NCBI GenBank assembly: GCA_003989075.1
Contig: RXIX01000015.1
Coordinates: forward strand, 1-43,102
Direction: 5' to 3'
DNA from: Candidatus Competibacteraceae bacterium
GTDB taxonomy: Bacteria; Pseudomonadota; Gammaproteobacteria; Competibacterales; Competibacteraceae
Length of the DNA: 43,102 bases
The position numbers and the translations under genes are program-made. Shown here in pieces: positions 1-43,102 of this stretch (position 1 is the stretch's first letter; every line of letters begins with the position of its first letter). Under the pieces are notes generated by a model that saw nothing but the letters and a program-made list of their open reading frames with translations, had not been told where the DNA came from and did not search any database.

Positions 1-1
1 C

Positions 2-805
2 CGCGCCGATCTGTACGCGGCGGGTGTGGTGCTGTTCGAGCTGCTGACCGGGGTGCGGCCTCATGCCGGGCGCGGTGCCAGCGACCTGATGTATCAGGTG
101 CTGCATGAGGCGCCGCGCCGGGCGACGCAGCTCAATCCACGCCTGCCAGAGGCGCTGGATGCGGTATTCGCGCGCGCCCTAGCCAAGCGACCGCTGGACC
201 GCTTTCAGGAAGCGAACGAGTTCGTCGCGGCACTGGAGAGCTTGCGACTGGTGGAGCGCGAAATTGCCGTCGATGGCTCTACGGTGATCCGGGTCGCGCC
301 GATCCACACACCAGAGCCGCCGGCTCAGGCCGTGCCGGGCTGGGATACAGCGCTGCTGGCTGAGATTGAGCAACCGTTGACTGAGAGTCTTGGGCCGATG
401 GCGCGGGTACTGGTGCGGCGGACCGCGCTGCAGTCGGGCAGCACCGCTGAGCTGGTGCAGCACCTGGCCGCGGCCATTCCCGACGACGCGGCGCGCCAAC
501 GCTTTTTGCGCCGAGTGCGGTCGGTGACCAGCGGTACGGCCACCAGCGGCATGACAACGGCGCAAGGTGCATCGATGGCAGTCAGCCAGTTGAGTGCGGC
601 CGTGGGTCCGTTCGCCCAGGATTTTCTAGAGCAGCTGCGCCGTGAGCTGGCGACCCATATCGGACCCATTGCCAAGCTGCTGGTTAAGCAGGCTGCAAGC
701 CGGGCATGCACCCCGCGTGAGCTGTATCAACGACTGGCCGAGCATATCCCAACCGCTGCCGAGCGTGCGGCTTTTCTGCGGCGCATGCCCGAAGGTGAGG
801 ACTGA
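2..805 (+). CDS. Ser/Thr protein kinase, C-terminal part (5' end outside window)
   Basis: The gene is open at the left window edge; only the last 267 residues are visible. The first visible residues (RADLYAAGVVLFELLTG) are the subdomain IX region of bacterial Hanks-type Ser/Thr kinases, followed by the helical end of the kinase C-lobe with the family motif RFQEANEFVAAL. The catalytic and nucleotide-binding motifs lie upstream of the window. After the kinase come two copies of a helical domain, at bases about 353-529 and 614-790. Both copies share the pattern LGPMARVLVRR / IGPIAKLLVKQ, then a L..LA..IP segment, then R..FLRR. No membrane segment is visible. The protein would phosphorylate Ser/Thr on unknown targets. 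It ends 196 bases before the co-directional phosphotransfer fusion gene; a functional link is only inferred. The kinase call is firm; the role of the repeated domain is unknown. Confidence 0.85.
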   Translation, partial: RADLYAAGVVLFELLTGVRPHAGRGASDLMYQVLHEAPRRATQLNPRLPEALDAVFARALAKRPLDRFQEANEFVAALESLRLVEREIAVDGSTVIRVAPIHTPEPPAQAVPGWDTALLAEIEQPLTESLGPMARVLVRRTALQSGSTAELVQHLAAAIPDDAARQRFLRRVRSVTSGTATSGMTTAQGASMAVSQLSAAVGPFAQDFLEQLRRELATHIGPIAKLLVKQAASRACTPRELYQRLAEHIPTAAERAAFLRRMPEGED

Positions 806-1001
806 GCGCTCGCGCACGGTCATCAATGTCTGATTGTCCCTAAGGACATACGGTGGTGATGGCATGGGCCCTATGCCGAATCAAATCATCAAGCCGTACA
901 TGCGCTTCCCGTTATAACCGCGCGCACCTGCGGATCCATTGAAAAACTGGGATGGTTGTTCGCGCACGAATGATAATCGCAGTTTGCAGGAGATAAAGCA
1001 C

Positions 1002-4000
1002 ATGCTGGATAAAAAAGAGCATATTCTGCAACGGGTTAATGCCTTGGAAAATCGCGGTGTGACCCAGCAGCGTATAAGAGAAGTGGTTGCCAATATCCTG
1101 CTGCATAAGGTGGATATCATCTGCTGGAACGAAGCGAGTAAAGAGCGAATCGCCTTGCATGCTTTTCTGCTGGCTGGGACCCGGTCATTTTTGCAGGAAT
1201 GCTTGGACAAGGGCTCAGACTCGGATGGGCGGAATATCATTGAGCGCCATATTAATGAAATCGATCAGCATTTCAGCGCGAGACAATGGCCCAGCGATAT
1301 CCGTGAAGACGACCCTGTATTGCTGAAACAGTTCTGGAATCAAAATAAACAGAATGGCAGCAAAACAGCTGTAAAAAATCTCCCGGCCTATGTCAGTGAA
1401 TTGATACCGGTTACGGATTTCAGGAATGAGCGGAACCGTATTCTTCGTATCCTGCTCAAGCTTCCAGTTTCAGTATCCCATAAAGGGGATTTTGAGCCCG
1501 TATTGACGCATGATTTAGTGAATAATATTCAGGCAAGTACGGACCGGTTTGTCAGGGCGATCATCGGAGATGAATTGCAGGAGCGTTATCCAAATGCATA
1601 TGGTTTTATTTCCGTAATACATGGGCATCGCGATGCTGAAAAACTTAATAAACTGCTCGATTTGAAGAAAATGAGCAGTCAGGGATTTTTAGTCTCAATA
1701 TTGCAAACAAGGAGCGCAGTACGCGAGTTGATTGAAAATCTCAATATTGCTCTGGATGTTCTGGGAAAACTGGAATTCAATCAGATTACACAGTTATGGA
1801 ATAGCCTGGATAAGATGCAGTGGATAGCTGTTTTTAATCCGCATCGCCATGGAGTCAATTTGGGCGGATATCAACTTGCTTGTCCTGTTGAGTACAGCGA
1901 ATCACAGATGCCGCCTTGGATGGAAGGAAATACGCAGGGTGAATTAAAAAATGAGGGTTATAGTGATGCGGGGAGCTATATCCTGTTCTCGGACAGGATC
2001 GATGAGGCTTTGCCTGATGATAAAGTGAAGGAAATACTGCGTGTACAGTATGCCAATCTTCAGGAGAACTTGATTAAACAGAACTATGATGCGCTACACT
2101 TGATTATGTCTCATTCAGACAAAATGACCAAAATCACGGCGCAGACAATTATTGTGTTGGTTAACAGGATGATGGAAACCTATCAGGATATTGCTGATTC
2201 AACAGATTCAGTCCTGATTGCAAGGCAATACCATGCATTTTTGCAGGAATTGGAAGAATCCTGGAAAGATTTGTCTCCCGGTAATGTGTTGCCCGCATCT
2301 TTAAGGAATAAAATCATAAAAATCCAGGAATGCTCTCCGGTTGATATTGATAGCCTACATTCATGGATACGTTTTTTGCATGATGCCGGAAATAAGTCAC
2401 TGGAGAAAAGAATGGTGTCGGCCCGTTCTGATCGCTCGATCACCATTGGTCGTATTGGAATCAGCGAAACAAAAGAAATACAGCTGGCAAAACTGGATAA
2501 TAACCCAATTATAGTTAATGGCTTAATTCGGCATCGTGCAATTTCAATCATTATTAGTGCTGTTCAGCGAATGCCATTTTCTATGCCTGGTACGTTCGTG
2601 GTCATCAATAACCATATTAGCTACAGCGTAAAGCTTGGCGAGCATCGTGTGGAATTTTCAGCCAATATTGAATGTCCAGACAGTGAGGGGTTTGTTCAGT
2701 TACAAATTTACCAGGGTGGTGTGGAGATAGAACAACAGTTGCGCGGGGCTTTTATAAAACAGGTTTTGCAGGAAAGAGGAATAATAGTCGCTTGTGAACA
2801 GGAAGGTCTCGTGGATTTGCTGGTTAGAGGCATTCTGGACAAGGATCATGGTGCCCGGAATGTAAGGCAGATCGAACAGGCTGTTTTACTTGTGTTGCGC
2901 TTGATAGGGTCTCTTCGTGACCTGGATTATGCTATGGCATATATCCTTTTAAAGGAAAAAACACCGCATCCCGACAAAAAAATAAACAGCAAGGAACTAC
3001 ATGGATTCGCGGCTTCTTTCGCGCGCATGTTTCTGGTTGAGGGAATGATCCCGTTTTCATATAGAGGCGAAGGAATGTCTTTTTCTGCATACTGTGAATA
3101 TGGTGGGCCTGAAGCACTTCGGGGATTCAGAGCTTATAATTCCGATACGCGGCGTATGATTCGCTATCGCCTTTTTTTTACAATTAATGCCTGCCTGCAG
3201 TCAGTTAATTTGCCGACCATAAAGCCTGGAACGGGTGGAGTAGGACAGCAGGTTATTGATGAATATTTTAATCAGCCCATTATAAATGCTCTCGGGCGCG
3301 GCGAATTGATAATAAATTCACGGGGATTTGTTGAAAAAAATCCTGTTTATCAGCCGGTTAAAGACATTATTAGTACGGTTGTAATGCGTGAAAATGAGGC
3401 GCTGCGCATGGCAGCTCTTCTCAGGATGGCTGCTCTTAATCTGGATTTCCATACGATTGGAAGCATCGATCAATTGATGCTGGTGAGATCTCAGCAGGAA
3501 ATAAAACCAAATACATGGCTGGTAGTTTATGGTTTGGTAGATGATGAAAACCGTGCGGTATTATATGCTTTCTGCCAACATCTAAAAACGCAGGAAGAAC
3601 AGGAATGGCTTTCCGTTACCAAGCTCAGGAAATTGCTGCGTATTAGTGGCTATCCGGCGATTGGCAAAATCCAGATTCCAGGGTTTCAAAAAGCTTTTTC
3701 TCATCGCTTATTAACCGGAAGGCCACATGAGAACAGCATGATTCTCGGCGTATCTATCCGGGGTCTTTTGGCTTCTGTTGGCGATGGATCTGTCCGGATT
3801 GGCAGGATTACCCTTGATCGCAACTATTGCTTTAACCCGTTGACCCGCGATGGGCGTATTCTATTGGTTCCGTTCACAACGCCTGAGGATATCGAAGCAA
3901 TTCGGAATGCTGAAGCGGTTCTGGTTACTAGTGGTGGACTATTAAGCCATGCTGGTGTTACAACGCGCGAATTTTCCATTCCAGCTTTGATTATTCCACA

Positions 4001-6422
4001 TGCTGAGTGGATATACTCGGAAACCGGAGCCATGGTTCGTCTTGAGGATAGACATCCGAGTCAGATGAGAAAGACAGCAGAGGGATTCTGGGTTAGTGAC
4101 TCAATGATTTATGAGTCAGTTGATGTACATGAGGGGGATCTTGTTCTTGTTTGGGCGTCGCAGGGCATAATATCGATCATGCCTATGAACGGAAAGGCTC
4201 TTGAACAGGTGCATGGTTTAATACAGGATATTTTATCTGAAAAAAAGACTCCGATTGATCTCGAAAAATGGCTGACCACTGACCTGTTAAGGCTTGATAT
4301 ACAGGATAAGAATGATCGAGGCTTATCCGATATTCTTGGCTTGATACTGGCCGAAGCGCTATGGGATAAAAGAATTCGTGCTGCCTTGCGTAAGGAATTG
4401 ATTGACATCGTACAGCGTATCCACGCTGGAACATGTGTGGATGGCACCCTAATTAGGGTTTCACCTCAAGTCACTGCATACATAAGAACATTTTTACGAA
4501 AAATAGAGGAGAATGATTTTATAGAATTTGAAAGTATTTTGTCAGAGGTTGAGCATAATATATCCAGGATAAAGGTGTTATGGAGAGCACTGAATGTTGT
4601 TCAGCTTGTTGAGCAGCTCTTGGTTCAGGTCAGAGCTTTGGCAAATAGCCTAAATGTGTTCGACGAGCGATTAAAGGCTTTTGAAAACAGGGTTGATAGG
4701 TTACGTCGTCATCCACGTATAGCCTTGCTCAGAGCATCAATACTTCATGAAGCCGAGATTCTCTCAGGAAAGATATTGGGCGAAGCTGATTTACCACTCA
4801 TACAAAAAACCTTGCGCCGTCTCGGCCATGCGAAGAACAGTGGTGCACTGAAAAAGGTTTTGCTGGTATGCACCGCTAATGTGGATCGTAGCCCGATGGC
4901 TGAATTTCTGTTAAGGAAGATGTTCCGTGATGAAAACGTGTGGGGTATGGAAGTCATTTCACGGGGTGTGGCGGCCTCTGAAAATTGCCCTATGTCTGCA
5001 ACGGGTCAGGCTCTGCTGATGCTGCAAGATCAGATAAATGCTAATACGCATCGCAGCAGAAAACTTGCAGAAACTGATATCAAAGGGGCTGATATCATTC
5101 TGGCAATGGAGTGCTTTCATGTGCAGTTCCTGAAGGAAAAATATCCTCATGCTGCAGACAGGATTTTTCTGCTCAGTGAATATGCAAATATGCGCGAACT
5201 TGGTGATATCAAGGATCCTGCAGGCCAGCCGGAAGATGCCTATTACAGGATGAAGCGTGAATTGCAGATGTCCTTGATTGGTGCTTTAAAGCATATGAGA
5301 GATAATGGCCTGTTGGCCAAGGCGATGATTGCGCATTTGCGGATTAAGGCTGATGAACTGGCAGGAGCAAAAAGGAAACGAGTTGCTGAATCCAGGGTTA
5401 TTGCCATATCCATGGAGAATATTGGTGCTGATTCTGTTGAACTGGTAGGTGGAAAGGGTGCTAATCTTGGGGAAATCGCGCAACTCGTTAAACATCTTGG
5501 CGCTCAGGTTCCAACAGCATTCATGGTGACAACCTTTGCTTTCCAGAAGTTCCTTGAGGAGAACAGTATACTGGATGAATTTACGCAGTTAACGGCAGCG
5601 ATCGATAATGCTCTTGTGACGGAAAATTTTTCGGATGAGGTTCATCAGAATCAGATTTTGGTATTATCCGATAAAATCCGGAAATTGATCAGCCATGGTC
5701 AACTGGATGTTGCCGCAGGTGTCGGGCGTGCAATTATGGAAGCGCTTGATTCTCATGGTTTTAGGGATGCGCTTTTAAGTGTCAGGTCTTCAGGTCTCCA
5801 GGAGGATACCGAGGAGGCGACATTTGCGGGAGCGGCAGAGACTTATCTATATGTGAATCCGGCTGAATTGCTGGAATGGATTAAGAAAGTCTGGATGTCA
5901 TTTTGGCTTATCAGGGGAATTCTATACCGCAAAAGCAGACTGGTTCAGCAGGGACCAGTTAAGCCGGCGATTATCGTGCAGAAGATGTTTGATTCGCAGG
6001 TTTCTGGGGTCATGTTTACAACGGATCCGGTCAGCGGCAGGGATGTACTTGTCATCGAGGCTGGCTATGGACTTGGAGAAGGGGTTGTTTCGGGATTGGT
6101 TGATGTTGATCGCTATTATGTGAATAAATTTGATGGTTCATTGATCAATCTTCATATCGGTAACAAGGCATTCAAGGTTACACGGCATCCCTCTGGAACA
6201 GGAACATCCATAGAAGCCGTTGATAGTCATCTGCGCAATATCCCCTGCTTGAGCAAGGAAAATATCAGGATTCAAACGAGGATAGCAATGGCGCTGGAAC
6301 AACACTATGCCCTTTCCCAGGATATTGAATTTGGTATTGCGGATGGCAAGATCAGTATTTTACAGACCCGACCGATTGCAATGCGTGTATCGTATTCCAA
6401 CCCTCTAACGGGGTCACGCTGA
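1002..6422 (+). CDS. Giant PEP-synthase-like phosphohistidine / LMW tyrosine phosphatase / ATP-grasp fusion
   Basis: Start: ATG at 1002 with AGGAG at 988-992 is preferred over the in-frame TTG at 939, giving 1806 residues. Residues 1 to about 920 match nothing I recognise. About 930-1030 is a PEP-utilising swivelling domain with SGGLLSHAGVTTREF; His983 is the expected phosphocarrier. About 1040-1280 looks helical. Residues 1283-1430 form a low-molecular-weight protein tyrosine phosphatase with the CX5R loop CTANVDRS (Cys1290, Arg1296) and the general-acid DP at Asp1405. About 1475-1800 is a PEP synthase/PPDK-type ATP-grasp domain with GGKGANLGE (Lys1485), SVRSSG (Arg1595), DIEFGI (Glu1776) and QTRPI (Arg1790). 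The PEP/pyruvate TIM-barrel domain is absent. In PEP synthases and rifampicin phosphotransferases the ATP-grasp domain precedes the His domain; here the order is reversed. The gene is clearly AT-richer than its neighbours, suggesting transfer. Substrate unknown. Confidence 0.85.
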   Translation: MLDKKEHILQRVNALENRGVTQQRIREVVANILLHKVDIICWNEASKERIALHAFLLAGTRSFLQECLDKGSDSDGRNIIERHINEIDQHFSARQWPSDIREDDPVLLKQFWNQNKQNGSKTAVKNLPAYVSELIPVTDFRNERNRILRILLKLPVSVSHKGDFEPVLTHDLVNNIQASTDRFVRAIIGDELQERYPNAYGFISVIHGHRDAEKLNKLLDLKKMSSQGFLVSILQTRSAVRELIENLNIALDVLGKLEFNQITQLWNSLDKMQWIAVFNPHRHGVNLGGYQLACPVEYSESQMPPWMEGNTQGELKNEGYSDAGSYILFSDRIDEALPDDKVKEILRVQYANLQENLIKQNYDALHLIMSHSDKMTKITAQTIIVLVNRMMETYQDIADSTDSVLIARQYHAFLQELEESWKDLSPGNVLPASLRNKIIKIQECSPVDIDSLHSWIRFLHDAGNKSLEKRMVSARSDRSITIGRIGISETKEIQLAKLDNNPIIVNGLIRHRAISIIISAVQRMPFSMPGTFVVINNHISYSVKLGEHRVEFSANIECPDSEGFVQLQIYQGGVEIEQQLRGAFIKQVLQERGIIVACEQEGLVDLLVRGILDKDHGARNVRQIEQAVLLVLRLIGSLRDLDYAMAYILLKEKTPHPDKKINSKELHGFAASFARMFLVEGMIPFSYRGEGMSFSAYCEYGGPEALRGFRAYNSDTRRMIRYRLFFTINACLQSVNLPTIKPGTGGVGQQVIDEYFNQPIINALGRGELIINSRGFVEKNPVYQPVKDIISTVVMRENEALRMAALLRMAALNLDFHTIGSIDQLMLVRSQQEIKPNTWLVVYGLVDDENRAVLYAFCQHLKTQEEQEWLSVTKLRKLLRISGYPAIGKIQIPGFQKAFSHRLLTGRPHENSMILGVSIRGLLASVGDGSVRIGRITLDRNYCFNPLTRDGRILLVPFTTPEDIEAIRNAEAVLVTSGGLLSHAGVTTREFSIPALIIPHAEWIYSETGAMVRLEDRHPSQMRKTAEGFWVSDSMIYESVDVHEGDLVLVWASQGIISIMPMNGKALEQVHGLIQDILSEKKTPIDLEKWLTTDLLRLDIQDKNDRGLSDILGLILAEALWDKRIRAALRKELIDIVQRIHAGTCVDGTLIRVSPQVTAYIRTFLRKIEENDFIEFESILSEVEHNISRIKVLWRALNVVQLVEQLLVQVRALANSLNVFDERLKAFENRVDRLRRHPRIALLRASILHEAEILSGKILGEADLPLIQKTLRRLGHAKNSGALKKVLLVCTANVDRSPMAEFLLRKMFRDENVWGMEVISRGVAASENCPMSATGQALLMLQDQINANTHRSRKLAETDIKGADIILAMECFHVQFLKEKYPHAADRIFLLSEYANMRELGDIKDPAGQPEDAYYRMKRELQMSLIGALKHMRDNGLLAKAMIAHLRIKADELAGAKRKRVAESRVIAISMENIGADSVELVGGKGANLGEIAQLVKHLGAQVPTAFMVTTFAFQKFLEENSILDEFTQLTAAIDNALVTENFSDEVHQNQILVLSDKIRKLISHGQLDVAAGVGRAIMEALDSHGFRDALLSVRSSGLQEDTEEATFAGAAETYLYVNPAELLEWIKKVWMSFWLIRGILYRKSRLVQQGPVKPAIIVQKMFDSQVSGVMFTTDPVSGRDVLVIEAGYGLGEGVVSGLVDVDRYYVNKFDGSLINLHIGNKAFKVTRHPSGTGTSIEAVDSHLRNIPCLSKENIRIQTRIAMALEQHYALSQDIEFGIADGKISILQTRPIAMRVSYSNPLTGSR

Positions 6423-6449
6423 GCAGGAGTGTGCTGCGATTCGGACAAT

Positions 6450-7157
6450 TTATTCCGGACGCGGCATATAGCCGTAGCGGCGTGCCAGCCGGTGCGGGTC
6501 AGCACCGAGAAAATAGGCCAGACGCAACCACCACATGAGCAGGATAGTGCGCAGCACGCCATGCTGCTCCCAGCGTCGTCCTGAAGTCAGTACCTGCGCT
6601 CTCAGGCAGGCCGGTGGCGAGTGGCGCTTGAGTCGTCGCGACAAGGCAATGTCTTCCATCAGCGGCAGTTCAGGAAAGCCGCCGAACTGCTCGAAAACCG
6701 CCCGCCGCACGAATAGCGCCTGATCGCCGGTGGCGATGCCGGTCAGCCGCGAACGCTGATTCATTGCCCAGGCCACCACCGGCAGCAGCGGATGCTGGCC
6801 GCTGATGCGCACATCAAAGCGCCCCCAGGCATTACCACCCGCCAGCGCGACCTTGATATGTGCAGCGGCATCCGGTGGCAGCGAGGTATCAGCGTGCAGA
6901 AAGAGCAGGGTTGCGCCCCGCGCATGCGCTGCGCCAATGTTCATCTGAGTTGCCCGGCCCCGCGGCGCACTCAGCACTGTATCGGCCAGCGGTCGTGCCA
7001 GTGCCATGGTCGCGTCGGTGCTGCCGCCATCGACCACCAGCAGTTCGACGCCCGCAGCCCGCAGCGGCGCGAGCATCGCCAGATGCGCGGTAATCCCGGC
7101 GGCCTCATTCAGCACCGGCACGATAATCGACAGTTCCGGGCTCTTCCTGGGCGTCAT
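6450..7157 (-). CDS. Family 2 glycosyltransferase, TIGR04283 type
   Basis: This 235-residue protein begins with the GT-A nucleotide-sugar-binding fold: LSIIVPVLNEAAGI near the N-terminus, LLVVDGGSTDAT at about residues 39-50, and FLHADTSLPP as the metal-binding region. GDQALFVRR and MEDIALSRRLKR are the acceptor-side motifs typical of the subgroup known as TIGR04283 glycosyltransferases. Near the C-terminus lies a hydrophobic stretch (TILLMWWLRLAYFLG), consistent with membrane association. These enzymes transfer a sugar from an activated donor to an unknown acceptor. The gene converges on the fusion gene ending at 6422 (27-base gap) and points away from the small gene at 7286. The family call is firm; donor and acceptor cannot be read from the sequence. 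Confidence 0.88.
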   Translation of the reverse strand: MTPRKSPELSIIVPVLNEAAGITAHLAMLAPLRAAGVELLVVDGGSTDATMALARPLADTVLSAPRGRATQMNIGAAHARGATLLFLHADTSLPPDAAAHIKVALAGGNAWGRFDVRISGQHPLLPVVAWAMNQRSRLTGIATGDQALFVRRAVFEQFGGFPELPLMEDIALSRRLKRHSPPACLRAQVLTSGRRWEQHGVLRTILLMWWLRLAYFLGADPHRLARRYGYMPRPE

Positions 7158-7285
7158 GTTTCATTATCCGGCATGCAATATGCTTGATTTACCGAGGCAG
7201 TTGCCAGCCTGGTGACTGTAGACTCTGTCCGGACTCGGTCGGTGGCGGGCAGAGCGTGAGCGAGCTGACCGTGCGAGGTGTCGCC

Positions 7286-7510
7286 ATGCCACTGCAGATT
7301 AGCATCGACAAGACCCTGGTCTGGGATCGCCAGCAGACGCAGATGGTGATCCGGCACAAGGTGCTGGTGTGCCTGCGCGGTACCCAGGGCCATGTGTATG
7401 CTCAAGCCGGGCCACTCTATGTGCAAACCGCACAGGAAACCGTTGAGGCTGTGCATTTGTTGCGGGCGCGATTGTTGCGGGCCTTGCCGGGGCATACTAA
7501 ACCGGGCTAG
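7286..7510 (+). CDS. Small hypothetical protein (74 aa)
   Basis: The predicted protein begins MPLQISIDKTLVWDRQ and has no signal peptide, membrane segment or motif that I recognise. The ATG at 7286 is preceded by a weak GAGG at 7275-7278; a GTG at 7256 in the same frame would add ten residues. The sequence alternates hydrophobic and charged residues like a small beta-rich soluble protein and ends with a basic helix (VHLLRARLLRAL). It is divergent from the glycosyltransferase gene. Its stop overlaps the stop of the converging DedA gene within the four bases CTAG. No function can be offered; it may be a conserved small protein or a chance frame in GC-rich DNA. Confidence 0.5.
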   Translation: MPLQISIDKTLVWDRQQTQMVIRHKVLVCLRGTQGHVYAQAGPLYVQTAQETVEAVHLLRARLLRALPGHTKPG

Positions 7511-8097
7511 CGTCGGGTGCGCCATAATGCCGCTGCAGCCAGCGCCATTGCCATTAGCGTCAGCCCAGCCACCCAGGGATTGCACTGGCGCAGGATCGCT
7601 AGAAACGCATGCAGATGCGTATCGACGGTGTAGACGCCCAGGCTCCAGACACTGGCCCAGAGCAGCGCGCCCAGCGCGTTATACAGACTGAAGCGCCACC
7701 CGGGCATTTCAAGAATCCCGGCGGTGATGCCGTTGAGTTGGCGCGGCCCATCAAAGAAGCGGGCCACAACCAGCAGTCCGCCTCCATAGCGGCTGAAGCC
7801 GCGTTCGAGGCTTTGCAGCAGCGTCTCGCTGAGGCGCAGCCTCTGCAGCAGTGCCCGGCCACCCCAGCGCCCGAGCAGATAGCCGAGGCTGTTGCCGATC
7901 AGCGCCGCCAGAAATCCGGTAAGCAGCACCAGTTCGATGTGCAACCCGCCCTGGCTGGCGGCGGTCACGGCACCGGCGATCAACAGGGTCTGCCCCGGCG
8001 CAGGAATGCCGAAGCCCTCCACCGCCACCGCGACGAATACGGCGCCATAGCCATACTGGGCCAGCCACGGTTCAACGCGACTGATCGCCTGTTGCAT
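7507..8097 (-). CDS. DedA-family (VTT/SNARE-associated domain) membrane protein
   Basis: This 196-residue integral membrane protein has the DedA signature near the N-terminus (VEGFGIPAPGQTLL, residues about 26-39), followed by the GNSLGYLLGRWGG glycine-rich segment and the RFFDGPRQLNGITAG motif in the middle. About four or five hydrophobic stretches are visible, ending in a hydrophobic C-terminal helix and a basic tail (WRTRR). DedA proteins are inner-membrane transporters implicated in undecaprenyl phosphate or phospholipid recycling and in proton-motive-force homeostasis. The start at 8097 is preceded by GCAGGAT. A 35-codon leader reading frame in the same phase lies immediately upstream, separated by a single TAG. 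Confidence 0.85.
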   Translation of the reverse strand: MQQAISRVEPWLAQYGYGAVFVAVAVEGFGIPAPGQTLLIAGAVTAASQGGLHIELVLLTGFLAALIGNSLGYLLGRWGGRALLQRLRLSETLLQSLERGFSRYGGGLLVVARFFDGPRQLNGITAGILEMPGWRFSLYNALGALLWASVWSLGVYTVDTHLHAFLAILRQCNPWVAGLTLMAMALAAAALWRTRR

Positions 8098-8112
8098 ATC
8101 CTGCAGCAGGCG

Positions 8113-8220
8113 CTATGTCAGTTCCGGCGCTGCCAGCGTTGCAGCCCAGACCGGCAATGCGATACCGGCCAGCAGTCCCACCCGTAACAAAATTGTCAGT
8201 CCGCGCACCCGCTTCGGCAT
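8113..8220 (-). CDS. Putative 35-aa signal-peptide-like leader upstream of dedA
   Basis: This short reading frame begins MPKRVRGLTILLRVGLLAG, continues with IALPVWAATLAAPELT and stops at TAG. It has a textbook signal-peptide layout: a basic N-terminus, a hydrophobic core of about 15 residues and an AxA-like end. GGGAAG lies just upstream of the ATG. The frame is in phase with dedA: TAG, five sense codons, then the dedA ATG. It may be a real small membrane peptide or leader, a signal sequence cut off by a nonsense mutation, or coincidence. The divergent cls gene begins at 8238 or 8298. Confidence 0.3.
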   Translation of the reverse strand: MPKRVRGLTILLRVGLLAGIALPVWAATLAAPELT

Positions 8221-8297
8221 AATCTTCCCGCTATCATATGCAATACCACAGCATTACTCCGCGCATCGTCGCGCATCGCACCACCGGACTTCCCGCC

Positions 8298-9740
8298 ATG
8301 CTACTACACGATGTTTGGTGGTTGATCGCCACTGTTGCCGCCATGGCCCATATCTTGGGCATGCTGTCCGCGATTCATGCCATCGCTCAGGTCAGGACGC
8401 CACAGGGCGCCATCGCCTGGGCGATTTCCCTGGCCAGCTTTCCCTATCTGGCGTTGCCGCTGTACTGGATTTTTGGCCGCAACCGCTTTCATGGCTATGT
8501 CGAGGTGTTGCGCCATGCCAGCCTGCAGCAGGCGGCCCAGGTCTGGCTGCCGCCCTTGCTGGCACAGTTGCGCGCCCTGCCGGCAGCCCTGCCCCGTGTA
8601 TACGCTATCGAACTGACGCCGCTGGCCCGCCTGGCGCGAACTCCGTTCACCCGCGGCAATGCCCTGGACCTGCTGGTGGATGGCGAGGCGACATTTGCGG
8701 CCATTTTTGCGGCGCTGGAAACTGCCGAACGCTACATTCTAGTGCAGTTCTTCATCATCAAGGCTGATGGCTTGGGCGATGCATTGCGCGACCGGTTGCT
8801 GCGCAAGGCTGCGGCCGGAGTCGCTGTACATGTGCTGTATGACGAAGTTGGCAGCCACGCCCTGCCGCGCGCCTATCTTGAATCGTTACAGGCGGCGGGC
8901 GTCAAGGTCTCGGCATTTCGTACCACCCAGGGCTGGCGCAACCGCTTTCAGCTCAATTTCCGTAATCATCGTAAGATCGTGGTCGTTGACGGGCGCACGG
9001 CGTTTGTCGGTGGCCTCAATGTCGGCGACGAGTATGTCGGGCGCGGTCCGCTGGGCCACTGGCGCGATACCCATGTGCGGGTTGTCGGGCCGGCGGTGCA
9101 GGCTCTGCAACTGGTTTTTGTCGAGGATTGGTACTGGGCGACGCGGCTTGTGCCGGTGCTGGATTGGCAGTTACAGCCAGCGGCAGCGGGCGATCAGGCG
9201 GTGCTGGTGTTGCCTACCGGACCAGCCGATGCGCTTGATGCCTGCTCGATGTTTTTCCATCAGGCCATCAATATGGCGCAGCAGCGGCTGTGGATTGCCA
9301 GCCCCTATTTTGTGCCGGATGCGCCGGTGTTTGAAGCCCTGCAACTGGCAGCTCTGCGTGGGGTGGATGTGCGTATCCTGCTGCCGGCCCGCCCCGATCA
9401 TTATCTGGTTTATCTGGCCTCGTTCTCGTTTCTCGATGCGGCGGACCGGGCCGGCATCCAGGTTTATCGCTACCAGTCCGGTTTTACACATCAGAAAGTG
9501 GTCCTGATCGACGATACGGTTGCTGCGGTTGGTACCGCCAATCTGGATAACCGGTCGCTGCGGCTCAATTTCGAGGTCATGGCGGTGGTGGCGGATAGTG
9601 GCTTTGCCCAACAGGTAGCGAGGATGCTGGAAATGGATCTGCAGCACAGTCGGCGCACCAGTGCCGCTGATCTGCGCGCCCGTGGTCCGGCCTTTCGCTG
9701 GGCGGTGCGGGCGGCGCGGCTGTTCGACCCGATCCTGTGA
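8298..9740 (+). CDS. cls: Cardiolipin synthase (phospholipase D superfamily)
   Basis: This is a membrane-bound phosphatidyltransferase that makes cardiolipin. Numbered from ATG 8298 (480 residues), two hydrophobic N-terminal segments are followed by two phospholipase D HKD motifs: HRKIVVVD (His224, Lys226, Asp231) and HQKVVLID (His398, Lys400, Asp405). Each is followed by the family's FVGGLN or VGTANLDNRS segment, and SPYFVPD precedes the second motif. Length and order match ClsA enzymes. ATG 8298 places the first membrane helix directly at the N-terminus, as in ClsA. An in-frame ATG at 8238 would add 20 residues with no hydrophobic character, and neither has a good ribosome-binding site. The next gene, a lipoprotein, starts 64 bases downstream. 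Confidence 0.92.
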   Translation: MLLHDVWWLIATVAAMAHILGMLSAIHAIAQVRTPQGAIAWAISLASFPYLALPLYWIFGRNRFHGYVEVLRHASLQQAAQVWLPPLLAQLRALPAALPRVYAIELTPLARLARTPFTRGNALDLLVDGEATFAAIFAALETAERYILVQFFIIKADGLGDALRDRLLRKAAAGVAVHVLYDEVGSHALPRAYLESLQAAGVKVSAFRTTQGWRNRFQLNFRNHRKIVVVDGRTAFVGGLNVGDEYVGRGPLGHWRDTHVRVVGPAVQALQLVFVEDWYWATRLVPVLDWQLQPAAAGDQAVLVLPTGPADALDACSMFFHQAINMAQQRLWIASPYFVPDAPVFEALQLAALRGVDVRILLPARPDHYLVYLASFSFLDAADRAGIQVYRYQSGFTHQKVVLIDDTVAAVGTANLDNRSLRLNFEVMAVVADSGFAQQVARMLEMDLQHSRRTSAADLRARGPAFRWAVRAARLFDPIL

Positions 9741-9804
9741 GAGGGGATCAGCGGTCCTGCCCATCCGGGCTGAATGTTGTGAACTTTTAAAGTATGGAGT
9801 TGTG

Positions 9805-10131
9805 ATGAGGAATCGAAACAAGCAAAGCGGGTGCGGCCGTATCGTGATGGGCCTGGCGGGGCTGGGGCTATTGCTGGGCGGCTGCACGACGACCGGCATG
9901 TCCGATCCGGTATTCAGCCAGTGGCTGGCGCAGGCTGAGGCATACTGCGTACCGCTTTACGGCGCCTTGCCGCTGGCGACGGCCGAACAGCGTACCCAGT
10001 TCGAAGCTCTCAGCTACCAGACCTATTACCGGAATGTGCTGGTGGAAGTGTACGCCGATCGCCTGCGGATTCTGTATCCCAACAATCGCCTAACCATTGA
10101 CTGCCTGGCCAATGCGTTCCCAGGGCAGTAG
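9805..10131 (+). CDS. Hypothetical small lipoprotein (108 aa)
   Basis: The ATG at 9805 follows GGAG at 9796-9799, and the N-terminus has a basic stretch (MRNRNKQSG), a hydrophobic core and the lipobox LLLGGC. It is therefore predicted to be a lipoprotein of the cell envelope. The mature part is about 80 residues and contains two further cysteines (AYCVPL, IDCLAN) that could form a disulfide in the periplasm. The central section has many Tyr residues (SYQTYYRN). I recognise no family. Upstream in-frame codons reaching back into cls have no ribosome-binding site and lack the signal sequence, so the shorter start is preferred. Confidence 0.75.
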   Translation: MRNRNKQSGCGRIVMGLAGLGLLLGGCTTTGMSDPVFSQWLAQAEAYCVPLYGALPLATAEQRTQFEALSYQTYYRNVLVEVYADRLRILYPNNRLTIDCLANAFPGQ

Positions 10132-10146
10132 GGGTGGTTTAAGTCG

Positions 10147-10175
10147 CTCTGCGTCAATAATCATTAAGCGCAGAG
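10147..10175. repeat. Inverted repeat between lipoprotein gene and DUF1269 gene
   Basis: CTCTGCG at 10147-10153 is complementary to CGCAGAG at 10169-10175 with a 15-base A/T-rich loop. No T-run follows, so a terminator role is doubtful; it could be an operator for the gene at 10247. Confidence 0.35.
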
Positions 10176-10193
10176 GACTACACTGAGAGTGGT

Positions 10194-10207
10194 GCCCGGG
10201 CCCGGGC
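10194..10207. repeat. 14-bp perfect palindrome GCCCGGGCCCGGGC
   Basis: This fully self-complementary sequence sits 40-53 bases before the DUF1269 gene start. It is also an internal duplication of CCCGGG. No regulator is known to me for it. Confidence 0.4.
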
Positions 10208-10246
10208 TGCATGTTTCTGTCCTGATCAAAACGGAGAATGAATGTG

Positions 10247-10768
10247 ATGAGTAAGAATACCTTCGTGGCCGTCGCCTACGACGATATGTACACCGCCCAG
10301 GAGGTGCGCCTGCGCCTGCTGCGTCTGCAGAAAGAGTATCTGATTGACCTGGAGGATGCGGTAGCTGCGGTGCGCGATCAGAAAGGCAAGGTCAAGCTGC
10401 ATCAGATTCACGATATGACCGCTGCCGGGGCGATTTCCGGCAGCTTCTGGGGTCTGCTGATCGGGTTGATTTTCATGAATCCGCTGCTCGGACTGGCGGC
10501 CGGTGCTGCCGGGGGTGCTATCAGCGGTGCTCTGACCGACATCGGCATTGACGATGATTTCATGAAAAAACTGGCGTCCGAGCTTAAGCCGGGCAGTTCG
10601 GTGCTGTTCGTCCTGGTCAAGCACTTCACGCCGGACAAGGTGCTGGCCGAACTGGAGGGTACCGGCGGACGGTTGCTGAAAACATCTCTGTCCCATGAGG
10701 ATGAAGCAGCGCTGCAGGCGGTGCTGGATACAGTCAAGCCCGCCGCGACCACAGCGGATGCCGGCTGA
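10247..10768 (+). CDS. DUF1269 family protein
   Basis: This 173-residue protein begins MSKNTFVAVAYDDM. GGAG at 10233-10236 is ideally spaced from ATG 10247; the ATG at 10238 is only one base from it and is unlikely to be used. DUF1269 features are visible: an N-terminal soluble alpha/beta part ending KVKLHQIHDM, a Gly/Ala-rich hydrophobic hairpin (about residues 60-95, SGSFWGLLIGLIFMNPLLGL then AAGAAGGAISG), and a C-terminal half with DIGIDDDFMKKLASEL followed by a short strand, SVLFVLV. The hydrophobic hairpin suggests membrane association. The biochemical role of the family is not established. The gene ends six bases from the converging lipoprotein gene. Confidence 0.8.
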   Translation: MSKNTFVAVAYDDMYTAQEVRLRLLRLQKEYLIDLEDAVAAVRDQKGKVKLHQIHDMTAAGAISGSFWGLLIGLIFMNPLLGLAAGAAGGAISGALTDIGIDDDFMKKLASELKPGSSVLFVLVKHFTPDKVLAELEGTGGRLLKTSLSHEDEAALQAVLDTVKPAATTADAG

Positions 10769-10774
10769 GTACCG

Positions 10775-11335
10775 TCAGTTCAGGTCGGGGTTGCGGAAAT
10801 AGCGGGCGCCCCATTCAGCCTGCACCGTAACCCCTTTTTCTGTAAGCCGGTAGACCTTGATGGTGGGGTCCCGCGACACATCGGTCGGGGAGCCCGAAGC
10901 GACGAACTGGCGCAGTCGGGCTGGATCATTGAACACCAGCACCTGCCAATAGGGCCGTATCGCGGTGCCAGGACTGATGTTGGTCAAGGCCAGTTGCATA
11001 TACACGGACTGACCGCCGGCCCGGTCGAGAATCACGCCCCGGCCATGGACATCGGCAAGCACCGCATTGAGGCCATTGATCTCGAACACGCCGTAGCCGG
11101 CTGCCTGTTCGATTTCGGCACGGGCCTGGGGCCTGAGGCTGTAGAGCTGGCGCAGGGTGCGGGCGCGCATCTTCAAAATGCCCTGCTGCTGTTCGTGGCG
11201 GGCTTTGTCGCTGAGTGCTCCGGAAGGGGTCGGAGCGACAACAGGCTTCGGTGGCGGCGGTGCGCTGGCACAACCCGCCAATCCGGTCGTCAGCAGCAGA
11301 CCCAGTGCTGCCCCGCGCAGAGTGAATTCAGTCAT
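10775..11335 (-). CDS. Lipoprotein with YSC84/SYLF-like domain
   Basis: This 186-residue protein has a signal sequence and lipobox (LTTGLAGC), followed by a Pro-rich linker (APPPPKPVVAPTP). It then has a section starting RARTLRQLYSLRPQARAEIE and AAGYGVFEINGL, which resembles the start of SYLF (YSC84-type lipid-binding) domains where A.GY.VF is characteristic. The family resemblance is moderate, since the glycine-rich core seen in typical members is only partly present. It is predicted to be anchored in an envelope membrane. Its ATG lies within the end of the upstream 65-aa gene (8-base overlap), so the two genes are probably translationally coupled. Confidence 0.7.
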   Translation of the reverse strand: MTEFTLRGAALGLLLTTGLAGCASAPPPPKPVVAPTPSGALSDKARHEQQQGILKMRARTLRQLYSLRPQARAEIEQAAGYGVFEINGLNAVLADVHGRGVILDRAGGQSVYMQLALTNISPGTAIRPYWQVLVFNDPARLRQFVASGSPTDVSRDPTIKVYRLTEKGVTVQAEWGARYFRNPDLN

Positions 11336-11525
11336 CGTCGGCCGACTGCAGGTAGATCGTCACGTCAAAGTGTTCGCGCGGGTAGAGTTCGCGCGCCTTC
11401 TGGTAGGCTTCGCTTTCATCCCGGGCTGCGACCGTATCTGTGACGGTAGCGCCGCCGGCCAGCGGCGTGGCGTACACCAGATATAAAACCGGGTGGGATC
11501 GCGCCGGTATATGGTCTTGCATCAT
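11328..11525 (-). CDS. Small hypothetical protein (65 aa) coupled to SYLF-like lipoprotein
   Basis: This acidic 65-residue soluble protein starts at ATG 11525, with AGGAG five bases upstream; a second ATG follows directly. It contains TVAARDESEAYQKARELYP, which looks like one alpha-helix flanked by strands (LYLVYATPL, FDVTIYLQ), and ends SADDD. Its stop overlaps the start of the lipoprotein gene by eight bases. No family is recognised. The strong ribosome-binding site and overlap argue that it is a real gene; a partner role with the lipoprotein is inference only. Confidence 0.65.
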   Translation of the reverse strand: MMQDHIPARSHPVLYLVYATPLAGGATVTDTVAARDESEAYQKARELYPREHFDVTIYLQSADDD

Positions 11526-11625
11526 GCGTTCTCCTGGGAAGTTACCGCGGTTGGCCGGGCAATCCTGGATGTGGATTTGACCATAGTATGCGGGATGAAC
11601 GGCATGGAACCAAATGACATGAAAA

Positions 11626-11639
11626 GACCTGCGCAGGTC
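11626..11639. repeat. 14-bp perfect palindrome GACCTGCGCAGGTC
   Basis: This perfect palindrome sits about 100 bases upstream of the 65-aa gene start at 11525, a possible operator position for that minus-strand operon. The regulator is unknown. Confidence 0.4.
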
Positions 11640-11705
11640 CTGCGCAACCGGGAGTCGTGGGCGTCATCCAGTTGGGGGGAATGCCCTGAGTGGTTTTGTT
11701 CAGGG

Positions 11706-11909
11706 CTAGGAACCGCCGCGACCTTGTGGCGGATTACCGTCGCGTCCGTGGCTGTCGCGGCGCTGTGGCCGGGCTGGACGGTTTTTGCTGTCGTTGCTAA
11801 AGCGAAACCGGCCCGCCAGCACGCAGCCTTTCATGCCCGGATCGCAGGGGCGATCCTTGACATGCTGACAAGTTCCATTGAATTCATGGGGGCAGCCCCA
11901 GCCGCTCAT
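11706..11909 (-). CDS. Small Cys-rich protein (67 aa)
   Basis: This protein begins MSGWGCPHEFNGTCQHVK and continues DRPCDPGMKGCVLAGRFRFS before a basic, low-complexity tail (RRDSHGRDGNPPQGRGG). Four cysteines and two histidines are clustered in the first 30 residues (CPH, TCQH, PCDPG, KGC), as in small metal-binding or disulfide-linked proteins. ATG 11909 follows GGAGAG. The Cys-rich N-terminal part resembles small uncharacterised proteobacterial proteins I have seen, but no function is known to me. A 7-bp inverted repeat (11683-11689 with 11700-11706) touches the stop codon. The basic tail may be lineage-specific. Confidence 0.6.
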   Translation of the reverse strand: MSGWGCPHEFNGTCQHVKDRPCDPGMKGCVLAGRFRFSNDSKNRPARPQRRDSHGRDGNPPQGRGGS

Positions 11910-11972
11910 CGCATGCTCTCCAGGTAGAGGGTATGGGCCGCGATCGCTGATTCGGAGCGGCCCGGATTAACT

Positions 11973-12389
11973 TTACGGCTTGCGATAGTAACGCTCTTCG
12001 CCCGGCGTGTCCTCGATATAGTAAGGATGCTGCGGCTTACCGCCCTGTGGTTTGCCACCGCCCTGACCCTGACCACCGCCCTGACCCTGGCCACCGCCCT
12101 GACCCTGGCCCTGACCCTTGCCGCCACCTTGGCCACCGCCCTGGCCCTGACCCTTGCCGCCACCTTGGCCACCACCCTGACCCTGACCGCCGCCGCCATC
12201 CATGCGTCGCTGCAGGCGCTGGGCAGCCTGATCACCGTATTTCTGCCGGGTCAGTTCTACGTTGGGACCGGACTGATCGCGGCAGATTTGCTTTTCGTCA
12301 TCGCAACGGCTTTGGGCTGCCAGAACCAGAGGTGCCTGACCTAGCAGGAACAAAGTGCCGGCCGCCAGCAGTGTATGCGTCAATTTCAT
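11973..12389 (-). CDS. Exported Gly-rich repeat protein (138 aa)
   Basis: ATG 12389 follows GGAGG and encodes a clear signal peptide (MKLTHTLLAAGTLFLLGQAP, then LVLAAQ). An in-frame extension to 12545 has no ribosome-binding site and would bury the signal peptide. After a short charged part with two Cys (SRCDDEKQICRD) and a basic QKYGDQAAQRLQRRMD helix, residues about 68-120 are almost only Gly and Gln with Lys. They include two near-identical 12-residue units (GGGQGGGKGQGQ). The tail is HPYYIEDTPGEERYYRKP. It is probably periplasmic or surface-associated. No enzyme domain is visible. The upstream region shared with parA is divergent. Confidence 0.65.
   Translation of the reverse strand: MKLTHTLLAAGTLFLLGQAPLVLAAQSRCDDEKQICRDQSGPNVELTRQKYGDQAAQRLQRRMDGGGGQGQGGGQGGGKGQGQGGGQGGGKGQGQGQGGGQGQGGGQGQGGGKPQGGKPQHPYYIEDTPGEERYYRKP
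12105..12176. repeat. Tandem 36-bp repeat in the Gly-rich gene
   Basis: Units 12105-12140 and 12141-12176 differ at only one base (at 12174). They encode the 12-residue Gly/Gln/Lys unit on the minus strand. Shorter CCCTGACC-type repeats flank them on both sides, from about 12058 to 12190. Confidence 0.8.
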
Positions 12390-12540
12390 GGTGATGCTCC
12401 TCCAGATGGGATGGAGTTGTTGTTGATCGGTTCCTTGCGCGGCGCCACGCCGAAAGTAGCGGGCAGAGCAGTGTGAACTTGGCCGCCATGCTGCGGGGAA
12501 CCGTCTTAACCTTAGCTGAATTGCCCGGGAAGTGAATTCT

Positions 12541-12626
12541 GGCATGCATGTGGGCCTTTTCCAGCAGACGCATTTTTAGCACTACGACGCAAATTTGGCA
12601 TTGGCTGCAAAAATCAGGCATGCATG
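12541..12626. repeat. Direct repeat GGCATGCATG upstream of parA
   Basis: GGCATGCATG occurs at 12541-12550 and 12617-12626. Each copy includes the palindrome CATGCATG, and the second extends to GCATGCATGC. Two copies 76 bases apart before a partition operon suggest binding sites for ParA or ParB, but this is inference. Confidence 0.4.
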
Positions 12627-12638
12627 CGTTAAAATCGC

Positions 12639-12656
12639 GATAAAAACTGTTTTATC
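12639..12656. promoter_or_regulatory. Candidate parA operator (inverted repeat)
   Basis: GATAAAA at 12639-12645 is complementary to TTTTATC at 12650-12656 with a four-base spacer. It lies just before the parA ribosome-binding site (GGAG at 12663-12666). ParA proteins with an N-terminal DNA-binding domain commonly repress their own operon, so this is a plausible autoregulatory site. Confidence 0.4.
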
Positions 12657-12675
12657 CTTTTCGGAGCCGGTGCCC

Positions 12676-13884
12676 ATGCAAGCGATGCGATTCAATTTCC
12701 GGACCCTGTGCCGTAATGCAGCCGAACGCGGTGGCCAGATGCAGCAGCGTTTGCTGGACGCGCTCGGCGCCCGGCATACCATCAAGACTCTGCCGGAATT
12801 TGGCATCGAACGCGCCGCGCAACTGGCCGGTTGTACCGCCAGCCATATTCGGAATCTGGAAAGCCGCGGCGACCTGCCTGCGCCCCGACTGGTGGATGCC
12901 GGCTCGATTCAACGGCGCATCTACAACTGCAACGAGGTCAACCGCATTCGCGCCGCGATCGGCAAGCGCCCCGAACGGCCTGTCGGTGCGCGCTGTGTGC
13001 GCGTGGTGTTTTCCAACCTCAAGGGTGGCGTGGCCAAGACCACCATGTCGCTGCACTTTGCCCAGTATTTGGCGCGCGAGGGCTATCGGGTTCTGCTGGT
13101 CGATGCCGATCCACAGGCTACGACTACCGGTGCCTTCGGCTTCATTCCTGATCTCGACCTTAGGGATGGTGATGATTTATTTGCTGCCCTGACCGAGGGG
13201 CCGGAGCTGATCGCGGCGGCGATCCGGCGCACGCATTGGGAAAATCTCGACCTGATCCCGGCGCGGCTGGCGCTGCAATACACCGATTGGCAGCTTTCGC
13301 AGCCGCAGGAACGCCATCATGAAGTGCTCGGTCCGCCCCCGGTGCGCCTGCATCGCGCACTCAAGACCGTCGAGGAGCGCTACGATGTCATCGTGGCCGA
13401 CACGCCGCCCTCGCTGGGCATGCTGTCGCTGAATGCCATTGCTGCTGCCAACCTGATCATCATGCCAATTGTGCCGCACATGTACGACATCTCATCCAGT
13501 GTGCAGTACTTCCGCATCCTGGAGCAGGTCTGCGCCCTGTATGAACGCGAAATCAATGTGCAGCGCCTCAACATCCTGTTGACCAAGGTCGATGCCAGCA
13601 CCGAGACGCTGAATAACATCGCGGTGATCAACGGCGCCTATGGCGAGCTGATTCTCAGCAACCGCATGGGCCTGACCAAGGAGTTGCAGAAATCGGCCAG
13701 CGATCAGGTCAGCATCTACGAAATCGACCAGCCGCGCGGCTCCCGCGATACCTATAACCGGGCGTTGATGATGCTGGACGGGGTCAATGCGGAAATTCTG
13801 CTGGCGGTGCGGCAGATCTGGCAGCAGGAAATCCTCAGCGGTATCGAAAGTGCTGAGGCGCACCAGGCGCGGGTGGCATCATGA
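12676..13884 (+). CDS. parA: ParA-family partition ATPase with N-terminal DNA-binding domain
   Basis: ATG 12676 lies nine bases after GGAG and gives 402 residues. Residues about 45-80 contain a MerR-like helix-turn-helix segment (RAAQLAGCTASHIRNLESRG). Residues 116-123 are the deviant Walker A motif KGGVAKTT, with the signature Lys116 and the catalytic Lys121. VLLVDADPQATTTG follows, and DVIVADTPPSLG is the Walker B region. This long form with an N-terminal DNA-binding domain is the plasmid (P1/P7-like, type Ia) class rather than the short chromosomal ParA/Soj. Together with ParB it would segregate a replicon by ATP-dependent patterning on the nucleoid. The stop overlaps the parB start (ATGA). 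Confidence 0.92.
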   Translation: MQAMRFNFRTLCRNAAERGGQMQQRLLDALGARHTIKTLPEFGIERAAQLAGCTASHIRNLESRGDLPAPRLVDAGSIQRRIYNCNEVNRIRAAIGKRPERPVGARCVRVVFSNLKGGVAKTTMSLHFAQYLAREGYRVLLVDADPQATTTGAFGFIPDLDLRDGDDLFAALTEGPELIAAAIRRTHWENLDLIPARLALQYTDWQLSQPQERHHEVLGPPPVRLHRALKTVEERYDVIVADTPPSLGMLSLNAIAAANLIIMPIVPHMYDISSSVQYFRILEQVCALYEREINVQRLNILLTKVDASTETLNNIAVINGAYGELILSNRMGLTKELQKSASDQVSIYEIDQPRGSRDTYNRALMMLDGVNAEILLAVRQIWQQEILSGIESAEAHQARVAS

Positions 13885-14819
13885 GCCGCCGCAAGACCCC
13901 GATGAGCCTGGGCGACTGGCTCGGTGCCGGCGGGCATGGTTTCGAGGGCAGCCTGCTGAACGATGCAAATCCCGGCCTTAACAGTAACGAAGCGTCACCC
14001 GCCCAGGACGCGGGTGGTGATGCCGATGGGGTGCGTCTGCTTGATCTCGATCAACTGGTCAGCGGTCGCTACCAGCCGCGTCAGCAGCTTGATGAGACCT
14101 ATTTGCATGATCTGGAACAGAGTATTCGCCGCTTCGGGGTGATCGAACCACTGGTAGCGCGACCGCTGGCGGATGGCAGTTATGAGATTCTCGCCGGGCA
14201 CATGCGCTGGCAGGCGGCGCAGCGCGCGGGTCTGCATCAGGTACCGGTGATGGTGCGCGCCGCTGATGACCGCACCGCCGCTGCCATTGCGCTGGTTGAA
14301 AATCTGCTGCGGCGTGATTTAAACCCGATCGAGGAGGGGCGGGCGCTGCGCCGCTTGCGCGAAGAGTTTGGCCTGACCCAGGAGCAACTGGCCGAATTGC
14401 TCGGCGTATCACAGTCGGCGATCAGCAAGACGCTGGGGCTGCTCAGTCTGGATCCCCTGGTGCAGGCGCATATCGAGGCGGGACGCCTGGAAGCGGGGCA
14501 CGGCAAGACCCTGCTGGGTCTGCCGCGTGAGGTGCAGCTTCGGCTGGCGGAACAGGCGGTGCTCGAAGGCTGGAGTGTGCGTGAACTGGAGCGGCGGCGC
14601 AGTAGGCGCTCTGCTCCGGTGACTGCATCGCCAGCGATGGCGCGCAATCCCGATCTGCTGCGTCTGGAAGAACAGTTGCGCGAGCGGCTGGCGGCACCGG
14701 TGCGCCTGCGCTACGACGCTGATCGGGGACGCGGCCGCATCGAAATCACCTTTGCCAGTCTTGACGAATGCGATGGCATTCTGGCGCGGCTGGGCCTGCC
14801 GGGTGAGCCGGACGCCTGA
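13881..14819 (+). CDS. parB: ParB-family partition protein
   Basis: This 312-residue protein overlaps parA by four bases. Residues about 50-140 are the ParB/Srx nuclease-like N-domain, with YQPRQQLDE, FGVIEPLVARP and ENLLRRDLNPIEEG in the expected order. A helix-turn-helix domain follows (LTQEQLAELLGVSQSAISKT, about residues 165-190). The C-terminal part is probably the dimerisation domain. At the position where most ParB proteins have GERR (the CTP-phosphate-binding C-motif), this one has GHMR (Gly106 to Arg109). CTP handling may therefore differ. ParB binds parS centromere sites and activates ParA; no canonical chromosomal parS was seen nearby. Confidence 0.9.
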   Translation: MSRRKTPMSLGDWLGAGGHGFEGSLLNDANPGLNSNEASPAQDAGGDADGVRLLDLDQLVSGRYQPRQQLDETYLHDLEQSIRRFGVIEPLVARPLADGSYEILAGHMRWQAAQRAGLHQVPVMVRAADDRTAAAIALVENLLRRDLNPIEEGRALRRLREEFGLTQEQLAELLGVSQSAISKTLGLLSLDPLVQAHIEAGRLEAGHGKTLLGLPREVQLRLAEQAVLEGWSVRELERRRSRRSAPVTASPAMARNPDLLRLEEQLRERLAAPVRLRYDADRGRGRIEITFASLDECDGILARLGLPGEPDA

Positions 14820-15065
14820 GCGCGCTTGGCAGTATCCGCCATTGTTTGTTTAAATGCAGGCCATGTTCAACGAACCTCATCGGCCCGTGTCCCTAGATCC
14901 CGAACCTCCGTCCTGGCGCTGCTGTGCGCTATCACACTGCGCCTTCTTCCCGACCCTGTTTATACCTTCGCATGCCCTACATCCAGTTTACGCGCGGGCA
15001 AACCACCTGCTGGCGGACTGGCATACCTGCCGGCCTACCGCTGAATCAAAAGGGTAATCGTTGTC
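14820..15065. other. Intergenic region between parB and the TerC-family gene
   Basis: These 246 bases hold two short overlapping plus-strand frames (from 14826 and 14854). Their Cys/His/Pro-rich translations look non-coding, and neither has a ribosome-binding site. There is no terminator hairpin, parS-like palindrome or manganese riboswitch core that I can recognise. Confidence 0.4.
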
Positions 15066-16619
15066 ATGGAATGGATTGCTGATCCTACGATCTGGATTGG
15101 TCTGGCGACTCTGGTTGTTCTGGAGATCGTGCTGGGCATCGATAACCTGATCTTCATCGCCATTCTCGCGGATAAGCTGCCCCCTGCTGATCGCGACCGG
15201 GCGCGGGTGATCGGGCTGGTGCTGGCGCTGGTCATGCGGCTGGTGCTGCTGGCCAGTCTGTCCTGGCTGGTAACTCTGACTGCGCCGCTGTTTGTCGTGT
15301 TCGGACAGTCCTTTTCCGGCCGCGATCTGATTTTATTCTGTGGTGGCCTGTTTCTGCTGTTCAAGGGCACCATGGAACTGCATGAACGGCTTGAGGGCGG
15401 TGATGAGCATAAGGAAGGCTCGAAGATATACGCTGGTTTCTGGCAGGTCGTGACACAGATCGTGGTATTGGATGCGGTGTTCTCGCTCGATGCGGTAATT
15501 ACCGCGGTGGGCATGGTCGAGCATCTGGCCGTGATGATGGCGGCTGTGATCATCGCCATCGCGCTGATGATCGTGGCCAGCAAGCCCTTGACCCGCTTCG
15601 TCAACGCGCACCGCACGGTGATTATTCTCTGCCTGGGTTTCCTGCTGATGATCGGCTTTAGCCTGGTCGCCGAGGGCTTGGGCTTTGCGATTCCCAAGGG
15701 ATATCTGTACGCGGCGATCGGTTTCTCGGTCCTGATCGAGATGTTCAACCAGTGGGCGCAGTTTAACCGCCGCCGCTTTCTGGCCGGCAAGCGACCGTTG
15801 CGCGAGCGCACCGCCGAGGCGGTATTGCGGCTGCTGGGCGGTCGGGCGGAATCGGCCGAGGTCGGCGAGGATGTGGCAGCCCTGGCGGGTGTGGATCAGC
15901 ATGCAATACAGGCGTTTGATTCCACCGAACGCGCCATGATCCGCAGTGTGCTGACGTTGGGTGAGCGGCTGATTCCGGCGCTGATGACGCCGCGCCCGGA
16001 TATTGTCTGGCTGGATCTGGAATCCAGTCCCGATGAGTTGCGCGAGATTCTGCGCCGGCATGCGTATAGTCGTTATCTGGTGTGCCGGGGTGAGCTGGAC
16101 GAGGTTGAGGGCGTGGTACAGAGCCGTGATCTGCTGGTGCGGGCGCTGGAGGGCGAGCCGCTGGATCTGCACGCGGCGCTGCGCGAGCCGCTGATGGTGC
16201 ATGAGGGGATGAATGCCTTGCAGGTGCTGGAACAGTTGCGTCAGCACCCGATTCCGATGGCGGTGGTAATGGATGAATATGGCGGTGTGGAAGGGATTGT
16301 GACCGCTGCCGATATTCTGGCTTCCATCGCGGGTGAGCTGGTCGATACGGTCGATGCCGAGGTGCCTGAAGTGGTCGAGGAGAGCGAGGGCGTCTGGCTG
16401 CTGGATGGCAGTCTGCCGCTGGATGAGGTACGCGAAGTGATCGCTTGCCAGGATTTTCCGCGCGGCGATTATCACACGCTGGCCGGACTGGTGCTGAATC
16501 AGCTGGGGGAAATCCCCACCGGTGGTGAGCGTTTTGAGCTGGTCGGTTATCAGTTTGAAGTGGCGGGAATGGATGGGCATCGCATTGCTCAGGTGCGCGT
16601 GCAGCGCCAGACGCGATAA
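15066..16619 (+). CDS. TerC-family membrane protein with CBS and CorC/HlyC domains (YoaE/YegH type)
   Basis: This 517-residue inner-membrane protein has three parts. Residues 1-225 form a TerC domain of about seven hydrophobic segments with the signatures [13 protein letters not shown] and [16 protein letters not shown], whose acidic residues resemble metal-coordination sites in the LysE/TerC superfamily. Residues about 285-405 are a CBS pair (LTPRPDI-like region, [10 protein letters not shown], then [20 protein letters not shown]). Residues about 425-515 are a CorC/HlyC transporter-associated domain ([25 protein letters not shown]). The architecture matches E. coli YoaE and YegH. TerC proteins are linked to Mn2+ export or metalation of secreted proteins; the exact substrate here is not known. 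Confidence 0.88.
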
Positions 16620-16655
16620 ACCGGTGCGCGGTCTCATACGGGATAGGCAAACGTG

Positions 16656-17534
16656 ATGAATGTCCACGCCATTCAGCTGCAGTCCGGTAACGCTCACTGG
16701 TACGAAACCCATAGCGCCGGTCCGCTGTTGCACTTTTATCACGCCAATGGTTTTCCCTTTCGTACCTACACTGAATTTGTCACTGAACTGGCGGCCGATT
16801 TTCAGGTGATCGGCCTGGCGCATCGCGCAACCTGGAAAAACATCGGCCTGCCATCATCCAAGACCGGCTGGATGAGCTATGCCGATGATCTGATCGACTT
16901 TCTGGACGCAAGCGGACGTCATCCGGTCATCGGCGTGGGGCATTCACTCGGGGCAATCGGTACTCTGTTGGCCGCTAGCAAACGGCCGGACTTATTCAGG
17001 GCGCTGGTGTTGATTGAACCGATCCTGTTCTCAACTGCATTTCTACTGGCGGCGCGGAGCATGCCCTTCAGGGTCCGCCGCCTGTTTCCCCTCGTCCGCA
17101 AGACGCTGGAACGGCGCGAGCACTGGGAGTCGGTGCAATCCTTTGTTGAATTCCATCGCGGCAAGCGGCTGTTTTCACGCTTGAGCGGCACGGTCCTCGA
17201 CGATTATGGAGCGCATGGTCTGGTGCCTGATCCGGATGGTGGATTGCGTCTGGCATTTCCCAGGATCTGGGAAGCGCATGTCTTCAGCACACCCCCTCAT
17301 GTCTGGGGGCATCTCAAATCCCTGCGCATGCCGGTACTCGGTATCAGGGCGGCGGCGAGTGATTTGATCCCGGCTGCATCGTGGGACAAGTGGCGCCGAC
17401 TGCGCAAACAGGATGAGTGTGTGGTGTTGCCCGGAATCGGGCATATGGCGCCGCTGGAAGCACCCCGGAAAACCGCAGATATCATCCTGAAGTGGTTGCA
17501 TTCCCGGCAACTGACCGGAATCCAGCCTGGCTGA
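16656..17534 (+). CDS. Alpha/beta hydrolase
   Basis: This 292-residue protein (ATG 16656; an adjacent GTG at 16653 is possible) has the alpha/beta-hydrolase fold. HANGFPFRTY supplies the oxyanion region near residue 30. The nucleophile elbow is GVGHSLGA with Ser97, Asp236 lies in RAAASDLIP, and His263 lies in LPGIGHMAPLE, so a full catalytic triad is present. The cap region (about 135-190) is basic and hydrophobic. No signal peptide is visible, so it is probably cytoplasmic. It starts 37 bases after the TerC-type gene and may share its transcript. The substrate cannot be predicted; esterase or lipase-like chemistry is typical of the superfamily. Confidence 0.85.
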   Translation: MNVHAIQLQSGNAHWYETHSAGPLLHFYHANGFPFRTYTEFVTELAADFQVIGLAHRATWKNIGLPSSKTGWMSYADDLIDFLDASGRHPVIGVGHSLGAIGTLLAASKRPDLFRALVLIEPILFSTAFLLAARSMPFRVRRLFPLVRKTLERREHWESVQSFVEFHRGKRLFSRLSGTVLDDYGAHGLVPDPDGGLRLAFPRIWEAHVFSTPPHVWGHLKSLRMPVLGIRAAASDLIPAASWDKWRRLRKQDECVVLPGIGHMAPLEAPRKTADIILKWLHSRQLTGIQPG

Positions 17535-17771
17535 ACCATTCATCTCCAAAGCTTCAATAATTGCGCGAAAAGCCGCGCCCTTCAGACTGAAAAGAATACT
17601 TGCCGCGCACGGGCCACGCGCGTGATCCATACTTAATCGCAACGAGTGTCGTGTTCACGGGGAGCTGAATCTGCCCCATGACAGACATGACGGGCACGAT
17701 CTGGAACCCCTTGCGGTGTGTTTAAGTGTCGCGCCCGCGCCCTGTCGCAGTTGCCTTGAAGGAGGACCGCC

Positions 17772-18812
17772 ATGGCTTTTCGTTTCCTGTATTCCATTTT
17801 CGCCACGACGCCGAGTCAACCGGCCAAATTCGACAAGGCATTGATGCTCAGGGCCATTGAGCGGGCGGTGGATGGCACTGATCTGCGACTGCGGGCGGTG
17901 AGTCACTACCGGCGCCAGTTGTGGCCGGCGGTCGAGAAGACCATCGATTTCGTGGTGAACTTCGTCAATGCTCTGCCGCCGCCGATCGCCGCCGATCGCG
18001 CCGGTTATCTGGCCGATCCACGGCTGCGCGCCCTGTTCGCCTCGCCCGAGAGTCTGCGCGAGGTGCTCAGCTTCAGCGACGGCATGCGCGACTATCTCAA
18101 GCAGGCACCGACGCCGCTGCCGGATAGGCTGTATGCCGCGCTCGGCGCGATCCGGGTGGAAAAGAACGTTCTCGGCATCGAAATGGACGGCGAGATGCTG
18201 CGCCGCGATGTGCCGCAGGTCACGGTCAATTTCTGTGAGCACCGCCTGGTCTGTCTGAGTGATAACGAGCAGGATACCCGCCGCGAGCTGATGCGGCGCG
18301 GCTTTGATTATCTGGTAGGGGTTGCCCTGCAGGCCCTGACCACGAGCCGCGTGCAAAAGACGCAACTGGAACAGCAGCAGCGCCGCCTGTTGCAGCAGAA
18401 GTCGGGCCTGCTGAAAAAGGCACATGTCGGCCTGGACTTCCTCACCGGGAACGGGGGGGAGTCGGTGGATATGAATACCATCGAGCAGCAGTTGCAGGCG
18501 CTGGAAAGCGAACTTGATCAATTGCGCGCCGATTCATCCACGCTCGATCAGTATCTGGCCAAGGTCGTCGCCATCCTGAGCGAGCCGGAACAGTATCTGC
18601 GGCTGGAACCGGTTACCCTGACCCTGGATCACGCCAACACCAAGGTTGCTGCCGGTTCGCCACAGCTGACTAATACGATCTCCTTCAATGAGATCGTATT
18701 GGAAAACGAGCGCCGGATCGCCGCGCTGTTCGTGCATTTTCCCAGTGGGGATCTGTTACCACAACCGGATTTCTTCAAGGAAGCCAACCGGCTGTTGTAC
18801 TCGGTTCGCTAG
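17772..18812 (+). CDS. Uncharacterised coiled-coil protein (346 aa)
   Basis: The gene has a strong ribosome-binding site (AAGGAGG) before ATG 17772. The N-terminal 190 residues are mostly helical with no signal peptide. Residues about 193-290 are rich in Gln, Leu and Glu (RVQKTQLEQQQRRLLQQK and IEQQLQALESELDQLRAD) and should form a coiled coil. The last 50 residues contain NEIVLENERRIAALFVHFPS and end in FFKEANRLLYSVR. It is predicted to be cytoplasmic. I recognise no family. A second uncharacterised gene follows 52 bases later with an equally good ribosome-binding site, and the two may be co-transcribed. The 237 bases before it hold no identifiable element. Confidence 0.75.
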   Translation: MAFRFLYSIFATTPSQPAKFDKALMLRAIERAVDGTDLRLRAVSHYRRQLWPAVEKTIDFVVNFVNALPPPIAADRAGYLADPRLRALFASPESLREVLSFSDGMRDYLKQAPTPLPDRLYAALGAIRVEKNVLGIEMDGEMLRRDVPQVTVNFCEHRLVCLSDNEQDTRRELMRRGFDYLVGVALQALTTSRVQKTQLEQQQRRLLQQKSGLLKKAHVGLDFLTGNGGESVDMNTIEQQLQALESELDQLRADSSTLDQYLAKVVAILSEPEQYLRLEPVTLTLDHANTKVAAGSPQLTNTISFNEIVLENERRIAALFVHFPSGDLLPQPDFFKEANRLLYSVR

Positions 18813-18864
18813 GTGGTGCCGTCGCCAGGCGACGGTTGTTGGGAATAGAAGTGGAGGATTTTCC

Positions 18865-19314
18865 ATGGGCAATAAAGACACATCGAAGACTGATTTGGTC
18901 GCGGTGATCAAGTCGCTGCGGGCTTATCTGCTGGAAAAGGGCCATCGTTTCGAACGCGGTCCGCGCTACGAAAGCCAGAACGCGACGGTGTCCAGCGTGG
19001 CAGCGACGGTGCGGCGCTATGTGGGCCTGGGCTATACCGCCTACATGCAGGTCGGCGACCCACCGGTCTATGCCATGCTCGGGCGGGGCCACCAGGAGGT
19101 GCATATCTTCGAGCCGCAGGATCCACAGGTTCGCGCCTGGCTGGAGGATGATCAGATGGCGCTGAACCATCCGGCAGTGCGCGCCCATCTCCTGCAGGGA
19201 GCTGGCCTGAGCGAGGGTGACGTGCCGCTTGCCCGCACACCACAGGTGTTTCGCGTTACCGAGGTAGACGGCGTATTCATTATCAGCAGCGAGGATGCCT
19301 CACCGCAGCGTTAA
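18865..19314 (+). CDS. Uncharacterised protein (149 aa)
   Basis: ATG 18865 follows GTGGAGG and starts MGNKDTSKTDLVAVIKSL; longer in-frame starts reach into the preceding gene without a ribosome-binding site. The middle is beta-rich and aromatic (VRRYVGLGYTAYMQVGDPP, then VYAMLGRGHQEVHIFEP), followed by helices and a final strand pair (QVFRVTEVDGVFIISSED). There is no signal peptide or membrane segment, so it is probably cytoplasmic. No family is recognised. A 7-bp hairpin (CGGTAGC at 19317 with GCTACCG at 19327) follows the stop directly but has no T-run. Confidence 0.7.
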   Translation: MGNKDTSKTDLVAVIKSLRAYLLEKGHRFERGPRYESQNATVSSVAATVRRYVGLGYTAYMQVGDPPVYAMLGRGHQEVHIFEPQDPQVRAWLEDDQMALNHPAVRAHLLQGAGLSEGDVPLARTPQVFRVTEVDGVFIISSEDASPQR

Positions 19315-19412
19315 GGCGGTAGCGCGGCTACCGGCATCAGGCAGTGGTTTCACCAGGGCAATGCACTGGACTTCCCCGGCATGCATACCGGGGTTTCCCT
19401 CGGAGAATGTCT

Positions 19413-21803
19413 ATGCATGTCGTATCTTGCACGTCCGCGCGCACCGCCCGATTGGTGACGACGCTGGTCAATCTGCTGCTCCTGAGCGTGATCCTGCTGC
19501 CTGGCCATGTCGCCCGCGCCGCCGAGGATCGCTGGCCCCAGGACATCAGAACCCCGGAAGGGCGGGTTGTGATCTATCAGCCCCAACTGGAATCCTTCCA
19601 GGGTGAGAACGTGGCGGTTCGCGCTGCGGTGTCGGTGCAAAAATCCGGCATGAAAGCACCGGTGTTTGGCGTCGTCTGGTTCGACAGCCGCATCAGTACC
19701 GATCGCGAGCGCCGGCTGGTGACATTCCAGGACATCAAGGTCACCCAAGTCAAATTTCCCAATGCCCAGCCCGAGCAGGAGCGCCGCCTTGCCGCACTGC
19801 TGGATCGGGAAATTGCGGGCTGGCCGAAACCGACCCTGGCCCTGGATCGGCTGCTGGCCGAGCTGGCCGAACTGGAAAAGATCAAGACGGGTGGCAGCTT
19901 CAACAACACGCCACCGCGCATCCTCTTTGCCACGGTTCCATCGGTACTGGTGCTCATCGATGGCGCGCCGATCCTGCGCGATGTTCAGGGGTTTCCAGTC
20001 AAGCGGGTGGTGAATACCCCATTTGTGCTGCTGTTCAATCCCGGCGATAGCAGTTATTACCTCACCGGCGATGATCTCTGGTTCACGGCGACCGAGCTTA
20101 CGGCTGCATGGCGGGTGGTGAATGCGCCCCCGGCACCGGTGGTGATGGCCGCGCAACGCATTGCCGAGACCGAAGTGCCGACCAAAGTCCAGGAAACAGC
20201 CCTTAAGTCCGGGAGTGTGCCGCGTATCATGGTCGCCACCGAGCCGACCGAACTGATTGTCGCTGATGGCGCACCCCAGCTCACGCCATTGGAAGGCACC
20301 GACCTGCTCTATCTTAGCAACAGCGGCCGCGACGTATTCCAGGTCATCGGCACGCAGCAGTATTACGTTCTACTGTCCGGGCGCTGGTTCAGCAGTCCGT
20401 CACTGGAAGATGGACCGTGGAGCTACGTTGCTCCCGATCAGCTTCCGGCTGCCTTTTACCGCATCCCACCGGCGTCGACCAAGGGCCATGTACTGGCCTT
20501 CGTGCCCGATACCGTACAGGCGCGTGAAGCGGTGGCCGACGCCCAGATTCCGGTGACCAGCGCCATCGCGCGCGATAAAACCATGCAGGTTCGCTATGAC
20601 GGCGCACCGGAATTTCGGCCCATCGAGGGCAGCACGCTGCAGTACGCGGTCAACACCAGCACACCGGTGATCAAGACCACCGATCAGTACTACGCCGTCG
20701 ATCGGGCGGTGTGGTATCAGTCTGCGCAGGCCGATGGCACTTACCGGGTGGCCACCACAGTACCGGCGGAGATCTACCAGATTCCGCCGAGCAGCCCGGT
20801 GTACAACGTCACCTATGTCCGGGTCTATCAGACCACGCCGGAGGTGGTGTATGTCGGCTATACGCCCGGCTATACCGGCACCTATGTCGTCGGCGGCACG
20901 GTGGTTTATGGTACTGGCTATATTTATCCGCCCTATGTCGCGCCTAGCGTCTACTATCCGGCACCGGTCACCTATGGCTATGCGCCGATCTACGATCCCG
21001 GCTATGGCGCCTGGAACTTCCTGGCGGGCGCTACCTTCGGCTTCATCGCCGGCGCGGCGGCATCGAACTGGTGGGGTGGCTGCGGCTGTTGCGGCTGGCA
21101 TGGTGATGTCAATGTCGACATCAATCGCAACATCAACATCAGCCGTGATTATGTCCAGCATCTGAACCCGGATCGGGCCAATCTGCGCAACGTCAATTTC
21201 AAGCGGCAGGACTTCCAGAATCTGCGCGCTAATCGTCAGGACATGCGCAACAACATCTACAACAATCCCAACTGGTCACAGCAGCTGCAAAATAATCGCC
21301 GCGATCAGCTCAAACAGCGCAACGAGCGGTTGGCTAATAACCAGATGCCGCGCGCCGACCGGGTGCAGGACCGGCAGTCGCGCCTCAGTGGACGGCGCGG
21401 CGACGCGGCACAGCAGCGCCCGCAGCGCCCTGAAACGCGCCGCGAGGCCCGCAGCACCACACCGCAACGCCCGGAAACGCGTCCTGCGCCCACCACTCGG
21501 CCGACCCAGCCGACGCCGCGTGCCAAGCCTGCCGATTTAGGCCGCAACAACGTATTTTCCGACCGCAATGGCAAGGTCTATCGCCGCACCGATCAGGGTT
21601 GGCAGCAGCGCGAGCGCAGCAACTGGTCGCGGCCGGAAACCAATGCCCGGCCACAGAGTGGCTTTGCCAGTCAGCAGCCAAGCCTGGAACGGGATTTCAA
21701 CACACGCGCCCGCGGTGCCGAACGGACGCAGAATTTCCAGCGTTCCAGCGGTGGTTTCGGTGGTCGTGCCAGTGGATTTGGTGGCGGCGGTCGCCGGCGC
21801 TGA
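19413..21803 (+). CDS. Large exported repeat protein with Arg/Asn/Gln-rich tail (796 aa)
   Basis: GGAG at 19402-19405 best fits ATG 19413; ATG 19407 is too close to it. A signal peptide ends near HVARAAED. About residues 30-250 include two alpha/beta stretches. From about 165 to 490 there are three divergent beta units sharing a DGAP..xxxGT..L.Y..N...V....YY.L..G.WF pattern (VLIDGAPIL, LIVADGAPQL, VRYDGAPEF). Next comes a Tyr/Pro/Gly-rich section (VGYTPGYTGTYVVGG, GYAPIYDPGYG) and a hydrophobic Gly/Ala stretch before WWGGCGCCGW. The tail of about 220 residues is rich in Arg, Asn and Gln (VNVDINRNINISRD) and ends GGFGGRASGFGGGGRRR. It is likely periplasmic or cell-surface. Similar proteins are sometimes labelled carbohydrate-binding-like; I cannot confirm any function. 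Confidence 0.75.
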   Translation: MHVVSCTSARTARLVTTLVNLLLLSVILLPGHVARAAEDRWPQDIRTPEGRVVIYQPQLESFQGENVAVRAAVSVQKSGMKAPVFGVVWFDSRISTDRERRLVTFQDIKVTQVKFPNAQPEQERRLAALLDREIAGWPKPTLALDRLLAELAELEKIKTGGSFNNTPPRILFATVPSVLVLIDGAPILRDVQGFPVKRVVNTPFVLLFNPGDSSYYLTGDDLWFTATELTAAWRVVNAPPAPVVMAAQRIAETEVPTKVQETALKSGSVPRIMVATEPTELIVADGAPQLTPLEGTDLLYLSNSGRDVFQVIGTQQYYVLLSGRWFSSPSLEDGPWSYVAPDQLPAAFYRIPPASTKGHVLAFVPDTVQAREAVADAQIPVTSAIARDKTMQVRYDGAPEFRPIEGSTLQYAVNTSTPVIKTTDQYYAVDRAVWYQSAQADGTYRVATTVPAEIYQIPPSSPVYNVTYVRVYQTTPEVVYVGYTPGYTGTYVVGGTVVYGTGYIYPPYVAPSVYYPAPVTYGYAPIYDPGYGAWNFLAGATFGFIAGAAASNWWGGCGCCGWHGDVNVDINRNINISRDYVQHLNPDRANLRNVNFKRQDFQNLRANRQDMRNNIYNNPNWSQQLQNNRRDQLKQRNERLANNQMPRADRVQDRQSRLSGRRGDAAQQRPQRPETRREARSTTPQRPETRPAPTTRPTQPTPRAKPADLGRNNVFSDRNGKVYRRTDQGWQQRERSNWSRPETNARPQSGFASQQPSLERDFNTRARGAERTQNFQRSSGGFGGRASGFGGGGRRR

Positions 21804-21828
21804 ATCGTAAGTCGACGGAGAGTTCTTG

Positions 21829-22527
21829 ATGCCTCAAAAACCAGTATCGCTGACCAGTGTCCGCGCGCCGCGTGCCGCCGCTATCGCGGGTATTATCTTC
21901 TCTATCCTGTTGATGACCAGCTTTATTCTGATCCGGGTGGCAGTGCCGGCCAATCCGCTGGAAGCGGGTGTATGGTTGCAGACCGGCGCCGGCAAAGTGG
22001 TGCTGGCGCTGAATCTGGTGCCGTTTGCCGGCGTGGCGTTTCTCTGGTTTATCGGCGTGCTGCGCGATCGCCTCGGTGAGCGGGAAGATCGCTTTTTTGC
22101 CACGGTTTTCCTCGGCAGCGGCCTGCTGTTTCTGGCCATGCTGTTCATGTCAGCGGCGACGATCGGTGGCCTGATCATCGCTTATTCAGCCGATCCAGCC
22201 GGGGTCACCGGTTCGCCCACCTTCATCTCAGGACGTGCCATTGCCTATGAAATCATGAACATTTACGCGATCAAGATGGCCGGCGTATTCATGATCGTCA
22301 CTTCGACACTGGCACTGCGTACCGGTTTTCTCGACCGCTGGATCGCCTTTTCGGGCTATACGGTAGCCGCACTGCTTCTGCTCAGCAGCCGCTATATTGA
22401 AGGAGTCCTGCTGGTTTTTCCGCTCTGGGTCCTGCTGATCAGCTTTTACATTTTGTTTGATAACAGTCGCCGGCCCGCGCCGGCTTCACTCCCGCACCAC
22501 GACGACCCTTCAGGAATACCGCCATGA
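21829..22527 (+). CDS. Multi-pass membrane protein of unknown function
   Basis: This 232-residue protein starts at ATG 21829, with GGAGAG upstream. It has about six hydrophobic segments: AIAGIIFSILLMTSFILI, VVLALNLVPFAGVAFLWFI, a long one with FLGSGLLFLAMLFMSAATI, KMAGVFMIVTSTLAL, and two near the end (YTVAALLLLSS, VLLVFPLWVLLISFYILF). RDRLGEREDRFF forms a charged loop after the second segment. The stop overlaps the ATG of the polyphosphate kinase gene (ATGA), so the two are translationally coupled. No transporter family was recognised; four-base overlap with a soluble kinase hints at a joint role, which is inference. Confidence 0.75.
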   Translation: MPQKPVSLTSVRAPRAAAIAGIIFSILLMTSFILIRVAVPANPLEAGVWLQTGAGKVVLALNLVPFAGVAFLWFIGVLRDRLGEREDRFFATVFLGSGLLFLAMLFMSAATIGGLIIAYSADPAGVTGSPTFISGRAIAYEIMNIYAIKMAGVFMIVTSTLALRTGFLDRWIAFSGYTVAALLLLSSRYIEGVLLVFPLWVLLISFYILFDNSRRPAPASLPHHDDPSGIPP

Positions 22528-23345
22528 GCAAATCGGGGAAAAAGTCGGACGAAATCCAGACCTCTGCGCCGGAAAAATTCGGAACCAAGGATTACGAGCG
22601 CGAACTGGCTAAGCTGCATGTCGAACTGGTCAAGCTGCAGGAATGGGTGCGCCACAAGGGACTGAAAATCTGCATTGTATTTGAAGGCCGCGACGGCGCT
22701 GGCAAGGGTGGCACCATCAAGGCGCTTACCGAACGGGTCAGTCCGCGCATCTTCCGGGTCGTAGCCCTGCCCGCTCCGACCGAGCGTGAGAAAACGCAGA
22801 TGTACATACAGCGCTATGTGCCGCATTGGCCGGCGGCGGGTGAGGTCGTGATCTTCGATCGTAGTTGGTACAACCGCGCCGGAGTCGAGCGCGTGATGGG
22901 GTTCTGCACCGAGGAGCAGGTCAAGCGCTTCCTGGAAATGGCCCCTGTCGTCGAAAAGGCGATGGTCGATTCCGGCATCATTCTTCTCAAGTACTGGCTG
23001 GAAGTGAGTCCCGACGAACAGACACGCCGTCTCGAAGCGCGCATCGAAGATGGGCGCAAGATCTGGAAGCTGTCGCCGATGGACCTGCAATCCTACAACC
23101 GCTGGTATGACTACTCGCGGGCGCGCGATGCCATGTTTGCTGCGACCGATACGCCCTGGGCACCCTGGTTCGTAGCACGTTCGGACGATAAGAAGCGGGC
23201 GCGCCTGAATATTATTCGCCACCTGCTCAGCCAGATTCATTACGAGGAATTGCCGCGCGAGAATGTCAAGTTGCCCAAGCGCCAAAAAGCCGGCGATTAT
23301 CAGGAACCGAATTATCCGTTTAAATTCATTCCTGAAACCTATTGA
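22524..23345 (+). CDS. ppk2: Polyphosphate kinase 2
   Basis: This 273-residue cytoplasmic P-loop kinase belongs to the PPK2 family, which transfers phosphate between polyphosphate and nucleoside mono- or diphosphates. The Walker A motif FEGRDGAGKGG occupies residues 53-63 (Lys61) and the Walker B-like FDRSWYNRAGVERVMGFC begins at about 111 (Asp112). The lid and C-terminal segments KYWLEVSPDEQ, WKLSPMD and YDYSRARDAMFAATD are typical. The length fits single-domain class I or II PPK2; nucleotide preference cannot be read with certainty. Translation is coupled to the upstream membrane protein gene. A terminator-like hairpin follows the stop. Confidence 0.93.
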   Translation: MSKSGKKSDEIQTSAPEKFGTKDYERELAKLHVELVKLQEWVRHKGLKICIVFEGRDGAGKGGTIKALTERVSPRIFRVVALPAPTEREKTQMYIQRYVPHWPAAGEVVIFDRSWYNRAGVERVMGFCTEEQVKRFLEMAPVVEKAMVDSGIILLKYWLEVSPDEQTRRLEARIEDGRKIWKLSPMDLQSYNRWYDYSRARDAMFAATDTPWAPWFVARSDDKKRARLNIIRHLLSQIHYEELPRENVKLPKRQKAGDYQEPNYPFKFIPETY

Positions 23346-23361
23346 ATCAACAGGCTGCAGT

Positions 23362-23388
23362 GCGCCCAGGTATTTCTTGGGCGCCTTT
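23362..23388 (+). terminator. Terminator-like hairpin after ppk2
   Basis: GCGCCCA (23362-23368) pairs with TGGGCGC (23378-23384) around a nine-base loop, followed by CTTTG. The T-run is short, so termination may be weak. Confidence 0.5.
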
Positions 23389-23428
23389 GATCGTCAATGA
23401 AGCCTATTAGTACAGAAGGAGGTCGCAC

Positions 23429-24259
23429 ATGAAAAGGACGCATCTGTTGTCCATGATGCTGTTTCCGGTCCTGATACTATCCGGTTGCGCCAGTGCGCCA
23501 ACCGAACCATCTGCTCAAGTCACTGCGACACCTGCTCCGGCGGCACCCGTGGCCCGTCCCGAGCCGCAGATAAAACCGCAGCCCCGGGACGTGATAAAGG
23601 AAATGGCAGCCTATCTGCGCACCCTTGATCACTTTACCGTGCGGGTGGAAAGGACCACGGAACTGATTTTGCCCACTGAACAGCACCTGCACGCCGATCA
23701 AAGCATGGTGATCGCCATTCAGAAACCCAACCGTATGCGGGTTGATTTCCAGAATATCAGTGGCGGTCGTCAGTTGTTCTACGATGGCCAGACTTTCTCG
23801 CTCTATACGCCAGAAAAGAATGTTTATGCCAGTGCCGCCGCCGCGCCGACGCTTGACGGCACCCTTGATCTTCTGGCTACGCAATACCGGATTTCGTTGC
23901 CGATTACCGATCTGCTGGTCGCTAATCCCGACAGTCGCCTGGCGCAAAATGTCACCTCGGAACTGTATGTCGGTCGCACTCTGGTACGGGGCGTGGTCTG
24001 TCATCATCTTGCTTTTCAGACACCGGATCTGGATTGGGAATTGTGGATCGAGGAAGGCTCTAAGCCCTTGCCGCGCCGTCTGGCTCTGACGGACAAGAGT
24101 GTGAAGGGTGCACCGCAGATGATGGCTGATCTGAGCGACTGGAATCTTGCACCGCAGTTTTCGGCGAATTTCTTTACCTTCACGCCGCCGCAGAACGCCG
24201 GGAAAATCAAGTTCCTGGAGCAGGTATCGACGGCTCAACGGTCGAAAGCCGCGCAGTAA
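23429..24259 (+). CDS. DUF2092 family lipoprotein
   Basis: AGAAGGAGG precedes ATG 23429. The N-terminus is a lipoprotein signal with lipobox LILSGC and a Pro/Ala-rich linker (residues about 20-50). The rest matches predicted periplasmic DUF2092 proteins: MAAYLRTLDHFTVRVERTTE, then QKPNRMRVDFQN, FYDGQTFSLYTPEKNVYAS, and the C-terminal DLDWELWIEEGSKPLPRRL. The fold resembles LolA/LolB-like lipoprotein-sorting domains, implying a hydrophobic-ligand-binding role in the periplasm; that is inference. It is followed 18 bases later by the Gly/Asn-rich exported protein, a pairing that suggests one transcription unit. Confidence 0.8.
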   Translation: MKRTHLLSMMLFPVLILSGCASAPTEPSAQVTATPAPAAPVARPEPQIKPQPRDVIKEMAAYLRTLDHFTVRVERTTELILPTEQHLHADQSMVIAIQKPNRMRVDFQNISGGRQLFYDGQTFSLYTPEKNVYASAAAAPTLDGTLDLLATQYRISLPITDLLVANPDSRLAQNVTSELYVGRTLVRGVVCHHLAFQTPDLDWELWIEEGSKPLPRRLALTDKSVKGAPQMMADLSDWNLAPQFSANFFTFTPPQNAGKIKFLEQVSTAQRSKAAQ

Positions 24260-24277
24260 TCCTGGGAGGATTTCCCC

Positions 24278-24787
24278 ATGCAGAATACACGATCGATGTA
24301 CCTGAAGCGGGCAATCATGCTTGCTCTGATTGCCGGTCCGCTGCTGGCGCTGCTGAGCGTTGATGTGGAGGCGCGCGGTGGTGGTCGTGGTGGTGGTGGC
24401 TTTGGCGGCGGTGGTGGCTTTGGCGGCGGCGCGGACGTGAGGGCGCCGCGGGCCAATGTTGGCGGCGGTGGGGGTGATTTCAGTCGCGGTAATGTCAATC
24501 GCGGTAACGTCAACGTGAACCGCGATGTTAACGTGAACCGCAATGTCAATGTCAATGTCGATGTTGACCGTAACTGGGGTTACGCGGGAGGTGCTGCAGC
24601 AGTAGCCGTGGGAACCGCTGTTGTCGTGGGCGCAATTGTATCGACACTGCCGCCGAGTTGTTCGGCATTTGTGTCGGATGGTGTTACCTATCAGAACTGC
24701 GGCGGTACCTATTATGCGCCGCGCTATGATGGACCGAACGTGGTGTATGAAGTGGTTGCGCCACCCTCGTCCGGTTGGAATCAATAA
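24278..24787 (+). CDS. Exported Gly-rich / Asn-Val repeat protein (169 aa)
   Basis: GGGAGGA precedes ATG 24278. A signal peptide (YLKRAIMLALIAGPLLALLS, ending near VEA) is followed by a Gly-rich block (RGGGRGGGGFGGGGGFGGG). Then comes an alternating Asn/Val/Arg/Asp stretch (NVNRGNVNVNRDVNVNRNVN). After a hydrophobic Ala/Val helix (AAAVAVGTAVVVGAIVSTL, about residues 108-126) the C-terminal domain has two Cys (PPSCSAF, YQNCGGTYY) likely to form a disulfide, a YAPRYDG motif and VVYEVV. It is predicted to be anchored in or secreted across the inner membrane. A similar Asn-Val stretch occurs in the exported protein at 19413. Confidence 0.75.
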   Translation: MQNTRSMYLKRAIMLALIAGPLLALLSVDVEARGGGRGGGGFGGGGGFGGGADVRAPRANVGGGGGDFSRGNVNRGNVNVNRDVNVNRNVNVNVDVDRNWGYAGGAAAVAVGTAVVVGAIVSTLPPSCSAFVSDGVTYQNCGGTYYAPRYDGPNVVYEVVAPPSSGWNQ

Positions 24788-24806
24788 CCGAGTGGAATTG
24801 CCCGCA

Positions 24807-25625
24807 ATGGCCCTGCCTGGTTCGGATAACGACGCATTGACCATGAACGTACCCGTGCCCCGGTCGGAGCCGGCATCGTTGTCGGCGATGGTGGATGTAC
24901 TGGTGCAGGCGGGCAGTCTGCTGCTTCAACATGGCGCCGATGCCGGGCGCGTCGAGGCCAGCTTGCAGCAGATGGAGCAGGGGCTGGGTATCGACCGGAT
25001 TGATGCGGTGGTGATGTCCAAGACCATTCTGCTTACCGCTACCCGCCAGGATGCGCATCACACCCGGATTGCGCGGGTGCCGATGGTTGGCGTGAATATG
25101 AATGCCCTGAGTGACGTGGAGCAGTTGCTGGGCCGCTTTCAGCAGGGTCAGGTCACGCCTGAGCAGCTCAGGCAGGCGCTGCAGCACATTGCTGCCTTGC
25201 CACACCATTATCCGCGCGATGTGCATGTGGCGGCGACCGGCATGGCCTGCGCCGCATTCTGCCAGTTGTTTGGCGGCGACTGGGCCGCGCTGATCATCAC
25301 CGGCGTGGCGTCGGCCGCTGCGGCCTGGGTGCGCATGGAATTGAACCGGCGGCGGATGAATTACTTCATGGTAGTGCTGCTGACCGCGCTGGTGGCGAGT
25401 CTGGTGGCAGGCAGCGCGCTCTGGCTGAGCCAGACGCCACAAAGCGCGTTGACGGCAGCGGTGCTGCTGCTGGTGCCGGGTGTGCCGCTGATCAACGCCA
25501 GCATCGACCTGCTGCGCGGCTATATCTCCGCTGGCCTGGCCCGAGCTGCTACCAGCCTGATGGTGTTTCTCGGTATCGCCCTGGGCTTGGGTGTTGTGCT
25601 GCGCCTGCTGGAGGTCCGCTTGTGA
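24807..25625 (+). CDS. yjjP: ThrE-like exporter, N-terminal component (YjjP family)
   Basis: This 272-residue protein (ATG 24807; longer frames reach into the preceding gene) begins with a cytoplasmic part containing VQAGSLLLQHGADAGRVEAS and HHTRIARVPMVGVNMNALSD, typical of DUF1212/ThrE N-terminal domains. About five hydrophobic segments follow in the second half (VAATGMACAAFCQLFGGDWA, AALIITGVASAAAAW, YFMVVLLTALVASLVAGSALWL, LTAAVLLLVPGVPLINAS, SLMVFLGIALGLGVVL). The motif VPGVPLINAS is characteristic of the family. In E. coli, YjjP and YjjB together form an exporter reported for succinate; ThrE relatives export threonine and serine. The yjjB-like gene overlaps its stop. Confidence 0.85.
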   Translation: MALPGSDNDALTMNVPVPRSEPASLSAMVDVLVQAGSLLLQHGADAGRVEASLQQMEQGLGIDRIDAVVMSKTILLTATRQDAHHTRIARVPMVGVNMNALSDVEQLLGRFQQGQVTPEQLRQALQHIAALPHHYPRDVHVAATGMACAAFCQLFGGDWAALIITGVASAAAAWVRMELNRRRMNYFMVVLLTALVASLVAGSALWLSQTPQSALTAAVLLLVPGVPLINASIDLLRGYISAGLARAATSLMVFLGIALGLGVVLRLLEVRL

Positions 25626-26116
25626 GTGCGTCGGCGAGCGGTTTTGATCTGGCGCTGCTGTTGGCGGAAAAGGGTCTGGCGGCGGCACTGGCAACCCTGG
25701 GTTTTGCGGTGCTGTTCAACGTGCCCCGCTATGCCTTGCCGTATTGCGCACTGGTCGGGGCTCTGGCTTATGCCTTGCGCACTGCTCTGATGCAGGGGGG
25801 CGCAGGGCTGGTGCTCGCTACATTGCTGGCGGCATTGCTGATCGGTCTGCTGTCTACGGCCCTGGCGCAGCGCTTCGCGGTGAGCGTCACGCTGTTCGCA
25901 GTGGGTCCGGCGATTCCGCTGGTGCCGGGCAGTTATGCCTATAAGGCGGTGCTGGGGGTGGTGAAGGTCGCTAATGCCTCGGGATTGGAGGGACATGGCG
26001 ATCTGTTGCTGGCGGCCCTTGATGACGGCATCAGGGCGACGGTGACCGTACTGTTTCTGAGTCTGGGTATTGCCTTGCCAGGACTGGTCTGGACGGCGCT
26101 CTGGCGCGGGCGCTAG
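25622..26116 (+). CDS. yjjB: ThrE-like exporter, C-terminal component (YjjB family)
   Basis: GTG 25622 overlaps the stop of the yjjP-like gene by four bases (GTGA). The 164 residues contain about four to five membrane segments (AALATLGFAVLFNVP, YCALVGALAYALRTAL, LATLLAALLIGLLSTALA, and ATVTVLFLSLGIALPGLVW). The family motif VGPAIPLVPGSYAYKAVLG lies in the middle (about residues 98-116). It forms the second half of the two-gene form of the ThrE exporter in the inner membrane. The transported solute is not evident from the sequence. The gene ends before a 260-base non-coding region that leads to the RND operon. Confidence 0.86.
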   Translation: MSASASGFDLALLLAEKGLAAALATLGFAVLFNVPRYALPYCALVGALAYALRTALMQGGAGLVLATLLAALLIGLLSTALAQRFAVSVTLFAVGPAIPLVPGSYAYKAVLGVVKVANASGLEGHGDLLLAALDDGIRATVTVLFLSLGIALPGLVWTALWRGR

Positions 26117-26376
26117 ACGCACGGCACGGGTCGCGCCGGTGGGGACGGATGGCTTATCCTGTCAAGGTGGCCGCCTGAGAAATTCACTATAATAAACGCT
26201 GATAATGGTCGTGGCGGTCTATTTGCTCCTGGATTTCAGCCCTTTCGCGGCGAAATCGCTTCAGCAGCTCGAACATTGGCTGTCTTGCGCTTAAACGGTA
26301 GCGACCAAGGGTGGGCGCCCGCCATTCTCTCAGGCAACACAGGCATTTTCCGCAACCCTACCAGGAGTCCCTTTCA
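26117..26376 (+). promoter_or_regulatory. Leader region of the first RND operon
   Basis: These 260 bases hold no convincing gene. A consensus -10 hexamer TATAAT stands at 26188-26193 in an A/T-rich patch, without an obvious -35 at 17 bases. If it is used, the transcript would carry a leader of roughly 180 bases before the GTG at 26377. No operator palindrome was recognised here. Confidence 0.35.
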
Positions 26377-27606
26377 GTGCGTGATTTGTGCCTCTTTTCT
26401 AATTCCACGCCCCGGTTTCAACCCCGGTCCCGTGTTGGTGCCTGGCTGGCGATTTTGCTCAGCGTTGGCCCGGTGCTGGCGCTGGCCCAGCAGCCCGCAG
26501 CGCAGACCCGCCCGCCTACAGCGGTCAGTGTGGTTGAAATCAAACCCGAGAGCACCCCGGCGGTCCTGGAGTTCACCGGCAAGACCGCCAGCTCCCGTCA
26601 AGTGGAGATCAACGCCCGCGTCGAAGGTTTTCTCGACAAGATCGCTTATACCGAAGGCAGTCTGGTAACCAACGGGCAACTGCTGTTCCAGATTGATCCC
26701 AAGCCTTTCCAGGCGGCGCTGGACAGTGCCAAGGCGGTTCTATCCCAGCAGCAGGCGCTGCTGGTCCGCGCCCAGCAGACCCTGGCCCGGGTCAAGCCAC
26801 TGGCCAAGCAGAACGCGGTCAGTCAACAGGATCTGGATAACGCGACTGCCAACCTCCTGGCCTCCGAGGCACAGGTGCAGGCCGCCCAGGCGCAGGTGCA
26901 ACAGGCGCAACTGAACCTGGGTTACACCACGATCAAATCACCGCTCACCGGTCTATCCAGCAGCGCCAAGTATCGTGAGGGTGCATTGATTCGCGCCGGG
27001 GGCACTGATAGCCAGCTCACCACCATCGTGCAGATCGATCCGATGTGGGTGAACTTCGGAGTCGGCGAAAACGAAGTGCTCGCCCTGCGCGCGCAACAGA
27101 AACAGGGGCAATTGAAAGGCCCTGGGATCGGCAAGCTGGATGTGGACCTGATCCTGGCCGATGGCTCGACCTATCCGCAATCGGGCCGGATCACCTTTGT
27201 TGACCCGGTGATCAATGCCCAGACCGGCACCTACAACATCCGCGCCGTCGTGCCGAACCCAGCCAACGCGCTCAGTCCCGGCCAGTTCGTGCGTGTGCAG
27301 CTCAAGGGCGCGGTGCGGCCGAATTCGATCATGGTGCCGCAGGTGGCGGTGATGCAGGGGCCGAATGGCAAGTTCGTGTTCGTAGTCGGCGCCGATAACA
27401 CCGCGCAACCCAAGCCGGTACAGGTCGGCGATTGGTACGGCGATCAATGGATCATCAATTCCGGCCTGCAGACCGGTGATCGGGTGGTCGTCGATGGCGC
27501 GGTACGCCTGCGGCCGGGTGCGCCGGTGCAGATCCAGTCAGCCCCGCCCGTCGCGCCCGCGTCCGAACCGGCGAAAGTACCCAGCGCCACGCCGCTCAAA
27601 CCCTGA
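26377..27606 (+). CDS. RND efflux periplasmic adaptor (AcrA/MexA type)
   Basis: The start is GTG 26377, nine bases after AGGAG (26363-26367); the frame upstream has no ribosome-binding site. The 409-residue product has a signal peptide ending near LALAQQ, a lipoyl/barrel-sandwich half (GKTASSRQVEINARVEGFLD, then EGSLVTNGQLLFQIDPKPFQ), and a long alpha-helical hairpin (about residues 105-170, Gln/Ala-rich). The second lipoyl half (YTTIKSPLTGL) and the beta-barrel (PMWVNFGVGENEV) follow, with a Pro/Ala-rich C-terminal tail. It links the inner-membrane permease to the outer-membrane channel of a tripartite multidrug pump. The three genes of the pump follow in order adaptor, permease, channel. 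Confidence 0.92.
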   Translation: MRDLCLFSNSTPRFQPRSRVGAWLAILLSVGPVLALAQQPAAQTRPPTAVSVVEIKPESTPAVLEFTGKTASSRQVEINARVEGFLDKIAYTEGSLVTNGQLLFQIDPKPFQAALDSAKAVLSQQQALLVRAQQTLARVKPLAKQNAVSQQDLDNATANLLASEAQVQAAQAQVQQAQLNLGYTTIKSPLTGLSSSAKYREGALIRAGGTDSQLTTIVQIDPMWVNFGVGENEVLALRAQQKQGQLKGPGIGKLDVDLILADGSTYPQSGRITFVDPVINAQTGTYNIRAVVPNPANALSPGQFVRVQLKGAVRPNSIMVPQVAVMQGPNGKFVFVVGADNTAQPKPVQVGDWYGDQWIINSGLQTGDRVVVDGAVRLRPGAPVQIQSAPPVAPASEPAKVPSATPLKP

Positions 27607-27617
27607 AGGGGCGCCCG

Positions 27618-30600
27618 ATGATTTCCCATTTCTTTATCGACCGCCCGGTATTCGCCGCGGTGGTATCGATCATCCTCAGCCTGGCCGGGCTGTCGGCGAT
27701 GGGTGTGTTGCCCATTGCCCAGTACCCCGACATCACCCCGGTGCAGGTGCAGGTATCGGCCACCTATCCTGGCGCCAGCGCCGACGTGGTTTCGCAAAGC
27801 GTGGCCGCGCCGATCGAGCAGCAGGTCAACAGCGTCGACAACCTGATGTACATGTACTCGTCGAGTTCATCGACCGGCAACATGAACCTGAACGTGTTCT
27901 TCGACATCGGCACCGATCCGGATATCGCCCAGGTTAACGTGCAGAATCAGGTCAGTCTGGCCTTGCCGCAGTTGCCCGAAGCCGTGTCCAAGCAGGGTGT
28001 GCAGGTGCAGACCAAGTCGTCCACCTTCCTGATGGTGATCGCGATCTACTCGCCGGACGGTTCCCTCGACGAAACCTACGTCGGCAACTACGCCTACCTG
28101 TATGTGCTCAATGCTTTGCAGCGGATTCCCGGCGCCAATCAGGCCAGCATCTTCGGCGTGCCCAATTACGCCATGCGCATCTGGCTCAAACCGGACCGGA
28201 TGAGCGAGCTGGGCCTGACCACCGACGAGGTGATCCAGGCCATCCAGACCCAGAACCAGCAGTTTGCCATCGGCCAGATTGGCCAGTCGCCGACCAACGG
28301 GCCAGTGGAGCTGACCTTCCCGGTATCCACCCAGGGCCGGCTGAGCACACCTGAGGAATTCGAGAACATCATCCTGCGTGCCAGCACCACAGGCGCGGGC
28401 GTGCTGCGCCTCAAGGATATCGGCTATGTGACCCTGGGCATGCAGAGTTACAACCTGCGCAGCCGCTTCAACGGCAAGGTCGGCACTGCCATCGCCGTCT
28501 ACCAGCAGGCGGGCGCCAATGCCCTGGACGTATCCAAGCAGGTCCGAGCCGCTCTGGAGGATCTGAAGAAGAGCTTCCCGGCCGGCCTTGATTACTCGGT
28601 CGCCCTGGACACTACCAAGTTCGTGCAGGCTTCGATCGACGAGGTGGTCAAGACCCTGATGGAAGCCATTGTACTGGTGATCCTGGTGGTCTACCTGTTC
28701 CTGCAAAGCTGGCGGGCCACCATCATCCCCATCATCGCGGTGATCGTCTCAGTGGTTGCGACCTTCAGCGGCATGTACCTGCTCGGTTTCTCGGTCAACA
28801 TGCTGACCCTGTTCGGCCTGGTGCTGTGTATAGGCATCGTGGTCGACGATGCCATCGTGGTGGTGGAAAACGTCGAGCGCAACATGGCGGAGTTTCACCT
28901 GCCGCCCAAGGAAGCGGCGCACCGGGCCATGGACGAGGTGACCGGGCCGGTGATCGCGGTGGTGCTGGTGCTGAGCGCGGTGTTCGTGCCGGTTGCGTTC
29001 CTCGGCGGCATGACCGGGCAGTTATACAAGCAGTTCGCCATCACCATCGCGATTTCGGTGGCGATCTCCGGTCTGGTGGCGCTGACGCTGAGTCCGGCCT
29101 TGGCGGCCCTGCTGCTCAAGCCCGGCCAGCACGGCGACCAGCGCACCGACCTGCTCTATCGCTTCTTCTTTGGTCCGTTTAACCGCGGCTTCGATTGGGT
29201 GACCCACGGCTACGCCGAGAGCGTGCGTTTTGTCACCAAGCGTGTTCTGCTGGGCTTGACGCTGTTCGCGATCATGCTGGTGGCGATCTACGGTCTGTTC
29301 AATAAAGTGCCGAGCAGTTTTGTCCCGGATGAGGACCAGGGTTATGTATTCGGCGTCGGCATCATGCCCGATGGCGCCAGCCTGGATCGCACCGAAGCAG
29401 CGGCCACTCAGATGACCGATATCTTCCGCGCCAATCCGGCCGTCGGCAGCGTGGTCGCGATCAACGGCTACAGCCTGCTGGATTCGCAACAGAAGACCAC
29501 CGACACCACCCTGTTTGTCTCCTTCAAGGATTACGAGGAGCGCAAGGATCCAAAGGAAAGCGCGCCGAACGTGATCCGCGAGGTCATGGGTAAGTTTTCC
29601 AAGATCGGCGAGGCTGTCGCTCTGGTGTTCAATCCGCCCTCGATTCCCGGCCTGGGTACTACCGGCGGCTTTGAGTTCTGGATTCAGAGTCGCGGTGGCA
29701 GCGATATCAAGCAACTGGCGAAGGTGACCCAGGACTTCGTGGCCAAGGCCAGCCAGCGCCCGGAATTGCGCGGCTTGACCACCACCATCAACGCGGCCTC
29801 GCAGCAACTGTACGTCACGTTGGATCGCGAGCAGGCGCGCACCCTGGGCGTGCCGGTGGGTAATGTGTTTGGCACCCTGCAGGCGCTGTTTGGCTCGCTG
29901 TACGTCAGCCAGTTCAACCTGTACAGCCAGGTGTGGCAGGTGATCGTTCAGGCAGCCCCGGAATACCGCTCGCGGCCCGATGACATCAAGCAGATCTATG
30001 TACGCTCGCTCAGCGGTGGCATGGTGCCGCTGGCGGCCGTGACCAAGCTGGAGTACACCAGTGCGCCCAACCTGATCACCCGCTTCAATACCTTCCCGGC
30101 GGCCAAGGTGACCGGCGGTGCCGCGCCCGGCTACAGCTCGGGTCAGGCGCTTGCCGCCATGGAAGAGGTGGCCAGCACGGCGCTGCCGCAGGGCTACTCC
30201 TTTGGCTGGAGCGGCCAGGCCTATCAGGAAAAGAAGGTCGGCGGTGATTCGGCGATGGTGTTCATCTACGGCCTGATCATGGTGTTCCTGATCCTGGCGG
30301 CGCAATACGAGAAGTGGTCGCTGCCGTTCAGCGTGCTGATGGCAGTGCCGTTTGGCATCTTCGGTGCTCTGCTGGCGGTGTGGCTGCGCGGCATGGAAAA
30401 CGACGTGTATTTCCAGATCGGTCTGCTGACTCTGGTCGGTCTGGCGGCCAAGAACGCCATTCTGATCGTGGAATTCGCGGTGATGAAGCACGAGGAGGGC
30501 ATGCCGATCCTGGAAGCGGCGGTCGAGGCCGCGCGCCTGCGCTTCCGGCCGATTCTGATGACCTCGCTGGCCTTCATTCTTGGCGCGATTCCGCTGGTGA

Positions 30601-30839
30601 TCGCTACCGGTGCTGGTGCCAACAGCCGTCATTCCATCGGTACCGGTATCGTCGGTGGCATGACCGCAGCGACCGTGCTGGCGATCTTCTTCGTGCCGAT
30701 GTTCTTCCGTCTGTTCGAGGGTCTGAGCGAACGGGGCGGCAAGAAGAAGGAGGATGTTGTCCACGCCGATACCGTGCCTGCTCCTGCCGGCAAGGCAGCC
30801 GGGGATAAGGGTTTGCTGGAGGATCGCCACGATGCGTAA
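27618..30839 (+). CDS. RND multidrug efflux permease (HAE1/AcrB type)
   Basis: At 1073 residues this has full AcrB length and layout. The N-terminus MISHFFIDRPVFAAVVSIIL is the cytoplasmic helix plus TM1. The proton relay is present: Asp410 and Asp411 in GIVVDDAIVVVENVERNM and Lys945 in GLAAKNAILIVEFA. The two large periplasmic loops are intact. The last 30 residues are Lys/Glu/Ala-rich. It is an inner-membrane proton antiporter expelling hydrophobic or amphiphilic compounds; specificity cannot be predicted. It starts 11 bases after the adaptor gene and its end overlaps the start of the channel gene by eight bases. Confidence 0.95.
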   Translation: MISHFFIDRPVFAAVVSIILSLAGLSAMGVLPIAQYPDITPVQVQVSATYPGASADVVSQSVAAPIEQQVNSVDNLMYMYSSSSSTGNMNLNVFFDIGTDPDIAQVNVQNQVSLALPQLPEAVSKQGVQVQTKSSTFLMVIAIYSPDGSLDETYVGNYAYLYVLNALQRIPGANQASIFGVPNYAMRIWLKPDRMSELGLTTDEVIQAIQTQNQQFAIGQIGQSPTNGPVELTFPVSTQGRLSTPEEFENIILRASTTGAGVLRLKDIGYVTLGMQSYNLRSRFNGKVGTAIAVYQQAGANALDVSKQVRAALEDLKKSFPAGLDYSVALDTTKFVQASIDEVVKTLMEAIVLVILVVYLFLQSWRATIIPIIAVIVSVVATFSGMYLLGFSVNMLTLFGLVLCIGIVVDDAIVVVENVERNMAEFHLPPKEAAHRAMDEVTGPVIAVVLVLSAVFVPVAFLGGMTGQLYKQFAITIAISVAISGLVALTLSPALAALLLKPGQHGDQRTDLLYRFFFGPFNRGFDWVTHGYAESVRFVTKRVLLGLTLFAIMLVAIYGLFNKVPSSFVPDEDQGYVFGVGIMPDGASLDRTEAAATQMTDIFRANPAVGSVVAINGYSLLDSQQKTTDTTLFVSFKDYEERKDPKESAPNVIREVMGKFSKIGEAVALVFNPPSIPGLGTTGGFEFWIQSRGGSDIKQLAKVTQDFVAKASQRPELRGLTTTINAASQQLYVTLDREQARTLGVPVGNVFGTLQALFGSLYVSQFNLYSQVWQVIVQAAPEYRSRPDDIKQIYVRSLSGGMVPLAAVTKLEYTSAPNLITRFNTFPAAKVTGGAAPGYSSGQALAAMEEVASTALPQGYSFGWSGQAYQEKKVGGDSAMVFIYGLIMVFLILAAQYEKWSLPFSVLMAVPFGIFGALLAVWLRGMENDVYFQIGLLTLVGLAAKNAILIVEFAVMKHEEGMPILEAAVEAARLRFRPILMTSLAFILGAIPLVIATGAGANSRHSIGTGIVGGMTAATVLAIFFVPMFFRLFEGLSERGGKKKEDVVHADTVPAPAGKAAGDKGLLEDRHDA

Positions 30840-32244
30840 AACCTTACTCGTGACCGCGCTCGGTATCGCCCTGGGCGGCTGCGCGGTGGGTCCGGTCTAT
30901 CAGCGTCCTGAGGTACCGGTGCCGGCACAGTGGCAGGTCTCGATCCAGCAGGCCAACTCGCTGGCCAATACCGCATGGTGGCAGCAGTTCCAGGATCCGG
31001 TGCTGGATGGCCTGATCCAGATTGCGCTGCAGGAAAACAAGGATGTGCAGATTGCCGCAGCGCGGGTCGAGGAGTACATGGGCCGCTATGGGGTGACCCG
31101 ATCTGAGCAGTTTCCGCAGGTCGGGGCGGGTGCCTCCGGTGCACGCACCCGCAGTGGTGAGACTACCGTGCCGGCAGGCACCAGCCTGATCAACAACAAC
31201 TTCCAGCTGGATCTGGGGGTGTCGTATGAGCTGGATCTATGGGGCAAGCTGAGCAGCGCTACGGATGCGGCGCGTGCCCAGTTGCTGGCTACCGAGGAAG
31301 CACGGCGCACGGTGATCCTGACCCTGGTCAGCCAGTTGGCGAGCAGTTATGTGCTGCTGTTGGATTATGACAAGCAACTGGTGGTAACCCGCGAGACACT
31401 GCAGACCCGTAGTGAATCGGTGCGGATCAATGGGTTGCGCTTCAAGGCCGGCCTGATTGGCGAAATGGACTACCAGCAGGCGGTAGCTGAATACCAGAAC
31501 GCGGCCGTGCAGGTGCCGCTGCTGGAGCGGCAGATTGCCCAGCAGGAAAACGCCATCAGCCTGCTGCTGGGCCGCAATCCGGGGCATATCGCCCGGGGTC
31601 GTAATCTGGATCAGTTGGCGATGCCACAGGTGCCCGGTGGTCTGCCGTCCGAGCTGCTTGAGCGCCGTCCGGACATCCGTCAGGCCGAGCAGCAGTTGAT
31701 CGCCGCCAATGCCCAGATCGGCGTGGCCAAGGCGGCGTTCTATCCCAGCATCTCCCTGACCGGGCTGCTCGGTCTGGCCAGCAACGATCTGTCCGATCTG
31801 TTTGAAGGACCGTCGCGCACCTGGACCTTCGCCGGGCAACTGACCCAGCCGATCTTTACCGGCGGCCGTCTGGAAGGGCAGTTGCAGGTTGCTGAAGCGG
31901 TGCAGAAGCAGGCGCTGCTCAATTATCAGCAGGTCATCCAGACCGCCTTCGCCGAGGTCGATGATGCGCTGGTTGCAGTGGCCAAGCTGCGCGAGCAGTT
32001 GCAGACTCAGGTGGAGCAGGTCAAGGCCCTGCAGCGCTATCTGGATCTGGCCACGCTGCGCTATCAGAACGGCTATTCCGACTACCTGACCGTGGTCGAT
32101 GCCGAGCGCAATCTGTACAGCGCGCAGCTGTCCCTGGTGCAAAGCCAGGGCCAGTTGTTCATCGCCCTGGCCAATCTGTACAAGGTCATGGGCGGTGGCT
32201 GGGTTGATGAGGCACAGCGGATGAGTGTCGCGCCGCCCGTCTGA
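30832..32244 (+). CDS. RND outer-membrane channel lipoprotein (OprM/NodT type)
   Basis: ATG 30832 follows CTGGAGGA and overlaps the permease end by eight bases. The lipoprotein signal MRKTLLVTALGIALGGC has lipobox ALGGC, followed by AVGPVYQRPEVPVP, typical of the NodT/OprM subfamily. The 470 residues contain two internally related halves, each with long amphipathic helices and beta-strands (SYELDLWGKLSSATDAARAQ; LGLASNDLSDLFEGPSRTWT); ERRPDIRQAEQQL is a family motif. It forms the trimeric outer-membrane tunnel of the pump. It may also serve the second RND system at 33-37 kb, which has no channel gene of its own. A strong terminator follows. Confidence 0.94.
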   Translation: MRKTLLVTALGIALGGCAVGPVYQRPEVPVPAQWQVSIQQANSLANTAWWQQFQDPVLDGLIQIALQENKDVQIAAARVEEYMGRYGVTRSEQFPQVGAGASGARTRSGETTVPAGTSLINNNFQLDLGVSYELDLWGKLSSATDAARAQLLATEEARRTVILTLVSQLASSYVLLLDYDKQLVVTRETLQTRSESVRINGLRFKAGLIGEMDYQQAVAEYQNAAVQVPLLERQIAQQENAISLLLGRNPGHIARGRNLDQLAMPQVPGGLPSELLERRPDIRQAEQQLIAANAQIGVAKAAFYPSISLTGLLGLASNDLSDLFEGPSRTWTFAGQLTQPIFTGGRLEGQLQVAEAVQKQALLNYQQVIQTAFAEVDDALVAVAKLREQLQTQVEQVKALQRYLDLATLRYQNGYSDYLTVVDAERNLYSAQLSLVQSQGQLFIALANLYKVMGGGWVDEAQRMSVAPPV

Positions 32245-32269
32245 TCGATTGCGGTTATTGTTAGCGTGC

Positions 32270-32297
32270 GGGGGAGCGAATGCTCCCCCGTTTTGTT
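32270..32297 (+). terminator. Rho-independent terminator of the first RND operon
   Basis: GGGGGAGC (32270-32277) and GCTCCCCC (32282-32289) form a perfect 8-bp stem with a GAAT loop, followed by GTTTTGTT. It lies 26 bases after the channel gene stop. Confidence 0.85.
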
Positions 32298-32399
32298 CTG
32301 GCCTGCGGTGCCTCGGTGTAGCCGCCGCGCCGCACCTGGTCCTGCGCTAGACTGTCTATTGCAAGCTGTATATCCCTTGCCACTCCCGGGAGTCCGCCG

Positions 32400-33149
32400 A
32401 TGTCTGAGAGGTCTGAGATGTCTGAATCGAAGCTGTTCAATCCACGCTTGAATCGCCGTCAGTTCCTTGGCGCCCTGTTGGCGGGAAGTGCGGTTCTGGC
32501 CACCGGTGGCCTGTTGAGTCCGCGCCTGACCCGCGCCGCCGAGGTCGCCAAGGGCCCGTTCAGCCTGCCCCCGCTACCGTATGCGGAAAATGCGCTGGAC
32601 CCCTATATCTCGGCGCAAACCATCGGTTTTCACTACGGCAAGCACCATCAGGGCTATGTCAACAAGCTCAACGAACTGGTCGCCGGCACGCCGCTGGCCG
32701 AACAGTCGCTGGAGGCGGTGATCCAGGCCAGCGCGGGCAAGGCCGATCAGGTGGCGATTTTCAACAACGCCGCGCAGGTGTGGAATCACACCTTCTACTG
32801 GAACAGCCTGCGGCCAAAGGGGGGTGGCAAGCCGGATGCCGCACTGGCGGCGCTGATCGACCGCTCCTTTGGCAGTCATGACGCGTTCAAGGCGGAATTC
32901 GCCAAGGCGGCGACCGGCCAGTTTGGCAGTGGCTGGGCGTGGCTGGTCAAGGAAGGTGACAGGCTGATCGTAACCCGGACCGGCAACGCCGATACGCCGA
33001 TCGCGCATGGGCAAAAGCCGCTGCTGACTGTTGATGTCTGGGAGCACGCCTATTATCTGGATTATCAGAACCGGCGCGCTGATTACGTGAATGCCCTGCT
33101 CGACAATCTGCTCAACTGGGACTTCGCGGCGCGCAATCTGGCCGGTTGA
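32400..33149 (+). CDS. sodB: Fe-type superoxide dismutase with Tat signal peptide
   Basis: This enzyme converts superoxide to oxygen and hydrogen peroxide. ATG 32400 follows GGGAG; a second in-frame ATG at 32418 is also possible. Residues 18-23 (NRRQFL, with Arg19-Arg20) and the hydrophobic [14 protein letters not shown] make a twin-arginine signal, so folded export to the periplasm is predicted. The mature part starts near [21 protein letters not shown]. Metal ligands are His78 (FHYGKHH), His130 (VWNHTFYW), Asp212 and His216 (DVWEHAYY). [11 protein letters not shown] and FGSGWAWLV are Fe-type signatures. Typical SodB is cytosolic and lacks such a leader. The upstream terminator isolates the gene from the RND operon. 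Confidence 0.92.
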
Positions 33150-33151
33150 AC

Positions 33152-33178
33152 AAAAAAACCGCCCGTTCAGCCGGGCGG
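33152..33178 (-). terminator. Rho-independent terminator of the second RND operon
   Basis: Read on the minus strand, CCGCCCG and CGGGCGG (33172-33178 and 33159-33165) form a 7-bp stem followed by seven T residues (33152-33158). It lies between the convergent sod and RND permease genes; on the plus strand it lacks a T-run. Confidence 0.8.
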
Positions 33179-33220
33179 CTTGATGGATGCCGGCATGGAC
33201 CCAGGCCGGCATCACACACC

Positions 33221-36200
33221 TCAGGTTTCGGCTGTGGTCGCCGCCGCGCGTTCAGCGTCGCGGTCGTGGGCGTGGTCCTTGGCCAGCAGCATATACAGTG
33301 CCGGCACCACAAACAGAGTGAACAGCGTACCGATGGTCATGCCGCCGACCAGTACCAGACCGATCGAATTACGCGCCGCCGCGCCTGCGCCGGTGACCAG
33401 GGTCAGTGGCAGGTGACCGGCGATGGTTGCGGCGCTGGTCATCAAAATCGGCCGCAGCCGGATCAGCGCCGCCTCGCGCAAGGCCTCAAGCTTGGCCAGA
33501 CCCTCAAGCTGGCGATGATTGGCAAACTCGACGATCAGGATGCCGTTCTTGGCGATCAACCCTATCAGCGTCACCAGCCCGACCTTGGAATAGATGTTGA
33601 GCGTTGTGGTCCAGCCATCGGTGAACGGGAAGGGAATCTGCGGGTTGGGCATTTTCAGGAACGTGAACAGCAGCGCCCCGAACAGCGCCAGCGGCACCGA
33701 ACCGAGCAGGATAATCAAGGGATCGCGGAAGCTGTTGAACTGCGCCGCCAGCACCAGGAAGATCAGCACAATAGCCAGGCCCATGGTGGCGAAGAACTGG
33801 CTGCCACCCTCCAGGCGCAACTGCCGCGATTCGCCCGTATAGTCAATCACATAGCCCTGTGGCATCAGTTTGGCGGCTTCATCTTCCAGAAAGCGCAGTG
33901 CATCATCCAGCGGCACGATGGCTACGCCACTGAGCTTGACCGAGTTAAGCTGCTGGAAGCGGTTTAGCGAACGCGGCACGGTGCTGTTGCGCACCGTGGC
34001 CACCGTGCTCAGCGGCACCAGTTGCCCATTAGGGCCGGTCACATACAGATTCTCCACCTGCTCTGGACTGAGCCGGTCCACCCGCGCTACCTGTGGAATC
34101 ACCTTGTAACTGCGCCCGGCGATATTGAAGCGGTTGACGTAGCCACCCCCGACAGCCGCCGCCAGATCGGCGCCCACCTGCTGCAGATTCAGACCCAGCG
34201 CCGCCACCTTGTCGCGATCAATCATGATCTCGCTTTGCGGCTGGTCGATCTTGACGTCGATCAGCGGCGGGAAGGCAAATTTGCCGCTGCTGATGGCCTT
34301 TTCCTGCAACTGCTCGGCAATTTTGAGAATTTCGCTGGTGTCGGCGGTCGAGGCAATCACGAATTCTACCGGGAACTGGCCACCGCCGGGCAGCGCCGGC
34401 GGCGTGACCGGGAACATCTGAATACCGGGTATCTTGCCCAGTTTCTGCTGTATCTCGGGCAGGATCTCGTTGACTGTGCGTTCACGCTCGGCCCAGGGCT
34501 TGGTCACCATGCCGGCAAAGCCAGATGAACTGAAGGTGATCTGGAAGGTAAAGGCGGTCTCCGGGGTGCTCATGAAGGCGTCATTGGCCGCAGCGGTGAA
34601 GCTGCTGGTCTGATCCAGCGTGGCATTGGCCGGCGCCTCGACAATGCCAAAGATCACGCCCTGATCCTCGCCCGGAGCCAGTTCCTGCGCCGACAGGATC
34701 CACATCGGCACCACCAGCACGAACAGCATCACCCAAATCAGATACACCGCCGGCCGCGTCGCCAGCGCTGCATCCAGCCGACGCCCGTAAAAAGCACGCA
34801 GCCGGTCGAATGCGGCGTTGATATGCGCCGGCAGCCAGTGCTGCTCGTCCTCGGCGCTGAGCAGTTTCGAGGACATCATCGGCGACAGGGTGAGTGCTAC
34901 CACGCCGGAAATGGTCACAGCGCCGGCCAGGGTAAAGGCAAATTCGCGAAACAATGAACCGGTCAAGCCACCCTGCAGGCCAATCGGTGCATAGACTGCA
35001 ATGAGCGTGATGGTCATGGCGATGATCGGCCCGATCAGTTCACGGGCACCGAGAATGGCGGCATCGAAGGGGCTTTGGCCTTCGCGCAGGTGGCGCTCAA
35101 CGTTCTCCACCACCACGATGGCATCGTCCACCACCAGACCGACCGATAGCACAATAGCCAGCAGAGTCAGCAGGTTGATGGTGAAGCCGAATACCTGCAT
35201 CAGGAATATGCCGCCGATCAGCGATAGCGGAATGGCGATTACCGGCACCAGCACCGAGCGCAGCGAACCGAGGAATAGGAAGATGATCACCACCACGATC
35301 AGCAGCGTTTCAACCAGGGTCTTGATCACCTCGTGGATGGCGTTGTTGATGTAGTCGGTGGCGTCATAGGCAATGCGCGCGTTCAGCCCGGTCGGTAGAT
35401 CCTGCTGGATCAGGGTCATCTCGGTGCGCACCCGGTTGATCACATCAATCGAGTTGGCATTGGGTAAGGGGAAAATGCCCATGAACACGGCGGTTTGCCC
35501 GGAAAAGCGCACCTCGGCGCTATAGTCCTCGGCGCCCAGCACCACGTCGGCGATGTCGCGCAGCCGCACCAGCGCGCCATCCTGCTCGCGCACCACCATA
35601 TTCTGGAATTCGCTCACCGAGCGCAGATCGGTGTTGGCGGTCAGGTTGACCTGTACCAGTGAGCCTTTGGTCTGGCCGATAGCGGCAAGATAGTTGTTGG
35701 CCGCCAGGGCCTGGCGCACCTGCACCGGGCTGATGTTAAGCGCGGCCATGCGTTCGGGCTTGAGCCAGATGCGCATGGCGAAGGTGCGACTGCCGAGAAT
35801 TTCAGCGCGCTGCACTCCTTGCAGCGCTGACAGCCGCGGTTGCACTACCCGCACCAGGTAGTCGGTGATCTCGTTCTGGCGCAGGATATCCGAGCTGAAG
35901 CTGATATAGGCCGAGGCGAATTCGCTGTCCGCCGATTCGATGTTGAGCACCGGTACTTCGGCTTCGGGGGGCAGATCGCCGCGCACCTGATCGACCTTGG
36001 AACTGATCTCGGACAGTGCCTTGGTGGCGTCGTAGTTGAGCTTGAGGCGGGCACGAATGGTCGAGAGGCCCTGGGCGCTTTGCGATTCCAGATACTCGAT
36101 GCCATCGGCAGCGGCAATCACCCGTTCCAGCGGCGTGGTGATGAAGCCGCGCACCAGTTCGGCGCTGGCCCCGGTGTAGACCGTGGTGACGGTGACGCTG

Positions 36201-36331
36201 GCATTATCGTTGCGCGGGTACTGGCGCACGTTGAGGCTGAAGATGGCCTGCACCCCGGCGATGATGATCAGCAGGTTGACCACGATGGCCAGCACCGGCC
36301 GGGTGATGAACAGATCGGTAAAGGATTTCAT
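33221..36331 (-). CDS. RND efflux permease, second system
   Basis: This 1036-residue permease starts MKSFTDLFITRPVLAIVVNL and has the complete RND plan of twelve membrane segments and two periplasmic loops. Proton-relay residues are conserved: Asp402 and Asp403 (GLVVDDAIVVVENVERHL) and Lys928 (GLIAKNGILIVEFAN). It differs markedly from the permease at 27618 (for example FSLNVRQYPRNDN near the N-terminus and FLKMPNPQIPFPFTDGW in the last third), so it is not a recent duplicate. It ends in an acidic/Ala-rich tail. It follows the adaptor gene by 13 bases on the minus strand and lacks a channel gene in its operon. Substrates are unknown. Confidence 0.94.
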   Translation of the reverse strand: MKSFTDLFITRPVLAIVVNLLIIIAGVQAIFSLNVRQYPRNDNASVTVTTVYTGASAELVRGFITTPLERVIAAADGIEYLESQSAQGLSTIRARLKLNYDATKALSEISSKVDQVRGDLPPEAEVPVLNIESADSEFASAYISFSSDILRQNEITDYLVRVVQPRLSALQGVQRAEILGSRTFAMRIWLKPERMAALNISPVQVRQALAANNYLAAIGQTKGSLVQVNLTANTDLRSVSEFQNMVVREQDGALVRLRDIADVVLGAEDYSAEVRFSGQTAVFMGIFPLPNANSIDVINRVRTEMTLIQQDLPTGLNARIAYDATDYINNAIHEVIKTLVETLLIVVVIIFLFLGSLRSVLVPVIAIPLSLIGGIFLMQVFGFTINLLTLLAIVLSVGLVVDDAIVVVENVERHLREGQSPFDAAILGARELIGPIIAMTITLIAVYAPIGLQGGLTGSLFREFAFTLAGAVTISGVVALTLSPMMSSKLLSAEDEQHWLPAHINAAFDRLRAFYGRRLDAALATRPAVYLIWVMLFVLVVPMWILSAQELAPGEDQGVIFGIVEAPANATLDQTSSFTAAANDAFMSTPETAFTFQITFSSSGFAGMVTKPWAERERTVNEILPEIQQKLGKIPGIQMFPVTPPALPGGGQFPVEFVIASTADTSEILKIAEQLQEKAISSGKFAFPPLIDVKIDQPQSEIMIDRDKVAALGLNLQQVGADLAAAVGGGYVNRFNIAGRSYKVIPQVARVDRLSPEQVENLYVTGPNGQLVPLSTVATVRNSTVPRSLNRFQQLNSVKLSGVAIVPLDDALRFLEDEAAKLMPQGYVIDYTGESRQLRLEGGSQFFATMGLAIVLIFLVLAAQFNSFRDPLIILLGSVPLALFGALLFTFLKMPNPQIPFPFTDGWTTTLNIYSKVGLVTLIGLIAKNGILIVEFANHRQLEGLAKLEALREAALIRLRPILMTSAATIAGHLPLTLVTGAGAAARNSIGLVLVGGMTIGTLFTLFVVPALYMLLAKDHAHDRDAERAAATTAET

Positions 36332-36344
36332 CGCGGCGCGAGCC

Positions 36345-37475
36345 TTAGGAATTGGCGGGCTTGGGATTGAGCTGGAAATCCGGCGCCAGAGTATTGTCCA
36401 CCGCTACCGGGGCGTTGTTGCGCAGTTTGAAGACCCCGGTACTGATCAGTGTTTCACCGGCGTTCAGGCCGGATTCCACCACGACGAAGTCACCGCGACT
36501 GGGTCCGAGGCGCACGAATTTCTGCACTGCCACCTTGCCGACCGCGCCGGTTTTCTCGTCCTTTCTGTCCTCGACCACGAACACCGAATCGCCATAGGGT
36601 GCGTAGCGCACGGCGGTGATGGGAATCATCAGCACCTGCTGGGCGGTCGGTAGTACGGCGGCGACGCTGACATACATGCCCGGTTGCAGGCGACCGCTGC
36701 GGTTGTCGAAGGTGGCGCGCAGCCGGACGTTGCGGGTCAGGGCGTCGATTTCTGGGCTGATCACGCTGAGCGTGCCGATGAAGGTCTGTCCGGGCGCGGC
36801 GTCGCTGGTTACGCGCACCACCATGCCGACGCGCAGCCGGGCCAGTTCCTGTTGCGGCAGGGAGAAATCGACATAGACCGGGTCAAGCGCCTGCAGGCTG
36901 ACGATGGCCGCGCCGCCATCGAGGAACTGGCCGAGATTGATCTGGCGGATGCCGAGCCGGCCGGCGAAAGGCGCGCGGATGGTTTTCTTGGCGATTACTG
37001 CGCGGATGTTATCCACCTGGGCGTCAGCCTGTTTGGCCTGGGCTTCGGCACTGTCGAAATCCGACTGTGATACCAGATTGCGCGGCCGCAGATTACGGGC
37101 GCGCTCCAGGTTGAGCCGGCTCAGATCGGCATTGGCACTGGCCGAGCGCAACTGGGCCTGCTCAACGGCATCATCCAGTTCGACCAGCACTTCGCCGGCG
37201 CGCACCGTCGCACCGGATTCAAAGGCCAGCCGCTTGACGGTGCCGGCAACCTCGGCGCTGATGGTGACGCCTTGTACCGCGACCACCGAGCCAACCGCGT
37301 CCAGGGTTGGTTGCCAGCGATCCGCAGTGACCGTACTGGTGGTGACCGTGGTCGGTGGCGGCACCATCTGCGCGGCGGCAGCAAACATGGTCTGAAACTG
37401 CCAGACCTTGGCGCCAGCCAGCGCGCCTACCAGGAGCAACAGGAAGAGAACGGTGAGGAAGATTTTCTTGAACAT
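36345..37475 (-). CDS. RND efflux adaptor, second system
   Basis: This 376-residue membrane-fusion protein starts at 37475 (MFKKIFLTVLFLLLLVGALA), where the N-terminal hydrophobic segment acts as an uncleaved anchor or signal; the longer frame upstream crosses the operator region and is not coding. Lipoyl halves are seen at VAGTVKRLAFESGATVRAGE and KKTIRAPFAGRLGIRQINLG, joined by a short helical hairpin (about residues 100-150). The barrel region follows (DPVYVDFSLPQQELARL). It couples the permease to an outer-membrane channel. It is transcribed divergently from the TetR-type gene, with an AcrR-like operator between them. The ribosome-binding site is weak. Confidence 0.91.
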   Translation of the reverse strand: MFKKIFLTVLFLLLLVGALAGAKVWQFQTMFAAAAQMVPPPTTVTTSTVTADRWQPTLDAVGSVVAVQGVTISAEVAGTVKRLAFESGATVRAGEVLVELDDAVEQAQLRSASANADLSRLNLERARNLRPRNLVSQSDFDSAEAQAKQADAQVDNIRAVIAKKTIRAPFAGRLGIRQINLGQFLDGGAAIVSLQALDPVYVDFSLPQQELARLRVGMVVRVTSDAAPGQTFIGTLSVISPEIDALTRNVRLRATFDNRSGRLQPGMYVSVAAVLPTAQQVLMIPITAVRYAPYGDSVFVVEDRKDEKTGAVGKVAVQKFVRLGPSRGDFVVVESGLNAGETLISTGVFKLRNNAPVAVDNTLAPDFQLNPKPANS

Positions 37476-37553
37476 GGCCCAGGTCGCAGAGGAGGCGAAG
37501 GATAGGTGCGGCTGGATGTTTCCCGGGGATGTCGGCGATGGAACGGCCGGGAT

Positions 37554-37582
37554 TTGAAGCGCGCAGGTTCTTTGCTTATGAT
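37554..37582 (+). promoter_or_regulatory. Promoter of the TetR/AcrR-type gene
   Basis: TTGAAG (37554-37559) and TATGAT (37577-37582) are separated by exactly 17 bases. Transcription would run to the repressor gene at 37703. The operator starts at the last base of the -10. Confidence 0.65.
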
Positions 37583-37607
37583 ACATACATGCTTGAATGT
37601 ATGTAAA
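37578..37607 (-). promoter_or_regulatory. Promoter of the second RND operon
   Basis: On the minus strand, TTTACA (37602-37607) and TATCAT (37578-37583) are separated by 18 bases. The operator occupies nearly the whole spacer, so repressor binding would block RNA polymerase. Confidence 0.6.
37582..37605. promoter_or_regulatory. AcrR-type operator
   Basis: TACATACAT (37582-37590) and ATGTATGTA (37597-37605) are perfect 9-bp inverted half-sites with a six-base spacer. The E. coli AcrR box, as I remember it, has these same half-sites and spacing. The site overlaps both divergent promoters. Confidence 0.8.
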
Positions 37608-37702
37608 TCGTGGAGAGCGGTTTAGCGTGATATGGCGGCCGCAAGTGCACCCGGAGCGGGAGCGTGCCGGTGGTATCAGCCGGGCGACCCGAGGATCAGG
37701 AC

Positions 37703-38320
37703 ATGCCCAGAAAGACCAAAGAAGAGGCCCAGGAAACCCGCCAGCGCATTCTGGATGCTGCTGAGCGGGTGTTTCAGATGCAGGGCGTGTCCCGTACTTC
37801 GCTGGCGCATATCGCCGATGCGGCGGGCGTGACCCGTGGTGCCATTTATTGGCATTTCAGGAACAAGGCTGATCTGTACGATGCCATGGTGCGGCGGGTG
37901 CTCGATTCGGAAGAGGCGCGCTGTCACGCGGGTATGGCTGAATCGGTCGACCCACTGAGTTTTATCCGCGATCTGGCGGTGGAGTTTCTGCAGCGGCTGG
38001 CCTGTGATCCGCGCTATCAGCGGGTTCTGGAGATTGCGTGGCACAAGTGCGAGTACGTTGAGGAAATGGCCGTGATCCGCGATAGCCATCTGGAATGTGG
38101 CCGGCGCTTTATTGCTCTGATGGAAACCGCGCTGCGCCGTGCCCAGCAGCAGGGTCGCCTGCCGGTGGCGGTCGATCCGTATCAGGCGGCAGTGGGCGTT
38201 ATTGCCCTGATCGATGGGCTGGCGCTGAACTGGACGATGGATCCGCGGCTGTTTCCGCTGGCGGATTACGCGCCGGGGCTGGTGGATGCGTATCTGGCGG
38301 GTTTGTGTGTGATGGCATGA
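37703..38320 (+). CDS. acrR: TetR-family repressor, AcrR type
   Basis: ATG 37703, seven bases after GAGGA, gives 205 residues beginning MPRKTKEEAQETRQRILDAA, very like E. coli AcrR. The helix-turn-helix is TSLAHIADAAGVTRGAIYWH (about residues 32-51), with RGAIYWHF identical to AcrR. The C-terminal ligand-binding domain retains HKCEYVEEMAVIRD. It probably represses the divergent adaptor-permease operon and itself through the 24-bp operator at 37582-37605, and is released by ligand binding. Whether it also controls the first RND operon is unknown; no copy of the site was seen before 26377. Confidence 0.92.
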   Translation: MPRKTKEEAQETRQRILDAAERVFQMQGVSRTSLAHIADAAGVTRGAIYWHFRNKADLYDAMVRRVLDSEEARCHAGMAESVDPLSFIRDLAVEFLQRLACDPRYQRVLEIAWHKCEYVEEMAVIRDSHLECGRRFIALMETALRRAQQQGRLPVAVDPYQAAVGVIALIDGLALNWTMDPRLFPLADYAPGLVDAYLAGLCVMA

Positions 38321-38333
38321 TGGGACGTGACTG

Positions 38334-38948
38334 ATGAATCAAGCCCTGGTCCGTTGTCCCTGGTGCGGTGATGATCCGCTGTATCAGCGCTATCACGATC
38401 AGGAGTGGGGTGTGCCGCTGCGTGATGAGCGGCGCCTGTTTGAGATGCTGGTGCTGGAAGGGGCGCAGGCCGGCTTGAGCTGGCTGACGATTCTGCGCCG
38501 GCGCGAGCATTATCGACATGCCTTCGCGGATTTTGCGCCGGAAATCATCGCCGCTTACGGGGCGGCCGAAACCTACCGGCTGTTGCAGGATACCGGTATC
38601 GTGCGCAACCGCTTGAAGATCGAGGCGGCGATTGGCAATGCGCGGGCCTTTTTGCAACTGCGGGAGAAGCATGGCGATTTCAGTGATTATCTGTGGCGCT
38701 ATGTCGATGGGGTGCCGCGGCAAAATCACTGGCGCAGTCTGCAGGAGTTGCCAGCGCTTACGCCTGAATCGACGCGCATGAGTCAGGATTTGCGCCGCCT
38801 GGGTTTTCGCTTTGTTGGCCCGACGATCTGCTATGCCTTCATGCAGGCGGTGGGCATGGTCAACGATCACCTGAGCGACTGTTTCCGTCATGCCGCACTC
38901 GCTCAGCCGGGCACTGATAATCAGGCCGGGTCAGGCTACGGCGCCTGA
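38334..38948 (+). CDS. tag: DNA-3-methyladenine glycosylase I
   Basis: This base-excision repair enzyme removes 3-methyladenine from alkylated DNA. The 204 residues follow E. coli Tag closely: RCPWCGDDPLYQRYHDQEWG at the N-terminus (with the zinc-binding Cys8 and His21 region), LEGAQAGLSWLTILRRRE with the active-site Glu, GIVRNRLKIEAAIGNARAFL, and FRFVGPTICYAFMQAVGMVN, then DHLSDCFRH carrying the C-terminal zinc ligands. The tail AALAQPGTDNQAGSGYGA is extra and its stop lies within a 12-bp hairpin. It begins 13 bases after the repressor gene and could be co-transcribed. It converges on the helicase gene. Confidence 0.94.
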   Translation: MNQALVRCPWCGDDPLYQRYHDQEWGVPLRDERRLFEMLVLEGAQAGLSWLTILRRREHYRHAFADFAPEIIAAYGAAETYRLLQDTGIVRNRLKIEAAIGNARAFLQLREKHGDFSDYLWRYVDGVPRQNHWRSLQELPALTPESTRMSQDLRRLGFRFVGPTICYAFMQAVGMVNDHLSDCFRHAALAQPGTDNQAGSGYGA

Positions 38949-38955
38949 CCCGGCC
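38924..38955. terminator. Strong hairpin between convergent tag and helicase genes
   Basis: GGCCGGGTCAGG (38924-38935) pairs perfectly with CCTGACCCGGCC (38944-38955) around an 8-base loop. It overlaps the tag stop. No T-run exists on either strand, so it may be a Rho-independent-like barrier, a transcript-end stabiliser or an uptake or repeat element. Confidence 0.5.
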
Positions 38956-39003
38956 CAGTACGAGTCCACGCCCAACAATGCGGTTGATAGCAGCAGTAAA
39001 TGG

Positions 39004-41772
39004 CTACCCAACAATCTCAACGTAGCCAATCAGTTCCGCCGAATAGCTGCCATCCCCATTCGCTGCACCCTTGTGCTTCAGTTCCCGCTGCAGTGTCGGT
39101 TCAACCACCTGCTCAAACAGCTCCTGCCGCTGCTCTGGCGCGAACCTCGGTGAAGTTATCGGTGCCTGCAGGTATTGCTCGGCCAGCCGCTCGACCGCCG
39201 GAACCCGTGTGCCATCCTGCTTGACGGCAATGGGTTGAACCACGATGCGACGCTCACCATTGCCTGCGGACGCCTCGACGATCCAGAGAGAAAGCAGAAC
39301 CGTCGCGTCCACGTCCCCTGAAACCGCAATGCCGATATCCTCGGGTGCAACGCTGCGCCAGCGTCCCAGCTCTTCCTGTATCAGCGGATGATCCAGGCCC
39401 ATCAGTTCCACGTTATCGCTGCCCGTCGCCGTATCGCGGCTCAAGGTAAATCGTGTCCGGCGTGTGCCATCAATCGTCACAAGGTCGTAGGTCTCGTCGT
39501 CGATCTTGAGCAAGCGTTGCTGACGATCTGCCACTGCTGCCGACAGGAAACGCACGAGCCGATCCAGGCTGGACGACACATCGGAGAACGGCTTGTAATC
39601 ATCAAGACTGAAACCTTCGAGGTCTTGGAACAGATCGAACACCACCTGCCGCGCCTCACGTGAATTCGAGAGCGCCGCTTCCAATTCCACCTGTGTGCGT
39701 TTCAATTCAGGATCAGACAACGCCTCCTGGTACAGGCGGTCGTAGTTGAGGCGCTCGGATAGCTGGCCAAGAATCTGCGCGCGCAGGTCTTCAGCCACGT
39801 TGCCTTGGTCGTCAACTTTGCCGACCGTCTTGGCGATTTCCGTCAGTTTCTCGTCGAGCATCAGGAAAATCCGCCCTTCGATAGTGTCGGACAGAACCAG
39901 GTTGTAGACCTGTGCCGTGTGGTTCTGTCCATAGCGGTGGATACGCCCGATGCGCTGTTCCACATCCATCGGATTCCACGGCAAATCGAAATTGAACAGG
40001 ATGCGCGCGAACTGGAGGTTCAAACCTTCGCGGCCAGCCGCTGTGCACACCAGAACACGCGGTCCATCTTTCAGGCGGAATTTCCGCTCCGCCGCCAGCT
40101 TGGCACCGTGGTCGCCGCCACGCAGCACCACCACACCCTGGCCGGGATAAGCCTGCTCGATCTCGCGGGCAATCAGATCGACCGTGCCAAGGTAGGTGGC
40201 GAAGATAACGATCTTCTCGCTGGCATTCTGCCGCCACAAATAGCCCAGGCCATCCAGCAGCTTCTGCATCTTGGTTTCCCGGTGTTGCGGGAAGACCTTG
40301 AGCAAATCGCCGATGCGCAGGCGTTCCTCGGGCAGGTGAAGTTCCACGATGGCTGATGCCGCCTCTTCTGCGTGCGTTGCAGAAAATTCGCTGCCGTATG
40401 GATCGGAGGCCATTTCCAGCGCCTCCTCATCCAGTTTCTTGACCAGGCGGTACTTGAGGTCGGCCAGAACGCGATCGACTTCGCTGCGCCCGATACTGTC
40501 CTGCGGCAGGCCGAATTCCTCGTGAATCAGTGCCCGTGCTTCTTCAGTCAGGCGCTCACGGCCTTCGATATCAAGCTCTTTGTCGCGCAGCAGCGCCTCG
40601 TGCAGAGTCAGCATCAGCAGGCGGCGCTTGAGCGTGCGCCGCACAGCCGCAAAACTGGATGCGGCAATCTTCTGGAAGATGGCCATCAAGAAGCCGAGGG
40701 CTCGCCCCTGATTGCCCTGACGGCGGGCGAGGTCGAAACCGTCCTCCAGATATTCGCGCAGCCTCTCGTAGAACAGCCGCTCGTCCTGATTCATCAGGAA
40801 AGACTCGGTATGTACCCAGCGCCGTGCAAACAGCGGCGAACCATCGGGCTGGCAGGCATCGGCCTTGGTGCGGCGGAACATCACCGTATTGAGACGATGG
40901 CGGTTCTCCAGCATCTCTTCGGGGCTGCCAAACAGCGTCGGGTTCAGGAGCTGCGCCAGCATCCAGAACTGGAAGTGATTACCCTGGTGCGGGGTGGCCG
41001 ACAGCAGCATCAGATCACGCGAATGATCCTTCAACGCTTCGGCCAACTTGTAATTCTCTGTCTTCCTGACCTTGCTACCGGTGCGGTAGGCCGTCAGATG
41101 GTGGGCTTCGTCGAACACCACCAGATCCCAACGCGGCGCATCCAGCAGGCGTTTGATACGCGCCGGGCGCTTGAGCGTGTCGATGCTCGCAATCAGCCGG
41201 TCGTGCTTGGCGAAAGCATTGGTCTTGCGGTCGGTGATGTCGCCCTCGGAGCCGAACACCTCGAAGTCGAGATTGAATACTTCGTTCAGCTCGCGGTGCC
41301 AGTTATTCACCAGCCCGGCAGGCACCACCATCAGCGCGCGGTTCAGTTCGCCCCGGCTGGCCAGCTCACGCAAAATCAGCGCGGTTTCAATGGTTTTGCC
41401 CAAGCCCACTTCGTCGGCAATCAGATAGCGCCGAGGCGAAGCGGTGGCAACACGGTGCGTCAGCACCACCTGATGTGGCAACAGGTCGATCTTGGCCGAG
41501 GTCAGTGCCGAAGCGCTTTCCATGACCGGCAGAGCATGGGCCTCGTAGGATAACCACGCTTTGCGCGCCCGATCTGCGCCACCATCGACGGTACGCAGGA
41601 TGCGCTCGGTGCGAGAGAGCTGGCGGCGCACTGCGCCAATCGGTACACGGCGTTCGCCCACGCCGAAGAAGGCGCGCAGGTAGCCATCGCGCGCCGGGTC
41701 AAGAACGACACCTTGGCCGAATTCGTGGTGGGTAATCCGTTCGCCGGGTTGGAACTGAGTCTCTGCTTCCAC
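39004..41772 (-). CDS. SNF2-family DEAD/DEAH-box helicase (RapA-like)
   Basis: This 922-residue ATP-dependent DNA translocase starts MEAETQFQPGERITHHEFGQ. The N-terminal 60 residues look like a small beta-barrel of the kind seen in RapA. Helicase motifs: GLGKT at 123-127, DEAH at 221-224, LSATPHQGNHFQ at 258-267, and the C-terminal lobe with IVIFATY, TAAGREGLNLQ and QRIGRIHRYGQ (about 515-640). The remaining 280 residues have no domain that I recognise. It starts 9 bases after a small gene that is itself coupled to a DUF1156 methylase gene, so the three form one minus-strand operon. A DNA-remodelling role in a methylase-linked defence module is likely but not proven. Confidence 0.9.
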   Translation of the reverse strand: MEAETQFQPGERITHHEFGQGVVLDPARDGYLRAFFGVGERRVPIGAVRRQLSRTERILRTVDGGADRARKAWLSYEAHALPVMESASALTSAKIDLLPHQVVLTHRVATASPRRYLIADEVGLGKTIETALILRELASRGELNRALMVVPAGLVNNWHRELNEVFNLDFEVFGSEGDITDRKTNAFAKHDRLIASIDTLKRPARIKRLLDAPRWDLVVFDEAHHLTAYRTGSKVRKTENYKLAEALKDHSRDLMLLSATPHQGNHFQFWMLAQLLNPTLFGSPEEMLENRHRLNTVMFRRTKADACQPDGSPLFARRWVHTESFLMNQDERLFYERLREYLEDGFDLARRQGNQGRALGFLMAIFQKIAASSFAAVRRTLKRRLLMLTLHEALLRDKELDIEGRERLTEEARALIHEEFGLPQDSIGRSEVDRVLADLKYRLVKKLDEEALEMASDPYGSEFSATHAEEAASAIVELHLPEERLRIGDLLKVFPQHRETKMQKLLDGLGYLWRQNASEKIVIFATYLGTVDLIAREIEQAYPGQGVVVLRGGDHGAKLAAERKFRLKDGPRVLVCTAAGREGLNLQFARILFNFDLPWNPMDVEQRIGRIHRYGQNHTAQVYNLVLSDTIEGRIFLMLDEKLTEIAKTVGKVDDQGNVAEDLRAQILGQLSERLNYDRLYQEALSDPELKRTQVELEAALSNSREARQVVFDLFQDLEGFSLDDYKPFSDVSSSLDRLVRFLSAAVADRQQRLLKIDDETYDLVTIDGTRRTRFTLSRDTATGSDNVELMGLDHPLIQEELGRWRSVAPEDIGIAVSGDVDATVLLSLWIVEASAGNGERRIVVQPIAVKQDGTRVPAVERLAEQYLQAPITSPRFAPEQRQELFEQVVEPTLQRELKHKGAANGDGSYSAELIGYVEIVG

Positions 41773-41781
41773 GCGCCGACC

Positions 41782-42294
41782 TCAGGTAATTCGCAAATGG
41801 AAGAGGCCCGCCGCTTTTGCGCCCTTGCGCAGCAGAATTTCTTTCGGGTATTCATTGGCTGCACCCCAGAGCAGGCGGCCAAAGTCGAGCTGCTGGCCTC
41901 GGTGTGGCGCTTCGCACAACCACGATACTGCGTCGGTGGATGCCTGCACCCTCAGACGACTATCTCCCTGTGGCAACCAGAAAATCAGCGCAGCCTCGCC
42001 CGCGTAGGCGTCCTGGAATGAAAGGATGGCGCGTTTGATCGTGTCCTCCAGCCATATTTCGGCCTGATCGGGAGCCAGTAAATCCAGGCTACCTTCCAGC
42101 CCGGCCACCACCAGCGTCTGGTTGTCGTTGCTGGGCAGATCTTCTGGCCAACCATTTCCGTTCGGAATCGCGGCCTGCAAGAACTGGCGCAAGCTCCACA
42201 CCTCGCCAGCCGCACAGACTGTATTGCGTGCTTCCTCATCCCACAGCCAGTTGGTGCCGCGCCGTTGCCATACCGTATCGAGCACCTGCCTCAT
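41782..42294 (-). CDS. Uncharacterised protein in methylase-helicase operon (170 aa)
   Basis: The ATG at 42294 shares one base with the methylase stop (TAATG), a strong sign of coupled translation, and the helicase starts 9 bases after its stop. The protein starts MRQVLDTVWQRRGTNWLWD. It has alternating hydrophobic and acidic stretches (NQTLVVAGLEGSLDLLAP, IFWLPQGDSRLRVQASTDA) and ends RKGAKAAGLFHLRIT. There is no signal peptide or membrane segment, and no catalytic motif is visible. I do not recognise the family. Its position between a DNA methylase and an SNF2 helicase suggests a specificity or scaffold subunit; that is inference. Confidence 0.75.
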   Translation of the reverse strand: MRQVLDTVWQRRGTNWLWDEEARNTVCAAGEVWSLRQFLQAAIPNGNGWPEDLPSNDNQTLVVAGLEGSLDLLAPDQAEIWLEDTIKRAILSFQDAYAGEAALIFWLPQGDSRLRVQASTDAVSWLCEAPHRGQQLDFGRLLWGAANEYPKEILLRKGAKAAGLFHLRIT

Positions 42295-43102
42295 TACGCA
42301 TATTCCCCATCGTCATCAAACAGCGAACCCTGCTGCGGCTTGGGTGCCTGGCTGGCTTGCCAGGTGGTGAAGATCGACACCGCGCGCGAGGCCGCGTTGC
42401 GGGTGGCTTGATCCGGGCCGTTTTTCTGCAACCAGTCCAACAGGGATTTAAGCGCCACGTGCGGTTTGAAGTGGTCGTTCTTCAGTGTGTCCGAGGCATT
42501 GATGCCGCTGCCATCGAAACAAGCACCAATCAGCACCAGTGCCTGATCCAGGTCAGCCGTCAGGCGGCGGCGGTGCTTGCCCGACCAATCGCGGGCGAAA
42601 TCGAGCGGATTGGTGCGCGTGAACACTTTCTTCTCTTCGCGACACCAGCCACGCTGCACAAAGTCATCCGGCGTGGTGATGGTGCCGCGCAGGAATTTTT
42701 GCAACTGGTCACGCTTCATCTCGGTGGCCGCACCGAAGGTACGCAAAAACTGACGCGTCATCGGTTCGGCATTCACCGGTGGCGGTTCCTTGCCTTTATC
42801 GGCGTCTTCGTCGATGAGCTGGTTGATACCGACCAGCGCATCCTTGACCGAGATGGTGCGCCCCTCGTCAACATAGACCTTGCCGTAGTGACGAGAGAAA
42901 TATTCCAGTGCTTTGCCACGCCGAATCACCTGGATGTCGGCTGCGGGCAGACCCTCCTTGGCGTGGTTTTCCAGCATCGCTTGGAGTTGACGTACATCGG
43001 CCATCACTTCGCGGCGCATCCGGCCCCAGCTCACCGGCTTGGGTTCTTCCGTCCGCTTGCGGCAGACGTGAATGATGTCGAACTCGATAGTCTGAGAGCC
43101 AA
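42294..43102 (-). CDS. DUF1156-type DNA methylase, C-terminal part (5' end outside window)
   Basis: The frame is open through the right window edge: the codons from 43100 down to 43035 read continuously as GSQTIEFDIIHVCRKR and then TEEPKPV, so the GTG at 43032 is internal. EFDIIHVCRKR followed by VSWGRMRREV is, as far as I recall, characteristic of the C-terminal region of large DUF1156/COG1743 adenine-specific methylases with a Zn-ribbon. The visible 268 residues are mostly helical and end GSLFDDDGEYA. The AdoMet-binding and catalytic NPPY-type motifs are outside the window, so activity cannot be checked here. The stop overlaps the start of the small gene by one base. Confidence 0.7.
   Translation of the reverse strand, partial: GSQTIEFDIIHVCRKRTEEPKPVSWGRMRREVMADVRQLQAMLENHAKEGLPAADIQVIRRGKALEYFSRHYGKVYVDEGRTISVKDALVGINQLIDEDADKGKEPPPVNAEPMTRQFLRTFGAATEMKRDQLQKFLRGTITTPDDFVQRGWCREEKKVFTRTNPLDFARDWSGKHRRRLTADLDQALVLIGACFDGSGINASDTLKNDHFKPHVALKSLLDWLQKNGPDQATRNAASRAVSIFTTWQASQAPKPQQGSLFDDDGEYA

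Follow-up and report, generated by a model that had tools for sequence, protein, structure and literature searches.

What does a protein do that joins the phosphotransfer domains of a PEP synthase, in reversed order, to a phosphatase and a long N-terminal region without assignment? The question was raised by the earlier note on a contig of a Candidatus Competibacteraceae bacterium (the window, meaning the whole stretch of 43,102 nucleotides that was analysed). The gene is one intact open reading frame encoding 1806 amino acids with no internal stop (Table 1). A GGAG lies upstream of the ATG at 1002, and the start codons of four relatives are no more than three residues away. An artefact or chance open reading frame is ruled out by five orthologues and low dN/dS, and a known defence gene was rejected on finding no PADLOC match. 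Judged from its sequence, we consider the product to be, quite probably, a one-chain dikinase with a glucan-water-dikinase-like domain order, whose N-terminal half would hold the acceptor and whose built-in phosphatase would reverse or edit the product.

Table 1 Features of the fusion gene, with positions in the window
Feature	Position	Strand	Evidence
Whole gene, 1806-residue fusion protein (P0001)	1002..6422	+	Single open frame; GGAG before ATG; four full-length relatives
N-terminal half without assignment, residues 1-912	1002..3737	+	No significant database match; conservation; alignment A2
Phosphohistidine swivel domain, residues ~913-1065 (C-terminal boundary estimated)	3738..4196	+	Pfam PEP-utilizers 950-997 (E 1.5e-9); PEP synthase/PPDK alignments from 917
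Helix-rich linker, residues ~1066-1284 (helices from low-confidence models)	4197..4853	+	No significant Pfam/PDB match
LMW phosphatase domain, residues 1285-1430 (Cys1290, Arg1296, Asp1405)	4854..5291	+	Pfam LMWPc 1286-1422 (E 5e-19); PDB alignments YwlE, 4egs
ATP-grasp domain (PPDK_N), residues 1470-1795	5409..6386	+	Pfam PPDK_N 1480-1794 (E 4e-72); PDB alignments PEP synthase, rifampin phosphotransferase

Catalytic domains and their residues

From the N to the C terminus, the protein consists of about 912 residues without assignment, the swivel domain carrying His983, a helical linker, the LMW phosphatase and the PPDK_N ATP-grasp domain. PDB alignments with PEP synthase and PPDK place the start of the swivel domain at about residue 917 and equate His983 with the catalytic histidine. 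This residue sits in SGGLLSHAGVTTRE, within the GG..SH motif expected of the PPDK/PEP synthase/RPH superfamily. In the ATP-grasp domain, the superfamily set of Lys, Arg, Glu and Gln-x-Arg is present (Lys1485, Arg1595, Thr1614, Glu1776, Gln1788, Arg1790), and the best PDB alignments are with PEP synthase and rifampin phosphotransferase. K1485, R1595, T1614 and E1776 align with Lys22, Arg117, Thr136 and Glu297 of the latter enzyme, of which the first three are required for resistance while Glu297 is replaceable (PMC4844700). The phosphotransfer hallmarks listed in the earlier note (Lys1485, Arg1595, Glu1776, Arg1790 and His983) are thus all present by Pfam and PDB alignment, with exact numbering. 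By its ATP-grasp and swivel features, the predicted protein is a member of the PPDK/PEP synthase/rifampin phosphotransferase dikinase superfamily.

The phosphatase between the His and ATP-grasp domains likewise looks intact, as had been claimed. C1290, R1296 and D1405 match the P-loop (C(X)5R) and the general-acid Asp of the DP loop in PDB alignments. The P-loop, CTANVDRS (residues 1290-1296, window 4869-4889), contains an Asp that is invariant in all five copies, at a position where the aligned solved LMW phosphatases carry Cys (Ser in one); to judge by the loop, this Asp could change phosphatase activity. The C(X)5RS loop and DP motif are shared with YwlE, Wzb and PtpA, but here the phosphatase is embedded in a large chain, and the YwlE P-loop Thr position is occupied by Val1294 in 5/5 fusion proteins.

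The earlier note had raised the possibility that homologues would have degenerate catalytic residues. This is not the case: K1485, R1595, T1614, E1776, H983, C1290, R1296 and D1405 are invariant in the five proteins. Since all known catalytic residues are conserved, the fusion protein probably phosphorylates some target. Its putative dikinase chemistry draws on knowledge of the family and on these residues.

The N-terminal half and linker

The N-terminal region of about 900 residues that had been called unknown proved indeed to be unmatched, and its extent can be refined to about 912 residues. Residues 1-945 gave no significant Pfam match in the five family members examined, and weak matches to bDLD2, LTD and DnaJ were judged to be chance. 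Searches of Pfam, NCBIfam, PHROGs and the PDB found no relative of the N-terminus, nor did those of plasmids, phages, viral contigs and proteobacterial genomes beyond the family. In agreement with the earlier claim that the PEP/pyruvate domain is missing, Pfam found no such domain, and neither residues 1-945 nor 1005-1284 matched PEP synthase/PPDK profiles significantly in profile-profile comparison; the N-terminus is hence no recognisable PEP-utilising domain of ordinary function. Profile comparison of residues 1-945 with the acceptor domain of two RPH-like proteins from the same family showed no similarity, and Pfam found no carbohydrate-binding module in the N-terminus of the five members. 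AlphaFold models built from five sequences had pLDDT values of 39 and 37, low even over the known domains. Residues 535-650 (LGEHRVEFSANIE..GFV.LQ.YQGG..) may resemble a segment of Desulfobacterota PEP-synthase-like proteins; a probe for such a segment had no match in plasmids, Pseudomonadota or viral contigs, and there was no family model.

Conservation differs along the chain. Mean pairwise identity is 82.6% in the His-domain core, 75.5% in the ATP-grasp domain, 69.8% in residues 440-660 and 66.1% in residues 660-945, and is lowest in residues 1-440 and the linker (52-54%; linker 53.6%). Residues 440-660 thus come close to the ATP-grasp domain in conservation, which is what an active site or a binding domain would be expected to show, and we infer that residues 440-660 and 660-945 are the strongest acceptor-domain candidates.

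Distribution and genomic setting of the gene

A search for proteins of the same architecture, as the earlier note had suggested, returned four full-length relatives with all catalytic residues kept, all in other Competibacteraceae and 60-61% identical to the window protein (about 40% of positions differ). Full-length copies are thus present in 5/39 genomes of the family, the window's included, with pairwise identities of 60-81% among the five proteins. For the closest pair, dN/dS was 0.07-0.16 in all segments, the phosphatase and N-terminus included (dS 0.6-1.0), a sign of selection along the chain. A profile of the N-terminal half had no match in 398 phylum and 369 class genomes outside the family (sets partly overlapping). 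Similarly, peptide patterns run over 84,980 species genomes, a method that reveals close relatives only, found none outside the family. Phyla beyond Pseudomonadota were covered through plasmids, phages, viral contigs and these pattern scans. Within the range of the searches made, the fusion gene is confined to Competibacteraceae. A remnant of residues 5-81 was seen in a sixth genome (G336; L036 127-357, minus strand), at a contig end and terminating in a stop.

The window genome (G000, rated 100% complete) has no other PPDK_N gene, hence no separate PEP synthase or PPDK was detected in it. It is nevertheless unlikely that the fusion protein replaces these enzymes, because the four other carriers hold additional, separate PPDK_N genes and no PEP domain was found in the protein.

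The gene is sporadic and was probably acquired horizontally. Its G+C content in the window is 44.5%, in a surrounding region of about 61%, and across the five copies it is 40-50% in regions of 53-60% (regions that include the gene itself). Gene neighbours vary: N-ATPase genes lie upstream in two genera, and dehydrogenase-complex, dihydroorotase-like, kinase and glycosyltransferase genes were also seen. As no neighbour gene is conserved across the copies, the context yields no substrate. In genome G316, the interval between the N-ATPase and ABC-exporter genes holds the fusion gene and a cation-efflux gene; in G313 it holds a membrane-protein-like open reading frame instead. In G335, the fusion gene directly follows a dihydroorotase-like gene (Pfam Amidohydro_1; read as pyrC from its sequence), and beyond it lies a decayed copy, about 100 bases long, of that gene's 3' end. 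Within this decayed copy lies one half of a 16-base exact direct repeat (L035 7709 and 13244) that flanks the fusion gene, which is the sole content of the 5.5 kb repeated unit. The arrangement resembles the outcome of integration into the end of a gene, with that end rebuilt. No integrase was seen, and such a repeat around the window's copy was looked for and not found. A phage or plasmid gene was rejected as an origin, the N-terminus having no relative in those sets. One genome encodes, near the fusion gene, an alpha/beta-hydrolase-like protein that bears a bacterial death-like domain (bDLD3) at its C terminus (L034 15407-16477); this domain type is linked to conflict systems. Because the gene is patchy, wastewater glycogen-accumulating bacteria that carry it can be compared with those that lack it.

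Known dikinases and the possible substrate

The order described as reversed in the earlier note does differ from that of PEP synthase, PPDK and rifampin phosphotransferase; it is not unique, however. In plant glucan water dikinase (GWD) and phosphoglucan water dikinase (PWD), an N-terminal substrate region is followed by the His domain and a C-terminal ATP-grasp domain; the fusion protein has this order too and would work like them in outline. The fusion protein differs in its PEP-synthase-type His motif (by inspection), in having no detected carbohydrate-binding module and in the phosphatase between the His and ATP-grasp domains. PEP synthase and PPDK are the closest sequences for its ATP-grasp and His domains, but they have a different order and a C-terminal PEP/pyruvate domain that is not recognisable here. 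Like the fusion protein, rifampin phosphotransferase has ATP-grasp and swivel domains but no PEP domain, and it joins them to an unrelated acceptor domain, as the fusion protein is presumed to do; unlike in the fusion protein, the order is ATP-grasp, acceptor, His and there is no phosphatase. The central acceptor domain of that enzyme is not recognisable in the fusion protein, and the NCBIfam rifampin phosphotransferase model matches no more than the ATP-grasp domain, scoring 209 bits where the cut-off is 999 bits. In the two-component dikinases PpsAB, CreHI and HpeHI, one chain bears the acceptor and swivel domains and the other bears ATP-grasp (PMC12167813). They resemble the fusion protein, with its putative acceptor, in having acceptor and His domain as one unit and ATP-grasp as another, and differ in their two chains, their small phenolic substrates and their lack of a phosphatase. 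No precedent for an LMW phosphatase fused to a dikinase was found in the papers searched. What is new is the phosphatase within the chain, together with the orphan N-terminal half, and not the domain order.

For our preferred reading, the C-terminal ATP-grasp domain would bind Mg-ATP, and the swivel domain would dock so that His983 receives the beta phosphate. The swivel would then deliver the phosphate to an acceptor bound in the N-terminal half, with the conserved segment 440-912 as its most likely site. The LMW phosphatase, on the same tether, would dephosphorylate the product, or else a partner protein, and so set the net state, or proofread. The gene would move alone, as an accessory trait. 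Both the acceptor position and the phosphatase role are inferred. The same swivel mechanism serves unrelated acceptor domains in rifampin phosphotransferase (PMC4844700) and, likewise, in HpeHI and PpsAB (PMC12167813). Dikinases have repeatedly gained new acceptor domains (for rifampin, phenols and glucans), so a strongly conserved orphan region of about 900 residues on an intact-looking dikinase/phosphatase offers a tangible lead towards a new substrate. With a phosphatase on the same chain, the protein would form a single-polypeptide on/off system that is easily tested in vitro. More tentatively, the protein could be a single-chain, self-reversing dikinase with an undescribed acceptor domain (~440-912), encoded by a mobile gene and acting on a substrate class new to dikinases.

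The putative substrate may be a small molecule, a protein or a glucan, and the rival explanations are mostly sub-cases of this dikinase-plus-phosphatase scheme that differ in substrate. LMW phosphatases usually act on phosphoproteins, which favours a protein-modifying switch: phospho-His983 would phosphorylate a partner protein or its own chain, the phosphatase would reverse this, and the large N-terminus could bind protein. Precedent is found in VadK, a PPDK-derived kinase without a PEP domain that acts on enzymes of another pathway (PMC13400623). No conserved partner gene adjoins any copy, however, and we regard the switch as possible but doubtful. Its arginine-phosphatase version is unlikely because V1294 replaces the YwlE Thr, the residue that recognises phosphoarginine. 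Similarly doubtful is a dikinase modifying a small molecule or antibiotic, in which the phosphatase would be regulatory or would clear the modification from self targets. The ATP-grasp alignments with PEP synthase and rifampin phosphotransferase are consistent with it, as are the traits of a mobile gene (low GC, patchiness, a site with alternative content and the repeat of the pyrC 3' end); the N-terminus is nevertheless unlike the acceptor domain of the two RPH-like proteins from the same family.

Competibacteraceae are known glycogen accumulators, and with the domain order of GWD and PWD this would suit a glycogen dikinase joined to a phosphoglucan phosphatase, whose N-terminal half binds glycogen, whose His983 phosphorylates glucosyl residues and whose phosphatase removes the phosphate. 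In plants, GWD/PWD and SEX4/LSF2 are separate enzymes, and the dikinase and phosphatase cooperate in starch turnover (PMC12892837). This role is improbable, given the lack of a detected carbohydrate-binding module in residues 1-945, the non-GWD type of His motif and a presence in just 5/39 family genomes, a smaller share than something central to glycogen storage should have. Very improbable is a relic or structural protein with inactive catalytic domains, kept for another reason; the unusual P-loop Asp and the persisting remnant of residues 5-81 would fit it, but the catalytic residues are invariant in 5/5 copies and dN/dS is well under 1.

The other precedent for the domain order is an uncharacterised gammaproteobacterial family of about 980 residues (L044 1538-4492, L048-L062), found in 18/185 class genomes. 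Its members share with the fusion protein an N-terminus without assignment followed by the His domain and then ATP-grasp (in L044, PEP-utilizers at 520-563 and PPDK_N at 635-957). They differ in having no phosphatase and in an N-terminus that is unrelated by profile comparison. Most members carry the His motif LSHVQLLARN, and their starts are mostly signal-peptide-like; an export signal on a phosphotransfer enzyme would be odd.
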